Source: Oscillospiraceae bacterium (GTDB lineage: Bacteria > Bacillota > Clostridia > Oscillospirales > Oscillospiraceae). From it: 64,000 bases of DNA. A model generated the notes under the pieces. It made no database searches. It saw nothing but the letters and a program-made list of their open reading frames with translations, and was not told the origin of the DNA. Below, piece by piece: positions 1-64,000 of the stretch. Each line of letters begins with the position of its first letter. Position 1 is the stretch's first letter. Made by a program: the position numbers and the translations under genes. The DNA is taken from assembly GCA_024691985.1 (NCBI GenBank), contig JAILNC010000129.1, positions 62,001 to 126,000 on the forward strand, given 5' to 3'.

Positions 1-230
1 GAGGTACCGCTGCCGTTCAGCCGCAGTCCCGCGGCCATGGCCGCGCCGACCAGCGCGCCACAGCTTCCCTCCATTGAGCCCATGCCGGATCCGAAACCGG
101 AAGCCATGGCAAGCAGCTGCGCATCGTCCAGCCCGGTCTGATCCTTCAGCGCGAAGAGCACTGCCTGACAGCAGTTGCAGGCCTTATGCTTATAAGCGAC
201 GGCCTGTTCGGCTCTCTCTTCAATCGTCAA
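1..230 (-). CDS. C_GCAxxG_C_C family (redox/DUF-type) protein, C-terminus cut by window edge
   Basis: Reverse strand from TTG at 230 reads (L/M)TIEERAEQAVAYKHKACNCCQAVLFALKDQTGLDD...SGFGSGMGSMEGSCGALVGAAMAAG; same family signature as 17332..17727; GGAGG-like RBS upstream. Confidence 0.75.
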   Translation of the reverse strand, partial: MTIEERAEQAVAYKHKACNCCQAVLFALKDQTGLDDAQLLAMASGFGSGMGSMEGSCGALVGAAMAAGLRLNGSGT

Positions 231-398
231 TTTCTTTTCCTCCGTCTCTTTTTGTCCAGTATAGCAAAGCGCGTTTTTTTGTCAAGCCGTGCCGTGCGCT
301 GTAAAAAAATACTTGCGTCATCCGCTGTATATCGTCCCTGATCCGGCAAAAGATAGTGTCGGGCGAATGTCCCGAAACCAGAAAAGGAGATGGAAACG

Positions 399-599
399 AT
401 GTCCAACAACACCAGCAATCATCTTGTCAATCCCGCAGCCCGCGAGGCCATGGATAAGTTCAAGATGGAGGCCGCGTCCGAGGTCGGTGTGAACCTCAAG
501 GACGGCTACAACGGCGAGCTCACCAGCCGTCAGGCCGGTTCCGTCGGCGGCCAGATGGTCAAAAAGATGATCGAGGCATACGAAAACGGCATGAAGTAA
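399..599 (+). CDS. Small acid-soluble spore protein, alpha/beta type
   Basis: MSNNTSNHLVNPAAREAMDKFKMEAASEVGVNL...YNGELTSRQAGSVGGQMVKKMIEAYE is the SASP alpha/beta signature. Confidence 0.95.
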   Translation: MSNNTSNHLVNPAAREAMDKFKMEAASEVGVNLKDGYNGELTSRQAGSVGGQMVKKMIEAYENGMK

Positions 600-747
600 G
601 GCTTCACGCCGGAGATGCAGGACAGTCGAAAGGCTGTTCTGCATTTTCATATCCGGGCCGGGGAGGGGAATGTTTGTTGACAGCGGAGCGCATTTGGATG
701 TATCATATAATGACAAGTGTCCCAATCCTTCTGACAGGTGATACAAA

Positions 748-2712
748 ATGCCCAAGCATCTTGCGCCTTCCGCCAAGCGTGTATCGAAAACTGAAAAGCT
801 GAGATCTCTGCGGGAGCGCCGTGTGAAGGAGGAGCCCGAAGCGGAAAAGCGCAGGCTCCCGCTTCTGGATGCACTGGAGAGGGCCCGCTATCTGCCGATC
901 GTCCTGCCCGCGCTGCTGCTGATCGCGGCCGCGTTCCTTCCGCTCGAGGGCTGGATGCGTCCGGCCGTCTACGCCGTCCCGTTCCTGCTCGCCTATGCGC
1001 CGATCGTCCTCGCCTCCGTCAACGGTATACGCGAGCGGCGCTTCCTTTCCAATGAGCAGCTTACGGTCGCGGCGGGCGTTCTCCTGTTTGCCTGCGGCCT
1101 GTATACGGAGTCCGTCCTGTTGGCGATCCTGTTCGCCGCTTCGAAGCTTCTGGAGGAGTATTTGCTGGCCGACAGTCAGAAGGCCATGGACAAGGTGCTC
1201 GGCATGCTGCCGGACAAGGCGCTGGTGATGGGGGAGGACGGTCCCGAGCTGCGTGACCCGCGGGAGGTCGTCCCGGGGGATATCCTTTTTATCCCCGCCG
1301 GAGAGCGTATCCCTGTGGACGGGGTGATCACGGAGGGCATCACGACGATCGACACCGCGGCGGTCTCCGGACAGCGCTCGCCCTGGGCCGTGAACGAGGG
1401 ATACCGCGTCTATTCCGGCTGCATGAACCTGACCAGCGATATCAAGATCCGCGCGACCAAGCCCTTCGATCAGTCTGCGGCGGGGAGCATCTGCCGCATT
1501 GCGCAGGAGGCGGCGGACTTCAACTCCGAACAGGAGAACCAGGCCAGGCGCTTCAACAGCTTCTATGTGCTCGGCGTCGTGGCGCTTGCGGTGGTGACGG
1601 GACTTGTTCTTCCGCTCTTCAAGGGCAACTGGCTTTCCCATCTGTGCAGGGCGGCGGCGCTGCTGATCGCCGCGCGTCCCGCGGCGGAAGCTTTTTCCAT
1701 CCCGCTCGCCTATCGCAAGGGGCTTGCGCTGTCTGCAAAAAACGGCGTCTTCTCCAAGGGGGAGGATTGCTTTGAATCCATGGCACGCTCCGATACGGTG
1801 GTTTTCGACAAGACCGGGACCATCACGGAGGGGCGTTTCTCGGTGACGGATGTGGTGCCGAATCAGATGAGCGAGCATAAACTTCTCGTGATCGCCGCCG
1901 CCGCCGAGAGCTTCTCGCGTCATCCCGTCGCCCAGGCGATCCGGGAGGCCGCGGGGGAGATCGACAAGCGCGTGCTGCAGGTCATCAAGGTGAAGGAGAC
2001 GCCGGGAAAGGGCGTCTGCGCCTTCGTCGGCGAGCGTCAGGTCTATGTAGGCAATGCGGAATTCCTGCAGGAGCACGGGATCCGCTGCCCTGTCCCAAAG
2101 AGGATGGGCACGGCGGCCCACGTGTCGCTTGACGGTATGTACTGCGGCCATATCCTGATGACGGACAAGGTCAGAAGGCGCGCCTTCGACGCGCTGGAGG
2201 GGCTGCGCGTAAACGGCGTCGACAAGCTGGTCCTGCTGACCGGCGACGTGCTCTCGGCTGCCAGACCCCTCGCCTCCAAGCTGAACTTCGATATGCTCCG
2301 CGCTGAGCTCAAGCCCGAGGACAAGGCCAAGGCGGTCGACTATCTGATGCAGAACAAGGGAGACCGCTCCTGTGTGGCCTTCGTGGGCGACGGTGAGAAT
2401 GACGGGAAGATCATGTCTCTGGCCGACGTGGGGATCGCCATGGGCGTACTTGGCTCCGACGCCGCGCTCGCCGCGGCGGACGTGCTCATCATGGATCGGG
2501 ACATCATGAAGGTCCCGCGCACCGTGGCGCTCTCCCGCCTGATCTATCAGGTTTCGCTGCAGAACATGGTCGGCGGGTCCGGGTTCAGCCTTGTGCTGGT
2601 GCTGTTCGGCCTGCTCGGCGTTTTCTCCCCGCTTGTGGTCGAGATCCTGAGCTTTGTGCTCGCGGCGACTGTTCTGCTCAACACGCTGCGCATCCGTAGC
2701 GACGGCAGATAA
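748..2712 (+). CDS. P1B-like P-type ATPase with altered motifs (TGE->SGQ, CPC->RPA)
   Basis: DKTGTITEG, SRHPVAQAI, TGDVLSAA, GDGENDGKIM and multiple TM segments; no N-terminal HMA domain. Confidence 0.85.
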   Translation: MPKHLAPSAKRVSKTEKLRSLRERRVKEEPEAEKRRLPLLDALERARYLPIVLPALLLIAAAFLPLEGWMRPAVYAVPFLLAYAPIVLASVNGIRERRFLSNEQLTVAAGVLLFACGLYTESVLLAILFAASKLLEEYLLADSQKAMDKVLGMLPDKALVMGEDGPELRDPREVVPGDILFIPAGERIPVDGVITEGITTIDTAAVSGQRSPWAVNEGYRVYSGCMNLTSDIKIRATKPFDQSAAGSICRIAQEAADFNSEQENQARRFNSFYVLGVVALAVVTGLVLPLFKGNWLSHLCRAAALLIAARPAAEAFSIPLAYRKGLALSAKNGVFSKGEDCFESMARSDTVVFDKTGTITEGRFSVTDVVPNQMSEHKLLVIAAAAESFSRHPVAQAIREAAGEIDKRVLQVIKVKETPGKGVCAFVGERQVYVGNAEFLQEHGIRCPVPKRMGTAAHVSLDGMYCGHILMTDKVRRRAFDALEGLRVNGVDKLVLLTGDVLSAARPLASKLNFDMLRAELKPEDKAKAVDYLMQNKGDRSCVAFVGDGENDGKIMSLADVGIAMGVLGSDAALAAADVLIMDRDIMKVPRTVALSRLIYQVSLQNMVGGSGFSLVLVLFGLLGVFSPLVVEILSFVLAATVLLNTLRIRSDGR

Positions 2713-2724
2713 AAGACAGTTACA

Positions 2725-3285
2725 ATGAACATCTACGATTTTGACAAGACGATCTTTCATCCGGACAGCTCCGCGACCTTTTTCCGCTATTGCCTGCGGA
2801 CGATCCCGGCCGCCGTACTGCCGACGCTGCCGCGCACAGCGGCCGCCGCTCTCCGTTACCGAAAAGGGAAGCTTGGGGCGAAGGAGCTCAAGCAGCAAAT
2901 ATTTTCCTTTCTTTCCTCCGTCCGGGACCCGGAGACTCTTGTCGACGCCTTCTGGAAGAAAAACGAATGGCGCATCGGCGACTGGTATCTCAAACAGAAG
3001 CGGGACGACGACCTGATCATCTCCGCCTCTCCGCGCTTTCTGCTCGCCCCGATCTGTGAAAAGCTCGGCGTTTCGCTGATCGCAACGGAGATGGATCCCC
3101 ACACGGGACAGATCACCGGGGAAAACTGCCGCGATGTGGAAAAGCCAAAGCGCTTCCGTGCCTCTTATCCCGACGCGCTTGTGGAACGATTCTATTCTGA
3201 CTCCCTCTCCGACGCTCCCATGGCGGAACTCGCGGACGAGGCTGTCATGGTAAAAAAGCACCGCCTGTTCCCCTGGCCAAAATGA
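2725..3285 (+). CDS. HAD-IB family phosphatase
   Basis: MNIYDFDKTIF (DxDxT), IISASPRF, late HAD acidic motif region. Confidence 0.75.
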   Translation: MNIYDFDKTIFHPDSSATFFRYCLRTIPAAVLPTLPRTAAAALRYRKGKLGAKELKQQIFSFLSSVRDPETLVDAFWKKNEWRIGDWYLKQKRDDDLIISASPRFLLAPICEKLGVSLIATEMDPHTGQITGENCRDVEKPKRFRASYPDALVERFYSDSLSDAPMAELADEAVMVKKHRLFPWPK

Positions 3286-3297
3286 ATAACCAAACCG

Positions 3298-3327
3298 GCT
3301 CCGGCGCTGCGAATACAGCGCCGGAGC
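3298..3327 (+). terminator. Perfect 12-bp hairpin (terminator-like) after the HAD gene
   Basis: GCTCCGGCGCTG-CGAATA-CAGCGCCGGAGC. Confidence 0.7.
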
Positions 3328-3333
3328 TTCTAA

Positions 3334-3422
3334 AACCATGTTGCCATGTTCGATGACAGAGCAGCAGGGGAGCTCGAGGGGGCAAGGCCCGCCTCGAGTT
3401 CAATAAACCGCCGTCCGGAAAG
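3334..3422. repeat. Dispersed intergenic repeat copy 1 (about 89 bp)
   Basis: aaccatgttgccatgttcgat...gtccggaaag matches 23900..23988 with about 6 mismatches. Confidence 0.9.
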
Positions 3423-3501
3423 TCTGAAAATCAGGCTTTCCGGATATTCGCATTTTGCCTTGAAGCAAAATGCGCGGCGGATAAGCGCCGGAGCTTTTTG
3501 C

Positions 3502-3531
3502 GTCATAGCGGGATAGGGGAGCGCATAGATT
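3502..3531 (+). promoter_or_regulatory. Candidate sigma-E promoter of the spoIIIA operon
   Basis: GTCATAGC-N14-CATAGATT, close to the sigma-E consensus and to the one upstream of spoIVA. Confidence 0.6.
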
Positions 3532-3545
3532 GTCCCTGGGAAGTG

Positions 3546-4409
3546 ATGACCATGGATCCCTTTGAAACAGCCTGTACGCTGCTGCCGGACGAGTTGTCGG
3601 CGCGCTTGAGGGAATACCGGAGCGCCGAGGAACTGCGTCTGCGCGTCGGCCGTCGTCCGACGGTGCTGATCGGCTGCCGGGAAACGCCCTTTTCTCCCGA
3701 CCCACTGGACCGTGAGGCGATGGACCGCATCCTCGAGATCGCGACCGGAGCCTCGCTGCACGCGGCCTCCGCCTCCCTGCAAAGGGGCTTTCTCAGCTAT
3801 CGCGGCCTGCGCATCGGCGTCTGCGGCGAGGCTGCGGTATCCGGGGATCATCTGATCGGCTATCGGTGCGTGAACTCCCTTGCGGTCCGCATCCCGCAGC
3901 CATGTTCGCAGGCCTGTCTCGATACGGCGCGGGAGAGCCTGTCCGATGGGATTTGCAGCACACTGATCGTGGCCCCGCCCGGCGTCGGGAAGACGAGCCT
4001 GCTGCGCTGCCTGATCCGCGCTGCTTCGGAGCGCGGCTGCCGCGTCAGCGTGATCGACGAGCGAAACGAGCTCTCGGGCGGATGCGGAGGGGAAGAGGCC
4101 TGCGATCTCGGCCCCTGCAGCGATGTGCTGGCCGGGCTTGACAAGCACACGGCGGCGATGATGCTGCTGCGGAGCATGAACCCGGAGCTCATCGCCATGG
4201 ACGAGATCACGCAGAGCGCGGATCTGGAGGCCGTGAAAAGCATAGCGGGCTGCGGCGTGCGGCTCTTTGCCACCGCGCACGGCCGCTCCCGGGAGGATAT
4301 GCGAAGGCGGCGGCTCTACCGGGAGCTTTTGGAGCAAGGGATTTTTACGCGCCTGATTTCCATCTCGATCAATGACGGCAAGCGCGTCTATACGCGGGAA
4401 TGCCTGTGA
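3546..4409 (+). CDS. spoIIIAA: Stage III sporulation protein AA (ATPase)
   Basis: Walker A APPGVGKTSLLR, Walker B ELIAMDEIT; first gene of the spoIIIA operon. Confidence 0.95.
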   Translation: MTMDPFETACTLLPDELSARLREYRSAEELRLRVGRRPTVLIGCRETPFSPDPLDREAMDRILEIATGASLHAASASLQRGFLSYRGLRIGVCGEAAVSGDHLIGYRCVNSLAVRIPQPCSQACLDTARESLSDGICSTLIVAPPGVGKTSLLRCLIRAASERGCRVSVIDERNELSGGCGGEEACDLGPCSDVLAGLDKHTAAMMLLRSMNPELIAMDEITQSADLEAVKSIAGCGVRLFATAHGRSREDMRRRRLYRELLEQGIFTRLISISINDGKRVYTRECL

Positions 4410-4921
4410 GCGGAAAGCTTCCGGGCCTGCTGCTGATCGCGGGCGCGGCGCTCTGGTCCGCCTCCGCCTATCTGCGCTGTTGTCGCAGCCGCATCCGTAA
4501 GCTTGCCTCGCTTGCGCTGCTGCTGGAACTGATGCAGGGGGAACTGCAAAGCGCCGCACCGCCGCTGGAGCAGCTGCTGGTGACGCTGCGGCCGCGGCTG
4601 GACGGAAACGCGCGGGACTTTGCCGCGTCTGTCAGCGCGGGAATGGGAGAACTCGGGAAGCGCAGCTTTTCGGAGATCTGGAATACAAGCCTTCATACCT
4701 GTTTCCCGGAGCTGAGCGAGGCGGAGCGGAGAGAACTGGAGACTCTGGGAAGCGTCCTCGGCAGATATGAGCTCTCACGCCAGCTTGAGGCGATCGCACG
4801 CTGCAGAGGCTTCCTGAAGCAGAGCGAGCAGCGCGAAGCCTCAGCTCTGCGTGAAAAGACCCGCCTCTCGCTCGGACTTGCTCTTACCGCCGCCGCGCTG
4901 CTCGGGATCGTACTCGTTTAG
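4400..4921 (+). CDS. spoIIIAB: Stage III sporulation protein AB
   Basis: Size, N-terminal TM, MQGEL motif, operon position. Confidence 0.9.
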   Translation: MPVSGKLPGLLLIAGAALWSASAYLRCCRSRIRKLASLALLLELMQGELQSAAPPLEQLLVTLRPRLDGNARDFAASVSAGMGELGKRSFSEIWNTSLHTCFPELSEAERRELETLGSVLGRYELSRQLEAIARCRGFLKQSEQREASALREKTRLSLGLALTAAALLGIVLV

Positions 4922-4929
4922 GAGAAAGC

Positions 4930-5124
4930 ATGGATATCGATTTGATTTTCAAGATCGCCGCCGTGGGGATCCTCGTGGCGGTCCTCAACATTCTGCTGCA
5001 GCGTTCCGGCCGGGAGGAGCAGGCATTGATGACGACGATCACCGCGCTGGTCGTCGTACTGATGGTGGTCGTGCAGAAGATCAGCGAGCTTTTCGGCATG
5101 ATCAAAAGTCTGTTCAATCTCTGA
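4930..5124 (+). CDS. spoIIIAC: Stage III sporulation protein AC
   Basis: 64 aa, MDIDLIFKIAAVGILVAVLNILLQRSGREEQA. Confidence 0.95.
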   Translation: MDIDLIFKIAAVGILVAVLNILLQRSGREEQALMTTITALVVVLMVVVQKISELFGMIKSLFNL

Positions 5125-5125
5125 A

Positions 5126-5512
5126 ATGGAGTTGGTGCTTCAATGTACGGCGGCTGCGATCTTCAGCGCCCTTACCTCGCTGCTTCTGAAACGCCATCAT
5201 CCGGAGCTGTCCTTCTCGCTGAGCACACTGACGCTTGCGCTGATCCTGCTGAGCTCTCTGCGTCTGCTCACGGGCGCGGCGGATTTCGTCCGCAGCGTGC
5301 GTACGTCTCTCGGCGCGAACGCGGAGCAGCTTCAGCCGGTGTTGAAATGCCTCGGCATCGCCGTCGTGAGTCGCTTCGGCGCCGGTCTGTGCCGCGACGC
5401 CTCCCAGAGCGCGCTCGGTGCCGCGGTGGAGACGGCGGGTCTGCTCTGTGCGGCGGCGGTCGCCATGCCGTCGGTCCTCACTATGGTCAATATGGCCGCC
5501 TCCTTTCTCTGA
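5126..5512 (+). CDS. spoIIIAD: Stage III sporulation protein AD
   Basis: 128 aa membrane protein in operon order. Confidence 0.9.
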   Translation: MELVLQCTAAAIFSALTSLLLKRHHPELSFSLSTLTLALILLSSLRLLTGAADFVRSVRTSLGANAEQLQPVLKCLGIAVVSRFGAGLCRDASQSALGAAVETAGLLCAAAVAMPSVLTMVNMAASFL

Positions 5513-5520
5513 AGCTGCTT

Positions 5521-6603
5521 GTGCTCGTGCTGCTCCTCGCGCCGTTCTTCACGTGCCGCGCCTATGCGCTCGAACCGAAAGATGAGAGCGCGGACGTCTT
5601 TCATCTCGAATCCATGTGCGACGGACTGAGCGGAGAGGAGCGGGAGATCAGCGGCGAGCTGTCGGCGGAGAGCTATGATGCGGAGGGCGCGATGCGCAGA
5701 CTCGGTGAGGAACTGAAAAAGAGGGTACGCGAAGAGGTACATGGCACGCTACGCTTCGCGTCTTCCCTGACAGCGCTGTGCTTTCTGGGCGGCTTCGCCT
5801 GTGCGCTGTGCGAGGACGAGACCATACGCGCGTTCTCGGAGATCTGTGTTTGCTGCGCGGCTGCGGCGCTTCTGACCGGGAGCATGGACAGTCTGATCCG
5901 CCAGACGATGGAGGCGCTTTATCGCCTGTCGGATTACTCCAAGGCTGCGCTGCCCGTCGTCTTTACGGCTGCCGCGGCGAGCGGAGCCGCGGCCTCCGCG
6001 GCTGCGCGCTACGCCGCGGTGAGCTTTGCCCTCGACGTACTGATGAGTCTGGCACAACGCTTCATCCTGCCGCTCGTCAACGCTTATCTGGCGCTGACGC
6101 TGACCGGCGCGCTTTTTCCCAACAGCATGCTCAAGGCCGCCGCGCGCTTTGCGCGCTGGGTTGCAGGCATCCTGCTGACAGGGACAAGTCTCGTCTTTAC
6201 CGCCTATATCGGCGTCAGCGGGGCGATCAGCTCGGCGGTGAACGCCGCCGCCGTCAAGGCGACGAAAACTTTGATCTCCACGGCGCTGCCCGTTGTCGGC
6301 GGCATGATCTCGGACGCCTCGGCCATGGTCCTTTCCGCGGCTGGCGTCGTCAGAAGCTGCGCGGGGGCCTTCGGGCTGATCTCGGTCTGCGCCATCTGTC
6401 TGGGCCCCTTTGTGCTGCTGAGCGTCAAGACCCTGCTTTTCAAGGCGGTCTCCGTGCTGGCGGAGGCCGTCCCCTGCGGGCGGCTGTCCGGACTTCTCTC
6501 CGGCGTATCCGAGGCCTCGGCCATGCTGATGGGGCTGCTCGGCAGCTGCGCCGTCATGCTCTTTCTCTCCTTCTCGGTCGCCATGAAGGCGGTGACGGTC
6601 TGA
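5521..6603 (+). CDS. spoIIIAE: Stage III sporulation protein AE
   Basis: Polytopic protein in the 5143..6603 frame; no in-frame ATG near the expected N-terminus, GTG 5521 proposed. Confidence 0.85.
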   Translation: MLVLLLAPFFTCRAYALEPKDESADVFHLESMCDGLSGEEREISGELSAESYDAEGAMRRLGEELKKRVREEVHGTLRFASSLTALCFLGGFACALCEDETIRAFSEICVCCAAAALLTGSMDSLIRQTMEALYRLSDYSKAALPVVFTAAAASGAAASAAARYAAVSFALDVLMSLAQRFILPLVNAYLALTLTGALFPNSMLKAAARFARWVAGILLTGTSLVFTAYIGVSGAISSAVNAAAVKATKTLISTALPVVGGMISDASAMVLSAAGVVRSCAGAFGLISVCAICLGPFVLLSVKTLLFKAVSVLAEAVPCGRLSGLLSGVSEASAMLMGLLGSCAVMLFLSFSVAMKAVTV

Positions 6604-7082
6604 TGAGCACGGCCCTGCGGGAACTGATCGCGCTCTCGCTGCTGATGGGCCTCTCGCTGCACCTCTGCCCCGAGAGCGGCGTCCGGCGGGTCCTGACGGT
6701 CCTGTGCGCCGCGCTGCTTGGCCTGTCGATCCTGAGACCGTTCAAGGACTTTGACTACGACGTCTTCGCGCTGGAGACAGCGAAGCTGAGGGAGGCGGAG
6801 CTCACGATCAGCCGGGAGGGCGAGCAGGCCTCACAAAGGCTCAACCGCCTGTTCATAGAGGAGGAGTATGCGGCATATGTTCAAAACAGGGCGGAGCAGC
6901 TAGGCGTTTCCGGGCTGAAAGCGGAGATCCAGACCGAGTGGGCGTATGACGGGCTCTGGGTCCCCTATGCCTCTCACATCACAGGCAGCGTGGACACTTC
7001 GGAGAGAGCGGCACTGGAACGCATGCTGCGGGAAGAGCTGGGGATCCCGGCAGAAAGGCAGTATTGGTACGCGGATGGATGA
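6603..7082 (+). CDS. spoIIIAF: Stage III sporulation protein AF
   Basis: MSTALRELIALSLLMGLSLHLCPESGVRRVL; TGATG overlap with spoIIIAE. Confidence 0.85.
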   Translation: MSTALRELIALSLLMGLSLHLCPESGVRRVLTVLCAALLGLSILRPFKDFDYDVFALETAKLREAELTISREGEQASQRLNRLFIEEEYAAYVQNRAEQLGVSGLKAEIQTEWAYDGLWVPYASHITGSVDTSERAALERMLREELGIPAERQYWYADG

Positions 7083-7398
7083 AATCAAAAAGAGACTCAG
7101 CCTGCTCGGCAAATTCAAGTACCCGCTGCTGGTTCTGCTCGCGGGGATGCTGCTGATGCTCCTGCCGCTGTCGCCGGAAAAGAAGGAAGAAGCCCCGGCG
7201 CCGGAGCAGCGGCTTGAAGAGATCCTTTCAAGCTCGCGCGGGGTGGGGGAGGCGCGCGTCCTGCTTTCTCCGTCCGGCGTCATCGTCGTCTGCCGCGGCG
7301 CGGACGACGCGTCGGTACGGCTTGACATGATCCGCGCGATCCGTTCATATACTGGTTTCGGCTCGGATAAGATCACGATACTGAAATTAGCGGACTGA
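7075..7398 (+). CDS. spoIIIAG: Stage III sporulation protein AG (short form)
   Basis: MDEIKKRLSLLGKFKYPLLVLLAGMLLMLLP; operon position. Confidence 0.85.
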   Translation: MDEIKKRLSLLGKFKYPLLVLLAGMLLMLLPLSPEKKEEAPAPEQRLEEILSSSRGVGEARVLLSPSGVIVVCRGADDASVRLDMIRAIRSYTGFGSDKITILKLAD

Positions 7399-7419
7399 GC
7401 GCAGGGAGGAGAATCGACC

Positions 7420-7962
7420 ATGATGAAAAACCGAAAAAGGAACCTGACCGTTTTGGCGGTGCTGAGCTTTGTGTGCGCGGCGGTGGCACTCAACTGGACC
7501 TACAACAGCCGCTGGGGCAAGCCGGATGCGGAGATGGTCTACGCGGAGGACGAGGCGATGGCCGCGGCGCAGATGGATTTCGCCAAGAGTCTGACAACCT
7601 CGGGGACGGAGTATTTCGCCGAGGCGCGGCTGACGAGACAGGTCTCGCGCGACGAGGCGCTGGAACTGCTGCAGACCGCGGCCTCCTCGGAGATGGCCTC
7701 GCAGGAGACCATCGACAGCGCCATGAACGCGATTTCACGGATGGCGGCCTGCTCGATGCAGGAGGCGCAGATCGAGAACCTGCTGCTGGCCAAGGAATTT
7801 GAAGACTGTGTCGTCTACATCGGAGACGGGGCCGTGACCGTCGCGGTGCCGGCGCCGATGGAGGGGTTGAGCGAGGAGGACGTGGCGCGCATCACGGACG
7901 TGATCTGCACGGAGACGGAATACGGGCCGGAACAGCTGAATATCATCGAGGTCAAGGCTTGA
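7420..7962 (+). CDS. spoIIIAH: Stage III sporulation protein AH
   Basis: N-terminal TM, KNRKRNLTVLAVLSFVCAAVALNWTYN; end of operon. Confidence 0.9.
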   Translation: MMKNRKRNLTVLAVLSFVCAAVALNWTYNSRWGKPDAEMVYAEDEAMAAAQMDFAKSLTTSGTEYFAEARLTRQVSRDEALELLQTAASSEMASQETIDSAMNAISRMAACSMQEAQIENLLLAKEFEDCVVYIGDGAVTVAVPAPMEGLSEEDVARITDVICTETEYGPEQLNIIEVKA

Positions 7963-7964
7963 GA

Positions 7965-8001
7965 AAGCAGGCATACCCTTTGCCGGTATGCCTGCTTTTT
8001 C
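7965..8001 (+). terminator. Rho-independent terminator after spoIIIAH
   Basis: AAGCAGGCATACC-ctttgcc-GGTATGCCTGCTTTTT. Confidence 0.9.
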
Positions 8002-8131
8002 TGTAATCCATTGGAATCTGCAGGAAAAAAACGGGAATAAACAGCGGGAAAAACTGAAAAAGTGAATAAATGTGCTTTCTTTTTTTGAATACTTGTGGTA
8101 AAATACAATGATTTCATTTGGGAGGTTCTTT

Positions 8132-8494
8132 ATGGGCGACAATTATGTAACCTGTCAGACCGAAAAAGGGAGCATCAATATTTCGGAAGAAGTGATCACC
8201 AGCGTCGTCAAGTCCGCGCTCAGCGAGATCGAGGGCGTCGCCGGTCTCTCCAATACAGCCGGGTCCGAGCTTGCCGAGCTGATCGGTCTCAAGACCGTGA
8301 CCAAGGGCGTCAAGGTCCAGTTCATCGACGGCAAGATCCTGGCGGACGTCATCATCACGGTGGTGTACGGCTGCAACATCGTCAACGTGGCGCGCGAGGT
8401 GCAGGAGAAGGTCATGAGTCTCGTGCAGGACTCGACCGGCATCGAGAACGCCGAGGTCAACGTACACGTCTCCGGCATCGCATTCGACAAATAA
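8132..8494 (+). CDS. Asp23/Gls24 family envelope stress protein
   Basis: MGDNYVTCQTEKGSINISEEVITSVVKSALSEIEGV; upstream of nusB as in many Clostridia. Confidence 0.9.
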   Translation: MGDNYVTCQTEKGSINISEEVITSVVKSALSEIEGVAGLSNTAGSELAELIGLKTVTKGVKVQFIDGKILADVIITVVYGCNIVNVAREVQEKVMSLVQDSTGIENAEVNVHVSGIAFDK

Positions 8495-8509
8495 TCGGAG
8501 GACAGGCCG

Positions 8510-8959
8510 ATGACAAGGACAAACGCGCGCGAGCTGGCCATCCAGCTCGGCTTTGCCGCAGCGGCGACGGGGGAGAGCCCAAAGGAGGTCCTGGACCGCT
8601 TCTTTGACGAGGAGCACTATGCGTCTCTCGCCGCCGAGGACGAGCTGTATCGGGAGCGTCCGAACGAGGCCCAGCTTGATTATATCCGCCGGCTGACGAC
8701 GCTGATCGAGGAAAACCGCGAGACGATCGACGGCTATATCAGCCGCTATGCCAGGGGCTGGCGGATCGAGCGCATCTCCCGCACGGCGCTGGCGGTGCTT
8801 CGCTGCGCGCTTTGCGAGATCCTGTACATGGACGATATTCCCGACGCTGCGGCCATCAACGAGGCTGTGGAGCTTGCCAAGGGCTATGACGAACCGGACA
8901 CCGTGGCCTTCGTCAACGGCGTCCTGGGCGGCTTTATGCGCGGAGAGAGAGCGGAGTGA
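8510..8959 (+). CDS. nusB: Transcription antitermination factor NusB
   Basis: C-terminal IDDIPDAAAINEAVELAKGY-type motif, synteny. Confidence 0.92.
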   Translation: MTRTNARELAIQLGFAAAATGESPKEVLDRFFDEEHYASLAAEDELYRERPNEAQLDYIRRLTTLIEENRETIDGYISRYARGWRIERISRTALAVLRCALCEILYMDDIPDAAAINEAVELAKGYDEPDTVAFVNGVLGGFMRGERAE

Positions 8960-10200
8960 CGATGGAGCAGGCGCTTACCGTCACCGAGCTCAACAACGTC
9001 ATACGCGACCTGCTGGAGGGCGAACCGCTGCTTTCCCGGGTCTGTGTGCGGGGCGAGCTTTCCAACTACAAGATCTATCCCTCCGGACACCACTATTTCA
9101 CGCTGAAGGACAGCGAGAGCAGCCTGCGCTGCGTGATGTTCAAGAGCAGCGCCTCCAAGCTCCGCTTCCGTCCGGAAAGCGGAATGGGCGTCACAGCCTG
9201 GGGGCGCGTCGCCGTCTATCCGCGAGACGGGGCCTATCAGCTCTACTGCACCCAGCTCATGCCCGAGGGGACGGGCGATCTGCAGGTCGCCTTCGAGCAG
9301 CTCAAGGCGCGGCTTGAGGAAGAGGGACTGTTTGACGCTTCGCACAAAAAGCCTCTGCCCGTCATGCCGAAGCGCATCGCGATCATCACCTCCCCGGCGG
9401 GAGCCGCGGTGCACGATATGATCCGCATCCTCGGCAGACGCTGGCCCATGGCGAAGCTGCTCGTCATGCCCGTGCGCGTACAGGGGACGGAGGCGCCGCC
9501 GGAGATCGCGGGCGCGATCCGCTACGCCAACGAGTTCGACGTGGCGGACCTCATCATCACGGGGCGCGGCGGCGGCTCGATCGAGGACCTGTGGGCTTTC
9601 AACGACGAGCGCGTCGCACGGGCGATCTACGCCTCCCGCATCCCGGTGATCTCCGCCGTCGGGCATGAGCCGGACGTCACGATCGCCGACTATGTGGCGG
9701 ACAGACGGGCGTCCACCCCGTCCAACGCCGCCGAGATCGCCGTGCCCGACTGCCGCGAGATCTCGGATACGCTGAACGCCTACAGCATCCGCGCCTCGCA
9801 GGCGATGCGCAAAAAGCTCGCCACCCTGGGCGAAAGGCTGGAAAGCGTCAAAAACAAGCGCGTGCTCTCAACGCCGACCGCGCAGCTCGATCTGCGACGC
9901 ATGGAGCTGGATCATCTTCGCGCGCAGCTCTGTGCGGCGCAGGAGCGGCAGCTTGCCGCAAGCCGGGAGCGCTTTGTGCGCCTGACCGCCGCGCTGGACG
10001 CGATGAGCCCGCTGCACGTGCTGACGCGCGGCTATGCCATCGCAGCCGATGCAGACGGCCGCTGTATCCGCAGCGTCAGCGCCCTGAAGCCGGGCGATCC
10101 GCTCCGGCTGCGCTTTGCCGACGGCAGGGCTGACTGCCGGGTCGAAAACACACAAAGGAGCGTTGCCGATGGCCGCGAAGAAGAATACGCTGAGCTTTGA
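8956..10200 (+). CDS. xseA: Exodeoxyribonuclease VII large subunit
   Basis: OB-fold N-terminus, GRGGGSIEDLWAFNDE, VGHEPDVTIADYVADRRASTPSNAAE. Confidence 0.97.
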   Translation: MTMEQALTVTELNNVIRDLLEGEPLLSRVCVRGELSNYKIYPSGHHYFTLKDSESSLRCVMFKSSASKLRFRPESGMGVTAWGRVAVYPRDGAYQLYCTQLMPEGTGDLQVAFEQLKARLEEEGLFDASHKKPLPVMPKRIAIITSPAGAAVHDMIRILGRRWPMAKLLVMPVRVQGTEAPPEIAGAIRYANEFDVADLIITGRGGGSIEDLWAFNDERVARAIYASRIPVISAVGHEPDVTIADYVADRRASTPSNAAEIAVPDCREISDTLNAYSIRASQAMRKKLATLGERLESVKNKRVLSTPTAQLDLRRMELDHLRAQLCAAQERQLAASRERFVRLTAALDAMSPLHVLTRGYAIAADADGRCIRSVSALKPGDPLRLRFADGRADCRVENTQRSVADGREEEYAEL

Positions 10201-10408
10201 GGAGTCGCTTGCCAGACTGGATGAGATCGTCCGCCATCTGGAAAAAGGCGATCTGCCGCTGAGCGAGTCGCTTGCGATCTTTGAAGAGGGGACGGCGCTG
10301 ATCACCGCGTGCAGCAAGATGCTGGACGAGGCGGAGCAGAAGGTCGTCAAACTGAAAAAGGGAGCCGACAGGAGCCCTGTCGAGCTGGACTTTGAGGATG
10401 AAAACTGA
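10169..10408 (+). CDS. xseB: Exodeoxyribonuclease VII small subunit
   Basis: LSFEESLARLDEIVRHLEKGDLPLSESLAIFEEG. Confidence 0.96.
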   Translation: MAAKKNTLSFEESLARLDEIVRHLEKGDLPLSESLAIFEEGTALITACSKMLDEAEQKVVKLKKGADRSPVELDFEDEN

Positions 10409-11279
10409 TATGACGGCGGAGGAATACAGAAGCCTCGTTGAGGCGGAGCTCGAAAAACAGTTTTTGGGCTGCGTTTCTCTGCCGCAGGCGGGTCTGGCCG
10501 AGGCCATGCGCTACAGCCTGCTGGCGGGCGGCAAGCGCATCCGCCCCACGCTGCTGCTCGAATTCTGCCGCATCGCGGGCGGGAACGTGGAAGACGCCCT
10601 GCCCTGCGCATGCGCGATCGAGATGCTGCACACCTACAGCCTCATCCATGACGATCTGCCCTGCATGGACAATGACGAGCTGCGCCGCGGCAAGCCGACC
10701 AACCACGTCGTATACGGGGAGTGCACTGCCGTGCTGGCGGGCGACTGCCTGCAGGCCGAGGCCTTCGGGACCATCCTGCGCTCCTCGCTTCCCGCGGAGC
10801 GCCGCGCGGCCTGCGCGGAGATCCTGGCCGGCGCCGTCGGCCTCGACGGGATGTGCGGCGGGCAATTCCTGGACATGGCCTGGGAGGGGAGGACCCTCAC
10901 CGAGCAGGAGCTGACCGAGATTAACAGCCGCAAGACCGGCGCGCTGCTGACGGCCGCCTGCCAGATGGGCGTGGCCGCAGCGGGCGGCAGCGAGGCAATG
11001 CTCGAAAGCGCCGGCCGCTTCGGCGCGGCGCTCGGCATGGCCTTCCAGATCCGGGACGATGTGCTGGACGTCATCAGCACCGCCGAGACGCTGGGCAAGC
11101 CGATCGGCTCGGACGCGCAGGAGTGCAAGAACACTTATATGGCGCTGTTGGGACTCGAAGGCTGCGAAAAAACCGTTGCGCGTCTGACGCAGTACGCCAA
11201 GGACGCGCTGGCCGGGACCTTTGAGGATACCGCTTTCCTGTCTGCAATGGCTGACGCTCTCTCCACCAGAGATAAATAA
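10398..11279 (+). CDS. ispA: Polyprenyl synthetase (farnesyl diphosphate synthase)
   Basis: LAGGKRIRP, HDDLPCMDNDELRRG, QIRDDVLD. Confidence 0.95.
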   Translation: MKTDMTAEEYRSLVEAELEKQFLGCVSLPQAGLAEAMRYSLLAGGKRIRPTLLLEFCRIAGGNVEDALPCACAIEMLHTYSLIHDDLPCMDNDELRRGKPTNHVVYGECTAVLAGDCLQAEAFGTILRSSLPAERRAACAEILAGAVGLDGMCGGQFLDMAWEGRTLTEQELTEINSRKTGALLTAACQMGVAAAGGSEAMLESAGRFGAALGMAFQIRDDVLDVISTAETLGKPIGSDAQECKNTYMALLGLEGCEKTVARLTQYAKDALAGTFEDTAFLSAMADALSTRDK

Positions 11280-11284
11280 AAACC

Positions 11285-13171
11285 GTGCCTTTGCCACGGG
11301 GTGAACAGAGGAACATCTTGAGTATACTTGAAAGTATCCGCTCATCTGCCGATATCAAAAAACTGGACAAAGCACAGCTGAAAACGCTGTGCGGTGAGCT
11401 GCGCGCCTATGAGATCGAATGCATCTCGAGGACGGGCGGCCATTTGGCGTCCAATCTCGGCACGGTCGAGCTCACGCTCGCCATCCACCGTGTCTACGAC
11501 AGCTCGAAAGATCGGATCATCTTTGACGTCGGACACCAGTGCTATACGCACAAGATCGTCACAGGCCGCTTTGAGGCCTTTCCCACGCTGCGCCAGTACG
11601 GCGGTATCTCCGGCTTCCCCAAGCCCAACGAGTGCGGGGACGACGCCTTTATTGCCGGCCACGCCTCCAACTCCGTTTCCGTCGCGCTGGGCATGGCCCG
11701 GGCGCGCACCCTGCTCGGGGAGGATTACGACGTGCTCGCCCTGCTCGGCGACGGCGCGCTGACAGGCGGTCTGGCCTACGAGGGCCTTGCCAACGCCGCC
11801 GCGAGCAAAGAGCCGATGGTCATCATCCTCAACGACAACAACATGTCCATCAGCGAAAACGTCGGCGGGATGGCGCGGCTTCTGCAGACGCTGCGCATCA
11901 AGCCCGGCTATATCAATTTCAAGAAATGGTTTCGCAGTGTGTCCCGGCACACCCGCTGGGTATACGATTTCGTCCACCGCAGCAAAGAGTGGCTGAAGGC
12001 CAGGATCCTGCCGACCAATGTCTTCGACGAGATGGGCCTGCACTATCTCGGCCCGGTGGACGGGCACGATCTCGAGCAGCTGGAGAACGCGATCCGGCTG
12101 GCGAAGGACATGGAGAAGCCGGTACTGCTGCATGTTCTCACGAAAAAGGGCAAGGGCTGCGCCTATGCCGAGGCGCACCCGGACAAGTATCACGGCGTGG
12201 GCTGCTACGACCCGGAGAGCGGCGAACTTGCGCCGGTGGGCGTCTCTTTCTCCGACAAGGTCGGCGAATATCTATGCCGCTTTGCGCAGAACGATGCGCG
12301 CATCGCCGTCATCACCGCGGCCATGGCGGGGGGGACGGGGACGGAGTGCTTTGCCGCACAGTACCCGAACCGCTTTTTTGACACCGGGATCGCCGAGGGC
12401 AACGCCGTCGCCATGGCAGCCGGGATGGCCAAGCAGGGACTTGTTCCGGTTTTCGCTGTATATTCCAGTTTTTTGCAGAGAAGCTATGATATGCTGATCC
12501 ACGACGTCTCCCTGCTGGGGCTGCATGTGATCCTGTGCGTGGACCGCGCGGGGCTCGTCGGCAGCGACGGAGAGACGCACCATGGCGTATTCGATATCAG
12601 TTACCTCGGCTCGGTGCCCGGGATGACGGTATTCTGCCCGGCGAGCTTTCAGGAGCTGCACGACATGCTCGACTTTGCCCTGCACAGCGTCGCCGGTCCC
12701 GTCGCCGTCCGCTATCCGAGAGGGGGAGAGGGGCGCTATACAGATTCCTCCCTGAGCGCGGAGACCGTGCTGCGCAGCGGAGACGATGTGACGATCGTCT
12801 GCTACGGCACCATGGTCAACGAGGCGTTGGACGCCGCGGATCGGCTCGAACAGGCGGGCGTCTCCGCCGAGGTCGTCAAGATCGCTGTCGCCTTCCCCAA
12901 TTCATTTGATACCGTTCTTGCCTCTGCCCGCCGCACCGGCAGACTGATCGTGGCGGAGGAGGTCTGCCGGGCCGGCTGCGTCGGCTCCGCGATCCTGATC
13001 CGCGCCGCCGAAAAGGGCTGCGCGCTGTCTCAGGTCAGACTGCTGAATCTCGGCGGCGGCATCGTGCCGCACGGAACGGTGGCGCAGCTTCGGCGGGACT
13101 GCGGGATCGACGCCGCTTCCATCGCGCATACCGCGGAGGAGCTCTGCGGCAGGGAAACGGTGAAGGAATGA
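11285..13171 (+). CDS. dxs: 1-deoxy-D-xylulose-5-phosphate synthase
   Basis: DVGHQCYTHKI, GDGALTGG, DRAGLVGSDGETHHG, synteny with ispA. Confidence 0.97.
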   Translation: MPLPRGEQRNILSILESIRSSADIKKLDKAQLKTLCGELRAYEIECISRTGGHLASNLGTVELTLAIHRVYDSSKDRIIFDVGHQCYTHKIVTGRFEAFPTLRQYGGISGFPKPNECGDDAFIAGHASNSVSVALGMARARTLLGEDYDVLALLGDGALTGGLAYEGLANAAASKEPMVIILNDNNMSISENVGGMARLLQTLRIKPGYINFKKWFRSVSRHTRWVYDFVHRSKEWLKARILPTNVFDEMGLHYLGPVDGHDLEQLENAIRLAKDMEKPVLLHVLTKKGKGCAYAEAHPDKYHGVGCYDPESGELAPVGVSFSDKVGEYLCRFAQNDARIAVITAAMAGGTGTECFAAQYPNRFFDTGIAEGNAVAMAAGMAKQGLVPVFAVYSSFLQRSYDMLIHDVSLLGLHVILCVDRAGLVGSDGETHHGVFDISYLGSVPGMTVFCPASFQELHDMLDFALHSVAGPVAVRYPRGGEGRYTDSSLSAETVLRSGDDVTIVCYGTMVNEALDAADRLEQAGVSAEVVKIAVAFPNSFDTVLASARRTGRLIVAEEVCRAGCVGSAILIRAAEKGCALSQVRLLNLGGGIVPHGTVAQLRRDCGIDAASIAHTAEELCGRETVKE

Positions 13172-13968
13172 AAAAGCAGCGTCTGGATTCGCTGGTCTAT
13201 GAGCGCGGCTTTACCGAGAGCCGCGAGCGCGCCCGGACCACCGTCATGAGCGGACTTGTGTTCGTCAACGGTCAGCGCGTGGACAAGCCGGGGACAGCCG
13301 TCTCTCCCGACGCGCAGATCGAGGTCCGGGGCGAGGCGCTGCCCTTCGTCAGCCGCGGCGGCTTCAAGCTGGACAAGGCGCTGAAGGTCTTCCCGGTCGA
13401 TCCGGCCGGAAAGATCTGCCTGGACTGCGGGGCCTCCACCGGCGGCTTTACGGAAGTGCTGCTGCAGCACGGCGCCGCGAAGGTCTACGCGGTGGACGTC
13501 GGCTACGGGCAGCTCGCGTGGAAGCTGCGAACCGATGCGCGCGTCGTGAATCTGGAGCGGACGAACCTCCGCTATATCACGGCCGAGCAGATCCCCGAGG
13601 CCATTGAACTCGCGGTGATGGACGTCTCGTTCATCTCCGTCCGTCTTGTCATCCCAGCGGTCAGGCGGCTTTTAAAGCCGGACGCCGATCTCATCTGCCT
13701 CATCAAGCCCCAATTCGAGGCGGGCAGGGAAGAGGTCGGCAAAAAGGGCGTCGTGCGCGACAGCGAGGTCCACGTCCGTGTTGTTGAGGGGATCCTCGAC
13801 TTTGCCCGTACAGAGGGTCTTTCGGTACAGGGGTTCGATTATTCGCCCATCCGGGGGCCCGAGGGGAACATCGAATATATCTGCCATTTGAAAAACAACA
13901 CGGAGCCCGGCTGTACGCCCGATGTGCGCGCGGTCGTATCCGCATCACACAGGGATCTGGATTCCTAA
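13168..13968 (+). CDS. tlyA: TlyA family rRNA (cytidine-2'-O)-methyltransferase
   Basis: S4 domain N-terminus, FVSRGGFKLDKAL, DCGASTGGFTEVLL. Confidence 0.95.
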   Translation: MKKQRLDSLVYERGFTESRERARTTVMSGLVFVNGQRVDKPGTAVSPDAQIEVRGEALPFVSRGGFKLDKALKVFPVDPAGKICLDCGASTGGFTEVLLQHGAAKVYAVDVGYGQLAWKLRTDARVVNLERTNLRYITAEQIPEAIELAVMDVSFISVRLVIPAVRRLLKPDADLICLIKPQFEAGREEVGKKGVVRDSEVHVRVVEGILDFARTEGLSVQGFDYSPIRGPEGNIEYICHLKNNTEPGCTPDVRAVVSASHRDLDS

Positions 13969-13990
13969 CGGCATAAGACAGGAGGCCGCC

Positions 13991-14836
13991 ATGATCGCGA
14001 TTTGTCCGAATCCATACCGTGATTCCGGCTGTGAGCTCAGCCTGAAAATCGAAGCCCTGCTGCAGAGCGAGGGCTATGAGACCTGCCTGTGCCCGATCTT
14101 TGCCGAGGAAGGGAACGAGATCCTGCCCGAACAGCAAAGCTATCGGAAGCTCGAGGAGGTCGCGGCCGATTGTTCCCTCATCGTGGTCGTGGGCGGCGAC
14201 GGGACGATCCTCAGCGCGGCCCGCCAGATCCACGAGTACGCGGTTCCGCTGCTCGGCATCAACCTCGGCAGCAAGGGCTTTATGGCCATTCTGGAGCCCG
14301 AGGACTACGCCTGTGTTCTGCAGGCGGCGAGAGGAGAGTATACGCTCTCCAGGCGCATGAAGCTCGACGTGACGCTTCTGCGCGGGGGCGTGCCGATCCT
14401 GCAGGACTCGGCGCTCAACGATGTGGTCCTGCACGGTTACGGCGACTGCATCAAAATCACCGCACGCTGCAACGGCAAGCGCATCACCGGCTTTTCCGGC
14501 GACGGCATCATCCTCTCCACGCCGACCGGTTCAACGGGCTACTCCATGTCGGCCGGCGGCCCGATCGTCGAGCCGAACGCGGAGAACATCATCCTCAGCC
14601 CCATCTGCGCCCATATGATCGGCTCGCGCAGCTTTGTCCTGGGGCCTGACAGCGTTATCACCATCGAAATGGAAAAGCTCCACACCCGGCGCGCCTATCT
14701 CGCGGTGGACGGCAACAATCTCCTCGACCTCGCCAACGGCGACACCGTCGTCGTGCGGCGCAGCGAGAGCTGCACCTGTATGGCGGATCTCGGCCTGCGC
14801 AATTTCTACGAACTCGCGTTTGAAAAATTACGTTAA
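13991..14836 (+). CDS. nadK: NAD kinase
   Basis: VVGGDGTILSAAR, LGINLGSKGFMA, STPTGSTGYSMSAGGPIV. Confidence 0.96.
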   Translation: MIAICPNPYRDSGCELSLKIEALLQSEGYETCLCPIFAEEGNEILPEQQSYRKLEEVAADCSLIVVVGGDGTILSAARQIHEYAVPLLGINLGSKGFMAILEPEDYACVLQAARGEYTLSRRMKLDVTLLRGGVPILQDSALNDVVLHGYGDCIKITARCNGKRITGFSGDGIILSTPTGSTGYSMSAGGPIVEPNAENIILSPICAHMIGSRSFVLGPDSVITIEMEKLHTRRAYLAVDGNNLLDLANGDTVVVRRSESCTCMADLGLRNFYELAFEKLR

Positions 14837-14851
14837 TATACAGGAGGACGC

Positions 14852-15304
14852 ATGATGAAACTCGGCAGACAGAGCGTTATCATGGAAATCATCAACGAGA
14901 GAGACATCGAGACCCAGAACCAGCTGATGGAGGCCCTCGCGGAGCGCGGCGTGAAGAGCACGCAGGCGACGCTGTCCCGCGACATCCGCGACATGCGGCT
15001 CGTCAAGGAGCTCGGCCCGAAGGGCAATTACCGCTACGTCGCGGCCACCAAGCAGGAGACCCCCGATCTGGACGCCAGACTGAAGAAGATTTTCAAGGAG
15101 AGCCTTGTTTCCTACGATGTGGCGCAGAACTTCGTCGTGCTCAAGACCCTGCCGGGCCTTGCCAACGGCGCCTGCTCCGCGCTGGACGGCATGGAGATCG
15201 AGGGCCTTGTCGGCACGCTCGCGGGCGACGATACGGCTTTCCTCGCCATGAAGGACAACGCCAGCGCCATGGGCCTGTATAAAGAGATCGAAAGCCTGTT
15301 TTGA
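14852..15304 (+). CDS. argR: Arginine repressor ArgR
   Basis: QATLSRDIRDMRLVKE winged-helix motif, GTLAGDDTAFL. Confidence 0.95.
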   Translation: MMKLGRQSVIMEIINERDIETQNQLMEALAERGVKSTQATLSRDIRDMRLVKELGPKGNYRYVAATKQETPDLDARLKKIFKESLVSYDVAQNFVVLKTLPGLANGACSALDGMEIEGLVGTLAGDDTAFLAMKDNASAMGLYKEIESLF

Positions 15305-15332
15305 TTTGACTGCTATTTGCTGAGGGTTTTGT

Positions 15333-17021
15333 ATGCTGAGCGAGCTGCACATTGAGAATATCGCGGTCATCGAACGCGCCGACATAAGCTTCGGCGCGGG
15401 CCTGAACGTGCTCACGGGCGAGACCGGCGCCGGCAAGTCGATCGTGATCGACGCCATCGGCGCGGTGCTCGGGGAGCGCGTCAGCCGCGAGCTGGTACGC
15501 CGCGGGGCGGAAAAGGGCCTCGTGACGGCGTGCTTCGATGTGGACGGCTGTGAGGCCTGGCTTGCGGAAAACGAGATCGAGGCCGAGGACGCGCTGATCA
15601 TCCAGCGCCGCATTGCGGCGGACGGCAAGAGTACTTGCCGCGTCTGCGGCGTGCCGGTGACGGCGGCGCAGCTGCGGGATCTGGCCGGGCTGCTGGTGGA
15701 TATCCACGGGCAGAACGACGGGCGGCAGATTATGGACGAACGCAGACACCGGGACTATCTCGACCGCTTCAGCGTCGCACCGGAGATTCTGGAGAATTAC
15801 CGGAAAGCCTACGGGGAGTATACGGCGCTCAAGAAGGAGCTGGCCTCCCTGCAGATGGACGAGATCGAGAAGGCGCGCCTCAGCGACAGTCTGAGCTATC
15901 AGATCGCCGAGCTCGAGCGCGCGCAGCTCAGGGCGGGGGAGTATGACGGTCTCTGTGCCCGCCGCGACCTCCTGCGCAACGCCGAAAAGCTCACGGAGGC
16001 GCTGGACGCGGCGAGCCAGCTGCTCACTGGGGACGAGGACAACGCCCTGTCCATGACGCAGAACGCGGCGTATTACCTCGGCCGCGCGGCCGCCTACGCC
16101 CCGGAGCTCGAGAAAAGTGCGGACGCGCTCAACGGCGCGGCCTTCACCCTCTCCGACGTGGCCGAGACCCTGCGCGACTTCCGCGACAGTCTCGACTTTT
16201 CGCCCGAGGAATACGACAGCCTCGAGACGCGCATCTCCCTGTTGAGTAAGCTGCAGCGCAAGTACGCCCGCGACGAGGACGGGCTGATCGAATACCTCGG
16301 TGAATGCCGGGAGAAGCTCGACAGCATCCAGTACGCCGACGAGCGCAGCGCGAAGCTCGAACGTCTGCTCGCCGAAGCTGCCAAACGCTGCCGCAGCGAG
16401 GCGGCAAAGCTTCGCGCGGCCAGACAGGAGGCGGCGGCCTCACTGCAGACGCGCATCAGCAACGAGCTGCGCGAGCTCAACATGCCCTCGGTGCGCTTCG
16501 CGGTGGAGTTCAGCCCCCTCGAGGGCGAGCCGGGCTTCGACGCCAACGGCTGCGACCGCATCCGCTTTCTCATGTCAGCCAACGCGGGCGAGGAGCTCGG
16601 GCGCATCAGCCACATCGCCTCCGGCGGCGAGCTCAGCCGCATCATGCTCGCCATGAAAAACGTCTTCGCGGAGAAGGATCCCGTGCCGACCATGGTCTTC
16701 GACGAGATCGACACCGGCGTCTCCGGCATCGCCGCCCAGCGCGTCGGGGAGAAGCTCTGGCACGTCTCGCTCGGCAAGCAGGTCATGTGCGTGACCCATC
16801 TGCCGCAGATCGCCGCGATGGCCGACAGCCATTACCTGATCCGCAAGGAGGAGCGCGGCGAGAGGACCTATACCGACGTGCTGCCGCTCGACCGCGAGGG
16901 GCGCAGACAGGAGCTCGCGCGTCTGCATGGCGGCGACAATATCACGCTGCTCACGCTCGCAAGCGCCGAGGAACAGCTCGCCGCCTGTGAGGGGTTCAAA
17001 ACGCAGCACGTGCACACTTGA
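15333..17021 (+). CDS. recN: DNA repair protein RecN
   Basis: GETGAGKSIVIDAIGAVLG, HGQNDGRQI, SGGELSRIMLAMKNVF, DEIDTGVSGIAAQ. Confidence 0.97.
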   Translation: MLSELHIENIAVIERADISFGAGLNVLTGETGAGKSIVIDAIGAVLGERVSRELVRRGAEKGLVTACFDVDGCEAWLAENEIEAEDALIIQRRIAADGKSTCRVCGVPVTAAQLRDLAGLLVDIHGQNDGRQIMDERRHRDYLDRFSVAPEILENYRKAYGEYTALKKELASLQMDEIEKARLSDSLSYQIAELERAQLRAGEYDGLCARRDLLRNAEKLTEALDAASQLLTGDEDNALSMTQNAAYYLGRAAAYAPELEKSADALNGAAFTLSDVAETLRDFRDSLDFSPEEYDSLETRISLLSKLQRKYARDEDGLIEYLGECREKLDSIQYADERSAKLERLLAEAAKRCRSEAAKLRAARQEAAASLQTRISNELRELNMPSVRFAVEFSPLEGEPGFDANGCDRIRFLMSANAGEELGRISHIASGGELSRIMLAMKNVFAEKDPVPTMVFDEIDTGVSGIAAQRVGEKLWHVSLGKQVMCVTHLPQIAAMADSHYLIRKEERGERTYTDVLPLDREGRRQELARLHGGDNITLLTLASAEEQLAACEGFKTQHVHT

Positions 17022-17057
17022 CACGCACGGGGGAATCGTGTATAATGCCCCACGTTA

Positions 17058-17307
17058 ACGCGATGACGGACAGGAGTAGACCGCCCACGGCCCGCACAGA
17101 GAGCCCCTCGCTCGGTGGAAGAGGGGAGAGGCAGACGGTCGAATACGGTCCCGAGCGGCACACCGAACGCATTGGTCAGTAGGCTGTGACGGGTGCGCCC
17201 GATAAAGCGCGGGAGTGCTTCGGCACTCGGTGAGGTTTCGCCCGCGAGGGTGAAACGACCAGAGGTGGTACCGCATACAAATGCCCTCTGTCCGAAAGGA
17301 CAGAGGG
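17058..17307 (+). ncRNA. T-box leader, probable tyrosine specifier
   Basis: AGAGGTGGTACCGC T-box motif (~17261-17274), AGGAGTAGA Stem I motif near the 5' end, GAATACGG (UAC) in the probable specifier loop; upstream of tyrS. Confidence 0.9.
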
Positions 17308-17315
17308 TTTTCTTT
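17284..17315 (+). terminator. T-box terminator hairpin
   Basis: CCCTCTGTCC-GAAA-GGACAGAGGG-TTTTCTTT. Confidence 0.92.
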
Positions 17316-17331
17316 CGAGAGGGGGAGAGAT

Positions 17332-17727
17332 ATGACCGTAAGAGAGACAGCGCTCGATTTCCACGCGCGGGGCTTCAACTGCGCCCAGAGCGTGCTTTGC
17401 TCCTGCGGGGCGTATACCGGGCTCGACGAGGAGACGGCGCTCGCCGTTTCCGGCGGCTTCGGCGGCGGCTGCCGCTGCGGGGAGATCTGCGGCGCGGTCA
17501 CGGGCGCCGTCATGGCGGCTGGGCTCTGCTGCCGCTACTCCACCGAGGGCGACAAGAAGACGAAGGAAGAGATCGCCGCGCTCAGCAGGGCGATCACCGC
17601 AGCCTTCCGCGAGAAGTTCGGCGCCCTCCGGTGCGAGGAGATCAAGCTCGATACAGCTCACTGCAACGCCTATATCGCGTATATGGCGGAGCTTGCGGAG
17701 CAGACGATACAGGAATATCAAAAATAA
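17332..17727 (+). CDS. C_GCAxxG_C_C family protein
   Basis: GFNCAQSVLCSCG...SGGFGGGCRCGEICGAVTGAVMAAG. Confidence 0.9.
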   Translation: MTVRETALDFHARGFNCAQSVLCSCGAYTGLDEETALAVSGGFGGGCRCGEICGAVTGAVMAAGLCCRYSTEGDKKTKEEIAALSRAITAAFREKFGALRCEEIKLDTAHCNAYIAYMAELAEQTIQEYQK

Positions 17728-17745
17728 TCATACAGGAGAGACAAA

Positions 17746-18966
17746 ATGGGAATCTATGAAGAACTCAAAGCCAGAGGGCTGATCGCCCAGGTCACGGACG
17801 AAGAACAGGTCCGGGAGTGGGTCAACAACGGCAAGGCGGTCTTCTACATCGGCTATGACTGCACCGCCGACTCGCTGCACGTCGGCCACTTCATGGCGCT
17901 GAGCCTGATGCGGCGTCTGCAGTTGGCGGGCAACCTCCCCATCGCCCTCATCGGCGACGGCACCACGCTGATCGGCGACCCCTCGGGCCGTACCGACATG
18001 CGCAAGATGCTTTCGCGCGAGGATATCAAGTACAACGCCGAGTGCTTCAAGCGTCAGATGGAGAAGTTCATCGACTTCTCCGACGGCAAAGCCCTGATGC
18101 TGTACAACTCGACATGGCTCGAGCCGCTCAACTACATTGAGATGCTGCGCGAGGTCGGCGCCTGCTTCTCCGTCAACAACATGCTGCGGGCCGACTGCTA
18201 CAAGCAGCGCATGGAGCGCGGTCTGAGCTTCCTGGAGTTCAACTACATGATCATGCAGTCCTACGACTGGTACTACATGTTCCAGCACTACGGCTGCAAC
18301 ATGCAGTGCGGCGGCAACGACCAGTGGAGCAACATGCTCGGCGGCACGGAGCTGATCCGCAAGAAGCTCGGCCAGGACGCCCATGCCATGACCATCACGC
18401 TGCTGCTCACCTCCGAGGGCAAGAAGATGGGCAAGACCGCCGCCGGCGCGGTCTGGCTCGACCCCAACAAGACCAGCCCCTTCGACTTCTATCAGTACTG
18501 GCGCAACGTGGCCGACGCCGACGTGCTCAAGTGCATCCGCATGCTGACCTTCCTCCCGCTCGAGCAGATCGACGAGATGGACAAGTGGGAGGGCAGCCAG
18601 CTCAACAAGGCCAAGGAGATCCTGGCCTACGAGCTGACGAAGATGGTCCACGGCGAGGAGGAGGCCGAGAAGGCGCAGGCCTCCGCAAAGGCGCTCTTCG
18701 GCGGCACGGACGGCGGCGAGATCCCGACCACGGAGCTGAGCGAGGCCGACCTCGTCGACGGGAAGCTCGACATCCTGAGCATCCTGGTCAAGAGCGGTCT
18801 GTGCGCCTCCAAATCCGACGCGCGGCGCAACGTCCAGCAGGGCGGCGTCAGCGTCGACGAGGCGAAGGTCGCCGACATCGCCGCAAGCTACGATGCGGAC
18901 GCCCTGCGCACGGGCATCATGGTCCGCCGCGGCAAGAAGAACTACAACAGACTCGTTTTGAAGTAA
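17746..18966 (+). CDS. tyrS: Tyrosyl-tRNA synthetase
   Basis: DCTADSLHVGHF, GDGTTLIGDPSGRT, CGGNDQWSN, GKKMGKT (KMSKS-like), S4 C-terminus. Confidence 0.97.
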   Translation: MGIYEELKARGLIAQVTDEEQVREWVNNGKAVFYIGYDCTADSLHVGHFMALSLMRRLQLAGNLPIALIGDGTTLIGDPSGRTDMRKMLSREDIKYNAECFKRQMEKFIDFSDGKALMLYNSTWLEPLNYIEMLREVGACFSVNNMLRADCYKQRMERGLSFLEFNYMIMQSYDWYYMFQHYGCNMQCGGNDQWSNMLGGTELIRKKLGQDAHAMTITLLLTSEGKKMGKTAAGAVWLDPNKTSPFDFYQYWRNVADADVLKCIRMLTFLPLEQIDEMDKWEGSQLNKAKEILAYELTKMVHGEEEAEKAQASAKALFGGTDGGEIPTTELSEADLVDGKLDILSILVKSGLCASKSDARRNVQQGGVSVDEAKVADIAASYDADALRTGIMVRRGKKNYNRLVLK

Positions 18967-18989
18967 GCGGCAAAATACGCACAATGCAG

Positions 18990-19015
18990 AACGTGAGGCT
19001 TTTTCGCCTCACGTT
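18990..19015. terminator. Bidirectional terminator between tyrS and the convergent C39-like gene
   Basis: AACGTGAGGC-ttttt(c)-GCCTCACGTTTT. Confidence 0.85.
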
Positions 19016-19734
19016 TTGCGTTCGATATAGAGAATATTGCTGACGATCGTCGTGCTGTGTCTGCGGGCATAATGTTCAAATTCTGAACGGTACATGTAAT
19101 AACAGCGCCCCCAGGAGGAGATGCGCAGCCATCGGTCATCCATGCCCGTCACAGTGAAATAATGGGCGCGTGCGCCGGAGGACGGGTGATAGTCGCCCGA
19201 AGGGGTTTTCTCATAAAAGGAGACCTTCTCCTTCTGCCACAGGAAGGGGAAATTCGGTCCGGCAGACATGATGACCGGAAGATCCGCGGCAAGCATCGTC
19301 TCGATCCGCCCCCAAAGCTCCCTGTGGGAAACACACCAGCGGCAGGAGAAGGGGAGACTGTAGTGCCGGAAAAAGCGCTGCATGCCCGCCGCGAGCATCA
19401 AACCGTTGATGCCGAGGTAGGGTATCAGCGGGAAATACTCCCTTCGCAGCTGATGAATCAGCTCATGGTAAGCGGAGAAGGGGAGGGGATTGGTCTGCAG
19501 GCAGACGTCCAGCATCGGAATGCGGCCGTGGTTGTGCCAGCGCTGCAGATACAGCAGCGTGTCCGCCGCCGCGATAATGCCGCAGCCGCAGAGGTTAACC
19601 ATATGATTGTCGGAAAACTGCTGGCCGCCGCCGTAGGTTCTCTGCCCGTCCAGCGCGACGGAAATATAAGGATGCTGCAGGGAGAGCATGTTCATCACCG
19701 TCTTTATTATACAGCAGCTTGCCCGGACATTCAA
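19009..19734 (-). CDS. C39/papain-like cysteine peptidase family protein, function unknown
   Basis: NLCGCGIIAAADTLLY (Cys), GARAHYFTVTGMDD (His), RISSWGRCYYMYRSEF (terminal WG motif). Confidence 0.6.
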   Translation of the reverse strand: MNVRASCCIIKTVMNMLSLQHPYISVALDGQRTYGGGQQFSDNHMVNLCGCGIIAAADTLLYLQRWHNHGRIPMLDVCLQTNPLPFSAYHELIHQLRREYFPLIPYLGINGLMLAAGMQRFFRHYSLPFSCRWCVSHRELWGRIETMLAADLPVIMSAGPNFPFLWQKEKVSFYEKTPSGDYHPSSGARAHYFTVTGMDDRWLRISSWGRCYYMYRSEFEHYARRHSTTIVSNILYIERKT

Positions 19735-19737
19735 CAG

Positions 19738-19775
19738 AAAAGACGCCCCACATCCAAATGTGAGGCGTCTTTCGG
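19738..19775 (-). terminator. Terminator downstream of pfk
   Basis: AAAGACGCC(C)CACATccaaATGTG(A)GGCGTCTTT. Confidence 0.8.
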
Positions 19776-19786
19776 CAAACGCTTGT

Positions 19787-21028
19787 TTACTTCGCCAGGA
19801 CCTTCTTGAGTCTGGCGTAGCGGGGAAGGGAATCGACCAGCGGGAGCTTCGGCTCGCCCTGAATGAGGGGCAGCACGTAGTCGATGAACTCCTGCCTGAG
19901 GCCGTTGCCGTCCTCGTTGATCCACTCGAGCGGGACCTTCTTTTCGTAGTTCGCGACCTTGGAGAGGGGGAGGAGGACCAGCTTGCAGTGATACTTGCCG
20001 TTGATATACTCGCGCTCGAAGGCGACCATCTGGCCGGTCACGCCGCCCACAGCCTGTACAACGGCCTCACGGCCGGCCGCGCAGGCCTCCTCGATATCGG
20101 TGGCGGAGGCGAGGTGCGCGCCGCAGCGCTGCAGCAGGCTCAGCTCGATCCCGCGGACCTTGGCGCCGGTGTGGTGCTTGACGATCTCGGCAAGGGAGGC
20201 GGCGAGACCGCCGAGCTGGGCGTGGCCGAAGCCGTCGGTCGCGGAAGTTTTGGCCTCGGAAACGAAGCTGCCGTCGGCATAGTGGATGCCCTCGGATACG
20301 GCGACGAGGACCTTGCCGCTCTGCGCGTAGACCTTGTCGACGTCGGCGAGGAACTTGTCCATGTCGAAGTTCAGCTCGGGCAGATAGACGAGATCGGGGC
20401 CGGAGCCGTAGACCGTGGCGAGCGCGGCGCTGGCGGCGAGCCAGCCGGCGTGACGGCCCATGATCTCCACGATGGTGACCATGCCGTTGTCATACACGCG
20501 CGCGTCCTTGTTGATCTCCATGCAGGAGGTGGCGATATACTTGGCGGCGCTGGCGAAGCCGGGGCAGTGGTCGGTGCCGAAGAGGTCGTTGTCGATGGTC
20601 TTGGGCACGCCCATGACCCTGCAGGCATAGCCTACGGATTCCATATAGCGGCTGATCTTGTTGCAGGTGTCCATGGAATCGTTGCCGCCGTTATAGAAGA
20701 AGTAACGCACGTTGTACTTCTTGAAGATCTCGAGGATGCGCTTGTAGTCGGTATCGTCGACCTCGGGATCGGCGATCTTGTAGCGGCAGGAGCCGAGCTC
20801 GGAAGAGGGGGTATTCAGCAGGAGCTTGAGCTCTTCGGGATCCTCCTCGTCCATGACGAAGAGTTTGTCCTCCAGGACGCCCTTGATGCCATGGCTCGCC
20901 CCGTAGACCGCGGTGATCTCCTCCGCCTCAAGGGCGGCGCTGATCACGCCGTAAGCGCTGGCGTTGATAACGGCGGTGGGACCGCCGGACTGGCCGAAGA
21001 TGCAGGAGCCGATCAATTTTTCAGACAT
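19787..21028 (-). CDS. pfp: 6-phosphofructokinase, PPi-type clade
   Basis: GQSGGPTAVINAS, FYNGGNDSMDT, PKTIDNDLFGTDHCPGFASAAKYIA, MGRHAGWLA. Confidence 0.92.
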   Translation of the reverse strand: MSEKLIGSCIFGQSGGPTAVINASAYGVISAALEAEEITAVYGASHGIKGVLEDKLFVMDEEDPEELKLLLNTPSSELGSCRYKIADPEVDDTDYKRILEIFKKYNVRYFFYNGGNDSMDTCNKISRYMESVGYACRVMGVPKTIDNDLFGTDHCPGFASAAKYIATSCMEINKDARVYDNGMVTIVEIMGRHAGWLAASAALATVYGSGPDLVYLPELNFDMDKFLADVDKVYAQSGKVLVAVSEGIHYADGSFVSEAKTSATDGFGHAQLGGLAASLAEIVKHHTGAKVRGIELSLLQRCGAHLASATDIEEACAAGREAVVQAVGGVTGQMVAFEREYINGKYHCKLVLLPLSKVANYEKKVPLEWINEDGNGLRQEFIDYVLPLIQGEPKLPLVDSLPRYARLKKVLAK

Positions 21029-21081
21029 TTTCTTTCCTCCAACGAATATTGAAAATAATTCTTTTTTGTAAAAACTACTTA

Positions 21082-21110
21082 TTGATTCTACCACGCAATG
21101 AGGATATAAT
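21082..21110 (+). promoter_or_regulatory. Candidate sigma-A promoter of fba
   Basis: TTGATT-N17-TATAAT. Confidence 0.7.
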
Positions 21111-21117
21111 AAGAACG

Positions 21118-21150
21118 AAAATTTGTAAATGTGCTATTTGTACAAATTTT
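21118..21150. promoter_or_regulatory. Perfect 10-bp inverted repeat near predicted fba transcription start (candidate operator)
   Basis: AAAATTTGTA-N13-TACAAATTTT, starting 8 nt after the -10. Confidence 0.6.
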
Positions 21151-21178
21151 TAAGAAATTGGATAGGAGAATATGAATT

Positions 21179-22147
21179 ATGCCACTTGTGACCACGAAAG
21201 AGATGTTTGCGAAGGCCTATAACGGCGGTTATGCCATCGGCGCCTTCAACGTCAATAACATGGAGATCGTCCAGGGCATCACCGAGGCGGCCGGTGAGCT
21301 GAGAAGCCCTGTTATCCTGCAGGTGTCCAAGGGTGCCCGCGCCTATGCCAACCACACCTATCTCGTGAAGCTTGTCGAGGCTGCGATCATCGAGAATCCC
21401 GAGATCCCGATCGCCCTGCATCTGGACCACGGCGACACCTTCGAGCTCTGCAAATCCTGCATCGACGGCGGCTTCACCTCCGTCATGATCGACGCTTCCT
21501 CCAAGTCCTTTGAAGACAATATCGCCCTGACCCGTCAGGTCGTCGAGTACGCGCACGACCACGGCGTCGTCGTCGAGGCCGAGCTCGGCACCCTGGCCGG
21601 CGTTGAGGACGAGGTCTCGGTCGAGCATGGCCATGAGAGCTACACCCGCCCCGAGGAGGTCGAGGAGTTTGTCAGCCGTACCGGCTGCGATTCGCTCGCC
21701 ATCGCGATCGGCACCTCTCACGGCGCCTATAAGTTCAAGGCCTCCCAGTGCACCCGCAATGCCGACGGCGTGCTTGTTCCGCCTCCGCTCCGCTTCGACG
21801 TGCTGGAGGAGTGCATCAAGCGTCTGCCCGGCTTCCCGATCGTGCTGCACGGTTCCTCCTCCGTCCCGCAGGAGTTCGTAAAGATGGTCAATCAGTACGG
21901 CGGCAACATGCCCGACGCTATCGGCATCCCGGAGGATCAGCTCCGCGAGGCCGCCAAGCTCGCCGTCTGCAAGATCAATATCGACTCCGATATCCGTCTT
22001 GCCATGACCGGCAATATCCGCAAGTACTTTGCCGAGCATCCCGACCACTTCGATCCCCGCCAGTATCTCAAGCCCGCACGTCAGGCGGTGAAGGACATGG
22101 TCGCCCACAAGATCGTATACGTGCTGGGTTCGGACGGAAAAGCATGA
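21179..22147 (+). CDS. fba: Class II fructose-1,6-bisphosphate aldolase
   Basis: GAFNVNNMEIVQGI, ALHLDHGDTFE, VEAELGTLAGVEDEVSVE, HGSSSVP. Confidence 0.95.
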   Translation: MPLVTTKEMFAKAYNGGYAIGAFNVNNMEIVQGITEAAGELRSPVILQVSKGARAYANHTYLVKLVEAAIIENPEIPIALHLDHGDTFELCKSCIDGGFTSVMIDASSKSFEDNIALTRQVVEYAHDHGVVVEAELGTLAGVEDEVSVEHGHESYTRPEEVEEFVSRTGCDSLAIAIGTSHGAYKFKASQCTRNADGVLVPPPLRFDVLEECIKRLPGFPIVLHGSSSVPQEFVKMVNQYGGNMPDAIGIPEDQLREAAKLAVCKINIDSDIRLAMTGNIRKYFAEHPDHFDPRQYLKPARQAVKDMVAHKIVYVLGSDGKA

Positions 22148-22185
22148 TCCGCTGACCTCGCCAGGATTCTCAGGGAGGTGGCAGA

Positions 22186-23838
22186 ATGAGCCAGGGACAT
22201 ATAAAAAAACAAGCGCCGAAAGTCGATCCATCAAAGCTTTCCGCCACACTTAGTAATTTTTTGGTCATCAGACTCGTTGTAGCTTCCGTTATTTTCGCCG
22301 TGGCGCTCATCCTGAATATCCCGAGCTTTCTCAGGATTATTCTGCTGGTGCTCGTGGCGGGCCTCGCGGGTTTTGATATTATCGTCAAGGCTGTTCATGC
22401 GGTCGAAAACGGCGAATTCCTTTCTTCGCCCGTCATGCTGGTGCTGATCGCGGTCGTCGCCTTCTTCGTGGGCTTTGCCACAGAGGGCGCCGCGCTGATC
22501 CTGCTGTATCAGATCGGGCTGCTGCTGCTGAATTTTGCCAAGGAGCATACGAAGAGGGCGGCGCTGGATCTTATGCAGGACTGCGACGAAGATGTGATCG
22601 CGCATATGAAGGAGCTGGCGCGCGACGAGGAGAACTGCTCCATGGCGATCGAAGACGTCATGCGCGTCAGCGCGGGTACGATCCTTCGTCTTGCCATGCT
22701 GCTGGCGGTGGTTTACGCGATCGCACTGCCGCTGTTTACGAATCTGAGCTTCCTGATCTCCATCCACAGGGCGCTGGTGATCCTGCTTATTGCCACGCCC
22801 CTGTCTGTCGTGGTGTCCATTCCCGTCGCGGGGCTGGTCGGCCTTTGCAGCAGCGCGAGCCGCGGGCTGGTTTTCAACAACGCCTACAGCATGGAGGCCA
22901 TGGCGGACGCATCCGTTGCGGTCATCGACAAGAATGGCGTCTTCACGGACGAGTGCCCGCGCGTGATCTCCATGTTCTCGGACGCGCTCGATCAGGATAC
23001 CTTTCTGAACTTCGTGGCGCATGCCCTGTACTACTCCGAGCAGCCTGTCGCACATGCGGTTTCCGCGATTTTTGACCATGACTACCGGCTGGACGTCATC
23101 AAGGATTTCCGTGAGATCCCGGGATACGGCGTTGAGCTCTCCATCGACGGTATCCCCGTGACCTTTGCCACGGCGGAATATCTCCGGGGCAGGGGACTGG
23201 ATATCGAGGAGACGGACGAGGGCGTCGGGCAGACCTTCTACATGGTCGTCTCCGGCAGGAAAATGGGCAAGGTCGTGATCACCTCCGACGTCAATCCGAA
23301 TCTGGAGGATCTGGTGCCTGAGCTGAAATCCGCCGGGATCGGACGCTGTATCCTCCTGTGCGAGGACAGCAAGGAGGCCGGGCAGGACTTCGCCGAGGCT
23401 ATGAACTTCTCGGAGATGTACGCCCAATGCAATACGCCGAAGAAGCTGCAGATCGTCGACGAGACCACGCGCAAGACGAAGGGGGCCGTCCTGTTCCTGT
23501 ATGCCAACGGCATCGAACAGCACAGCGCCGCCGCGGTCGATATCCGCGTCGCCAAGCGCGCCAAGTATGCCGACGCGGTCGTAACAGCCGACGAGCTGGG
23601 CAATCTGCCGGTCGTCAAGCAGGTCTCCAAGCGCGTGCGCGATATCTGCATAGAGAACGCCTTGTTTGCGTTTATTGTGAAAGCAGTGCTGATTTTCCTG
23701 AGCATCCTCGGCTACTGCAATCTCTGGCTGGCTGTGGTGCTGGATTTCGCGACTGCGATCGCAACGGTGCTCAATACGATCCGGATCACGGGACCTTCGA
23801 TCCGCGCCAATCTCAAATACCGATACAGAAGACAATAA
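22186..23838 (+). CDS. Degenerate P-type ATPase-like membrane protein (putative pseudoenzyme)
   Basis: TM core and order of P1B ATPases, but IDKNGVFTDE instead of DKTGT, ATPLSVVVSIP instead of CPC, YANGIEQHSAAAVDI instead of GDGINDAPAL, and no recognisable TGES/actuator domain. Confidence 0.8.
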   Translation: MSQGHIKKQAPKVDPSKLSATLSNFLVIRLVVASVIFAVALILNIPSFLRIILLVLVAGLAGFDIIVKAVHAVENGEFLSSPVMLVLIAVVAFFVGFATEGAALILLYQIGLLLLNFAKEHTKRAALDLMQDCDEDVIAHMKELARDEENCSMAIEDVMRVSAGTILRLAMLLAVVYAIALPLFTNLSFLISIHRALVILLIATPLSVVVSIPVAGLVGLCSSASRGLVFNNAYSMEAMADASVAVIDKNGVFTDECPRVISMFSDALDQDTFLNFVAHALYYSEQPVAHAVSAIFDHDYRLDVIKDFREIPGYGVELSIDGIPVTFATAEYLRGRGLDIEETDEGVGQTFYMVVSGRKMGKVVITSDVNPNLEDLVPELKSAGIGRCILLCEDSKEAGQDFAEAMNFSEMYAQCNTPKKLQIVDETTRKTKGAVLFLYANGIEQHSAAAVDIRVAKRAKYADAVVTADELGNLPVVKQVSKRVRDICIENALFAFIVKAVLIFLSILGYCNLWLAVVLDFATAIATVLNTIRITGPSIRANLKYRYRRQ

Positions 23839-23857
23839 CAAAAAAACAATAATAACA

Positions 23858-23893
23858 GTCTCAAACGGCCGCAGAAATGCGGCCGTTTGAGAC
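23858..23893 (+). terminator. Perfect 16-bp stem GAAA-loop hairpin after the degenerate ATPase gene
   Basis: GTCTCAAACGGCCGCA-GAAA-TGCGGCCGTTTGAGAC. Confidence 0.8.
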
Positions 23894-23899
23894 TATCAA

Positions 23900-23988
23900 A
23901 ACCTTGTTGCCATGTTCGATTACAGAGCAGCGGGGGAGTTCGAGGGGGCAAGGCCCGCCTCGAGTTCGATAAACCGACGTCCGGAAAG
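23900..23988. repeat. Dispersed intergenic repeat copy 2 (about 89 bp)
   Basis: aaccttgttgccatgttcgattacagagcag...gtccggaaag; see 3334..3422. Confidence 0.9.
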
Positions 23989-24006
23989 ATTCACTTGACA
24001 AGAGAG

Positions 24007-24040
24007 CGAATCTCGTATAATATAAATTTTACGAGATTCG
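24007..24040. promoter_or_regulatory. 34-bp near-perfect palindrome upstream of the tyrosine recombinase (operator or recombination site)
   Basis: CGAATCTCGTATA-ATATAAAT-TTTACGAGATTCG, 12/13 arm identity; overlaps a possible -10 with TTGACA at 23995-24000. Confidence 0.65.
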
Positions 24041-24062
24041 AAACAGGGGGAAAACAGCATTT

Positions 24063-25061
24063 ATGAATCTGGACCTGATCAACGACGTTCCCGATATCGT
24101 TATGGAATTTCTGGAATACCACTCGACTGTTCGCGGGCATTCCGATCTTACGGTATCCGGCTATTATCATGATCTGAAGATCCTGTTTCGCTTTCTGAAA
24201 CGACGCCGGCGTCTGGTCCCCTCTGACACGCCGTTTCAGGAAATCGACATCACAGACGTCGATCTGGACTTCATCAAAAAAATCAAAATCGAAGAGCTGT
24301 ACCGCTACCAGTCGTTTTCTCCGGAAGGCCAAAACTCTCTCTCTGCCGCCAGCAGATGCAGACGGACCTCTGCCGTGAAGTCCTTTTTCAACTATCTGAC
24401 GCTGAAAAGACATTTGTTGGACTACAATGTCTGTCAGGAACTGGAAATGCCCAAGCGTCAGGCCTCGCTGCCGCGCTATCTGGAGGAATCCGAATGCGAA
24501 CGCCTGCTTGCCGCCTGCGACGGTCCGTTTGCCTACAGGGATTATGCGATCCTGATGTTGTTCCTGTCGTGCGGGCTGCGGGTGTCTGAGCTTGTCTCCC
24601 TCAATGTCACCGACCTCTATGAGGATCATGTGCGCGTGCTCGGCAAAGGCAACAAAGAACGCGTGGTCTTTTTCGCAGAGGGCTGCCGTGAGGCGATCGA
24701 CGACTATCTGGAGGTACGCAACGTAGAAAAAGTAAAGGATTCTGACAAAAACGCCCTGTTTATCAGTCGGAAAAACTGCCGGATCGGCGTACGCGGCGTT
24801 GAAAACATGCTGGAAAGCAAGCTCCTGGCCGCCGGGCTGGACGCGAGCCGATACTCCCCTCACAAGCTCCGGCACACCGCGGCGACGCTGATGCTCAAAA
24901 ACGGCGTGGACACGCGGGCGCTACAGGAGGTGCTGGGACACAGCAATCTCAACACGACACAGATCTACACCCACCTGGACAATGCCGCCCTGCACGAGGC
25001 CGCCATGGCGAACCCTATAGGCCGGAAGAAAAAAGCAGAGCACGAAAACGAGGATAAATAA
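24063..25061 (+). CDS. XerC/D-like tyrosine recombinase
   Basis: SCGLRVSELVSL (Arg), SPHKLRHTAATLM (HxxR), LGHSNLNTTQIYTH (H...Y). Confidence 0.93.
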   Translation: MNLDLINDVPDIVMEFLEYHSTVRGHSDLTVSGYYHDLKILFRFLKRRRRLVPSDTPFQEIDITDVDLDFIKKIKIEELYRYQSFSPEGQNSLSAASRCRRTSAVKSFFNYLTLKRHLLDYNVCQELEMPKRQASLPRYLEESECERLLAACDGPFAYRDYAILMLFLSCGLRVSELVSLNVTDLYEDHVRVLGKGNKERVVFFAEGCREAIDDYLEVRNVEKVKDSDKNALFISRKNCRIGVRGVENMLESKLLAAGLDASRYSPHKLRHTAATLMLKNGVDTRALQEVLGHSNLNTTQIYTHLDNAALHEAAMANPIGRKKKAEHENEDK

Positions 25062-25063
25062 GC

Positions 25064-25102
25064 AAAAAATCACGGGAATCGTTGATTTCCGTGATTTTTT
25101 TG
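25064..25102. terminator. Bidirectional terminator between recombinase and radA
   Basis: AAAAAATCACGGGAATC-gtt-GATTTCCGTGATTTTTTT. Confidence 0.8.
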
Positions 25103-25106
25103 CGAA

Positions 25107-26480
25107 TTATTCTCTTGACAAAACCGAAGCGATCGCCTCGCCGATGTTCCGGACCGCTATCAGCTTCAAGCCTTCGGGCGCTTTCACATCGTCGCGCCCG
25201 TGCGCCGGGATCACACAGCGGCGAAAGCCCAGACGGGCGATCTCGGACAGGCGCTGGTTGAGGGCGCTGACGCTCCTGATCTCGCCCGAGAGGCCGATCT
25301 CACCGAGTGCGGCGAGATCGGAGCCGAGCGGACGATCAAGATAGCTCGAGGCGATGGAGAGCGCCGTGGCCAGGTCTGCCGCGGGTTCCTCCAGCGTGAG
25401 CCCGCCGATGACGTTGATATAGGCGTCGCAGCCGGAGACGGACAGTCCGCCGCGCTTTTCCAGCACAGCCAGCAGCATGGCGGCGCGGTTGTAATCCACG
25501 CCGTTGCTGCGCCGGGCCGCGTTATAGGCGGATGGTGTCACGAGGGCCTGCACCTCGGCCAGGATCGGGCGCGTGCCCTCGATCACACAGGCGACGCAGG
25601 TCCCGGGGCTGTTCTCCGGTCTTCCGCTCAAAAGCATTTCGGAGGGGTTTTCCACACAGCGCAGGCCGTGATCCGCCATTTCAAAGACGCCGATCTCGTT
25701 CGTGGAGCCGAAGCGGTTCTTGGCCGCGCGCAGGATGCGGAAACTCGTGCTTCGCTCGCCCTCAAAATAGAGCACGCAGTCCACCATATGCTCCAGGACC
25801 TTCGGACCGGCGATGCTGCCCTCCTTGTTGATGTGGCCGACGACAAACACCGTCAAACCCTTCTCCTTGGTCAGGCGCATGATGCGCATGGTGCACTCGC
25901 GCACCTGCGTGATGCTCCCGGGCGCGGAGGCCACGCCGCTGTCCGACATCGTCTGAATGGAGTCGACGATCACGATGTCCGGCTTGAGCGCGTCGATATT
26001 GGCGAGAATACTGTCCAGATCGGTCTCCGGCAGGACGAAAATCTCCCCGCCGGCAACGCCGAGCCGGTTAGCGCGCAGCTTGAGCTGGCGTTCGCTCTCC
26101 TCGCCTGTGACATAGAGTACGCGTTTGCTTATTCCCGCGCTGGCGCACATCTGCAGAAGCAGCGTGGATTTGCCGATACCCGGTGCGCCGCCGACAAGCA
26201 CCAGCGAGCCGACGACAGCGCCGCCGCCGAGTACCCGGTCAAATTCCGATATGCCGGTGGAAAATCGGATCTCCTCAGAAAGATCCAGCTCCTCCAGACG
26301 CTTCGGCGAGACGCCGAGACCGGCGCGGACGCGGCCGGTGCTTTTCCCGCCGCTGTCTCGCTCAAGGCGGACCTCGGTCAGCGTGTTCCAGGCGCCGCAG
26401 GAGGGGCACTTCCCTGCCCAATTCGCCGTTTCATAGCCGCAATCCGTGCAGCAGTAGACTGTTTTCTGTCTGTTAGCCAT
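25107..26480 (-). CDS. radA: DNA repair protein RadA
   Basis: CxxC zinc finger CTDCGYETANWAGKCPSCGAWNT, GGAPGIGKSTLLLQ, KNRFGSTNEIGVFEM. Confidence 0.97.
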   Translation of the reverse strand: MANRQKTVYCCTDCGYETANWAGKCPSCGAWNTLTEVRLERDSGGKSTGRVRAGLGVSPKRLEELDLSEEIRFSTGISEFDRVLGGGAVVGSLVLVGGAPGIGKSTLLLQMCASAGISKRVLYVTGEESERQLKLRANRLGVAGGEIFVLPETDLDSILANIDALKPDIVIVDSIQTMSDSGVASAPGSITQVRECTMRIMRLTKEKGLTVFVVGHINKEGSIAGPKVLEHMVDCVLYFEGERSTSFRILRAAKNRFGSTNEIGVFEMADHGLRCVENPSEMLLSGRPENSPGTCVACVIEGTRPILAEVQALVTPSAYNAARRSNGVDYNRAAMLLAVLEKRGGLSVSGCDAYINVIGGLTLEEPAADLATALSIASSYLDRPLGSDLAALGEIGLSGEIRSVSALNQRLSEIARLGFRRCVIPAHGRDDVKAPEGLKLIAVRNIGEAIASVLSRE

Positions 26481-26513
26481 GCTGATTCTCCCGAATATTA
26501 CAATATGTATACC

Positions 26514-27227
26514 TTATATACGTTCCGTATTTGACTGAAACTGCAGATAGGAGCCCATCAGGACGGTGGCGAGGCCGGTCTGAAAGCTCGGGTCCTTCAA
26601 CTGCTCCAGGTCGATCACATTGGACATGAAGCCGCATTCGACGAGGATCGCGGGGCAGCTCACATGCGACAGGATATAGAGCCGCTTCGTGGAGGGCTCT
26701 GCCACCCTGCGGCAATCCGGGTACAGACAGCGCAGCAGATTTGCCTGCGTCAAGAGACCCAGAGCGTCGCTCCCGGCTCCGGCGGCGTAGATCACCTGCG
26801 GGCCGCTGGGCTGACCGGTGGGATAGGTGTTTTGATGGATGCCGATATAGACCGGATTCCTGACGCCGTTGGTAAGCTCGGTCCGGCATTCCAGATCGCG
26901 TCGCTCGCTGTAGGCCTCCGTATCGGATTTGGTGCTGTCGTCCTGGCGGATCATGGTGTTGTCCTGCCCGTACAGCTCCGCCAGCGCGCGGAGCTTCAGA
27001 GCGATGGCGAGGTTCAGATCGCTCTCGCGCGTACCGTCCGCACCGAGCGCACCGCAGTCGATCCCGCCGTGCCCGGCGTCGATGACGAGCGTGGCGGGGC
27101 TTTGCCGCGCCGAGGCAGCCAGCCGCTTTTCTCCTCTCGTCAAAAGAAAGAACGCGGCAAACAGGAGCAGCAAAAGCAGAAGCAGCCACAGCGCTCTTTC
27201 GATCCCGTGTTTGTTCTCAGTCCGCAC
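26514..27227 (-). CDS. cwlD: N-acetylmuramoyl-L-alanine amidase (CwlD-like, sporulation)
   Basis: VIDAGHGGIDCGALG, IHQNTYPTGQPSGPQV, ILVECGFMSN; N-terminal TM. Confidence 0.85.
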   Translation of the reverse strand: MRTENKHGIERALWLLLLLLLLFAAFFLLTRGEKRLAASARQSPATLVIDAGHGGIDCGALGADGTRESDLNLAIALKLRALAELYGQDNTMIRQDDSTKSDTEAYSERRDLECRTELTNGVRNPVYIGIHQNTYPTGQPSGPQVIYAAGAGSDALGLLTQANLLRCLYPDCRRVAEPSTKRLYILSHVSCPAILVECGFMSNVIDLEQLKDPSFQTGLATVLMGSYLQFQSNTERI

Positions 27228-27305
27228 GGAGCCCTCCCCGAACGGGGCCGCTTTGATTATAGACGCTGCGGCCCCGCAAGTCAAACCGAATCGTCAGTTC
27301 CCGTT

Positions 27306-28787
27306 TCAAAGCAGGATACATATCAATCCGCCGCTCCCCTCGTTGATGATGCGCTCCAGCGTCTCGCGGAGCTTTTCTTTCACGTTCTCCGGCAGGGCCT
27401 CCAGCTTGGCGGAAAGGCCCTCCTCCGCGATATCGTTGAGCGACTTGCCGAAGATGTTCGACTCCCAGATGCGGTTGACGTCGCCTTCAAAGCCCTGCAG
27501 GAGGAAATTGATGATCTCCTCCGACGCGGTCTCTCCGCCGATGGCAGGGGTGACCTCTGTCTCGACCCTGGTCATCATCATATGGATGGCCGGCGCGCTG
27601 GCCTTGAGCTTGACGCTGTATTTCCCGCCCTGCCGTACGATCTGCGGCTCTTCCAGCTCCATCTCGCTCGAATCCGGCACCACGACGCCGTAGCCGCGGC
27701 TGCGCACCTGCTCCAAAGCGCTGCGCAGGCGGTCATAATCCAGCTTGATGCTGCTCATCTCGCTGAGCGTGGAAATCAGATCCCCGTCGCTGCGGATCTC
27801 AATGCCCGTCTGCTCGCTGATGGTCTGATAGTACAGAGCGCGCGGAAGGCAGATCCGGATCGCTGCGGCGCCTGCGCTCAGATCGTTTTTCTCCAGCATG
27901 ACGCCCTCGACCGCGTCGCTTTGCTGCAGCGCTTCCAGGACCGCGCGGCAGTCGCGGATGTGCTCCGCACTGTAAGCTGCGTCCCGGATCTCCCGAAAGA
28001 GCTGCTGCCGCAGCGCGTTGTCTTCGGGCAGGGCGTCGAGCCAGTCTGGCAGAAAGACGCCCAGCGATTTAAGCGGGAATTCTTCGAGCACCGAGCGAAT
28101 GATCTCCACGATATCGGACTCTGTCATGGTCAGACAGTTGACCGGCAGACAGCGCACACCGTAATCCGCCGCGATCCGGGCAGCCAATGCGCCGGCGTTC
28201 TCGGATTTGGGCTCGGTACAGTTGAGCAGCACGACGAAGGGCTTCCCGATGCTCTTGAGCTCCTGAATGACGCGCGCTTCCGATTCCTCGTACGCCCTGC
28301 GCGGAAGGTCGCAGATCGAGCCGTCCGTCGTGACCACAATCCCGACCGTGGAGTGCTCGGTGATGACCTTGTGGGTCCCCTTCTCCGCGGCCTCGGTCAG
28401 CGTGACCTCGTGATCGAACCAGGGCGTCGTCACCATCCGCTCTCCGCCGTCCTCCTCCTGCTGCCCGGCGGCACCTTCGACCATGTAGCCGACGCAGTCG
28501 ACCAGCCGGACCGAGAGCTCCGTATCTCCGCCGAGAAGGATGCTGACGGCGTTCTCGGGCACAAACTTCGGCTCGGCGGTCATGATGGTCCTGCCGGAGC
28601 CGCTCTGCGGCAGCTCATCCCGGGCGCGTTCGCGCATGTAGGTGTTCTCGATATGAGGGATCACGAGCGTCTCCATGAAACGCTTGATAAAGCTCGACTT
28701 GCCGGTCCTGACCGGACCGACGACGCCCAGCAGGAACGCGCCGTCCGTCCTGACGGCGATATCGCTGTAGATGGAAGATTCAGCCAT
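27306..28787 (-). CDS. spoIVA: Stage IV sporulation protein A
   Basis: SSIYSDIAVRTDGAFLLGVVGPVRTGKSSFIKRFMETLVIP; 493 aa; highly conserved family. Confidence 0.98.
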   Translation of the reverse strand: MAESSIYSDIAVRTDGAFLLGVVGPVRTGKSSFIKRFMETLVIPHIENTYMRERARDELPQSGSGRTIMTAEPKFVPENAVSILLGGDTELSVRLVDCVGYMVEGAAGQQEEDGGERMVTTPWFDHEVTLTEAAEKGTHKVITEHSTVGIVVTTDGSICDLPRRAYEESEARVIQELKSIGKPFVVLLNCTEPKSENAGALAARIAADYGVRCLPVNCLTMTESDIVEIIRSVLEEFPLKSLGVFLPDWLDALPEDNALRQQLFREIRDAAYSAEHIRDCRAVLEALQQSDAVEGVMLEKNDLSAGAAAIRICLPRALYYQTISEQTGIEIRSDGDLISTLSEMSSIKLDYDRLRSALEQVRSRGYGVVVPDSSEMELEEPQIVRQGGKYSVKLKASAPAIHMMMTRVETEVTPAIGGETASEEIINFLLQGFEGDVNRIWESNIFGKSLNDIAEEGLSAKLEALPENVKEKLRETLERIINEGSGGLICILL

Positions 28788-28822
28788 AAAAACGCCTCCG
28801 CTCTCATGTTCTCGCTTGTTCG

Positions 28823-28852
28823 AGTCTATGAGCAGCGGAGGCGGCGTATGAC
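28823..28852 (-). promoter_or_regulatory. Candidate sigma-E promoter of spoIVA
   Basis: Reverse strand GTCATACG-N14-CATAGACT. Confidence 0.65.
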
Positions 28853-28859
28853 AGACTTA

Positions 28860-29633
28860 TCAGAGGAAGCGGACCGTCTGCCGCAGCGCTTTGCTGACCG
28901 TGAAGGAAACGTCCGGGAAGCGCTGGGCGAGCCGTTCGCGCAGGACCGGGATCACGGGCGTCTCCGTGCAGAAATGATCCCCGTCGATCAAATTGATCCC
29001 CAGCTCCTGTGCGCGCAGGAACTCATGGTATTTGATGTCGGCCGTCACATAGGTATCGCAGCCGAGCCGGAAAGCCTCGTCCACGCAGTCGCCGCCGGAC
29101 CCGCCCATCACGCCGATCCGCTGCACGGGCCTGCCAGCGTCATAATAGCGCAGGCCGTTGGTTGCAAGCTTCCTTTTGCACAACGGAAGAAACTCCGCCA
29201 TGGACATGGGCCCCGGGAGCATGCCGACGCGGCCGCAGCCGTCCCTGTCGAGCGCCAGCTCCGGCTCCGGCTCCGCGCCGAGAAGACGGATCAGCACGTC
29301 GTTGACCCCGCCCTCCGCAATATCCAGATTCGTATGCATGGAGATCACGGCGATGCGCTTTTCCGTAAGCTTCAGCAGCCGCTCCGTCCCCGGATCGGCG
29401 TCGGAGATGCATTTGGGGCCGTTGAAGAACAGCGGATGATGCGACACGATGAGCTTTGCGCCCATGCGGATCGCCTCGTCCGCGACCGCGTCCGTTACAT
29501 CCAGCGCGAGCAGCACGCGGCTGATCTTCGCCCTGCCGCGGCCGAGCTGGAAGCCGGAATTGTCAAACTCCATCTGCAGCGACAGCGGCGCCAGCTCGCA
29601 GAGGTATTCGTAAACATCATTGATGAGCGTCAT
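28860..29633 (-). CDS. Nif3-like dinuclear metal center protein
   Basis: VSHHPLFF, MHTNLDIAEGGVNDVL, GCDTYVTADIKYHEFLRAQE, DGDHFCTE. Confidence 0.93.
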   Translation of the reverse strand: MTLINDVYEYLCELAPLSLQMEFDNSGFQLGRGRAKISRVLLALDVTDAVADEAIRMGAKLIVSHHPLFFNGPKCISDADPGTERLLKLTEKRIAVISMHTNLDIAEGGVNDVLIRLLGAEPEPELALDRDGCGRVGMLPGPMSMAEFLPLCKRKLATNGLRYYDAGRPVQRIGVMGGSGGDCVDEAFRLGCDTYVTADIKYHEFLRAQELGINLIDGDHFCTETPVIPVLRERLAQRFPDVSFTVSKALRQTVRFL

Positions 29634-30307
29634 AGCTTTTCCTTCAACTCCTTCGCCTGTTCCAGTATCTCCCGGTAGAGCAAAGCGCGCGGGCTGCGCA
29701 CTTCCCTGCCCTCCATGCCGTCCAGGGCTTTGGCAAGGCGGCCTTCAAAGCCCTCCAGCGCAAGGCGGTACAGCGCGGGGTCCCCGGCCAGAGAGGCCTT
29801 GCCGACAAAAAGCTCGGCGTCGGTAAGCGCCGTATGGCCGCCGAAGCGTGCCGTCAGGAGCTGGTACAGCGTCCCCGCGTCCTCGACGAGCGATTCGCTG
29901 AGGATCTCGAATTCATTGTATGCCAGCCAATAGCGCACAACCTCCGCCTTTGTCATGGGCTGGAGGATCAGACGATAGCGGCTGTCCATGCACCACTCCG
30001 CCTCGTCGAGGATTTTGACGATGCTGTCGCCGCCCAGCCCGGCAATGACAATGGTGTCCACCGCCTCCGGCGGGCAGAGCGCAAGGCCGTCGCAGAGCAA
30101 AAACTCGATCCTGTCCGAAACGCCGGCACGCGCTGCGCTCCTCTTCGCGGTGCGGAGCGGGCCTTCATTGATGTCGGAGGCGAGGATGCGGCCCGGATAG
30201 CCGTTTGCCGCCAGCGCCGCGGGCAGATAGCCGTGATCCGTCCCCACGTCGATCACGCCGACGCCGGGAGAGATCATTTCGTAAATGGCAGCGATACGCT
30301 TGTTCAT
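29630..30307 (-). CDS. trmK: tRNA (adenine(22)-N(1))-methyltransferase TrmK
   Basis: VIDVGTDHGYLPAAL, ASDINEGPLRTAKR, AGLGGDSIVKIL, LILQPMTKAE; adjacent to Nif3-like. Confidence 0.92.
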   Translation of the reverse strand: MNKRIAAIYEMISPGVGVIDVGTDHGYLPAALAANGYPGRILASDINEGPLRTAKRSAARAGVSDRIEFLLCDGLALCPPEAVDTIVIAGLGGDSIVKILDEAEWCMDSRYRLILQPMTKAEVVRYWLAYNEFEILSESLVEDAGTLYQLLTARFGGHTALTDAELFVGKASLAGDPALYRLALEGFEGRLAKALDGMEGREVRSPRALLYREILEQAKELKEKL

Positions 30308-30327
30308 GAGAGCTCCTTGATTAAATA

Positions 30328-30355
30328 AAAAAGCCGGAATTGCTTCCGGCTTTTC
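30328..30355 (-). terminator. Terminator hairpin
   Basis: AAAAGCCGGAA-ttgc-TTCCGGCTTTT. Confidence 0.8.
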
Positions 30356-30364
30356 AGGCACTGT

Positions 30365-30565
30365 TCAGACCGTCTCAAGATAAGCCTTGAGATAGCTCAG
30401 AAACTCGTCGGGGTCGACGCCGTGAGCGCAGCAGGCCTGCTCGATATTCTCGCCGCTGGCCATCGCGCAGCCCATGCAGTGCATGCCGATCGCCTGGAAG
30501 GCGGGCATAGCCTGGGGACAATTCTCCACGACCTCGGAGATCAGGGTGTCGCGTGTGATTTCCAT
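30365..30565 (-). CDS. DUF1858 domain protein
   Basis: MEITRDTLISEVVENCPQAMPAFQAIGMHCMGCAMASGENIEQACCAHGVDPDEFL. Confidence 0.88.
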   Translation of the reverse strand: MEITRDTLISEVVENCPQAMPAFQAIGMHCMGCAMASGENIEQACCAHGVDPDEFLSYLKAYLETV

Positions 30566-30592
30566 AGGGATACCTCCAGAGTAAGAATAGTA

Positions 30593-30617
30593 AAGGGACA
30601 CACAAGGTGTCCCTTTA
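30593..30617 (-). terminator. Terminator after zinc-ribbon gene
   Basis: AAAGGGACAC-acaa-GGTGTCCCTTT. Confidence 0.75.
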
Positions 30618-30634
30618 CAAGCGGGAACAGGCGA

Positions 30635-30913
30635 TCAGGCCTGCTCTCTCATCTTAGCAAAGCACTCGCTGCAGTAGACGGGACGGTCGGACTTGGGCTC
30701 GAAGGGAACCTTGGCTTCGCCGCCGCAGGCAGCGCAAACAGCGGTGAAGAACTCGCGCGGGCCGCGGGCGGCGTTCTTGCGAGCGTCACGGCAGGCCTTG
30801 CAGCGCTGGGGCTCGTTCTGGAAGCCGCGCTCTGCGTAGAACTCCTGCTCACCGGCGGTAAAAACGAACTCTTTGCCGCACTCTTTGCATACTAAAGTTT
30901 TGTCCTGGTACAT
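30635..30913 (-). CDS. Zinc-ribbon domain protein
   Basis: CKECGKEF, CKACRDARK, CAACGG, YCSECF. Confidence 0.88.
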   Translation of the reverse strand: MYQDKTLVCKECGKEFVFTAGEQEFYAERGFQNEPQRCKACRDARKNAARGPREFFTAVCAACGGEAKVPFEPKSDRPVYCSECFAKMREQA

Positions 30914-30957
30914 CTTGAATCCTCTCTTTTGATTGTGCCTGTCGGCTGTATTTGCGT

Positions 30958-31575
30958 TCAGCTGCCGCTGATATCGCCAAAAAATGGGTCCCGCTCCAGC
31001 TTGCGCCGGATCCGCTGTACGGCGTTGCCGATGCTCCTTTCGTCCCGGGAAAGACGCTGCGCGATCTCTCGGTAACGCAGGCCTTCCAGATACAGATCGA
31101 GCACCTTGATTTCGAAACTGGAAAGGCAGCGGGAAAACGCCGCATCAAGCTCTTCCTTGTTTTCTCTGGCCAGAACAAGTTCTTCAGGGTTCCTCAGGAA
31201 GCCCACGGGGAAAGCCGATAGGTCAGCACCGGAATCTTCGGAGAGTTGTTCAAGTGAAATGCCGTCGTTCAGGGGAAAATGCTTTAATCGGGATGCGGAT
31301 TTGATCGCGGAAAGAAGACGTCTGCGAATGCAGAGATGAGCGTAAGTCTTGAAAGAAGTGCCGTCGGAAGCGTCGAAAGTCCGGATCGCGGAGAGAAGAC
31401 CGAAGGTCCCCTCCTGAATCAGATCCTCGCTGTCGCCGCCGGCGAGAAACAAAGGACGGGCACAGGCCCGAACCAGGCGAAGGTAACGCTCGACAAGCGC
31501 TTCCTCCGCAAATCTGTCGCCCTTTTGTGCAAGCTCCTGAAGCTTGTTGTCCTCTAATGCTGCGTAATCTAACAT
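30958..31575 (-). CDS. RNA polymerase sigma-70 family factor, SigH-like
   Basis: DLIQEGTFGLLSAIRTFD (region 2), REIAQRLSRDERSIGNAVQRIRRKL (region 4). Confidence 0.88.
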   Translation of the reverse strand: MLDYAALEDNKLQELAQKGDRFAEEALVERYLRLVRACARPLFLAGGDSEDLIQEGTFGLLSAIRTFDASDGTSFKTYAHLCIRRRLLSAIKSASRLKHFPLNDGISLEQLSEDSGADLSAFPVGFLRNPEELVLARENKEELDAAFSRCLSSFEIKVLDLYLEGLRYREIAQRLSRDERSIGNAVQRIRRKLERDPFFGDISGS

Positions 31576-31674
31576 AGACTTTCTTTTGTTTTATTCTGAC
31601 ACATCATGTATTATACAACATCAGCGGCCAAAGTCAAGGTCTATTTTGTCTATTCTGTTAAAATGCCGCCCCCG

Positions 31675-32715
31675 TCAGAGCTCAAGCTGCTGCTGACCCA
31701 TATAGGCGATGCCCAGGTGGGCGTAGGCCTTCTGCGTCACGCAGCGGCCGCGCGGGGTCCTGGTGAGAAAGCCGCACTGCAGAAGATAGGGCTCGTACAC
31801 ATCCTCCAGCGTGACGGCCTCCTCGTTGATCGTCGCCGCCAGCGTATCCAGCCCGACGGGGCCGCCGCCGTAGAACTCGATGATGCTGCGCAGCATCCGG
31901 CGGTCGAGGGAGTCGAGTCCGAGCTTGTCGACCTCGAGACTGGACAGGGCCCGGTCCGCCACATCCCGCGTGATGACGCCGTCCGCCCGCACCTGGGCAT
32001 AGTCGCGCACCCGGCGCAGGAGGCGGTTTGCGATACGCGGCGTCCCGCGCGAGCGCGACGCGATCTCATAGGCCCCCTCGGGGACGATGCGCACGTTCAG
32101 GATGCCGGCCGAGCGCTGCACGATGCGCTGCAGCTCCTCCGACGTATAGAGCTCGAGCCGGAGCGTGACGCCGAAGCGGTCCCGCAGCGGGGCCGTCAGC
32201 TGGCCGGAGCGCGTCGTGGCGCCGATCAGCGTGAAGCGCGGCAGATCGAGATGCAGGGAGTTGGCCGAGGGCCCTTTGCCGAGGATGATGTCGATGGCAT
32301 AATCCTCCATGGCGGGGTACAGGATCTCCTCATAGGCGCGGTTGAGCCGGTGGATCTCGTCGACAAACAGGATATCGCCCTCGTTGAGATTGGTGAGCAT
32401 GGCCACGAGGTCGCCCGGCTTCTCGATCGCGGGGCCGGAGGTGATGCGCATGCTGACGCCCATCTCGTTGGCGATGACCGCGGCGAGCGTAGTCTTGCCG
32501 AGTCCCGGGGGCCCGTGCAGCAACACGTGATCCAGGGACTCCCCTCTCATCTTGGCGGCGTTGATGAAGACGGAGAGATTGTCCTTGGCCTTCTCCTGCC
32601 CGATGTATTCCGCGAGGGTGCGCGGGCGCAGAGAGCCCTCCGCGTGATCCTCCGGCAGGCTGACCGCGGTGGTGATGATCTCGTCGTTGACTTCGTCGGA
32701 AAAATTGATGCTCAT
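31675..32715 (-). CDS. ruvB: Holliday junction branch migration helicase RuvB
   Basis: [31 protein letters not shown]. Confidence 0.98.
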
Positions 32716-32727
32716 GCTTCTCCCCTG

Positions 32728-33330
32728 TTACTTGACCATTTGCTTCAATACGGCCCGAATGATCTGCTCGGCGCTCAGGCCGGCAGTGTCGAGCTTTTTG
32801 AGCGCCGGACCGATCTCCGCGCTGGAATACCCCAGCACGCTCAGACCCATGACGGCGTCGTTGACGGCGGAGCTTTCGCCGGCGGTCTGGATCGGCGCGG
32901 CGGGCAGCGCGTAGTCCGGGCTGCTCAGCTCCTTGCTGACCTTGTCCTTGAGCTCAAGGATGACGCGCTGGGCGATCTTCTTGCCGATGCCCGGCGCGAC
33001 GGTCAGCGCCTTCTCATCGTTGCTCATCACAGCAAAGGCCAGGCCCTCCGGCGTCGTGTGCGAGAGGATGGACATAGCGGCCTTCGGCCCGATGCCGGAG
33101 ACGGAGGTGAGCATCTCAAAGCAGCGGCGCTCGTTCTTTTCCAGAAAGCCGAAGAGATCGTAATTGTTCTCCCCGATGGATTCCGAGACATAGAGCTTGG
33201 CGCGCTGGCCGAGGCGCAGCCCCGAGAGGGTGTTGGCCGTCACGCTCAGCGCGTAGCCGACGCCCCCGCAGTCGAGCACCGCTAGGCCCGGCTCCAGCTC
33301 GCTGACCGTGCCGTCTATATGGTAGAGCAT
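32728..33330 (-). CDS. ruvA: Holliday junction protein RuvA
   Basis: MLYHIDGTV, VSGIGPKAAMSILS, VAPGIGKKIAQRVILELKDK. Confidence 0.96.
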   Translation of the reverse strand: MLYHIDGTVSELEPGLAVLDCGGVGYALSVTANTLSGLRLGQRAKLYVSESIGENNYDLFGFLEKNERRCFEMLTSVSGIGPKAAMSILSHTTPEGLAFAVMSNDEKALTVAPGIGKKIAQRVILELKDKVSKELSSPDYALPAAPIQTAGESSAVNDAVMGLSVLGYSSAEIGPALKKLDTAGLSAEQIIRAVLKQMVK

Positions 33331-33827
33331 GTCTCCCGATCTCCTTTGAACAGTAGTGAGGTCGCGCTGCGCGCATGGCAGATGGCGAGTGCGACGGCGT
33401 CCGCCGCATCGTCGGGCCGCGGCGCCGCAGAGAGCCTGCAGATGCGCTTGACCATCTCCATGACCTGCTTTTTCTCCGCCCTGCCGTAGCCGACCACGGC
33501 CTGCTTGACCTGCAGCGGCGTGTACTCGTACACCGTGACCCCCGCCTTGCGGCAGGCCAGCAGGATCACCCCGCGGCCGTGGGCCACGGCGATGCCCGTC
33601 GTGATATTGGTGTTGAAAAACAGCTCCTCGATCGAGACCGCGTCCGGCTTGAACAGCTCCAGCAGATCCAGCATGTCGTCATAGATCTGCTCCAGCCGAG
33701 CGGAGAGAGCGGTATGGGCCGGGGTCTCGATCACGCCGCACTTGACGAGACGGACGCTGTCCCTGTCCGCATCCAGTACGCCGAAGCCGATCGTGGCGAT
33801 CCCCGGGTCGATTCCCAAGATACGCAT
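33315..33827 (-). CDS. ruvC: Crossover junction endodeoxyribonuclease RuvC
   Basis: MRILGIDPGIATIGFGV, SIEELFF, RPDDAADAVALAICH. Confidence 0.97.
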   Translation of the reverse strand: MRILGIDPGIATIGFGVLDADRDSVRLVKCGVIETPAHTALSARLEQIYDDMLDLLELFKPDAVSIEELFFNTNITTGIAVAHGRGVILLACRKAGVTVYEYTPLQVKQAVVGYGRAEKKQVMEMVKRICRLSAAPRPDDAADAVALAICHARSATSLLFKGDRETCSTI

Positions 33828-33883
33828 ACCATCACATCCTGTCATGGATTCTAGCATATTTCGCTATTTCGCGCAACAGGAAA

Positions 33884-33911
33884 AGAGCCTCCCGTGTAAG
33901 CGGGAGGCTCT
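33884..33911 (-). terminator. Terminator downstream of the zinc-locus lipoprotein
   Basis: GAGCCTCCCG-tgtaag-CGGGAGGCTC. Confidence 0.8.
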
Positions 33912-33922
33912 CGTTCATGGCT

Positions 33923-34462
33923 TTACAGGAGTCTTGCGTTTCTCAGCACCAGATATTGAAAATAGTTTCCGTTCCCGGCGTCCTCCCGGTAGGTGTCAAA
34001 GCAGCCGATCACGGTGATCTCCGTGCCCGGCTCCGGGTAATCGTCCGGGAACACGCGGCTTTCGGCCAGCTCAAACTCCAGGCCCTGCGCGCAGCAGGCG
34101 GTCGCATCCTTCACGATACAGGCGTACAGGCGGCTTCCGTTATATTCCTGTGTGGCAAACTGGCCCTTCATCTTCACCGTTTTTCCGATATACAGATCCG
34201 GCTCGTACACCATGGCGTAGACCTCGGAATAGACCATCGTGCTGCTGAGCTGCGTCAGGTCGACGTCTGCGGCGTCCGGATCCTCTTCCGCAGGCTCCGC
34301 CGTTTCCGCCGGAGCGAAGGCATCGGGGCTCTCCTCGTCCGCGTAGGGATCCTTCACGGAAGCCGGAGCCGGAGCCGCGGTCTGCGGAGGCGCGCCTGCG
34401 CCGCAGGCTGCCAGGGAGAGAAGGGCTGACAGGACCAGCACGACAACGATAAGCTTTTTCAC
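33923..34462 (-). CDS. Lipoprotein with OB-like C-terminal domain (possibly DUF1980-like), last gene of znu locus
   Basis: GTG start; VKKLIVVVLVLSALLSLAACG lipobox; YIGKTVKMKGQF...ACIVKDATACCAQGLEFEL. Confidence 0.7.
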   Translation of the reverse strand: MKKLIVVVLVLSALLSLAACGAGAPPQTAAPAPASVKDPYADEESPDAFAPAETAEPAEEDPDAADVDLTQLSSTMVYSEVYAMVYEPDLYIGKTVKMKGQFATQEYNGSRLYACIVKDATACCAQGLEFELAESRVFPDDYPEPGTEITVIGCFDTYREDAGNGNYFQYLVLRNARLL

Positions 34463-35313
34463 ACGTGAACACCTCCAAAACATGTGCCCAGAGCGGAGAA
34501 CACAAAGAACATCACGATATCCGCCGCGACGATGGTCGAGCCGACCGGCGTCCCGGCGAGAATAGAGATCAGGATGCCGAGCAGCGAGCAGAAGATCGAG
34601 AGCACCGCCGAGCAGACCGTCACGCTGCGAAAGCTCTTGAACACCCGCATGGCGGAGAGCGCCGGGAAGATGACCAGCGCCGAGATCAGCAGCGAGCCGA
34701 CGAGATTCATCGCAAGCACGATGATGACCGCGATGATGACCGCAATGATGAGGTTGTAGGCCTTTGTTCTGACGCCGGTCGCGGCGGCGAAGCTCTCGTC
34801 GAAGGTGACGGCGAAGACCTTGTGATAGAAGAACACGAAGGCCGCCACGACGATCACGGACAGCACCGTGCAGAGCCAGACTTCTTCCTTCTTCAGCGTC
34901 AGGATCGAGGTCGAGCCGAAAAGCGTGGAGCAGACGTCGCCGGAGAGATTGCCGGAGGGCGTGAAGAGATTCATCAGCAGATAGCCTATGGCCAGCGCCC
35001 CGACCGAGATCATGGCGACCGCCGCGTCCCCCTTGATCTTCGCGTTCTGGCCGGTGCACAGCAGGGCGATGGCACAGAGGATCGTGATCAGCAGCACCAG
35101 CGGCATATCGTTCGTCACATGCAGCACCGAGGCGATCGCCATGGCGCCGAAGGCCACATGGCTCAGCCCGTCTCCGATGAAGGAGAAGCGCTTGAGCACC
35201 AGCGTCACGCCCAGCAGCGAGGAGCACAGCGAGATCAGCACGCCCACGGCCAGCGCGTAGCGCACAAAGGGATACTGCCAGTAGAGCGCGAGCTTTTCCG
35301 GGATCGCCGTCAC
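34459..35313 (-). CDS. znuB: Zinc ABC transporter permease
   Basis: ABC-3 family: LVLKRFSFIGDGLSHVAFGAMA, LVGSLLISALVIFPAL; overlaps znuC. Confidence 0.93.
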   Translation of the reverse strand: MTAIPEKLALYWQYPFVRYALAVGVLISLCSSLLGVTLVLKRFSFIGDGLSHVAFGAMAIASVLHVTNDMPLVLLITILCAIALLCTGQNAKIKGDAAVAMISVGALAIGYLLMNLFTPSGNLSGDVCSTLFGSTSILTLKKEEVWLCTVLSVIVVAAFVFFYHKVFAVTFDESFAAATGVRTKAYNLIIAVIIAVIIVLAMNLVGSLLISALVIFPALSAMRVFKSFRSVTVCSAVLSIFCSLLGILISILAGTPVGSTIVAADIVMFFVFSALGTCFGGVHV

Positions 35314-36017
35314 TGCGCCTCGCCCCCCTTCGTGAAGACCGTGCCGATCCCGCTCTCCCGGTAGGCCGCGTTCGTGCCGTAGAACACATGGTCTCCGATG
35401 TGCAGGACGTGGCTTGCATAGCGGAGCGCCGCGCCGATATCGTGGGAGATCATGATGACCGTGATCCCCTGCTCGCGGTTGAGCCTTTCTATCAGCTCGT
35501 ACATCTCCGCCGTCACCTTCGGGTCGAGGCCGGAGACCGGCTCGTCGAGAAAGAGCAGCTTGGTGGTCGCGCACAGGGCGCGGGCGAGCAGCACCCGCTG
35601 CTGCTGGCCGCCGGAAAGCTCCCGGTAGCAGCGGCCCGTCAGATCTTCGATCCCCATCGCGCGGATGTTTTCTTCCGCGCGCTGCTTCTCCGCTTTTGTA
35701 TAGAAGGGCCGCCAGCCGCAGCTTCCCTCAAGACCGGAGAGCACGACCTCCCACACGGAGGCGGGAAAGTCCTTCTGCACCGGCGTCTGCTGGGGCAGAT
35801 AGCCGATCTCGTTGATGCGGAGCCCGTCTCCTGTCAGAATCTGCCCGGCGAGCGGCCGCTGCAGGCCTAGGATCGTCCGCATGAGCGTACTCTTGCCGGA
35901 GCCGTTTTCCCCGACGATGCAGAGATACTCCCCGCTGTTCACTTCAAAACTCAGGTCATGCAGGATCTCCCGGCCGTCATAGCCCAGACAGAGATCCCGG
36001 CAGGTGATGAGCGCCAT
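35310..36017 (-). CDS. znuC: Zinc ABC transporter ATP-binding protein
   Basis: GENGSGKSTLMRT, LSGGQQQRVLLARAL, LFLDEPVSGLD. Confidence 0.95.
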   Translation of the reverse strand: MALITCRDLCLGYDGREILHDLSFEVNSGEYLCIVGENGSGKSTLMRTILGLQRPLAGQILTGDGLRINEIGYLPQQTPVQKDFPASVWEVVLSGLEGSCGWRPFYTKAEKQRAEENIRAMGIEDLTGRCYRELSGGQQQRVLLARALCATTKLLFLDEPVSGLDPKVTAEMYELIERLNREQGITVIMISHDIGAALRYASHVLHIGDHVFYGTNAAYRESGIGTVFTKGGEAQ

Positions 36018-36028
36018 TGTTTTTCACC

Positions 36029-37045
36029 TCATCCCAATGCGGCTTTCAGCACATCAAGGTTCCGCTCCATAACTGCAAGATAGCTTGCCCCGGCGGCCAC
36101 GTCCTTCGCCGTTGTGGACTGCATGGAATCCAACGTCAGGATCTGCTGATCCCTGCTCTGTGTGTTCTCCACGACGGTTCGGGCGATGCTGCCGTTCGCG
36201 CTCTCGATCTGCAGAACGGCGGGCAGACCGAGCTCGTCCAGCTTGTTTGCCAGGAAGATGACGGTCTCGAAGCTGGCATCCGTCTCCGCCGAGCAGCCGA
36301 CAAAGGCGGCGTAGTAGTTCAGAGCGTAGTCGTCCGCCAGATAGCGGAAGGGAAAGCGGTCCGCAAACAGGAGCGTGTGATGCTTAGCTCCGTCGACCGC
36401 CGTTTGATACCGCGAGTCAAGCGCATTCAGCTTTTCGATATACGCGTCGGCGTTGGCGTTGCAGACGGAAGCGTTTGCCCCGTCGATCTTCCCGAGCGCA
36501 TCGGCGATCGTCCGGCAGAGGACGGCCGCGTTTTTCAGCGAAAGCCAGACATGCTCGTCGTATTCGACCTCTTCTTCGTGGTCGTGGTCGTGCTCGTCGT
36601 GATCGTGTTCGTCATGGTCATGCTCGTCGTGATCGTGCTCCATGCCCTCGACCACCTCTTCTTCCTTGACCGAATCGCCGAGGACATCCATCAGGCTGAT
36701 GACCGCCATGTTCTTGTTTGTAGCCTCCTGCAGGGCATCCTCGACCCATTCGTCGCTCTCGCCGCCCACATAGATGAAAAGGTCGCAGGCGCAGATGCGG
36801 ACGATGTCGTCGGCCGTGGGCTGATAGCTGTGCAGATCGACGCCGTTGTCCAGCAGCATGGTCACCTCGGCGTCGGCAGCCTTTTCGCCGAGTATATTCA
36901 TGACCCAGTCATAGACCGGGAAGATCGTGGTCACGATGCGAAGCTTCGGGACGGAGACAGTCTCCTTCGCCGGGGCTGACCCGCAGCCTGCCAGAAGACC
37001 GAGTGCGAAAGCAATAACCAGAATAACAGAAATGAATTTTTTCAT
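36029..37045 (-). CDS. znuA: Zinc ABC transporter substrate-binding lipoprotein with His/Asp-rich loop
   Basis: LLAGCGSAPAKE lipobox; EHDHDEHDHDEHDHDEHDHDHEEE; DEHVWLSLKNA. Confidence 0.95.
   Translation of the reverse strand: MKKFISVILVIAFALGLLAGCGSAPAKETVSVPKLRIVTTIFPVYDWVMNILGEKAADAEVTMLLDNGVDLHSYQPTADDIVRICACDLFIYVGGESDEWVEDALQEATNKNMAVISLMDVLGDSVKEEEVVEGMEHDHDEHDHDEHDHDEHDHDHEEEVEYDEHVWLSLKNAAVLCRTIADALGKIDGANASVCNANADAYIEKLNALDSRYQTAVDGAKHHTLLFADRFPFRYLADDYALNYYAAFVGCSAETDASFETVIFLANKLDELGLPAVLQIESANGSIARTVVENTQSRDQQILTLDSMQSTTAKDVAAGASYLAVMERNLDVLKAALG
36576..36642 (-). repeat. Coding tandem repeat for (EHDHD)n in ZnuA
   Basis: Repeated ~15-bp units tcgtgctcgtcgtga and variants. Confidence 0.85.
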
Positions 37046-37101
37046 ATAAAAAACCTCCGAATCAAATCCAAAAATGAGCGCAAAAAGACAAGGGGGGATA
37101 A

Positions 37102-37174
37102 CGACGCGCGAGAAACGCGTGACGTTCCAAGCTTGTCCGGCGACGCGCGACATTACATGCTTGTCCGGCGACGC
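37102..37174. repeat. Direct repeats upstream of znuA
   Basis: GCTTGTCCGGCGACGC at 37131-37146 and 37159-37174; CGACGCGCGA at 37102 and 37141. Confidence 0.8.
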
Positions 37175-37227
37175 CAAACGCGCCTGTCCTTTCGAACAGA
37201 CTTACCCCTTGCGTTTTTTATTTGGAT

Positions 37228-37521
37228 TTAATCCGAAAGCTTGACCTTTAATGCAATCAACGTGTGGGGACGGGCAATGCGGGAAACGGGCTCCGCGGCG
37301 GCGAGGATCACCGCGCAGAAGCTCCACAAGGCCAGCAGGAGCGCCGCTGCCGCAAACAGATTTCGCAGCAGGCTCTCGCAGACCTGCAGCTGGACACAAA
37401 TGACGCAGTCCTCGCCGCAGCAGTCGTGGTCGGCCTCGAGCGCGATATACAATACGGAGAAGAGCATGACAAAAGCCAGCAGTAGCGCAAGCACCGCCGA
37501 GAGTTGTTTCGCTTTGATCAT
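37228..37521 (-). CDS. Small Cys-rich two-TM membrane protein next to znuA
   Basis: TM-EADHDCCGEDCVICVQLQVC-TM; gene precedes znuA on the same strand. Confidence 0.7.
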   Translation of the reverse strand: MIKAKQLSAVLALLLAFVMLFSVLYIALEADHDCCGEDCVICVQLQVCESLLRNLFAAAALLLALWSFCAVILAAAEPVSRIARPHTLIALKVKLSD

Positions 37522-37551
37522 GATCTCATCTCCTTTCGATCGATTCTGCAG

Positions 37552-37583
37552 AAAAACGGGAGCTTTTCAAAGCCCCCGTTTTT
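37552..37583 (-). terminator. Terminator downstream of xerD
   Basis: AAAAACGGG(A)GCTTTtcAAAGC(C)CCCGTTTTT. Confidence 0.75.
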
Positions 37584-37596
37584 GCGCCTTATGCTT

Positions 37597-38487
37597 TTAC
37601 GCCCGCGGGTGGGCCTTGTTGTATACATCCTTGAGCTGTTTCTTGACGAGCTGGGAGTACATGTGTGTCGAGGATATGTCGGCGTGGCCCAGCATCTCCT
37701 GGATCGCGTGAATATCCGCGCCGTTTTCCAGCAGGTGCGCCGCGAAGGAGTGGCGCAGCGTGTGGGGCGTGATGTCCTTCTCGATACCGGCCTTCTTCTG
37801 GTAGTGCTTGACGATCTTCCAGAAGCCCTGGCGGGACATGCGCTCACCGCTGACATTGACGAAGAGCGACTGCTCATCGGGCAGGAGGATCATCTGCGGC
37901 CGCACCAGCGTGATGTAATCGCTCAGCGCCTTGACCGCGGCGCTGTACATGGGGATGAAGCGCTCCTTGTTGCGGCTCTGGCAGCGGATGACGCCTGCGC
38001 TGAGGTTGACGTCGCTGATGTTCAGCTCGATCAGCTCCGTCACGCGGATGCCGGTCGCGTATAGAAGCTCCAGCATGGCCTTGTCCCGATAGCCCTTGGG
38101 GTCGATGCACTCCGGCTGGTCGAGCAGGAGCTCCACTTCCCTGCTGGTCAGGATCTCCGGCAGCTTCTGCGTGTTCTTGTCGGGGATCAGGCCCTGCGCG
38201 GGATTGACTGTGATGAGCTGCTTGATGAACAGATGCGAATACAGGCATTTGATCGACGCGATGGAGCGGGAGACCGTGGCGACGGATTTGCCGCCGCTGC
38301 GGAGCATCGCGATATACTCCCCCAGCTCCTCTGCGTCTGCATCGATGAGACCGTGCTCCGTCTCACGATCCAGATACTCCGCGAGCTGACGGATATCTCT
38401 CAAATACGAGCTGAGGGTGTTTGCCGATGCTTTCTTGTCTTCGGTGAGATAACGCTCGAACATTTCGATGACCTCGCCGTTTTGCAT
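37597..38487 (-). CDS. xerD: Tyrosine recombinase XerD
   Basis: ATGIRVTELIELN, HTLRHSFAAHLLENGADIHAIQEMLGHADISSTHMYSQL. Confidence 0.92.
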   Translation of the reverse strand: MQNGEVIEMFERYLTEDKKASANTLSSYLRDIRQLAEYLDRETEHGLIDADAEELGEYIAMLRSGGKSVATVSRSIASIKCLYSHLFIKQLITVNPAQGLIPDKNTQKLPEILTSREVELLLDQPECIDPKGYRDKAMLELLYATGIRVTELIELNISDVNLSAGVIRCQSRNKERFIPMYSAAVKALSDYITLVRPQMILLPDEQSLFVNVSGERMSRQGFWKIVKHYQKKAGIEKDITPHTLRHSFAAHLLENGADIHAIQEMLGHADISSTHMYSQLVKKQLKDVYNKAHPRA

Positions 38488-38515
38488 GCCAACGCCCTCC
38501 TTTCCACGAAAGTGT

Positions 38516-39001
38516 CTATGAGTACCGGAGAATCCGGCCGAGCAGGCACAATGCCGCCAAACCGAATATCGCCAGAACACAGCCAAGTCTGACGGAGCTT
38601 CCAAGCCCGTCCGGGTCCGCACGAATCACTCTTGCCAGCAGCAGTCCGTTCCAGATCCCCCGTCCGCCGAGCAGAAAGCACAGCGGGACAAGCAGGAGCA
38701 GAAGCAGCAGGCGGATGCCCGCGTCGCCCGGAGCCTGCAGGATCATATGCGCCTCACGGCAGCACGCCGCGCCGAGAACGCACATGACGAGAGGCTGCAC
38801 AGCAAGCGCAAGCGGCGACATACACAGCAGCACATCCGCGCACAGCACAAGGCCCGTCACCCAAAGCGGCGCATCCCCGGACTGAAGACTGTCCGGAATA
38901 GGGGCCTGCTCCCAAAACAGAAGCGTCAGCGCACCGCCCAGAAAGAAGAGCAGCTGCAGGGCGTTGATCGTGCCAGAGGCTGTCTCATGCCTGGGCGTCA
39001 T
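38516..39001 (-). CDS. Polytopic membrane protein, unknown (adjacent to xerD)
   Basis: 161 aa, several hydrophobic segments; upstream of xerD, the position of spoIIM in some Clostridia. Confidence 0.5.
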   Translation of the reverse strand: MTPRHETASGTINALQLLFFLGGALTLLFWEQAPIPDSLQSGDAPLWVTGLVLCADVLLCMSPLALAVQPLVMCVLGAACCREAHMILQAPGDAGIRLLLLLLLVPLCFLLGGRGIWNGLLLARVIRADPDGLGSSVRLGCVLAIFGLAALCLLGRILRYS

Positions 39002-39033
39002 GGCCGGGTACGATCCGTGCGGCGGATAGTTTC

Positions 39034-39050
39034 TCGATTAACATAATCGA
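39034..39050. promoter_or_regulatory. Small palindrome upstream of 38516..39001
   Basis: TCGATTA-aca-TAATCGA. Confidence 0.4.
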
Positions 39051-39231
39051 TTGTGGTAACAATATATTACAAAATAGCAAAATAATCAAGTCCTTTTTTA
39101 AGATTTTTTAAAATATTTTTTTCGCTTATGTCAACTCGTGTTACATTTTTACATCTAAATGTCGCTAGAGTCAAGGGGAATAACGTTTTTGAAGCCATTT
39201 TACCGCTTTCGGTTATGTCCTTCCGGTTATG

Positions 39232-39651
39232 TTAATGATATGCAAACGCGGTTTTTTGGTGTTTTCGCTTACCGGAGCGGTACAGCAATGCGCCGGAAAG
39301 CGCGCCTGCGAGCGTAAAGCTTGCGACGCTCAAAACGGCGGAGGCGTCCAGGCTCCTCCCATTGATCAAAAAGCCGACGGTCAGCAGGACGATGCACAGA
39401 GTCGCGCCGCTGATGAGCCCTGCGGCAAAGCTCCCACCGCCGTTTTTCGACGACGCGGCGCGCCCCGCGGCATAGGCCGCGAGGAAGCTGACGGCCGCGC
39501 TGACATACGCGAGCGTCTCCTCCCCCGCATGCAGCAGGCGGAGAAGGAGCGCGCCCACCAGGACAAGCGCCGCCGCGCTGATTGCCCAGGCTGCCGCCGC
39601 GCTGAGCAGAAAGCCGGGACCGGCAAGTCGAGCAGAATCGTTTTTTTGCAA
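39232..39651 (-). CDS. TIGR04086-like membrane protein
   Basis: Four TM segments; location upstream of yajC/tgt matches family synteny. Confidence 0.7.
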   Translation of the reverse strand: MQKNDSARLAGPGFLLSAAAAWAISAAALVLVGALLLRLLHAGEETLAYVSAAVSFLAAYAAGRAASSKNGGGSFAAGLISGATLCIVLLTVGFLINGRSLDASAVLSVASFTLAGALSGALLYRSGKRKHQKTAFAYH

Positions 39652-39657
39652 AAAAAC

Positions 39658-39701
39658 ACCCCCGAGCAGATAAGATCCCTACATCTTACTGCCCGGGGGA
39701 C
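39658..39701 (-). terminator. Hairpin between TIGR04086-like gene and yajC
   Basis: CCCCCG(A)GCAG(A)TAAGAT-ccctac-ATCTTACTGCCCGGGGG. Confidence 0.65.
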
Positions 39702-39725
39702 GTATTCATGCAAAGGCTGCGCGGA

Positions 39726-40067
39726 TTACTTTCTGCCCTTTCTGGCACGGGCCTCGGCCTCGGCCGCCTCCATCTTGGCGGTCGTGGAGATGCCCCACTT
39801 CTTGATCTGGATGCGGACCCTGTCCTCGCCCGTCTCAAAGGTGACGGTGTCCTCGGTCACCTGTACGATCTTGCCGGTAATCGCGCCGATGGTCGTGATC
39901 TCGTCGCCGACCGTAAGCTGGCTGCGCATCTGCTCGACCTGCTTTTTCTTCTTGTTCTCGGGACGGATGAAGAAGAAGTAAAACACGGCGAACATCAGCG
40001 CCAGCATCAGAAGTGTGGAGCTGCCGCCGATCGCGCCTGCCGCATCGCTGGAAAGGAAGATACCCAT
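39726..40067 (-). CDS. yajC: Preprotein translocase subunit YajC
   Basis: FYFFFIRPENKKKKQVEQMRSQLTVGDEITTIGAITGKI. Confidence 0.95.
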   Translation of the reverse strand: MGIFLSSDAAGAIGGSSTLLMLALMFAVFYFFFIRPENKKKKQVEQMRSQLTVGDEITTIGAITGKIVQVTEDTVTFETGEDRVRIQIKKWGISTTAKMEAAEAEARARKGRK

Positions 40068-40133
40068 ATTTGAAAAACCTCCGAATTCAAAGTAGCCCTA
40101 TTATAAATGCATGGGCCGAAAAAAGCAAGATAC

Positions 40134-41264
40134 TTAAATACGTTTGTCGAGAATTTCCGAATAGCGGGCGCGGAACGCCGAAAAGCTCCCGTCATCCAGG
40201 CTGTCGCGGATCTTCTGCATGAGACTGTTGTAGAAGTACAGATTGTGCGTGACCGCAAAGCGCATGGCCAGCATCTCCTCCGCCTTGAACAGGTGCCGGA
40301 CATAAGCCCTGGAATAGCGGCGGCAGACCGGGCAGTTACAGAGCGGGTCGATCGGCTGCTCGTCCCGGGCGTACTTTTCATTCTTGATGTTGAGTATGCC
40401 GCCCCAGGTGAACAGGTGCCCGTGGCGTCCGTTGCGGGCGGGCATCACGCAGTCGAAGAAATCAACGCCGCGCGCCACGCTCTCGATGATGTTGCCGGGC
40501 GTGCCCACGCCCATCAGGTAGCGCGGCCTGTCCTTGGGCATGTACTCCTCCACGGCTTCGATGGTGTCGTACATCTCCTGATGGGTCTCCCCTACCGCGA
40601 GTCCGCCGATGGCGTAGCCGGGAAGCTCGAGCTCCGCGATCTTCTTCATATGCTCGATGCGCAGGTCGTGAAACACCGCGCCCTGGTTGATGCCAAAGAG
40701 CATCTGCCCGGGATTGACGGCGTCCTCCTCCGCGCTGTACGCCTTGAGCGCCGCCTTGCAGCGTACGAGCCAGCGGTAGGTGCGCTCGCAGGATCGCTGT
40801 ACGTAGTCCCGCGGCGAGGGGATCTTGACGCATTCGTCGAAGGCCATGGCGATGTCGGAGCCGAGATTCGACTGGATGCGCATGCTCTCCTCCGGCCCCA
40901 TGAAGATGTGGCGGCCGTCCACGTGGGAATTGAACTTGACGCCCTCCTCGCCGATCTTGCGGAGCTTGGCGAGCGAGAAGATCTGAAAGCCGCCGCTATC
41001 GGTGAGGATGGGCCCGTCCCAGGTCATGAAGCGGTGCAGGCCGCCGAGAGACTTGATCAGCTCGTCCCCGGGTCTGACGTGCAGATGGTAGGTGTTGGAC
41101 AACTCGATTTGACAGCCAATGCTTTTCAGGTCGGCGGCGGAGAGCGCCCCCTTGATGGCCCCCTGGGTGCCGACGTTCATGAAGACAGGGGTCTGCACCG
41201 TACCGTGGGGCGTGTCGAAGCTGCCGCGCCTCGCGCGGCCCTCCTGTTTGAGAAGCTGGTACAC
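40134..41264 (-). CDS. tgt: Queuine tRNA-ribosyltransferase
   Basis: PVFMNVGTQGAIKG, LSNTYHLHVRPGDE, DSGGFQIFSLAKLRKI, zinc site CNCPVCRRYSRAY. Confidence 0.97.
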   Translation of the reverse strand: MYQLLKQEGRARRGSFDTPHGTVQTPVFMNVGTQGAIKGALSAADLKSIGCQIELSNTYHLHVRPGDELIKSLGGLHRFMTWDGPILTDSGGFQIFSLAKLRKIGEEGVKFNSHVDGRHIFMGPEESMRIQSNLGSDIAMAFDECVKIPSPRDYVQRSCERTYRWLVRCKAALKAYSAEEDAVNPGQMLFGINQGAVFHDLRIEHMKKIAELELPGYAIGGLAVGETHQEMYDTIEAVEEYMPKDRPRYLMGVGTPGNIIESVARGVDFFDCVMPARNGRHGHLFTWGGILNIKNEKYARDEQPIDPLCNCPVCRRYSRAYVRHLFKAEEMLAMRFAVTHNLYFYNSLMQKIRDSLDDGSFSAFRARYSEILDKRI

Positions 41265-41275
41265 AGACGCCCTCC

Positions 41276-42298
41276 TTACAAAATCAGCATGGCGTCGCCG
41301 AAGGAAAAGAAGCGGTATCGCTCCTTCACGGCGATCTCATAGGCGTGCAGGATATTTTCCCGTCCGGCCAGCGCGGAGACCAGCATGATCAGCGTGCTCT
41401 CCGGCAGATGGAAATTCGTGATCAGCGCGTCGATGCACTTGAAGCGGTAACCGGGATAAATGAAGATGTCCGTCCAGCCGGAGGCCGCCGTCAGCGTCCC
41501 GTCCTCTGCCGCAAAGCTCTCCAGCGTGCGGCAGGAGGTCGTACCGACCGCGATGACGCGTCCACCCTGCCGTTTCGTCTCGTTGACCGTATCCGCGGTC
41601 TCCTGCGGGACGATGCAGAACTCCGCGTGCATCGGGTGATCCTCGATCTCCTCCTCCTTGACGGGGCGGAAGGTGCCGAGTCCGACATGGAGCGTCACGG
41701 TGCAGACCTTCACCCCCATGCCGCGGATCGTATCGAGAAGCTCGGGTGTGAAGTGCAGACCGGCCGTCGGCGCGGCGGCGCTGCCGGGCTCGCGGGAATA
41801 GACCGTCTGATAGCGCTCCGCGTCCTGCAGCTCCTCCCGGATATAGGGCGGCAGGGGCATCTTTCCCAGCCGCTCCAGGATCTCCAGAAAAATTCCCTCG
41901 TAGTGAAACTGTACGATGCGGTTGCCGCCCTCGGCCACGGCCTCCACCGTCGCCGTCAGCTCGCCGTCGCCGAAGGAGAGAGCTGTCCCCGGTTTGGTCT
42001 TGCGGCCCGGACGGCTCAGACATTCCCAGCGCCTTTCCCCGAGATCGCGCAGCAGCACGAGCTCGACCGCGCCGCCCGTACTGCGCATCCCGAGCAGACG
42101 CGCGGGTAGCACGCGTGTGTCGTTGATCACCAGACAGTCGCCTGCGCGCAGGTATTCCGGCAGCTCATAGAAATGTCGGTGCTCGATCGCGCCGGTCCGG
42201 GGATCCAGATGCAGCAGGCGCGAGGAGTCCCTGCGCTCCAGCGGCGTCTGTGCGATCAGCTCCTCCGGCAGCTCATAATAAAAATCCGTTCTTTTCAA
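41276..42298 (-). CDS. queA: S-adenosylmethionine:tRNA ribosyltransferase-isomerase
   Basis: [53 protein letters not shown] start with GGGAG RBS. Confidence 0.96.
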
Positions 42299-42426
42299 AA
42301 GTGTTCTCCCGTGTTCTGCATGTTTTATCTGTGCGTCATTATAGCAGATGCATTCCCGTTTTTCAATGAATGTTCGCTTTATCGCTCGCATACAATGGCG
42401 GATGAAATTAGGTTCAGGAGGCTTCT

Positions 42427-43317
42427 ATGGTCAAAACACCGATTTTTCAGGGTTCCTGTACGGCGATCGTCACGCCCTTTTCCGAACACGGCGTGGATTA
42501 TGAGCGGCTGAAGCAGAATCTGGCGTTTCAGTATGAAAACGGGACTGCGGCGGTCGTGGTCTGCGGCACGACCGGAGAGAACGCGACGCTGACGCAGGAG
42601 GAGCACGACGAGCTGGTGCGCGTCTGTGTCCGGGAAGCCGGCGGAAAGATGAAGGTCATCGCCGGCGTCGGCAGCAACAACACGCTCGCTGCCCTGCGCG
42701 CGGCCGAAAACGCAAAGGCCGCCGGCGCCGACGGTATCCTGATGGTAACGCCGTATTACAACAAGAGCACCCAGCCCGGCCTTATCGAGCATTTTTCCTA
42801 TGTAGCCGACCGTGTGGACGTGCCGATGATCCTCTACAACGTCCCGAGTCGGACCGGGATCGGTCTGACAAGCGAGACCTGCCGGGTGCTCTCCCAGCAT
42901 CCGAACATCGTCGGCGTCAAAGAGGCCTCGGGCGATATCGCGCTGGCCGGAAAGATCCGCAGCGCCTGCGGCGACGATCTCTTTCTCTGGAGCGGGAACG
43001 ACGACTGCACCGTGCCGCTGATGGCGCTTGGCGCGCTGGGCGTGATCTCGGTAGCGAGCAATGTGGTGCCGGGCGCCGTCGCGAAGCTTTGCTCTCTCTG
43101 CCTAGCGGGGGCCTTTGCCGACGCCTCGGCCTTGTATGCGAAGTATGCCGCGTTTTTCTCAGCCCTCTTTGTGGAGACCAACCCCATCCCGGTCAAGGCC
43201 GCGATGAAAGCGCTCGGCATGGACAGCGGCCTGCTTCGGCTGCCGCTCGTCCCGATCGCAGCGGAGCATCAGGGGACACTCCTGTCCGCCATGCGCGGCG
43301 TCGGTCTGAACGTATAA
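42427..43317 (+). CDS. dapA: 4-hydroxy-tetrahydrodipicolinate synthase
   Basis: GTTGENATLTQEEH, VTPYYNKSTQPGL, YNVPSRTG, GVKEASGD. Confidence 0.97.
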   Translation: MVKTPIFQGSCTAIVTPFSEHGVDYERLKQNLAFQYENGTAAVVVCGTTGENATLTQEEHDELVRVCVREAGGKMKVIAGVGSNNTLAALRAAENAKAAGADGILMVTPYYNKSTQPGLIEHFSYVADRVDVPMILYNVPSRTGIGLTSETCRVLSQHPNIVGVKEASGDIALAGKIRSACGDDLFLWSGNDDCTVPLMALGALGVISVASNVVPGAVAKLCSLCLAGAFADASALYAKYAAFFSALFVETNPIPVKAAMKALGMDSGLLRLPLVPIAAEHQGTLLSAMRGVGLNV

Positions 43318-43349
43318 AAGCCATTCCGCTGACATTTGGCGGAAAACTT

Positions 43350-43393
43350 GTCCGCCCTCCTCCGGAGACTTCCGAAGGAGGGCGGACGTTTTA
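43350..43393. terminator. Bidirectional terminator between dapA and the lipoprotein gene
   Basis: GTCCGCCCTCCTCCGGA-gact-TCCGAAGGAGGGCGGAC. Confidence 0.85.
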
Positions 43394-43408
43394 TCATTCC
43401 TAGATTCT

Positions 43409-44368
43409 TTATGCGAGGGCGTCGTACCACTGCTCGACAAGCTCCGTCACGTTGACGTCCGTCCGGCAGCGGAACAGCAGATCATAGCCGTATTGCGACA
43501 TGCGTACATAGCGCCCGTCTCCGAGATAGAAGAAATCAAAGTGTCCGTGCGTTTCCGGGAGCTCCAGAACCAGATATTCTCCGTCGGGGCACTCCTCGTC
43601 CGCATATTCAAAGTAGGCAGAGGAAAGGATCTTTTCCGCATAGGAGGCGCACTCGCCGTTGTCCGGCCCGTGCGTGCCGTCGGCGAGGGAAGTGATGGTG
43701 TAATTCGTCTCCCCCATCCAGGCGATCCGGGCAAGCACCAGATCCACGTCGGTGCTGCTGATCTGACAGAGGGTCAGGCCGTTTTCCGCGATAAAGCGGT
43801 CGCACACAGAGCCGTTGATCCACTCATAAAACGCGCTCCACTGCGCCATGGCTTCTTCGGTGTATTCGCCCTCCCGCACGAGGCGGACGTCTGTGGGCGT
43901 GTTCAGGAGATAATAATAGCCCTCGTCGTCGCGTGCGAAGACCTCCTGCCCGAACATGTAATAGCAGAGCATCTCGTGAAGCTGGTCCTCCGTCACGCGG
44001 GAGATGCTGAACAGCCAGCCCGCGCCGTCGGCGTAATCGGGATAGATCTTTTTGGCGGCCTCCCTGGACGCGATCTCCGTGGCGGAGAACAGAGTCTCCT
44101 CCCCTGTCTCGACCACGATCAGCGGGTCAATATCAAGCGGGACATACAGCTTCATCCCCATGCTCTCATAGACGGCCTCCGTCGGCGGCGCGGGAGTCGG
44201 TTCCGGTGTGGGCTCCGGCGTCGGAGCGGGCGTGGGTTCGGCTGTCGGCTCCGGAGTCGGCACTGCCGTCGACGCCGGTGCAGAGGAAGGCGCCTTGGCG
44301 CAGGCCGTCAGCGCCAGAAGCAGCAGGACGAGTGCGAGTGCCAGCATCCGTTTCCTGGTATTTCTCAT
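43409..44368 (-). CDS. Secreted lipoprotein with Pro/Thr/Glu-rich linker, unknown
   Basis: LALTACAKAPSS lipobox; (PTPEPT)n linker; no recognised catalytic domain. Confidence 0.75.
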   Translation of the reverse strand: MRNTRKRMLALALVLLLLALTACAKAPSSAPASTAVPTPEPTAEPTPAPTPEPTPEPTPAPPTEAVYESMGMKLYVPLDIDPLIVVETGEETLFSATEIASREAAKKIYPDYADGAGWLFSISRVTEDQLHEMLCYYMFGQEVFARDDEGYYYLLNTPTDVRLVREGEYTEEAMAQWSAFYEWINGSVCDRFIAENGLTLCQISSTDVDLVLARIAWMGETNYTITSLADGTHGPDNGECASYAEKILSSAYFEYADEECPDGEYLVLELPETHGHFDFFYLGDGRYVRMSQYGYDLLFRCRTDVNVTELVEQWYDALA

Positions 44369-44525
44369 GGTGTAGACTCCTTTCGGTTTATGATGAGCGT
44401 TTTTCTGAACACAGTATACAGCAAACCGTACCCGGATGTCCAGCAAAACCGAGCTTCCCCCGTTCCGCATCCGGCAAATATCCCCTCCCCCGGGCGCATA
44501 TCCTTGCTGTGAGGAGGGATGTGCA

Positions 44526-45290
44526 ATGAATTGGAAAACGCTGCTGCAGCGGCGTCGCGGCGTCTTGTCCGCCGTCGGCTTTGTCTTCGCCGTCGTATTG
44601 ATACTCTGGGCGGTCAACACGCCGATGCTGGTCGGCGTCGCCGCGTCGAAAAGGGAGCTTCCCGTATACTGCGTGCAGCGGGACGACAAGCTGATCTCCA
44701 TCAGCTTTGACGCGGCCTGGGGCAACGAGGACACCCAGCGTCTCATCGACATACTGGACAGCTATGGCGTACGGACGACCTTCTTCGTGGTCGGAGACTG
44801 GGTCGACCGCTATCCGGAGTCGGTACAGGCCCTGCACGAGGCCGGGCATGAGGTGATGAACCACTCCTCGAGCCATGCGCACTTTTCTTCGCTCAGCAGC
44901 GGCGAGATCACCCGTGACATCGCGGCTTGCAGCAGGAAGATCGAAGCGATCACCGGCGTGTGCCCGACGCTGTTTCGCTGCCCCTACGGCGAGTACGACG
45001 ACCATGTGATCCAGGCGGTCCGCTCGCTGGGTATGACGGCAGTGCAGTGGGATGTGGACAGTCTGGACTGGAAAGGCATCTCCGCGCAGGAGATTCAGCG
45101 CAGGGTCCTCGCCCGCGTACAGCCGGGCAGCATCGTGCTCTTCCACAACGCCGCCGAGAACACGCCGGACGCCCTGCCCGGGATTATGGAGTCCCTGCTT
45201 GCTGACGGCTACCGCATCGTCCCGATCTCGGAGCTGCTCCTGCAGGGCGACAGCTTCATCGACAGCAGCGGCAGACAGTGCAGACAATAA
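44526..45290 (+). CDS. PdaB-like polysaccharide deacetylase (sporulation type)
   Basis: ISFDAAWGNEDTQRLIDIL, HEVMNHSSSHAHFS, FRCPYGEYDDHVI; N-terminal TM. Confidence 0.88.
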   Translation: MNWKTLLQRRRGVLSAVGFVFAVVLILWAVNTPMLVGVAASKRELPVYCVQRDDKLISISFDAAWGNEDTQRLIDILDSYGVRTTFFVVGDWVDRYPESVQALHEAGHEVMNHSSSHAHFSSLSSGEITRDIAACSRKIEAITGVCPTLFRCPYGEYDDHVIQAVRSLGMTAVQWDVDSLDWKGISAQEIQRRVLARVQPGSIVLFHNAAENTPDALPGIMESLLADGYRIVPISELLLQGDSFIDSSGRQCRQ

Positions 45291-45295
45291 AGCCC

Positions 45296-45330
45296 GAGGC
45301 TCCGCATCCCGGGAAGGGATGCGGAGCCTC
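45296..45330. repeat. Terminator-like hairpin, nearly identical to 55280..55316
   Basis: GAGGCTCCGCATCCC-GGGA-AGGGATGCGGAGCCTC. Confidence 0.85.
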
Positions 45331-45373
45331 TGAAATACTCCGCTCTACGGACATACAGACGGTTTTTCCTTTG

Positions 45374-46321
45374 TCAGTCCGGGACGGATGGCAGCCCGAA
45401 CATTTTTCGCATAAAGGCTATACGGCTTTCAAGCATGCGCTGCGTGGTCGGCGCCCGGAGCTTCGCGTCAAATCCGTGCATGGTCCCCTTTGTCTCGTGG
45501 AGCTCTGCGGCGATCCCGGCCTTTTTCAGGAGCTCTGCGTAATACACGCCGTCATCATGCAGCGGATCGAATTCCGCCACCTCGATGTATGCCGGAGGCA
45601 GGCCGAAGAAGCTCTCCGCTTCCACGGGAGAGCGATAGGCCAGCGGCGTCGCCGACGGATCGGGGTTGACCAGCGGGCTGACGCTCCTGGACAAGTCGGA
45701 GTTCCACATCGGGGTGTCGGTATACCTGCGATAGGACTGACTGACGTTCCGATCATCCAGCCATGGGTAGATCAGCATCTGGAACAGCGGCTTGACCGAA
45801 TTCCCGCGGTCTCGCACCATCATGCAGCTTGTGACTGACAGCGTGCCGCCCGCGCTGTCTCCGCCGATCCCGATGCGCTCCCGGTCGATGCCGAGCTCTT
45901 CCGCGTGCTCATACACCCAGCAGAGCGCCGACCAGCAGTCCTCCTGCGGATACGGAAAGGGAAACTCCGGCGCAAGGCGATAGCGCACGTAAACAACGAT
46001 GCACGCCGCTTTTTTCGCATAGGTGAACGCATGACGAAAATGGCTCCGTGCCCCCTCAAAGACAAATCCGCCTCCATGGATATCGATCAGGCAAGGCGCC
46101 GGCTTTGCGATCCCCCGGGGCGTAAAGACGAAAAGCCCGATCTCGCCGCCGTCGAACGAGGGGACGGACAATGCGCGCGCTTCCACCTCCGGGTCCTTAT
46201 AAATAAACCCGGGTATTTTCAATGACAACCGCGCCAGCTTTAAAAAGCGTTTGTTGACGCGCGGCATGAAATGACTGTACGGGAAAAACTCCCGGCTGAT
46301 GGGATATTTTGTTCTTTTCAT
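45374..46321 (-). CDS. Alpha/beta hydrolase (HSL-like esterase)
   Basis: DIHGGGFVFEGA, GIGGDSAGGTLSV, late HGFD. Confidence 0.92.
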   Translation of the reverse strand: MKRTKYPISREFFPYSHFMPRVNKRFLKLARLSLKIPGFIYKDPEVEARALSVPSFDGGEIGLFVFTPRGIAKPAPCLIDIHGGGFVFEGARSHFRHAFTYAKKAACIVVYVRYRLAPEFPFPYPQEDCWSALCWVYEHAEELGIDRERIGIGGDSAGGTLSVTSCMMVRDRGNSVKPLFQMLIYPWLDDRNVSQSYRRYTDTPMWNSDLSRSVSPLVNPDPSATPLAYRSPVEAESFFGLPPAYIEVAEFDPLHDDGVYYAELLKKAGIAAELHETKGTMHGFDAKLRAPTTQRMLESRIAFMRKMFGLPSVPD

Positions 46322-46415
46322 CGGATCACCCCCGGCTGTTCGGTTCTGTCGGGCAGAAGCGCATGCGTCAGGCGGACAGTCTTTCCGTTCAGAGCGCTGT
46401 GCTCCTCCCCTTTTA

Positions 46416-46634
46416 TTACTTGCCCGTATAGACTCTGCAGAATCTGACCATGAGCGGGATATAGCTTGCGGCAAAGACGCCCAGCGCGCCGAGGAACACG
46501 GGTTTTCTGTCACGCTTGTCAACGGCCATGCCGATCATCATGCCCAGAGAGATCAGGCAGAACTTCAGCACGGCGATCGTTTTCCAGTCGCTGGTCTCTA
46601 TGTAGCGATTCGCGGCGTCAAAAAGTTTCTTCAT
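46416..46634 (-). CDS. Small membrane protein, unknown
   Basis: MKKLFDAANRYIETSDWKTIAVLKFCLISLGMMIGMAV. Confidence 0.65.
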   Translation of the reverse strand: MKKLFDAANRYIETSDWKTIAVLKFCLISLGMMIGMAVDKRDRKPVFLGALGVFAASYIPLMVRFCRVYTGK

Positions 46635-46690
46635 ATCATTTCTCCTCCTGTTTCTGTTCGGATCGTTCACATCAGTATTTTGTTCACTGC

Positions 46691-47434
46691 TCAGACGATC
46701 TTTTCCGGTCGCCACTTCAAGTAGTCACCGGAAACCAGACGGTACCGGATCCCGTGCTTCTCCCCGAGGATGCTGTCATGGAAGCGCGCCTCTCCGTGGC
46801 TGTGGGCGTAGATCACTTGCTCCGCCCCGTATTCCGCCGCCATGGCGGTAAAGGGACTTTCGTCCTCCAGAATGCTCGTCGGCGGATAATGCAGGAACAT
46901 GATATAGCGCTTGAAGCCGTCCGCCTTCGCCGCTTCAAAGGATTTGCGCAGGCGCGCGGTTTCTCTTTCCACCAGCCTGCGGGATCCGGCCTCCCTCTCC
47001 TCGTCCCAGCCGACGATCTGCCCTCTGCGGTTGAGATAAAAAGGGCCCTCAAAACAATGCCCCTTTGTCCCGACCAGCGCAAGCTCCCCATAGGGATAAT
47101 AGTTGTCCTGGAGGAAACAGAGCTTTCCGGCAAACTGCCGGTTCAGTGCTTCCGTCTTGCCTGCGTCCCAAAACATATCGTGATTCCCGCGCAGGAGGAT
47201 CTTTCGCCCCGGCAGCTCCATGATGAACTGCAGGTCCTGCTCACATTCCGCGAGATTGCGCCCCCAGCTGTGGTCGCCGACCAGAACAAGGGTATCCTCC
47301 GGACATATCAGTTCCGCGCAATGCTTCCGAAGCTTCTGCTCATGGTCTCTCCATGCGCGGTCTTTGCCCTGGGCCCTGGCTTTCAGTTCGGTCTGAAAAT
47401 GGAGATGCAGGTCTCCGATTGAGTACAGGCTCAT
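46691..47434 (-). CDS. Metallophosphoesterase
   Basis: YSIGDLHLHF, VGDHSWGRN, LLRGNHDMFWD, HYPPT, YAHSHGEA. Confidence 0.92.
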   Translation of the reverse strand: MSLYSIGDLHLHFQTELKARAQGKDRAWRDHEQKLRKHCAELICPEDTLVLVGDHSWGRNLAECEQDLQFIMELPGRKILLRGNHDMFWDAGKTEALNRQFAGKLCFLQDNYYPYGELALVGTKGHCFEGPFYLNRRGQIVGWDEEREAGSRRLVERETARLRKSFEAAKADGFKRYIMFLHYPPTSILEDESPFTAMAAEYGAEQVIYAHSHGEARFHDSILGEKHGIRYRLVSGDYLKWRPEKIV

Positions 47435-47449
47435 GCTTTCATCCGCTTC

Positions 47450-48142
47450 TCAGAGGCTCTCTTTCATCCAGGCGATCACGGCGTCGATCAGCCGGTCTTC
47501 CACCGCATCCGGAAGCAGCCCCTCGTCTTTATCTGCGGCAGCCGGAGCGCTTGTGTCCGTATCCTGCTGGATCGTCAGGTCCCGAATACTGACGATCAAT
47601 CCCACCTTTTGGAGGGCCTCGGAAAGCGCGGAGAGCAGCTTCGGCTTTATCAAATCGGAAGCGAGGATATTGATCGTCTGTTTTTCGATCGTGGCGGGGC
47701 TCGCCATCTGAAGAGCCAGCTTTGCGGCGCTTCCGAGTATCCCACCGGAGAAGAGAGGGCTGTTTGCAAGCTCGGCGTAATCGATCCGAACCTGTGTCGC
47801 GCGCAGGGTCATCCGGGGACCGGGAAGATCTGTCATATCAAAGCCGCCGACCACCACGGCCTTACCGCCGAGCATCTCTTCCAGAACAGCGTTGGCTGTC
47901 TGTACGAGCCGATCCCCATGGGGTTCGATCAGGGCGATGATGATCTGATCGCGCGCATCCTGATCCAGATACCGGATGATCTTCTTGGCCACAGGCACGG
48001 CGTCCTTGTCCAGCCTGGCGACAATCTTGTCCAGTTCAGACGGGCTTTCCTCGGATGCGCACTTCTGAACGAAACGCGGAAGCAGGTTTTCGATACACTG
48101 CTCATAGTCGATCCGTTCCACTTCAACAACGGCTTTTATCAT
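47450..48142 (-). CDS. Hypothetical protein
   Basis: Uninterrupted 230-aa ORF tightly spaced with metallophosphoesterase; no motif recognised. Confidence 0.65.
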   Translation of the reverse strand: MIKAVVEVERIDYEQCIENLLPRFVQKCASEESPSELDKIVARLDKDAVPVAKKIIRYLDQDARDQIIIALIEPHGDRLVQTANAVLEEMLGGKAVVVGGFDMTDLPGPRMTLRATQVRIDYAELANSPLFSGGILGSAAKLALQMASPATIEKQTINILASDLIKPKLLSALSEALQKVGLIVSIRDLTIQQDTDTSAPAAADKDEGLLPDAVEDRLIDAVIAWMKESL

Positions 48143-48407
48143 GTCGTATCCCCCTCACAATCCTGTTTTTGTCATGATGCCGTATACGCTCACGCCGGGA
48201 TGGGCCGTACACGGCAGGGCATCTTCTCGCTCAGTATACCATGCCCGCACCCGGCGTGACAACTGCGAATGAAGAAAGAGTCTGTACACGCATCGTACAG
48301 CCGCGTGCCAACGAAGCCGCTAATTGAGAACCAAGTCGCATTTTTGGGACAGCATCTGTGATAGTATAACAGAGAGAACCCATAAAAGCGAAGGAGCGGG
48401 TGAAACA

Positions 48408-48608
48408 ATGGACGTGGATATCAATAATCCCGTGTGGGACGCCATGACACGCGCGGAAAAGAACCATCAGCTGTTTCTGAGGCAGAGGGAGACGCTGCGG
48501 CTGTTTCTGGAGCGGGGCGCGATCTCACAGGCCCAGCATGACAGAAGTTTGTACGACTTGACGGTAAAGATGGGAGAGGAGGAAAACGCATGGCATACGA
48601 GCATCTGA
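48408..48608 (+). CDS. Small conserved-type protein overlapping uvrD start
   Basis: GGAG RBS then MDVDINNPVWDAMTRAEKNHQLFLRQRETLRLFLERGAISQAQHDRSLYDLTVKMG. Confidence 0.65.
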   Translation: MDVDINNPVWDAMTRAEKNHQLFLRQRETLRLFLERGAISQAQHDRSLYDLTVKMGEEENAWHTSI

Positions 48609-50746
48609 ACCCCGCTCAGCTGGACGCGGTCACGACGACGGAGGGCTTCGTGCGGGTCATCGCCGGGGCAGGCTCGGGCAAGACGCGCGCGCTGTCGAAC
48701 CGCTTTGCGTTTCTGGTCAATGAAATGGGCATCCTGCCCGGCAACATCCTCTGCGTCACCTTCACGAACAAGGCGGCAAACGAGATGCGCCAGCGCATCC
48801 ACCGCCTCACGGGGGACAACGACACCGGCTACATCAACACCTTCCACGGCTTCTGCGTGTCGGTGCTGCAGGAGGACAGCCACGCCGTACAGTACCCGAA
48901 AAGCTTCCTCGTGCTGGACAACTCCGACGTCGACTCCATGCTGAAAATCATCTACGAGGAGCGCGGTCTGACGCTGCGGGACATGACTTTTTCCAACGCG
49001 CGGGACATGATCGAAATACAAAAGCTCTTCAAGAAGCCGGAATACTACCTTGATATGATCACGATGTCCCTCGATACCCTGCACGAGAAATACCTGAGCG
49101 CGACTTCGACCGATGATATCATCTTTTACGGCTACCTGTATCAGGAAAAGAAATGCTTCGGGCTCGACTACAACGATCTGATCAAGTTTTCGCTGTATAT
49201 CTTCCGGGAGAATCCAGAGATACGGCTCAAATGGCAGAAGCGGCTGGAATACATCATGATCGACGAATTCCAGGACATCGACCTTTTGCAGTACCAGCTG
49301 ATGGAGGTGCTATGCGATTATCACAAAAACCTTTTCATTGTCGGCGACCCGGACCAGACCGTCTACACCTGGCGCGGGGCCAATGTGAAATACCTGCTGG
49401 ATTTCGATAAGCAATACCCGACGACGCGCACCATTCTGATGATGCAGAACTACCGCTCGACTCCCCAGATCCTCGCGGCGGCAAACTCCCTCATCGACAA
49501 AAACCGCAATCGCATCAAAAAAGAACTGATCCCGGTCCTGCCCGACGGTGCCGGCGTGCTCTGCCACCACGCGCCGAACGCCGAGAAGGAGGCCGAATGG
49601 ATCGCGTTTCAGATGCACGAGCTCCATGACAAGGGCGTCCCCTTCCGCGACATGACGGTCCTGTACCGCGCCCACTACGTGACCCGCATGATCGAAGAAG
49701 TATTCCAGAGGCGGAAGCTCCCCTACACGATCTACAGCGGCGTGCAGTTTTTCGGCCGCATGGAGATCAAGGACGCGCTGAGCTATCTTCGGATGATCGC
49801 CTACCGGGACGACCTCTCCTTCCGCCGCATCGCGAACACCCCGAAGCGCAACCTCGGCCAGCGGCGCATGCGCTTTCTGGAGGACTACGCCGCGAAGAAC
49901 GCCTGCACCCTCTATGAGGCGCTGTGCCGCACGCTGGACGACGAGATCTTCAAGGGCACGAAGGCGGCGCAGTTCGTGAAGCTGATCGAGTCCTTCGCCG
50001 CGGCTTATGCCGAGCGCCCGGTCTCGGAACTGCTGTCCGCAATCTTGAACGCCAGCCGCTACGAGGAAATGCTGCGTACCGAGGGCAGTCAGGAGCGGCT
50101 GGACAACCTGGCCGAGCTCAAGCAGTCGGTCTATGAGTACGAGACGAGCTGCGGAGAGGAGGCGACGCTGGAGCATTACCTCGCACATGTCGCGCTCTAC
50201 ACCAACAGCGACGCGGAGAGCGCGGGCGACAAGGTCAAGCTGATGACGGTGCATGCGGCCAAGGGGCTGGAATTTCCCTATGTGTTCCTCTGCGAGATGA
50301 ACGAGGGCATCTTCCCCTCGCGCAAGACCTCCACCCTGCCGGGCATGGAAGAGGAGCGTCGTCTGGCCTTCGTCGCGATGACGCGGGCAGAAAAGCGCCT
50401 GTATCTGTCCGAGGCGGAGGGGCGGAACATCGACGGCTCCCCGCGCTATCCCTCCCGCTTTCTGCTGGACATCGCGCCGGAGCTGCTCGAGCACACCTCG
50501 CCCCCGCGGGACGAGCTCATACAAGACGCTCGGAGCTATATCGCGGCCAGTGAGAACAGGCTCCCCGAGTCGGAGATGCAGGCCTTCCGGATCGGGCAGC
50601 GGGTCCGGCACGCGATCATGGGTCTCGGCGCCGTCGTCGATGTCGACATGGTCAGGGGGGCGCATATCGTCAAATTCGACCAGACGGCGACGCCCCGCGC
50701 GATCTCCTTTCGGGCAAAGCTGGAGACGGCGGAGAAGTTAGATTAA
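48590..50746 (+). CDS. UvrD/PcrA-family ATP-dependent DNA helicase
   Basis: AGAGSGKTRALSNR, IMIDEFQDIDLLQYQLM, GDPDQTVYTWRGAN, LMTVHAAKGLEFPYVF, VAMTRAEKRLYL. Confidence 0.96.
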   Translation: MAYEHLNPAQLDAVTTTEGFVRVIAGAGSGKTRALSNRFAFLVNEMGILPGNILCVTFTNKAANEMRQRIHRLTGDNDTGYINTFHGFCVSVLQEDSHAVQYPKSFLVLDNSDVDSMLKIIYEERGLTLRDMTFSNARDMIEIQKLFKKPEYYLDMITMSLDTLHEKYLSATSTDDIIFYGYLYQEKKCFGLDYNDLIKFSLYIFRENPEIRLKWQKRLEYIMIDEFQDIDLLQYQLMEVLCDYHKNLFIVGDPDQTVYTWRGANVKYLLDFDKQYPTTRTILMMQNYRSTPQILAAANSLIDKNRNRIKKELIPVLPDGAGVLCHHAPNAEKEAEWIAFQMHELHDKGVPFRDMTVLYRAHYVTRMIEEVFQRRKLPYTIYSGVQFFGRMEIKDALSYLRMIAYRDDLSFRRIANTPKRNLGQRRMRFLEDYAAKNACTLYEALCRTLDDEIFKGTKAAQFVKLIESFAAAYAERPVSELLSAILNASRYEEMLRTEGSQERLDNLAELKQSVYEYETSCGEEATLEHYLAHVALYTNSDAESAGDKVKLMTVHAAKGLEFPYVFLCEMNEGIFPSRKTSTLPGMEEERRLAFVAMTRAEKRLYLSEAEGRNIDGSPRYPSRFLLDIAPELLEHTSPPRDELIQDARSYIAASENRLPESEMQAFRIGQRVRHAIMGLGAVVDVDMVRGAHIVKFDQTATPRAISFRAKLETAEKLD

Positions 50747-50776
50747 GCCCTCAGAGCAGCCCTGCGTTTACAGACG

Positions 50777-50813
50777 AAGCGCAGCGAAGGCCGAAACGGC
50801 CTCCGCTGCGCTC
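50777..50813. terminator. Hairpin between convergent uvrD and radical SAM genes
   Basis: AGCGCAGCG(A)AGGCCG-aaa-CGGCCT(C)CGCTGCGCT. Confidence 0.7.
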
Positions 50814-50826
50814 TCTGTATTTCTGC

Positions 50827-51756
50827 TTATACCGTTCTCCCCTGCATCACGGCATCCCGGTCAAAGGCCCGATTGATGGCATTGAGGACCTGCTTTTTGT
50901 CCGCGCTCCACAGAGGCGCGATCAGCTCCCGCTTTGCCCCGTCCCCGGTCAGCCGGTGGACGACCATATCGGCGGGGATGGCCTCGATGCAGCGCTCCAG
51001 GACGCGTATATACGCCTCCTGCGTCAGGACGGGAAAGAGGCCTTTTCGGTAATCCTCCGCCAGATCCGTCCCTTCCAGCACATGCAGGAGTTGAAACTTG
51101 ATCCCCTCCGCGCCGCTTCGCCCGATATACCGGGCCGTCTCTTCCGTCATCTCCGGCGTCTCCCCCGGCAGGCCGAGGATCATATGGACGACCACCTCGA
51201 TCCCCGCCTCATGCAGCCTGCGCACGGCGTCGTCGAATACCGCCAGAGGATACCCGCGGCGGATGTAGCGCGCGGTGGCCTCGTGCACGGTCTGCAGGCC
51301 GAGCTCCGTCCAGACCGGCTTGACGCGGTTCAGCTCCTTCAGCAGCGCGACCGTCTCGTCCGGGAGACAGTCTGGCCGCGTGCCGATCGACAGGGCGACG
51401 ATATCCGGATGGGAGACGGTCTCCGTGTACAGCGTGCGCAGCCTGTCAAGCGGCGCATAGGTCCCCGTGTAGCTCTGGTAATAGGCGATGAACTTTTTCC
51501 CGCCCTTCCCCGAGACCCGCTTTTTTGCCGTCTCGATCGCGGCGCGAACGTCCTCGCCGACGGGCTGCGCAAACGCGCCGCTTCCTCCTGCGCAGAAGAT
51601 GCAGCCCCGCGTACCGAGCGTCCCGTCCCGCGTTGGGCAGATAAAGCCCCCGTCCAGGGCGAGCTTGTATACCTTCTCCCCGAAGCGTTCCCGCAGATAC
51701 ATGTTCAGGCTGCGGTAATGGGCGTCAATTGAGGGGGGTTGATCGTTCGGCTTCAT
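50827..51756 (-). CDS. TIGR01212-type radical SAM protein (YtqA-like)
   Basis: GFICPTRDGTLGTRGCIFCAGGSGAFA, YYQSYTGTYAPLDRLR, HMILGLPGET. Confidence 0.9.
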   Translation of the reverse strand: MKPNDQPPSIDAHYRSLNMYLRERFGEKVYKLALDGGFICPTRDGTLGTRGCIFCAGGSGAFAQPVGEDVRAAIETAKKRVSGKGGKKFIAYYQSYTGTYAPLDRLRTLYTETVSHPDIVALSIGTRPDCLPDETVALLKELNRVKPVWTELGLQTVHEATARYIRRGYPLAVFDDAVRRLHEAGIEVVVHMILGLPGETPEMTEETARYIGRSGAEGIKFQLLHVLEGTDLAEDYRKGLFPVLTQEAYIRVLERCIEAIPADMVVHRLTGDGAKRELIAPLWSADKKQVLNAINRAFDRDAVMQGRTV

Positions 51757-52376
51757 CCGGGCTCCTTTTCACAGACCATATCGGTCAGGGCGGCTTCCAG
51801 CAGCATGTGCGGGTTTCGCTTCGGATCGATCCAGTTGTCGATTTCAGCCTCCGGGAGGATGAGCGGCATCCTGTCGTGGAGAAAGGCGACGCTCTCCCCC
51901 GGCTCGCGCGTCAGGACGACGAAGTGCGGATAGCCGTCCTCCATTCGGTAGAGGCCGCAGAGCCAGGTCAGCGCCCCGTCCTTCGGCATGACGGCGTACT
52001 TGTCCCCCGCCTTGGGCTTGCCGGAGGGCGAGAGCGTGTGCTGCCACTCATAATACCACGACGCCGGGATGACGCAGCGGTGCGCGGCCCAGCCGTCCTT
52101 GAAGCTGGGCTTCTCGGGGGCCGTCTCCACGCGGGCGTTGGCGATGGTGCGCGGGATGCCCGGCACATGATAGCCCCAGAGCATCGGGAACACCGTCTTT
52201 TGCCCTGCCTTGCTGGACGCGATGACCGGCACCAGCGCGTCGGGAAAGACCTCCCCCTCCGTGGTCAGGGGCTTCGGGAGCTTCTGGATGTTGTTCCGGT
52301 ATAATCTGGAGCGCTGCGCCGCCTCCACGATCGGGCGGAGCTCCGGCGACATCTCCATATAATAGCGGCAGCACAT
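51753..52376 (-). CDS. SOS response-associated peptidase (SRAP/HMCES/YedK family)
   Basis: MCCRYYM catalytic Cys2, NARVETAPEKPSFKDGWAAHRCVIPASWYYEWQH, HDRMPLIL. Confidence 0.95.
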   Translation of the reverse strand: MCCRYYMEMSPELRPIVEAAQRSRLYRNNIQKLPKPLTTEGEVFPDALVPVIASSKAGQKTVFPMLWGYHVPGIPRTIANARVETAPEKPSFKDGWAAHRCVIPASWYYEWQHTLSPSGKPKAGDKYAVMPKDGALTWLCGLYRMEDGYPHFVVLTREPGESVAFLHDRMPLILPEAEIDNWIDPKRNPHMLLEAALTDMVCEKEPG

Positions 52377-52862
52377 TCAGCTTTCCTCCCCTATCGTGAT
52401 GGCGGCGATATCGGCGATCTCGATCTCCTTATCCCCGATCAGGATCGTTTTGTGCAGCACGGGATCGACCCGCCAGACCGTGCCGGTCACCGTCTCATAC
52501 GAGCCGCGGCGGCCGTAGGCCTCGTGGTTTTCGTCCATACAGGGGACGTAGCAGGTCACGACGGCGGTGATATGCGCCTGTCTCGCCAGACGCAGGTTTG
52601 CGGTGCGCTCACGGAGAAAAGACAGCGTCCGGTTGAGATCCTGCTGCTCCTCCTCATTCAGCTCCCGCTTCTCCACATAGAGCTTTCGCTTTTCGTCGAT
52701 GGCCTCCTCAAAGCCGCGCAGAGCCGAAAAGGGCGAGAAGATCTTCGCCCGTCGGCCCGGGTCCATGGGCGGATGGCGCAGGGTGAAATCGTCGCAGCGC
52801 GCGTGCTTCGGCCTGCCGTGGGAGAGCGCGCTGCGGTATCTGTTTTTCACAGTCAAATCCAT
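52377..52862 (-). CDS. YolD-like protein
   Basis: MDPGRRAKIFSPFSALRGFEEAI and C-terminal YolD-like beta region; next to Y-family polymerase. Confidence 0.8.
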   Translation of the reverse strand: MDLTVKNRYRSALSHGRPKHARCDDFTLRHPPMDPGRRAKIFSPFSALRGFEEAIDEKRKLYVEKRELNEEEQQDLNRTLSFLRERTANLRLARQAHITAVVTCYVPCMDENHEAYGRRGSYETVTGTVWRVDPVLHKTILIGDKEIEIADIAAITIGEES

Positions 52863-52874
52863 GGCGATTCAAAA

Positions 52875-54275
52875 TCAGGCGCGGTGGCCTCCGATCTGCG
52901 TATTGCGCTCGACGGCGGTGGCCCCCTTCTGAAAGTTCAGTCCCTTCAAAAGCGAGTTGGCCCCGTATTTCTTCCGGATCTCCAGCGCAGCCGACGCAAG
53001 GCTGCGCTCCTTCTCCCGGACTTGCTCGTCGGTGAACATGTCAAGCTGAAAGACGCTGTTGTCGACGCGGACGTCCTCGGCGCAGACGCCGAGCTTCCGA
53101 AACAGCAGCTCGTGGTTCGCCTTTTTGTCAAAGGAGTCCAGCATCGGCTTTATAATGGCGCTCGGGGCGTTCGTCCTTGTGCGCAGCCGCACCGTCCCGC
53201 CTGCGTGGCAGGGATGCAGCCGCCCGTAAAAGTCCAGCTTCACCGGGCCGGTATAATGCGGGCAGACCTCCAGACTCTTGTAGTCGAAAGAGACCCACCA
53301 GGTCAGGGCGGTTGTTGTAAGGTTCTTGGTAAAGAGATCGGCGCACAGCAGCTCCAGCATCTCCTGAAACACGACGCGGGCCTCCGCGTAAGGATAGGGC
53401 CGCGGGAGCACCTGCCCGGAGGAGAGGCTGTTGGCGTTCGTCTTATAGCCCTTGATGTCCTCCATGGTGACCGGTTCGATGCCCCAGGCGTGGTCGATCA
53501 GGATCTCCCCGTCGATGCCGAAGGCGCGGTAGAAATACTCCTCATCCCGGAGAGAGCGCTCGGCGATGTCCCCCATCGTACAGAGCCCCGCGTCCAACAG
53601 CCGCCGGGCCTTGCCGGAGCCGATGCCCCAGAAGTCCGTCAGCGGCGTGTGCGTCCAGAGCTTTTCACAGTAGCCGCGCTCGTCGAGCTCCGCGATGCGC
53701 ACGCCGTCGGCGTCCGGCTGCGCCTTCTTGGCCAGGATGTCCATCGCGATCTTGGCGAGATAGAGATTCGTCCCGATGCCGATCGTGGCGGTGATGCCGG
53801 TGGTGTCCAGCACCTCCCGGATCATCGTGCGCGCCATCACATGCGCGGGACTGACCCCCTGCGCCGCGGCCTGCTTCTCATAGCGGGACAGATAGCGCGT
53901 ACAGTCGATGAAGGCCTCGTCGATGCTGTAGATGTGGATATCCTCCGGCGCGGCGTAGTGGAGGTAGATGGAGAAGATCAGCGCCGAAATGCGCTCGTAC
54001 TCCGCCATGCGCGGCCTCGCAATGTAATACTGCGTCTTCGTGTGATGGGCGGCGTCATGGAGCGCGATCGCCTGCTTCGCCTCGAACAGCCGCGGGCGGG
54101 CCGGGACGCCGATGGCCTTGAGCGCGGGCGAGACCGCCAGGCAGATCGTCTGATCGGAGCGGCTCTCGTCCGCCACCAGCAGCCGGGCCTTGAGCGGATC
54201 GAGACCGCGGGCGACACATTCGACGGAGGCGTAGTAGGATTTGAGATCGACGCAGATGCAGCTGCGCGTTCCCAT
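52875..54275 (-). CDS. Y-family DNA polymerase (UmuC/DinB-like)
   Basis: CICVDLKSYYASVECVARGLDP, IYSIDEAFIDCTRYL, GIGTNLYLAKIAMDILAKK, DFWGIGSGKARRLLDAG. Confidence 0.95.
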   Translation of the reverse strand: MGTRSCICVDLKSYYASVECVARGLDPLKARLLVADESRSDQTICLAVSPALKAIGVPARPRLFEAKQAIALHDAAHHTKTQYYIARPRMAEYERISALIFSIYLHYAAPEDIHIYSIDEAFIDCTRYLSRYEKQAAAQGVSPAHVMARTMIREVLDTTGITATIGIGTNLYLAKIAMDILAKKAQPDADGVRIAELDERGYCEKLWTHTPLTDFWGIGSGKARRLLDAGLCTMGDIAERSLRDEEYFYRAFGIDGEILIDHAWGIEPVTMEDIKGYKTNANSLSSGQVLPRPYPYAEARVVFQEMLELLCADLFTKNLTTTALTWWVSFDYKSLEVCPHYTGPVKLDFYGRLHPCHAGGTVRLRTRTNAPSAIIKPMLDSFDKKANHELLFRKLGVCAEDVRVDNSVFQLDMFTDEQVREKERSLASAALEIRKKYGANSLLKGLNFQKGATAVERNTQIGGHRA

Positions 54276-54277
54276 GG

Positions 54278-55123
54278 CTATGCACGCTCGGCGCCGTGCA
54301 GCCCGAGAAAGGCCGCAAGCTCGGCGTCGGAAGGGCGCTCCTCCTGCCGGATGATCCGGAGCACGCGGCCGATCAGAAACACGCGCTGATCCCCCGCGAA
54401 GCGCAGGACGTCATACTTCTTGTTCAGGGAGTGGAGCCCGTCCTTTTCATACTGCTTGATGTAGATCTCGTTGCCGACAGAGAAAGCGCCGATCTCCCCG
54501 CAGCGCAGGCTGTCCCCGCCCTTGAGGCGCTGGACAAGGACCAGATCGCCGGAATGAAACCGCGGCTCCATACTGTCGCCGCCGGTCTTGAACACGTAGT
54601 CGGCGCGGTCCACGTCCGCCGAGGCGTAGAGATAGAAGGCCTCGGCCTCCTGCTCGAATTCCGTGGGGTCCGCCGTGCCCGCCGCAAGAGGACGGGAGAA
54701 ATACAGGAGTCTGCGGATCTCCCGGCTCTCGATCCGCTGAACGGCGGTCAGCGTTTCCAGCGTCTTTTCCAGCGTATATTGCCCGCCCGGGCTCAGCGCG
54801 CGATAGTCGTCCAGCAGCGTCCTCTCCCGCGGCTGCAGCGTATCCGCGGGCGGTGCCTCACCGTAGAGCTCATACAGCGTCACGCCGAGCGTCCTGCAGA
54901 TCGCCGGGATAAGGTTCACGTCCGGACGTCCGCGGCCGCATTCCCAGTTGCTGACCGCGTTCCCCGTCACGCCGAGGCGCGCGGCAAGCGCTTTCTGATC
55001 CAGCCCCTTCGCCTCCCGGAAGCTGCGGATGCGTCTGCAAAGGATCGGCGGCAAGGTTTTTCCCGGAGCTTCTCCGCCTGCCGCGCCGACGCCGTCGAGC
55101 GATACTTTTTTAGGCCGTCCCAT
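54278..55123 (-). CDS. XRE-HTH/S24 peptidase repressor (LexA/cI-like)
   Basis: HTH LDQKALAARLGVTGNAVSNWECGR; GGDSMEPRFHSGDLVLVQ (Ser) and IYIKQYEKDG (Lys). Confidence 0.92.
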   Translation of the reverse strand: MGRPKKVSLDGVGAAGGEAPGKTLPPILCRRIRSFREAKGLDQKALAARLGVTGNAVSNWECGRGRPDVNLIPAICRTLGVTLYELYGEAPPADTLQPRERTLLDDYRALSPGGQYTLEKTLETLTAVQRIESREIRRLLYFSRPLAAGTADPTEFEQEAEAFYLYASADVDRADYVFKTGGDSMEPRFHSGDLVLVQRLKGGDSLRCGEIGAFSVGNEIYIKQYEKDGLHSLNKKYDVLRFAGDQRVFLIGRVLRIIRQEERPSDAELAAFLGLHGAERA

Positions 55124-55171
55124 CCTCGCGACCTCCCTTGTGAAAGATAAAGAGAAAATTTTCTTGCCCTT

Positions 55172-55200
55172 ATCATATCACATTATAATGCGAATGTAAA
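55172..55200 (-). promoter_or_regulatory. Candidate promoter of the S24-polY operon
   Basis: Reverse strand TTTACA-N17-TATGAT. Confidence 0.65.
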
Positions 55201-55205
55201 GTATT

Positions 55206-55226
55206 AAAACGCAGTAAATGCGTTTT
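55206..55226. promoter_or_regulatory. Palindromic candidate operator upstream of the S24-polY promoter
   Basis: AAAACGCA-gtaaa-TGCGTTTT, perfect 8-bp arms. Confidence 0.55.
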
Positions 55227-55279
55227 CTCTGCGGTTTACAGCTCCCTGCACAGCGTATTTGGCAGTTGACGCCGTCAAA

Positions 55280-55316
55280 GAAGGCTCCGCATCCCGGGAT
55301 GGGACGCGGAGCCTTC
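55280..55316 (-). repeat. Terminator-like hairpin, nearly identical to 45296..45330
   Basis: GAAGGCTCCGCATCCC-GGGA-TGGGACGCGGAGCCTTC then TTTG. Confidence 0.85.
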
Positions 55317-55427
55317 TTTGATATGAGTTCTGTCACCCGATCGGCGGCAGCTCTAAAGATCACAACAGATTGCAAAAGCCGTCTACGCGCCGAACGCAAC
55401 ATGATAACAGAAAAACTCCTCCCGCTT

Positions 55428-56933
55428 CTATTTCTGTTTTGCGATCCGCTTTCGCGCTCTGACGATCGCCCGCTCGGGACAGACGAGGATGCACAGATGG
55501 CATCCCACGCATTTTCTGCCGTCAAGGACCGGGCGCCTGTCCGCATTCAGCCGGATGGCCTGGTGTCCGCCGTCCTCGCACGAGATCATGCAGCGCCCGC
55601 AGCCGATGCAGCGCTCCCGGTCGAACTTCGGAAAGATGATCGTATCCCGTTCCAGCACATCGGTGGCGCTGCTTATGGTATCCAGGCCAAGCCCGACCGC
55701 TTCCCCGACGCTCGCGAAGCCCTTTTCCGCGAGATACAGATTGAGGCCGGCTTTCAGATCCTCGACGATACGGTAACCGTACTGCATGACCGCCGTCGTG
55801 ACCTGGACGGTGCCGCCGCCGAGCAGAATGAATTCCAGTGCGTCACGCCAGGTCTCGACGCCGCCCATGGCCGACAAATGCATCCCTTTCAGCTTCGGGT
55901 TTTGGCCGAGCTCAGCGATGAAACGAAGCGCTATCGGCTTGACCGCGCTGCCGCTGTAGCCGCCGACGGCGCTCTGTCCGTGGACGGACGGCGCCGAAAC
56001 GTAGGTGTTGGGGTCTACTCCGACAACGGATTTGATCGTGTTGATGGCCGCGATCCCGTCCGCGCCTCCCCTCCTGGCAGCCTCCGCCGCCGGGCTCATG
56101 ACGGCCACATTCGGCGTGAGCTTTGCGAGCACCGGGATATGGCAGCCTCTCTTCGCCGCGGCGGTATAACGTTCCACAAGCTCCGGTACCTGTCCGATGT
56201 CGCTGCCGAGGCCGCCCTCCGCCATGTTGGGACAGGAGAAGTTCAGCTCCACGGCGTCCGCCCCGTTCTGCTCGCACAGTCCGGCAAGCGTTTCCCATTC
56301 CTCCTCGTTCTGCCCCATGATGGAGGCCAGGATGAACTTGGTGGGATACTTTTCCTTCAGGCTGCGGAAAATCTCCATATTCTCCGCAACGGAATGGTCG
56401 GAGAGCTGTTCGATATTCTTGAAGCCGATGATGCTGCCGTCGCTTCCGGTGATGGCGGAATAGCGGGGCGAGGCCTCGCGGATGTCCAGTGTGCAGATCG
56501 TTTTGAAGCACACCCCCGCCCAGCCCGCCTCAATGGCGCGGACGCACATGTCATAGTTGCTGGCCACGACGGACGATGAGAGGAGGAAGGGGTTTTCCAG
56601 CGGGATCCCGCAGAGCTCGCAGCGAAGTCTTTCCTCGTTCTCCGGGACAGGCGTCTCACATTCCGGTCTGACCTCGGTATACAGCCGATTCACCAGATCC
56701 CGGATCTGCACCTGCGCAGGCCGCACGCAGGCGCGCTCACAGGGGGCGGCGCAGGCGATGCACAGGTTTTGTTCAGGCAGCCTCTGCGCGGCGGTCTGCT
56801 CATTGGAAAACCAAATGCTGCGCAGCAGACCGGCAGGGTTCAGCTTTTCACAGGCGGCGCTGCACGGGGCGTCCGCACAGAGCACGCAGCGGATCATATC
56901 AGAGCGCGTGATCGTCTGATTCGCAGTCAGCAT
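55428..56933 (-). CDS. PreA-type dihydropyrimidine dehydrogenase/DHOD-like with extra N-terminal Fe-S domain
   Basis: N-terminal CVLCADAPCSAAC and CIACAAPCERAC, FMN barrel LNFSCPNMAEGG, C-terminal 2x[4Fe-4S] CIGCGRCMISC and CVGCHLCILVC. Confidence 0.88.
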   Translation of the reverse strand: MLTANQTITRSDMIRCVLCADAPCSAACEKLNPAGLLRSIWFSNEQTAAQRLPEQNLCIACAAPCERACVRPAQVQIRDLVNRLYTEVRPECETPVPENEERLRCELCGIPLENPFLLSSSVVASNYDMCVRAIEAGWAGVCFKTICTLDIREASPRYSAITGSDGSIIGFKNIEQLSDHSVAENMEIFRSLKEKYPTKFILASIMGQNEEEWETLAGLCEQNGADAVELNFSCPNMAEGGLGSDIGQVPELVERYTAAAKRGCHIPVLAKLTPNVAVMSPAAEAARRGGADGIAAINTIKSVVGVDPNTYVSAPSVHGQSAVGGYSGSAVKPIALRFIAELGQNPKLKGMHLSAMGGVETWRDALEFILLGGGTVQVTTAVMQYGYRIVEDLKAGLNLYLAEKGFASVGEAVGLGLDTISSATDVLERDTIIFPKFDRERCIGCGRCMISCEDGGHQAIRLNADRRPVLDGRKCVGCHLCILVCPERAIVRARKRIAKQK

Positions 56934-57102
56934 ACTGAGATCCTCCTTCGGTAAACATGTGATCCGACGCTTCCTCCAAGCGATATGAAAGGAAGCGCTG
57001 AAATAGTAAACTGTAATTCATTGATTGGAAGCGCGGTTTTATGATATACTGTCTTCACAGTAATAATAATCGGCAGTATGGCATCCGTCAAATCGCGAAG
57101 AT

Positions 57103-57612
57103 ATGACAATGATACAGACATCGCTTATTCTCGGTAATATTTTCAGCTTGTGCGCCATGATATCGGATTCGATCAGCGGCACGAGAAAAAAGCACAGGGA
57201 AATCATGGCGGTCCAGATCGTGAGTCAGTTTTTCTACGGAGCGTCTTCCGTTGCGCTGAAGGGGTACAGCAGCACGGCACAGAATGTGGTGGCCGTGTTT
57301 CGAAACCTTGCCGCGATGAAAAACGTGAAGAGCAAAGTCGTAGAATACATGCTCATCCTGGCCGGCGTGGTGTTGGGCATCCTGTTCAACAATCGGGGAT
57401 TGATCGGCTGGCTGCCGATCATCGCCAATCTGGAATATTCCGTCGCGGTGTTCAAGCTGAAGGATAACGAGAAGGCCCTGAAGCTGGCGTTTATCATCAA
57501 TATGGTGATGTACGCGGTTTTCAGCGCTGTGATCATGAATTTTGTCGGCGTCCTGTCATGCGCGGTCATCGCGGTCACAACTGCGGTTTCCTTTCTGCGG
57601 AAGAACGGGTGA
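57103..57612 (+). CDS. YgjV-family membrane protein
   Basis: ILGNIFSLCAMISDSISGTRKKHREIMAVQIVSQFFYG, multiple TM. Confidence 0.8.
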   Translation: MTMIQTSLILGNIFSLCAMISDSISGTRKKHREIMAVQIVSQFFYGASSVALKGYSSTAQNVVAVFRNLAAMKNVKSKVVEYMLILAGVVLGILFNNRGLIGWLPIIANLEYSVAVFKLKDNEKALKLAFIINMVMYAVFSAVIMNFVGVLSCAVIAVTTAVSFLRKNG

Positions 57613-57641
57613 AACTCATTTGTCATAAGGAGGAAGAAAAC

Positions 57642-58067
57642 ATGATTCGAAAGATCCGGCCCGAAGACTATGCCGCCGTCGCCGCCTTCTGGCGCGAGTA
57701 TCTGGACGTCCCCGCGGCGTCCGACGAAAGCGTGAGCAGGACCTTCGAAAAAATGAGCGAAGACGATCGCTACTGCACCTTCGTCGCCGAAGAGGACGGG
57801 CTCGTCGTGGGCTTTATCACCATGGTCGAGGTCCTGTCGATCGACGACCCGGACGGCTATATCAAAATGAACGGGATCGCTGTGCGCCCGGAATACCGTC
57901 ACCGCGGTATCGCGCAGCAGCTGACCGAACGCGTGGAGCTGGAAGCGCGGGAGCGCGGCGCGTCCTCCGTCGGCGTGGCGACAAGCTTCAAGCGTTCGGG
58001 CTCACAGGCGCTGTTGGACAAGCTCGGTTATACGAAGTCCGCCTTCTGGTTTCATAAGATCTTCTGA
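57642..58067 (+). CDS. GNAT family N-acetyltransferase
   Basis: MNGIAVRPEYRHRGIAQQLTERVE acetyl-CoA motif. Confidence 0.92.
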   Translation: MIRKIRPEDYAAVAAFWREYLDVPAASDESVSRTFEKMSEDDRYCTFVAEEDGLVVGFITMVEVLSIDDPDGYIKMNGIAVRPEYRHRGIAQQLTERVELEARERGASSVGVATSFKRSGSQALLDKLGYTKSAFWFHKIF

Positions 58068-58573
58068 TCGGTACGTCGGAAGGCCCGGATCTCGCATACG
58101 CGCGCGTACTCGCTCAGCTTCCTTTCGCCGCACAGCGGATCGAACACGACGGCGTCGTCCGGCGTAAGGCAAAGCAGAGCGGTAAAGTGCCTGTCCGCGC
58201 GTATACCGGGCACGGTGATCAGACAGGGCGAGCCGTTTTCTGCCAGCCTCACCAGCGCCTCACGCGTATACGGGGTCGCGCCTGCGTATATAAGCGGGTA
58301 CAGCTTTCGTATCTCTTCGAGCTCCAGATCGGCGCCCGATGTGAACGCGCCGCAGGCGATCAGGCGCCGGTTGAGGAGCCAAGGATCGAACGCGTCCTCC
58401 GCGTTGTCTTCCAGTCCGTGATGCCGCAGCAGCACGGCGAGCGCGCATACCAGGCAGCCGCATTCCCGGAAATACGTATACTCCGCATCCGGGAAGTCGG
58501 TTTTCGGCCAGGCCTCCGCTTCATTCAGGCGGGGGTCGTCCTGCCGCCAGTATTCAAGTTCATGCGTTTTCAT
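58052..58573 (-). CDS. C39/papain-like cysteine peptidase-type protein
   Basis: ECGCLVCALAVLLRHHG (Cys), DRHFTALLCLTPDDAVVFDPLCGERKL (His...Asp). Confidence 0.65.
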   Translation of the reverse strand: MKTHELEYWRQDDPRLNEAEAWPKTDFPDAEYTYFRECGCLVCALAVLLRHHGLEDNAEDAFDPWLLNRRLIACGAFTSGADLELEEIRKLYPLIYAGATPYTREALVRLAENGSPCLITVPGIRADRHFTALLCLTPDDAVVFDPLCGERKLSEYARVCEIRAFRRTDQKIL

Positions 58574-59675
58574 ACCATTTGATAAAGGCGAACATTTCCC
58601 AGATCTGCTTCCACAGGCCGTCGTCCGCGCCGGAATAGAACGCCGACAGGATGGCGTCCCGATCCACGAAAGAGAGCGTTTCCCGCGCGCTCTCGCCGCT
58701 CAGGGTGTCTGTGATCTGCGTTTTCCACGGCTCTTCGCGCATCCACTTTCGGACCGGCACGGGGAAGCCGCGCTTCTCCCGAAAGGCGATCTCCGGACCG
58801 ACCCAGCGCTGCGCCGCCTCGCGGAAGAGCAGCTTCCCCATCGTCCGGTCCGCCTTGTACCGCGGCGGCAGGGACAGCGCGAAGTCCCAGAGCTCGCGGC
58901 GCATATAGGGCGTACGTATACGGATCCCCGCGCCCGCGGACGCGGCTTCCACGTTGGGCAGAATATTCCCGTACATCCAGCGTGAGAGGTCAAAGGCGTT
59001 CATTTTCAAAAAGCCGTCGCCCCGATATGCGTTGAGCTCCGGGAAATCGGCAGGCCCGATCTCCATGATGGTGTTGGTTTTCAGCCAGAAGTCCTCGCAC
59101 GGTTCGTCATAATATCTGCTGTAACAGGGATAGCCGCAGAACATCTCGTCCGGGCCTTCGCCCGAGCATACCGTATCCGTATGCGCGGCGGCCTCTCTCG
59201 CGGCGATAAACAGGGCGATATACGAGGCGTCGCCCGTAGGCGTCCCGCGGCAGCGCATGGCGTCCGCCACCGCGCCGAAGTAATCCGAGGGGCCGATCCT
59301 GACGATATGGTGCTCGCTGCCCAGAGCGTCCGCCGTACGCTGTGCGGCCGCCGACTCGTCGAAGGCCTCTTCCTCGTAGGCGACCGAGAAGGTCTTCTTC
59401 GCGCGGATACCGAAGGCGATCAAAGACGAGTCCACGCCCGAGGACAAAAACGCGGCGTCGGAGACCATGCGCTCTTCTGCGAGCATAGCGTCCAAGATGC
59501 GCGTCAGCTCTTCCAGATATGCCTCCTTCGTTTTCTCCGGTTCAAAGGAGAAACGGATCGCGGGATAGTTGAGCGGCTCTCCGAAAAGGCCCGGATCCCC
59601 CGCGAGGAAGGAGAATCGCAGATACGACTCCAGCGCGCGCGGGTTCATAATCAAATTGTTTTCCGCTTTCATCAT
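58560..59675 (-). CDS. Asparagine-synthase-like ATPase lacking the glutaminase domain
   Basis: AFLSSGVDSSLIAFGIRA PP-loop, SGEGPDEMFCGYPCYSRY, RTPYMRRELWDFALSLP, FREKRGFPVPVRKWM. Confidence 0.9.
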   Translation of the reverse strand: MMKAENNLIMNPRALESYLRFSFLAGDPGLFGEPLNYPAIRFSFEPEKTKEAYLEELTRILDAMLAEERMVSDAAFLSSGVDSSLIAFGIRAKKTFSVAYEEEAFDESAAAQRTADALGSEHHIVRIGPSDYFGAVADAMRCRGTPTGDASYIALFIAAREAAAHTDTVCSGEGPDEMFCGYPCYSRYYDEPCEDFWLKTNTIMEIGPADFPELNAYRGDGFLKMNAFDLSRWMYGNILPNVEAASAGAGIRIRTPYMRRELWDFALSLPPRYKADRTMGKLLFREAAQRWVGPEIAFREKRGFPVPVRKWMREEPWKTQITDTLSGESARETLSFVDRDAILSAFYSGADDGLWKQIWEMFAFIKWYENA

Positions 59676-59695
59676 ATCCCGTCATTCCTTATACT

Positions 59696-59726
59696 CGGCA
59701 GCCACCGCTTTCCACGGTGGCTGCCG
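59696..59726. terminator. Strong hairpin between MATE and asparagine-synthase-like genes
   Basis: CGGCAGCCACCG-ctttcca-CGGTGGCTGCCG. Confidence 0.65.
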
Positions 59727-59786
59727 AATGTATTCAAGCTTTTGAGAGTGCCAAGTCCGATCCGGGAGGGAACGGCTTTGAAACTG

Positions 59787-61547
59787 TCATTCCGTCATCA
59801 CAAACAGGGCAAGATGATTCAGGTCAAGCACCCTGTCAAATTTCTGGCTCACGGTCAGGCCCATGAGCAGGATGTTTTCCAGATCGTCAAAGGGCTCTTC
59901 CCCGACTGCGTCGAAGCCTGTGAGCGGGTTGTATGCCAACCCCTCGTCAATGATCGTGAACTGTATGCTGTCCAGATGTCGGTCAGCCTTGATGTCCGCG
60001 AGGATCGCAGCGCCGGGATTTCGCCTCATGATGTAACACAGGCTCTCCTCCATGACCAGCGCGGCTCTCGTACTCAGGCGTTCGGAATAAGAAAGCGCCA
60101 TCAGGCTGCTGCGGATATCGCTGCTCACAGCTGAGATCAGCGCCGGATCGAGACGGATGGAATAGGCGCTGATCGCCTGTGGATTGTCCTTCGGGACGAA
60201 CCACGCGCCGTCGCGCCGGAACACGATGAGCAAAACCAGCAGCGCGGCATACACGGCAAGGACATACCCTGCGACGAAGCCCTGCAGGGCGGCCCCGCGA
60301 AAGAAAAGCGCAGCCATACACGGCAGTCCCTTCTGTACGATCAGGAGAACGTTTGTCAGCGCGACCCTGTCAACAGAAGTAATATACAGTGAAAAAACCG
60401 TCATGATCGCGATCGCGGGGAATGCGAGACAGCCGATGCGCAGGCACTGAACGCACAGCAGATGGCTCTCGGGCGCGATCTTGTACAGCTCCGTGAACGG
60501 CCCGGCGAAAGCGAAGACGATCACGCTGACCACAGCGCTGTAAAGCTGCGCGAGTTTTGAGCCTTTTCTTGCCGTATATCGGACGCCGTCGTAATCGCTC
60601 TCGCTGTAGAGCAGTCCCGCGTGCACGGAGACGCTCGCCGAGATCCCGTTGCTCACGGATACGGCGATCGTACGAAACGCCTTGTAAACCGACCAGACAG
60701 CAAGCCCGGCAGCGCCGCCGATGGACGCGACCGCGGCGGTCTGTACGCTGATCATCAGCGTCTCCAGAAGCTCATCCCCGGTCGCGGAGCTTCCCAGACG
60801 GATGTCCGCCTTGATATAGCCCCACAGCTCCCGGAGGGAGCGGATCACGGTGAAGTCCGGCCGTACTGTGCGTGATTTGCTGAAGAAATGGCTGAGCGGG
60901 ATCGCAAATCCGATCAGAGAGGAGATCACGGTAGCCCAGGCCAGTGCCTGCACCTGATTCTCCATGCTGACGACCAGAATTAAATCGAGCAGCATATTGA
61001 GTACGTTCGCGACGATGCTGCGTGCCGCGAACAGCTTGGCCCTGCCGTCCACGCGAAACGCTCTCTCAATGCACAGGCAGATCTCCAGCAGGGGCATGGC
61101 TGCAAAGCGCGGCCAGCAATACTGGTGCACCGGCTCGATCAATTCGGGTGTCGACAGGCACGCGGTTAAGATTTGACGTCCGAAAGCGATCGCCGGGATC
61201 ACCACGATGCAGTAGACGACGAAAACCGTGATCAGGACCGCGCCGAAAATACGGTCGGCTTTCTTCCTCTCTCCCCTGCCGACCGCCCGGATCATCAGCT
61301 TGTCGATGCCAAAGCCGAGCAGGCAGTGGATTATTTGGCTCACCGCCAGAAACGGAGCCGCAGCCGCAATAGCCGCCAGCGCATCCGTTCCGATGAAGGC
61401 TCCGGCGACAAGAGAATCGACCGCTGTCGCGAGCGCCACGCACAAGGCGCTGAGCACGTAGGTACGGCTCATTTTGATCGTCCTGCCGTCGATCAGCTCC
61501 GATGTTCGTTTGATCTCAACAGAGTCGAATTCTCCGGGCAAAGTCAA
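59787..61547 (-). CDS. MATE-family transporter with C-terminal RsbW-like ATPase domain
   Basis: About 450 aa of MATE-like TM repeats, then AALVMEESLCYIM, TIIDEGLAYNP, ILLMGLTVSQKFDRV (N/G1/G2-box-like); start may be 61472. Confidence 0.75.
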   Translation of the reverse strand: MTLPGEFDSVEIKRTSELIDGRTIKMSRTYVLSALCVALATAVDSLVAGAFIGTDALAAIAAAAPFLAVSQIIHCLLGFGIDKLMIRAVGRGERKKADRIFGAVLITVFVVYCIVVIPAIAFGRQILTACLSTPELIEPVHQYCWPRFAAMPLLEICLCIERAFRVDGRAKLFAARSIVANVLNMLLDLILVVSMENQVQALAWATVISSLIGFAIPLSHFFSKSRTVRPDFTVIRSLRELWGYIKADIRLGSSATGDELLETLMISVQTAAVASIGGAAGLAVWSVYKAFRTIAVSVSNGISASVSVHAGLLYSESDYDGVRYTARKGSKLAQLYSAVVSVIVFAFAGPFTELYKIAPESHLLCVQCLRIGCLAFPAIAIMTVFSLYITSVDRVALTNVLLIVQKGLPCMAALFFRGAALQGFVAGYVLAVYAALLVLLIVFRRDGAWFVPKDNPQAISAYSIRLDPALISAVSSDIRSSLMALSYSERLSTRAALVMEESLCYIMRRNPGAAILADIKADRHLDSIQFTIIDEGLAYNPLTGFDAVGEEPFDDLENILLMGLTVSQKFDRVLDLNHLALFVMTE

Positions 61548-61693
61548 TCAACCTTCTTCCTCGGGCGCACGAGTACGCATCCACACGTCCGGGCAAAACC
61601 GCCGTACAGAACGACATGATCTTCTCTCTGTTCGACAATGTAACACGAAGCCCGGCGCCTGACAAGGATTTTTTCGGCCCTCTCCGGACAAAG

Positions 61694-63097
61694 TCAGCGG
61701 TACCCGACCGCCAGACCGAAAAGCAGCAGAGCGGAGGTCAACAGCAGGTTCAGTCCCTGGAACTTCCATGAGTACTTTGCCCAGCTGCCGTAGCTCACGT
61801 CCGCCAGCCCCAGAGAGATCAGCAGGGCGGGATTGGTCGGGTAAAAGACGTTGCTGAAGCCGTCGCCGAAGGCGAAGGCGACGATACACAGCTGCGGGCT
61901 GATGCCGAAGAGCTGGGCCAGCGGAACAATCAGCGGGATCAGCAGGAAGGCCTTCGCCGAGCCGGACGGGATAAAGAAGTTCATGACCAGGCAGATGAGA
62001 TAGACAAACAGGACCAGGATCGCGGGGCGCATGCTTCCGGCCGCACCGACAAAGGCGTGCAGCAGTGTGTCGAGGATCTTCCCCTCCACCATGGTATACT
62101 TGATGGAGCTTGCCATAAGGATCATCAGCACCGAGGGAGAGACAGTGACCACGCCCTTCACAAAGGACCTGCGGAAATCCGCGGCGCTTGTGCCGGACAC
62201 GAAGACCGCCGCTGTACCGGCCGCGAGGAACATCACAGCCACAATGATCATCGTGTAGTCCCGCAGCGCCGGAAGGAAGCCGGAGCACAGGACGATCGCG
62301 ATCCCCGTCCCGAGCAGGACGGCGAACACGCGCAGCCCGGCGTCCTTTTTTCGGTCCGGGAGATGCTCTGTCCTCGCAGAGATGCTCTGCGCGACGTCAG
62401 CAAGCTTTACGGCATGCCGGTATACAAAGGCAAACAGCAGGCCGTAGATGCAGACGAACGCCAGCAGTCTCAGCCAGATCCCGCTGAACATGGGAAGACC
62501 GGCCAGAGTCTGCGCCACCCCGATCGTGAAGGGGTTCGCGACGCCCGCGGCAAAGCCGCAGCCGGCTGCGAGCATGGAGATCGCGACGCCGGTCCTGGCG
62601 TCCCAGCCCAGCCCGATCGCGAGTGAGACCACAATCGGCACCAGCGGCACGACCTCTTCAAACGAGCCGACCAGAGAGCCCATCGCCATGAAAAAGAAGA
62701 TCAGGACCGCCATCAGGCGATAGCGCACGGCGCCGAAGCGGCTGACCAGCTTGTCGAGCATGTAATGCATCAAACCGCATTCCGTCAGCGCGTTGAACAC
62801 GCCCCCGATCACAAGGAGGAAAATGATGACCGCGATCAATGCGGCGGAGCCGTCCGAGCCGAGGACGAGGAATGGGGACAGGAGCCATTTCCAGAACGGC
62901 AGTCCGCCCTGCACATAGTGAAACCCCGCTTCGGCGTCGATCATAAGGTTCCCGTTTGCATCCGGCACGCGCGTATATTCGCCGCCGGGGATCAAAAATG
63001 TGAGCATATAGGTCGCCAGCATCAGCAGGAAGATTACGGCGATCGCGCCGATAAAGCTCTTCGCACTGATGTTCAGGCTGTTTTTCTTTTCCGTCAT
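61694..63097 (-). CDS. YfcC-family transporter
   Basis: TYMLTFLIPGGEYTRV, GVFNALTECGLM, NPFTIGVAQTLAGLPMFSG, NFFIPSGSAKAFLLIPLIVPL. Confidence 0.88.
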   Translation of the reverse strand: MTEKKNSLNISAKSFIGAIAVIFLLMLATYMLTFLIPGGEYTRVPDANGNLMIDAEAGFHYVQGGLPFWKWLLSPFLVLGSDGSAALIAVIIFLLVIGGVFNALTECGLMHYMLDKLVSRFGAVRYRLMAVLIFFFMAMGSLVGSFEEVVPLVPIVVSLAIGLGWDARTGVAISMLAAGCGFAAGVANPFTIGVAQTLAGLPMFSGIWLRLLAFVCIYGLLFAFVYRHAVKLADVAQSISARTEHLPDRKKDAGLRVFAVLLGTGIAIVLCSGFLPALRDYTMIIVAVMFLAAGTAAVFVSGTSAADFRRSFVKGVVTVSPSVLMILMASSIKYTMVEGKILDTLLHAFVGAAGSMRPAILVLFVYLICLVMNFFIPSGSAKAFLLIPLIVPLAQLFGISPQLCIVAFAFGDGFSNVFYPTNPALLISLGLADVSYGSWAKYSWKFQGLNLLLTSALLLFGLAVGYR

Positions 63098-63100
63098 CCC

Positions 63101-64000
63101 TCATACCTCCTTCATCAGGTACCGGTAGTACGAAACCGCCGGAACAAGCGCCGTCAAATCGACGTTTTCGTCCTCTCCGTGGATCGAGCCCAGCTGCTGA
63201 TCGTTAATTTGAAACGGGAGGAAACGGATGCACTGATCGCAGACCCGGTCAAAGAATCTGGCGTCCGAGGCGCCGGTCATCAGATACGGCACCGGGATCA
63301 CACCCGGGAAGATGGCCTGAACAGCTTTCTCGGAAAGCCGGAATGCCGTCCCGTGATGATCGGCCAGGCGGGAGGGCGTACCCGGGTCGAGGATCTCCAG
63401 CTCAACATTGTACTTCTCCGCCAGCTTTCTGACGGCGTCAAAGGACGCCTCCATCCCCTGATGGTGAGAATAACGCATGTTCCCCACGACCCAGGCCTCC
63501 GTGGGTATGACGTTCGTACCGTCCGAGCCCCCGGCCATGGTAAAGGCGATCGTCGTGCGAAGCAGGGCCGCCGCTTTCCCGGACAGCGCCGGAATGAGCT
63601 TTTTTAAAACGGCTTTGTTCCTCTCCGGCCGGGCGAGCAGTTTACCGGCCGCGCCCATGGTCCGGGAAAAGCGGCGGAGCATCTCACAGATCGCGGGGCT
63701 GATTTCCACCGTGAAGATCCGTTGCCTGTCGGCGTCCGCCATGAACTTCCCGAGCCTGACCAGCGGGCTGTCTTTCTCCGGGATCGAGGCATGGCCGCCC
63801 CTGGAGCGTGCGATGAATTTCAGATCAGCACAGCCCTTTTCCCCGATGCCGATCATGGCGAAGCGGCCTTTCGCGCCGGGGATCGGTTCCTCAAGGATGA
63901 CCCCACCCTCGTCAAAGCACATCTCAAAGCGGGTCCCACGGCTTTCAAACCACTGCGCGATCGCGTCTGCGCCTCTCCCGTCGGTCTCTTCCGTGCTGGA
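63101..64000 (-). CDS. M20 family metallopeptidase (N-terminus beyond window)
   Basis: RSRGGHASIPEKDSPLVRLGKF, GSDGTNVIPTEAWVVGNMRYSHHQ, YLMTGASDARFF; open to window end. Confidence 0.9.
   Translation of the reverse strand, partial: SSTEETDGRGADAIAQWFESRGTRFEMCFDEGGVILEEPIPGAKGRFAMIGIGEKGCADLKFIARSRGGHASIPEKDSPLVRLGKFMADADRQRIFTVEISPAICEMLRRFSRTMGAAGKLLARPERNKAVLKKLIPALSGKAAALLRTTIAFTMAGGSDGTNVIPTEAWVVGNMRYSHHQGMEASFDAVRKLAEKYNVELEILDPGTPSRLADHHGTAFRLSEKAVQAIFPGVIPVPYLMTGASDARFFDRVCDQCIRFLPFQINDQQLGSIHGEDENVDLTALVPAVSYYRYLMKEV

Follow-up and report, generated by a model that had tools for sequence, protein, structure and literature searches.

A P-type ATPase cannot complete its transport cycle without the actuator domain, the TGES motif and the hinge Asp. 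P-type ATPases that are without some of the pump parts include the pineal PINA form of ATP7B and splice forms of SERCA1, both derived from active pumps by alternative splicing or promoter use, and the soluble archaeal MJ0968. To our knowledge, none of these is a gene family devoid of the actuator domain and of all the motifs, and a search of open-licence papers turned up no account of P-type ATPases that lack the actuator domain or are pseudoenzymes, and none of an operon of aldolase and ATPase genes.

The P1B-2 (Zn/Cd) ATPases are marked by an M5 signature, N(x)7K, and an M6 signature, DxG(x)7N; in ZntA, E202 lies on the exit path of the metal, D714 belongs to the metal site and K693 pairs with D714 (PMC6305203). 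Here we describe a pseudo-pump family that is held by gut and rumen bacteria of one bacterial family and is encoded behind an aldolase gene. One member lies in the window, the whole 64,000-nucleotide stretch of Oscillospiraceae DNA that was analysed, and is a relative of the P1B-2 (ZntA-type, zinc/cadmium export) ATPases. Like ZntA (P1B-2, Zn/Cd/Pb; PDB codes 4umv and 4umw), it has helices MA, MB and M1-M6, the P and N domains, the N(x)7K of M5, the Asp of M6 and the exit Glu of M2. Unlike ZntA, it is without the actuator domain, CPC, DKTGT, HP and GDGxND, and is predicted to run no pump cycle.

Architecture and lost motifs of the window protein

The pseudo-pump frame begins with ATG and encodes 550 amino acids. 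Its ribosome-binding site, GGGAGGTGG, ends 4 bases 5' of the ATG, and the GGAGGTGGC stretch before the start is kept in most orthologues, which bears out the full-length frame with a ribosome-binding site proposed in a preliminary description of this DNA. The gene and the altered regions of its product are as follows:

22173-22181, + strand: ribosome-binding site GGGAGGTGG of the pseudo-pump gene, similar in most orthologues
22186-23838, + strand: pseudo-P1B-type ATPase, 550 amino acids, eight predicted membrane helices, without actuator domain
22537-22680, + strand: linker of about 48 residues replacing the actuator domain; about 86 residues gone relative to an intact pump
22795-22803, + strand: TPL where M4 of a pump has its metal-binding CPC
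22927-22941, + strand: DKNGV in place of the phosphorylation motif DKTGT, with the Asp retained
23035-23046, + strand: SEQP in place of the nucleotide-binding motif SEHP
23500-23517, + strand: YANGIE in the region of GDGIND, the Mg-binding hinge motif

The hydropathy of the protein fits the usual membrane segments, eight in all, and together with alignment to canonical pumps it reveals a membrane part laid out as in P1B pumps, MA and MB preceding M1. The heavy-metal P-type ATPase model TIGR01525 matches at 2.7e-45, a score below its cut-off (155 versus 346 bits), and the protein as a single sequence matches the solved ZntA structure 4umv at 4e-25, the value being 7.5e-54 when the profile of the pseudo-pump family is used. 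Because of the TIGR01525 and 4umv matches, the DKNGV, YANGIE and TPL changes are not attributable to chance. Pfam returns only a sub-threshold E1-E2 ATPase match for the window protein and a HAD match for 11 of 18 of its relatives; an AlphaFold2 model built from four close sequences has a pLDDT of 38 and a pTM of 0.23, too low to be of use.

The stretches IDKNGVFTDE, ANGIEQ and ATPLSVVVSIP all occur where they were first reported, and the roughly 50 amino acids said to occupy the place of the actuator domain correspond to 48 aligned residues between M2 and M3, compared with 134 in canonical pumps. The actuator domain with its TGES loop is absent, and no alignment recovered a hidden one in the pseudo-pumps, a recovery that would have spoken against the initial proposal. 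In the phosphorylation motif the Asp and Lys are kept and both Thr are lost. To the motifs listed before we add the His-Pro of the nucleotide-binding domain, which is lost as well, and the CPx motif of M4 is also gone, CPC being kept only in one lineage of actuator-less proteins (genera g118 and g51).

The same losses run through the actuator-less proteins, which keep few of the 118 positions that are invariant across 35 canonical pumps. Both Cys of CPC, both Thr of DKTGT, the His of the nucleotide site and GDGIND are mostly lost: the second Thr is kept in 0%, the SEHP His in 2% (it is otherwise Gln or another residue) and the first Asp of GDGIND in 9%, while the conserved Glu after M2 is kept in 13%. 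Judged from sequence, the earlier view of a catalytically dead family stands. A protein that has neither actuator domain nor TGES loop, and whose hinge is missing the Asp that binds Mg, could not be phosphorylated and dephosphorylated in a cycle, and we infer with high confidence that the pseudo-pump does not pump.

An actuator domain supplied in trans was considered and rejected: in the window's genome, which is 79% complete, no stand-alone actuator domain was found, and the only two full ones sit within other P1B proteins.

Conservation and selection at the aldolase locus

The genomes examined are mostly metagenome-assembled. Within the genus, 60 of 76 genomes carry the pseudo-pump (28 of 34 among those of high quality). 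Nearly all of the 60 matches are open frames, a few counting one stop codon; three fall short of full length, a contig end being the cause in at least one. Relatives down to 25% amino-acid identity have the same architecture in open frames. Outside the bacterial family, no actuator-less protein spanning the model was among the matches listed in a search of 299 genomes of the order, made at a strict cut-off (E 1e-70) that weaker members may escape.

Over 20 pairs, Nei-Gojobori dN/dS was 0.03-0.22 in all cases that allowed an estimate of dS. These ratios resemble those of a canonical P1B pump (0.22) and tyrosyl-tRNA synthetase (0.16) from the same genome pair, in which the aldolase has 0.03. In the three closest species, omega was 0.094 in the P/N region versus 0.11-0.21 in the other regions, so the P/N region is no less constrained than the membrane part. 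The pseudo-pump is thus very probably kept under selection, which implies a role that is not pumping. Frameshifted or neutrally evolving homologues, named at the outset as evidence that would count against a maintained family, are not what these frames and ratios describe; with catalytic residues lost from a gene that is intact and constrained, the protein would qualify as a pseudoenzyme.

A decaying pseudogene of a former zinc pump would account for the disappearance of all catalytic motifs, for the 16 of 76 genus genomes without a match and for at least one true loss beside fba. It would not leave open frames down to 25% identity, omega of 0.03-0.22 and a kept ribosome-binding site; because of the open frames and dN/dS values we reject this explanation, which we regard as highly improbable.

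The pseudo-pump gene follows fba, which encodes a class II fructose-bisphosphate aldolase, an enzyme that uses a divalent metal, usually zinc. The surrounding features are:

21082-21110, + strand: putative sigma-70-type promoter 5' of the aldolase gene (TTGATT-17-TATAAT), a match to the consensus
21179-22147, + strand: fba, class II fructose-bisphosphate aldolase, first of the gene pair; TIGR01859 above cut-off; adjoins every family member
23853-23898, no strand assigned: hairpin of 20 bp that separates the pseudo-pump gene from xerD; the T-run that passed the scan is that of the - strand

In all 39 loci that show both genes, fba lies immediately 5' of the pseudo-pump gene with a gap of 1-75 bp (one locus without fba, L089, is a canonical pump included for comparison), and a divergent phosphofructokinase gene is present in nearly all fba-pseudo-pump loci where the stretch reaches far enough. 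A scan found no promoter-like site between fba and the pseudo-pump gene. The two genes appear to form one operon, and the hairpin is the likely end of their transcript. No fba occurs within about 1.5 kb of the canonical P1B pumps sampled by similarity, those linked to fba aside.

Ten genus genomes without a pseudo-pump match were checked: seven also lack this fba, two have the locus cut by a contig end at the pseudo-pump start, and only G372 keeps fba, with xerD as the next gene. The operon suggests a link between pseudo-pump and aldolase, and may be historical; we put the chance of a functional tie at about even.

Some further observations concern this locus. Seven genomes of the genus (G022, G025, G028, G374, G004, G379 and G024) are without both the pseudo-pump and its class II aldolase at E 1e-80. 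Genome G087, with 6% contamination, has two loci of fba and an actuator-less pump (L087 and L088) on different contigs, which may reflect a strain mixture rather than a duplication. Between the tyrosyl-tRNA synthetase and phosphofructokinase genes of the window lies a fast-evolving BtrH-like gene (19009-19734, - strand; dN/dS 0.34) whose position shifts among related loci.

Intermediate states behind fba

Pumps in several states, from intact to damaged, stand behind fba in other genera of the bacterial family. L170, from genus g77, is an intact zinc-type pump; a second intact pump, L177, lies further from fba. L170 is a canonical P1B pump that resembles the pseudo-pump in lying behind fba, in having the divergent phosphofructokinase gene and in being nearby in the tree, and differs from it in having all catalytic motifs intact and a Cys-containing N-terminus. 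Full-length pumps with damaged motifs occupy the same place in L155, L158, L166, L176, L052, L053 and L059; L128 is partly deleted and L161 actuator-less. The proteins of g118 and g51 are actuator-less too, with CPC kept in six of six and a Cys/His-rich N-terminus. These intermediate states at the fba locus show a pump-to-pseudo-pump conversion that would have proceeded in steps at a fixed site.

In the tree, most damaged forms join the window's family (support 98), and the g118 and g51 proteins fall near the intact L170. An AU test disfavours holding all actuator-less proteins together (p 0.036), and a single origin of actuator-domain loss is accordingly disfavoured. But both main actuator-less lineages are missing the same 86-87 residues, and the tree contains long branches; the loss may have happened once or several times.

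The window contains a second non-canonical P1B ATPase (748-2712, + strand), immediately followed by a HAD gene and the spoIIIA operon. Its DKTGT, SRHP, GKG and GDGEND are intact, but SGQR has replaced TGES and RPA has replaced CPC, and the Lys of M5 and the Asp of M6 are gone; with this combination the protein might be phosphorylated yet not cycle normally. Its orthologues in the genus form their own clade with variable damage.

Retained residues and possible roles

Several residues of the ZntA exit path are kept:

22483-22485, + strand: E100, equivalent to ZntA E202 on the metal exit path in M2; all 46 of 46 actuator-less members have it
23680-23682, + strand: K499, equivalent to ZntA K693, the Lys of the N(x)7K signature in M5; found in 45 of 45 members whose sequence covers the position
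23743-23745, + strand: D520, equivalent to ZntA D714, the metal-site Asp of M6; likewise found in 45 of 45

N491, which aligns with ZntA N685, is likewise kept in every actuator-less member with residues there. The P1B-2 signatures of the window protein accordingly read N491...K499 in M5 and D520...N530 in M6, the Gly of DxG being A522. Such retention is what a passive metal facilitator or slow leak would need, in which Zn2+ or protons follow their gradient through the membrane part by way of E100, N491, K499 and D520, and the g118/g51 lineage does have a full CPC site without a motor. With CPC and the conserved Glu after M2 lost from the window's lineage, a working metal path is less credible; a P-type pump that is not cycling is occluded, and the strong constraint on the P/N region would be left unexplained; we therefore consider a leak unlikely. 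The retained Glu, Lys and Asp may just hold the helices together, as in the K693-D714 salt bridge of ZntA.

On the cytosolic side, the window protein retains the phosphorylation Asp, D248, and the Lys of the P domain, K420, which are kept in 93% and 91% of actuator-less proteins, so some phosphoryl chemistry may be conceivable. G313, G315, S284, D248, K249 and K420 are each kept in over 90%. These residues, the low omega of the P/N region and the operon with aldolase and divergent phosphofructokinase gene would suit a nucleotide or metabolite sensor tied to glycolysis, whose P/N domain binds a ligand and whose membrane part is a mere anchor. That the nucleotide-site His is replaced in all but 2% and that membrane residues are no less conserved make such a sensor improbable in our judgement.

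Pseudoenzymes commonly regulate active paralogues, and the dead paralogue might form complexes with the cell's canonical P1B pump and tune it: the window's genome also encodes a canonical pump (G000:C4) and the second, half-damaged one. Canonical pumps are also found in genus genomes without the pseudo-pump, however, and the conserved neighbour is fba rather than a canonical pump, which makes this partnership a poor candidate, somewhat less probable than the leak or the ligand sensor.

The overall best reading, which we hold at about even chances, is a non-cycling pseudo-pump derived from a P1B-2 pump and linked to the aldolase. A P1B-2 export ATPase behind a class II aldolase gene would have become a pseudoenzyme that is held in one conformation and keeps the outward-side charge cluster (the equivalents of E202, K693 and D714) together with a folded P/N domain. 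The joint constraint on the P/N region and exit path suggests a protein fixed in one state that senses or binds something. It could act in the membrane as a sensor or scaffold through which metal status is relayed to the zinc-dependent aldolase or the neighbours of that enzyme, a way of working that we put forward tentatively, as somewhat doubtful. The most specific form of this proposal is that a zinc pump was converted, possibly several times independently at one locus, by precise removal of the actuator domain, keeping the exit half of the metal path and becoming a metal-responsive regulator of the zinc-dependent glycolytic enzyme of the same operon; taken as a whole, it is unlikely to be right in every part.

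P-type ATPases are usually seen as machines that cannot transport without their three cytosolic domains. Pseudo-pump genes may carry an annotation as heavy-metal exporters, which calls for caution. A long-lived actuator-less family in which each catalytic motif has been substituted, together with its natural intermediates at one locus, would show which parts of the membrane domain merit keeping without the motor, and the pseudo-pumps are natural material for asking what an uncoupled pump scaffold can do.
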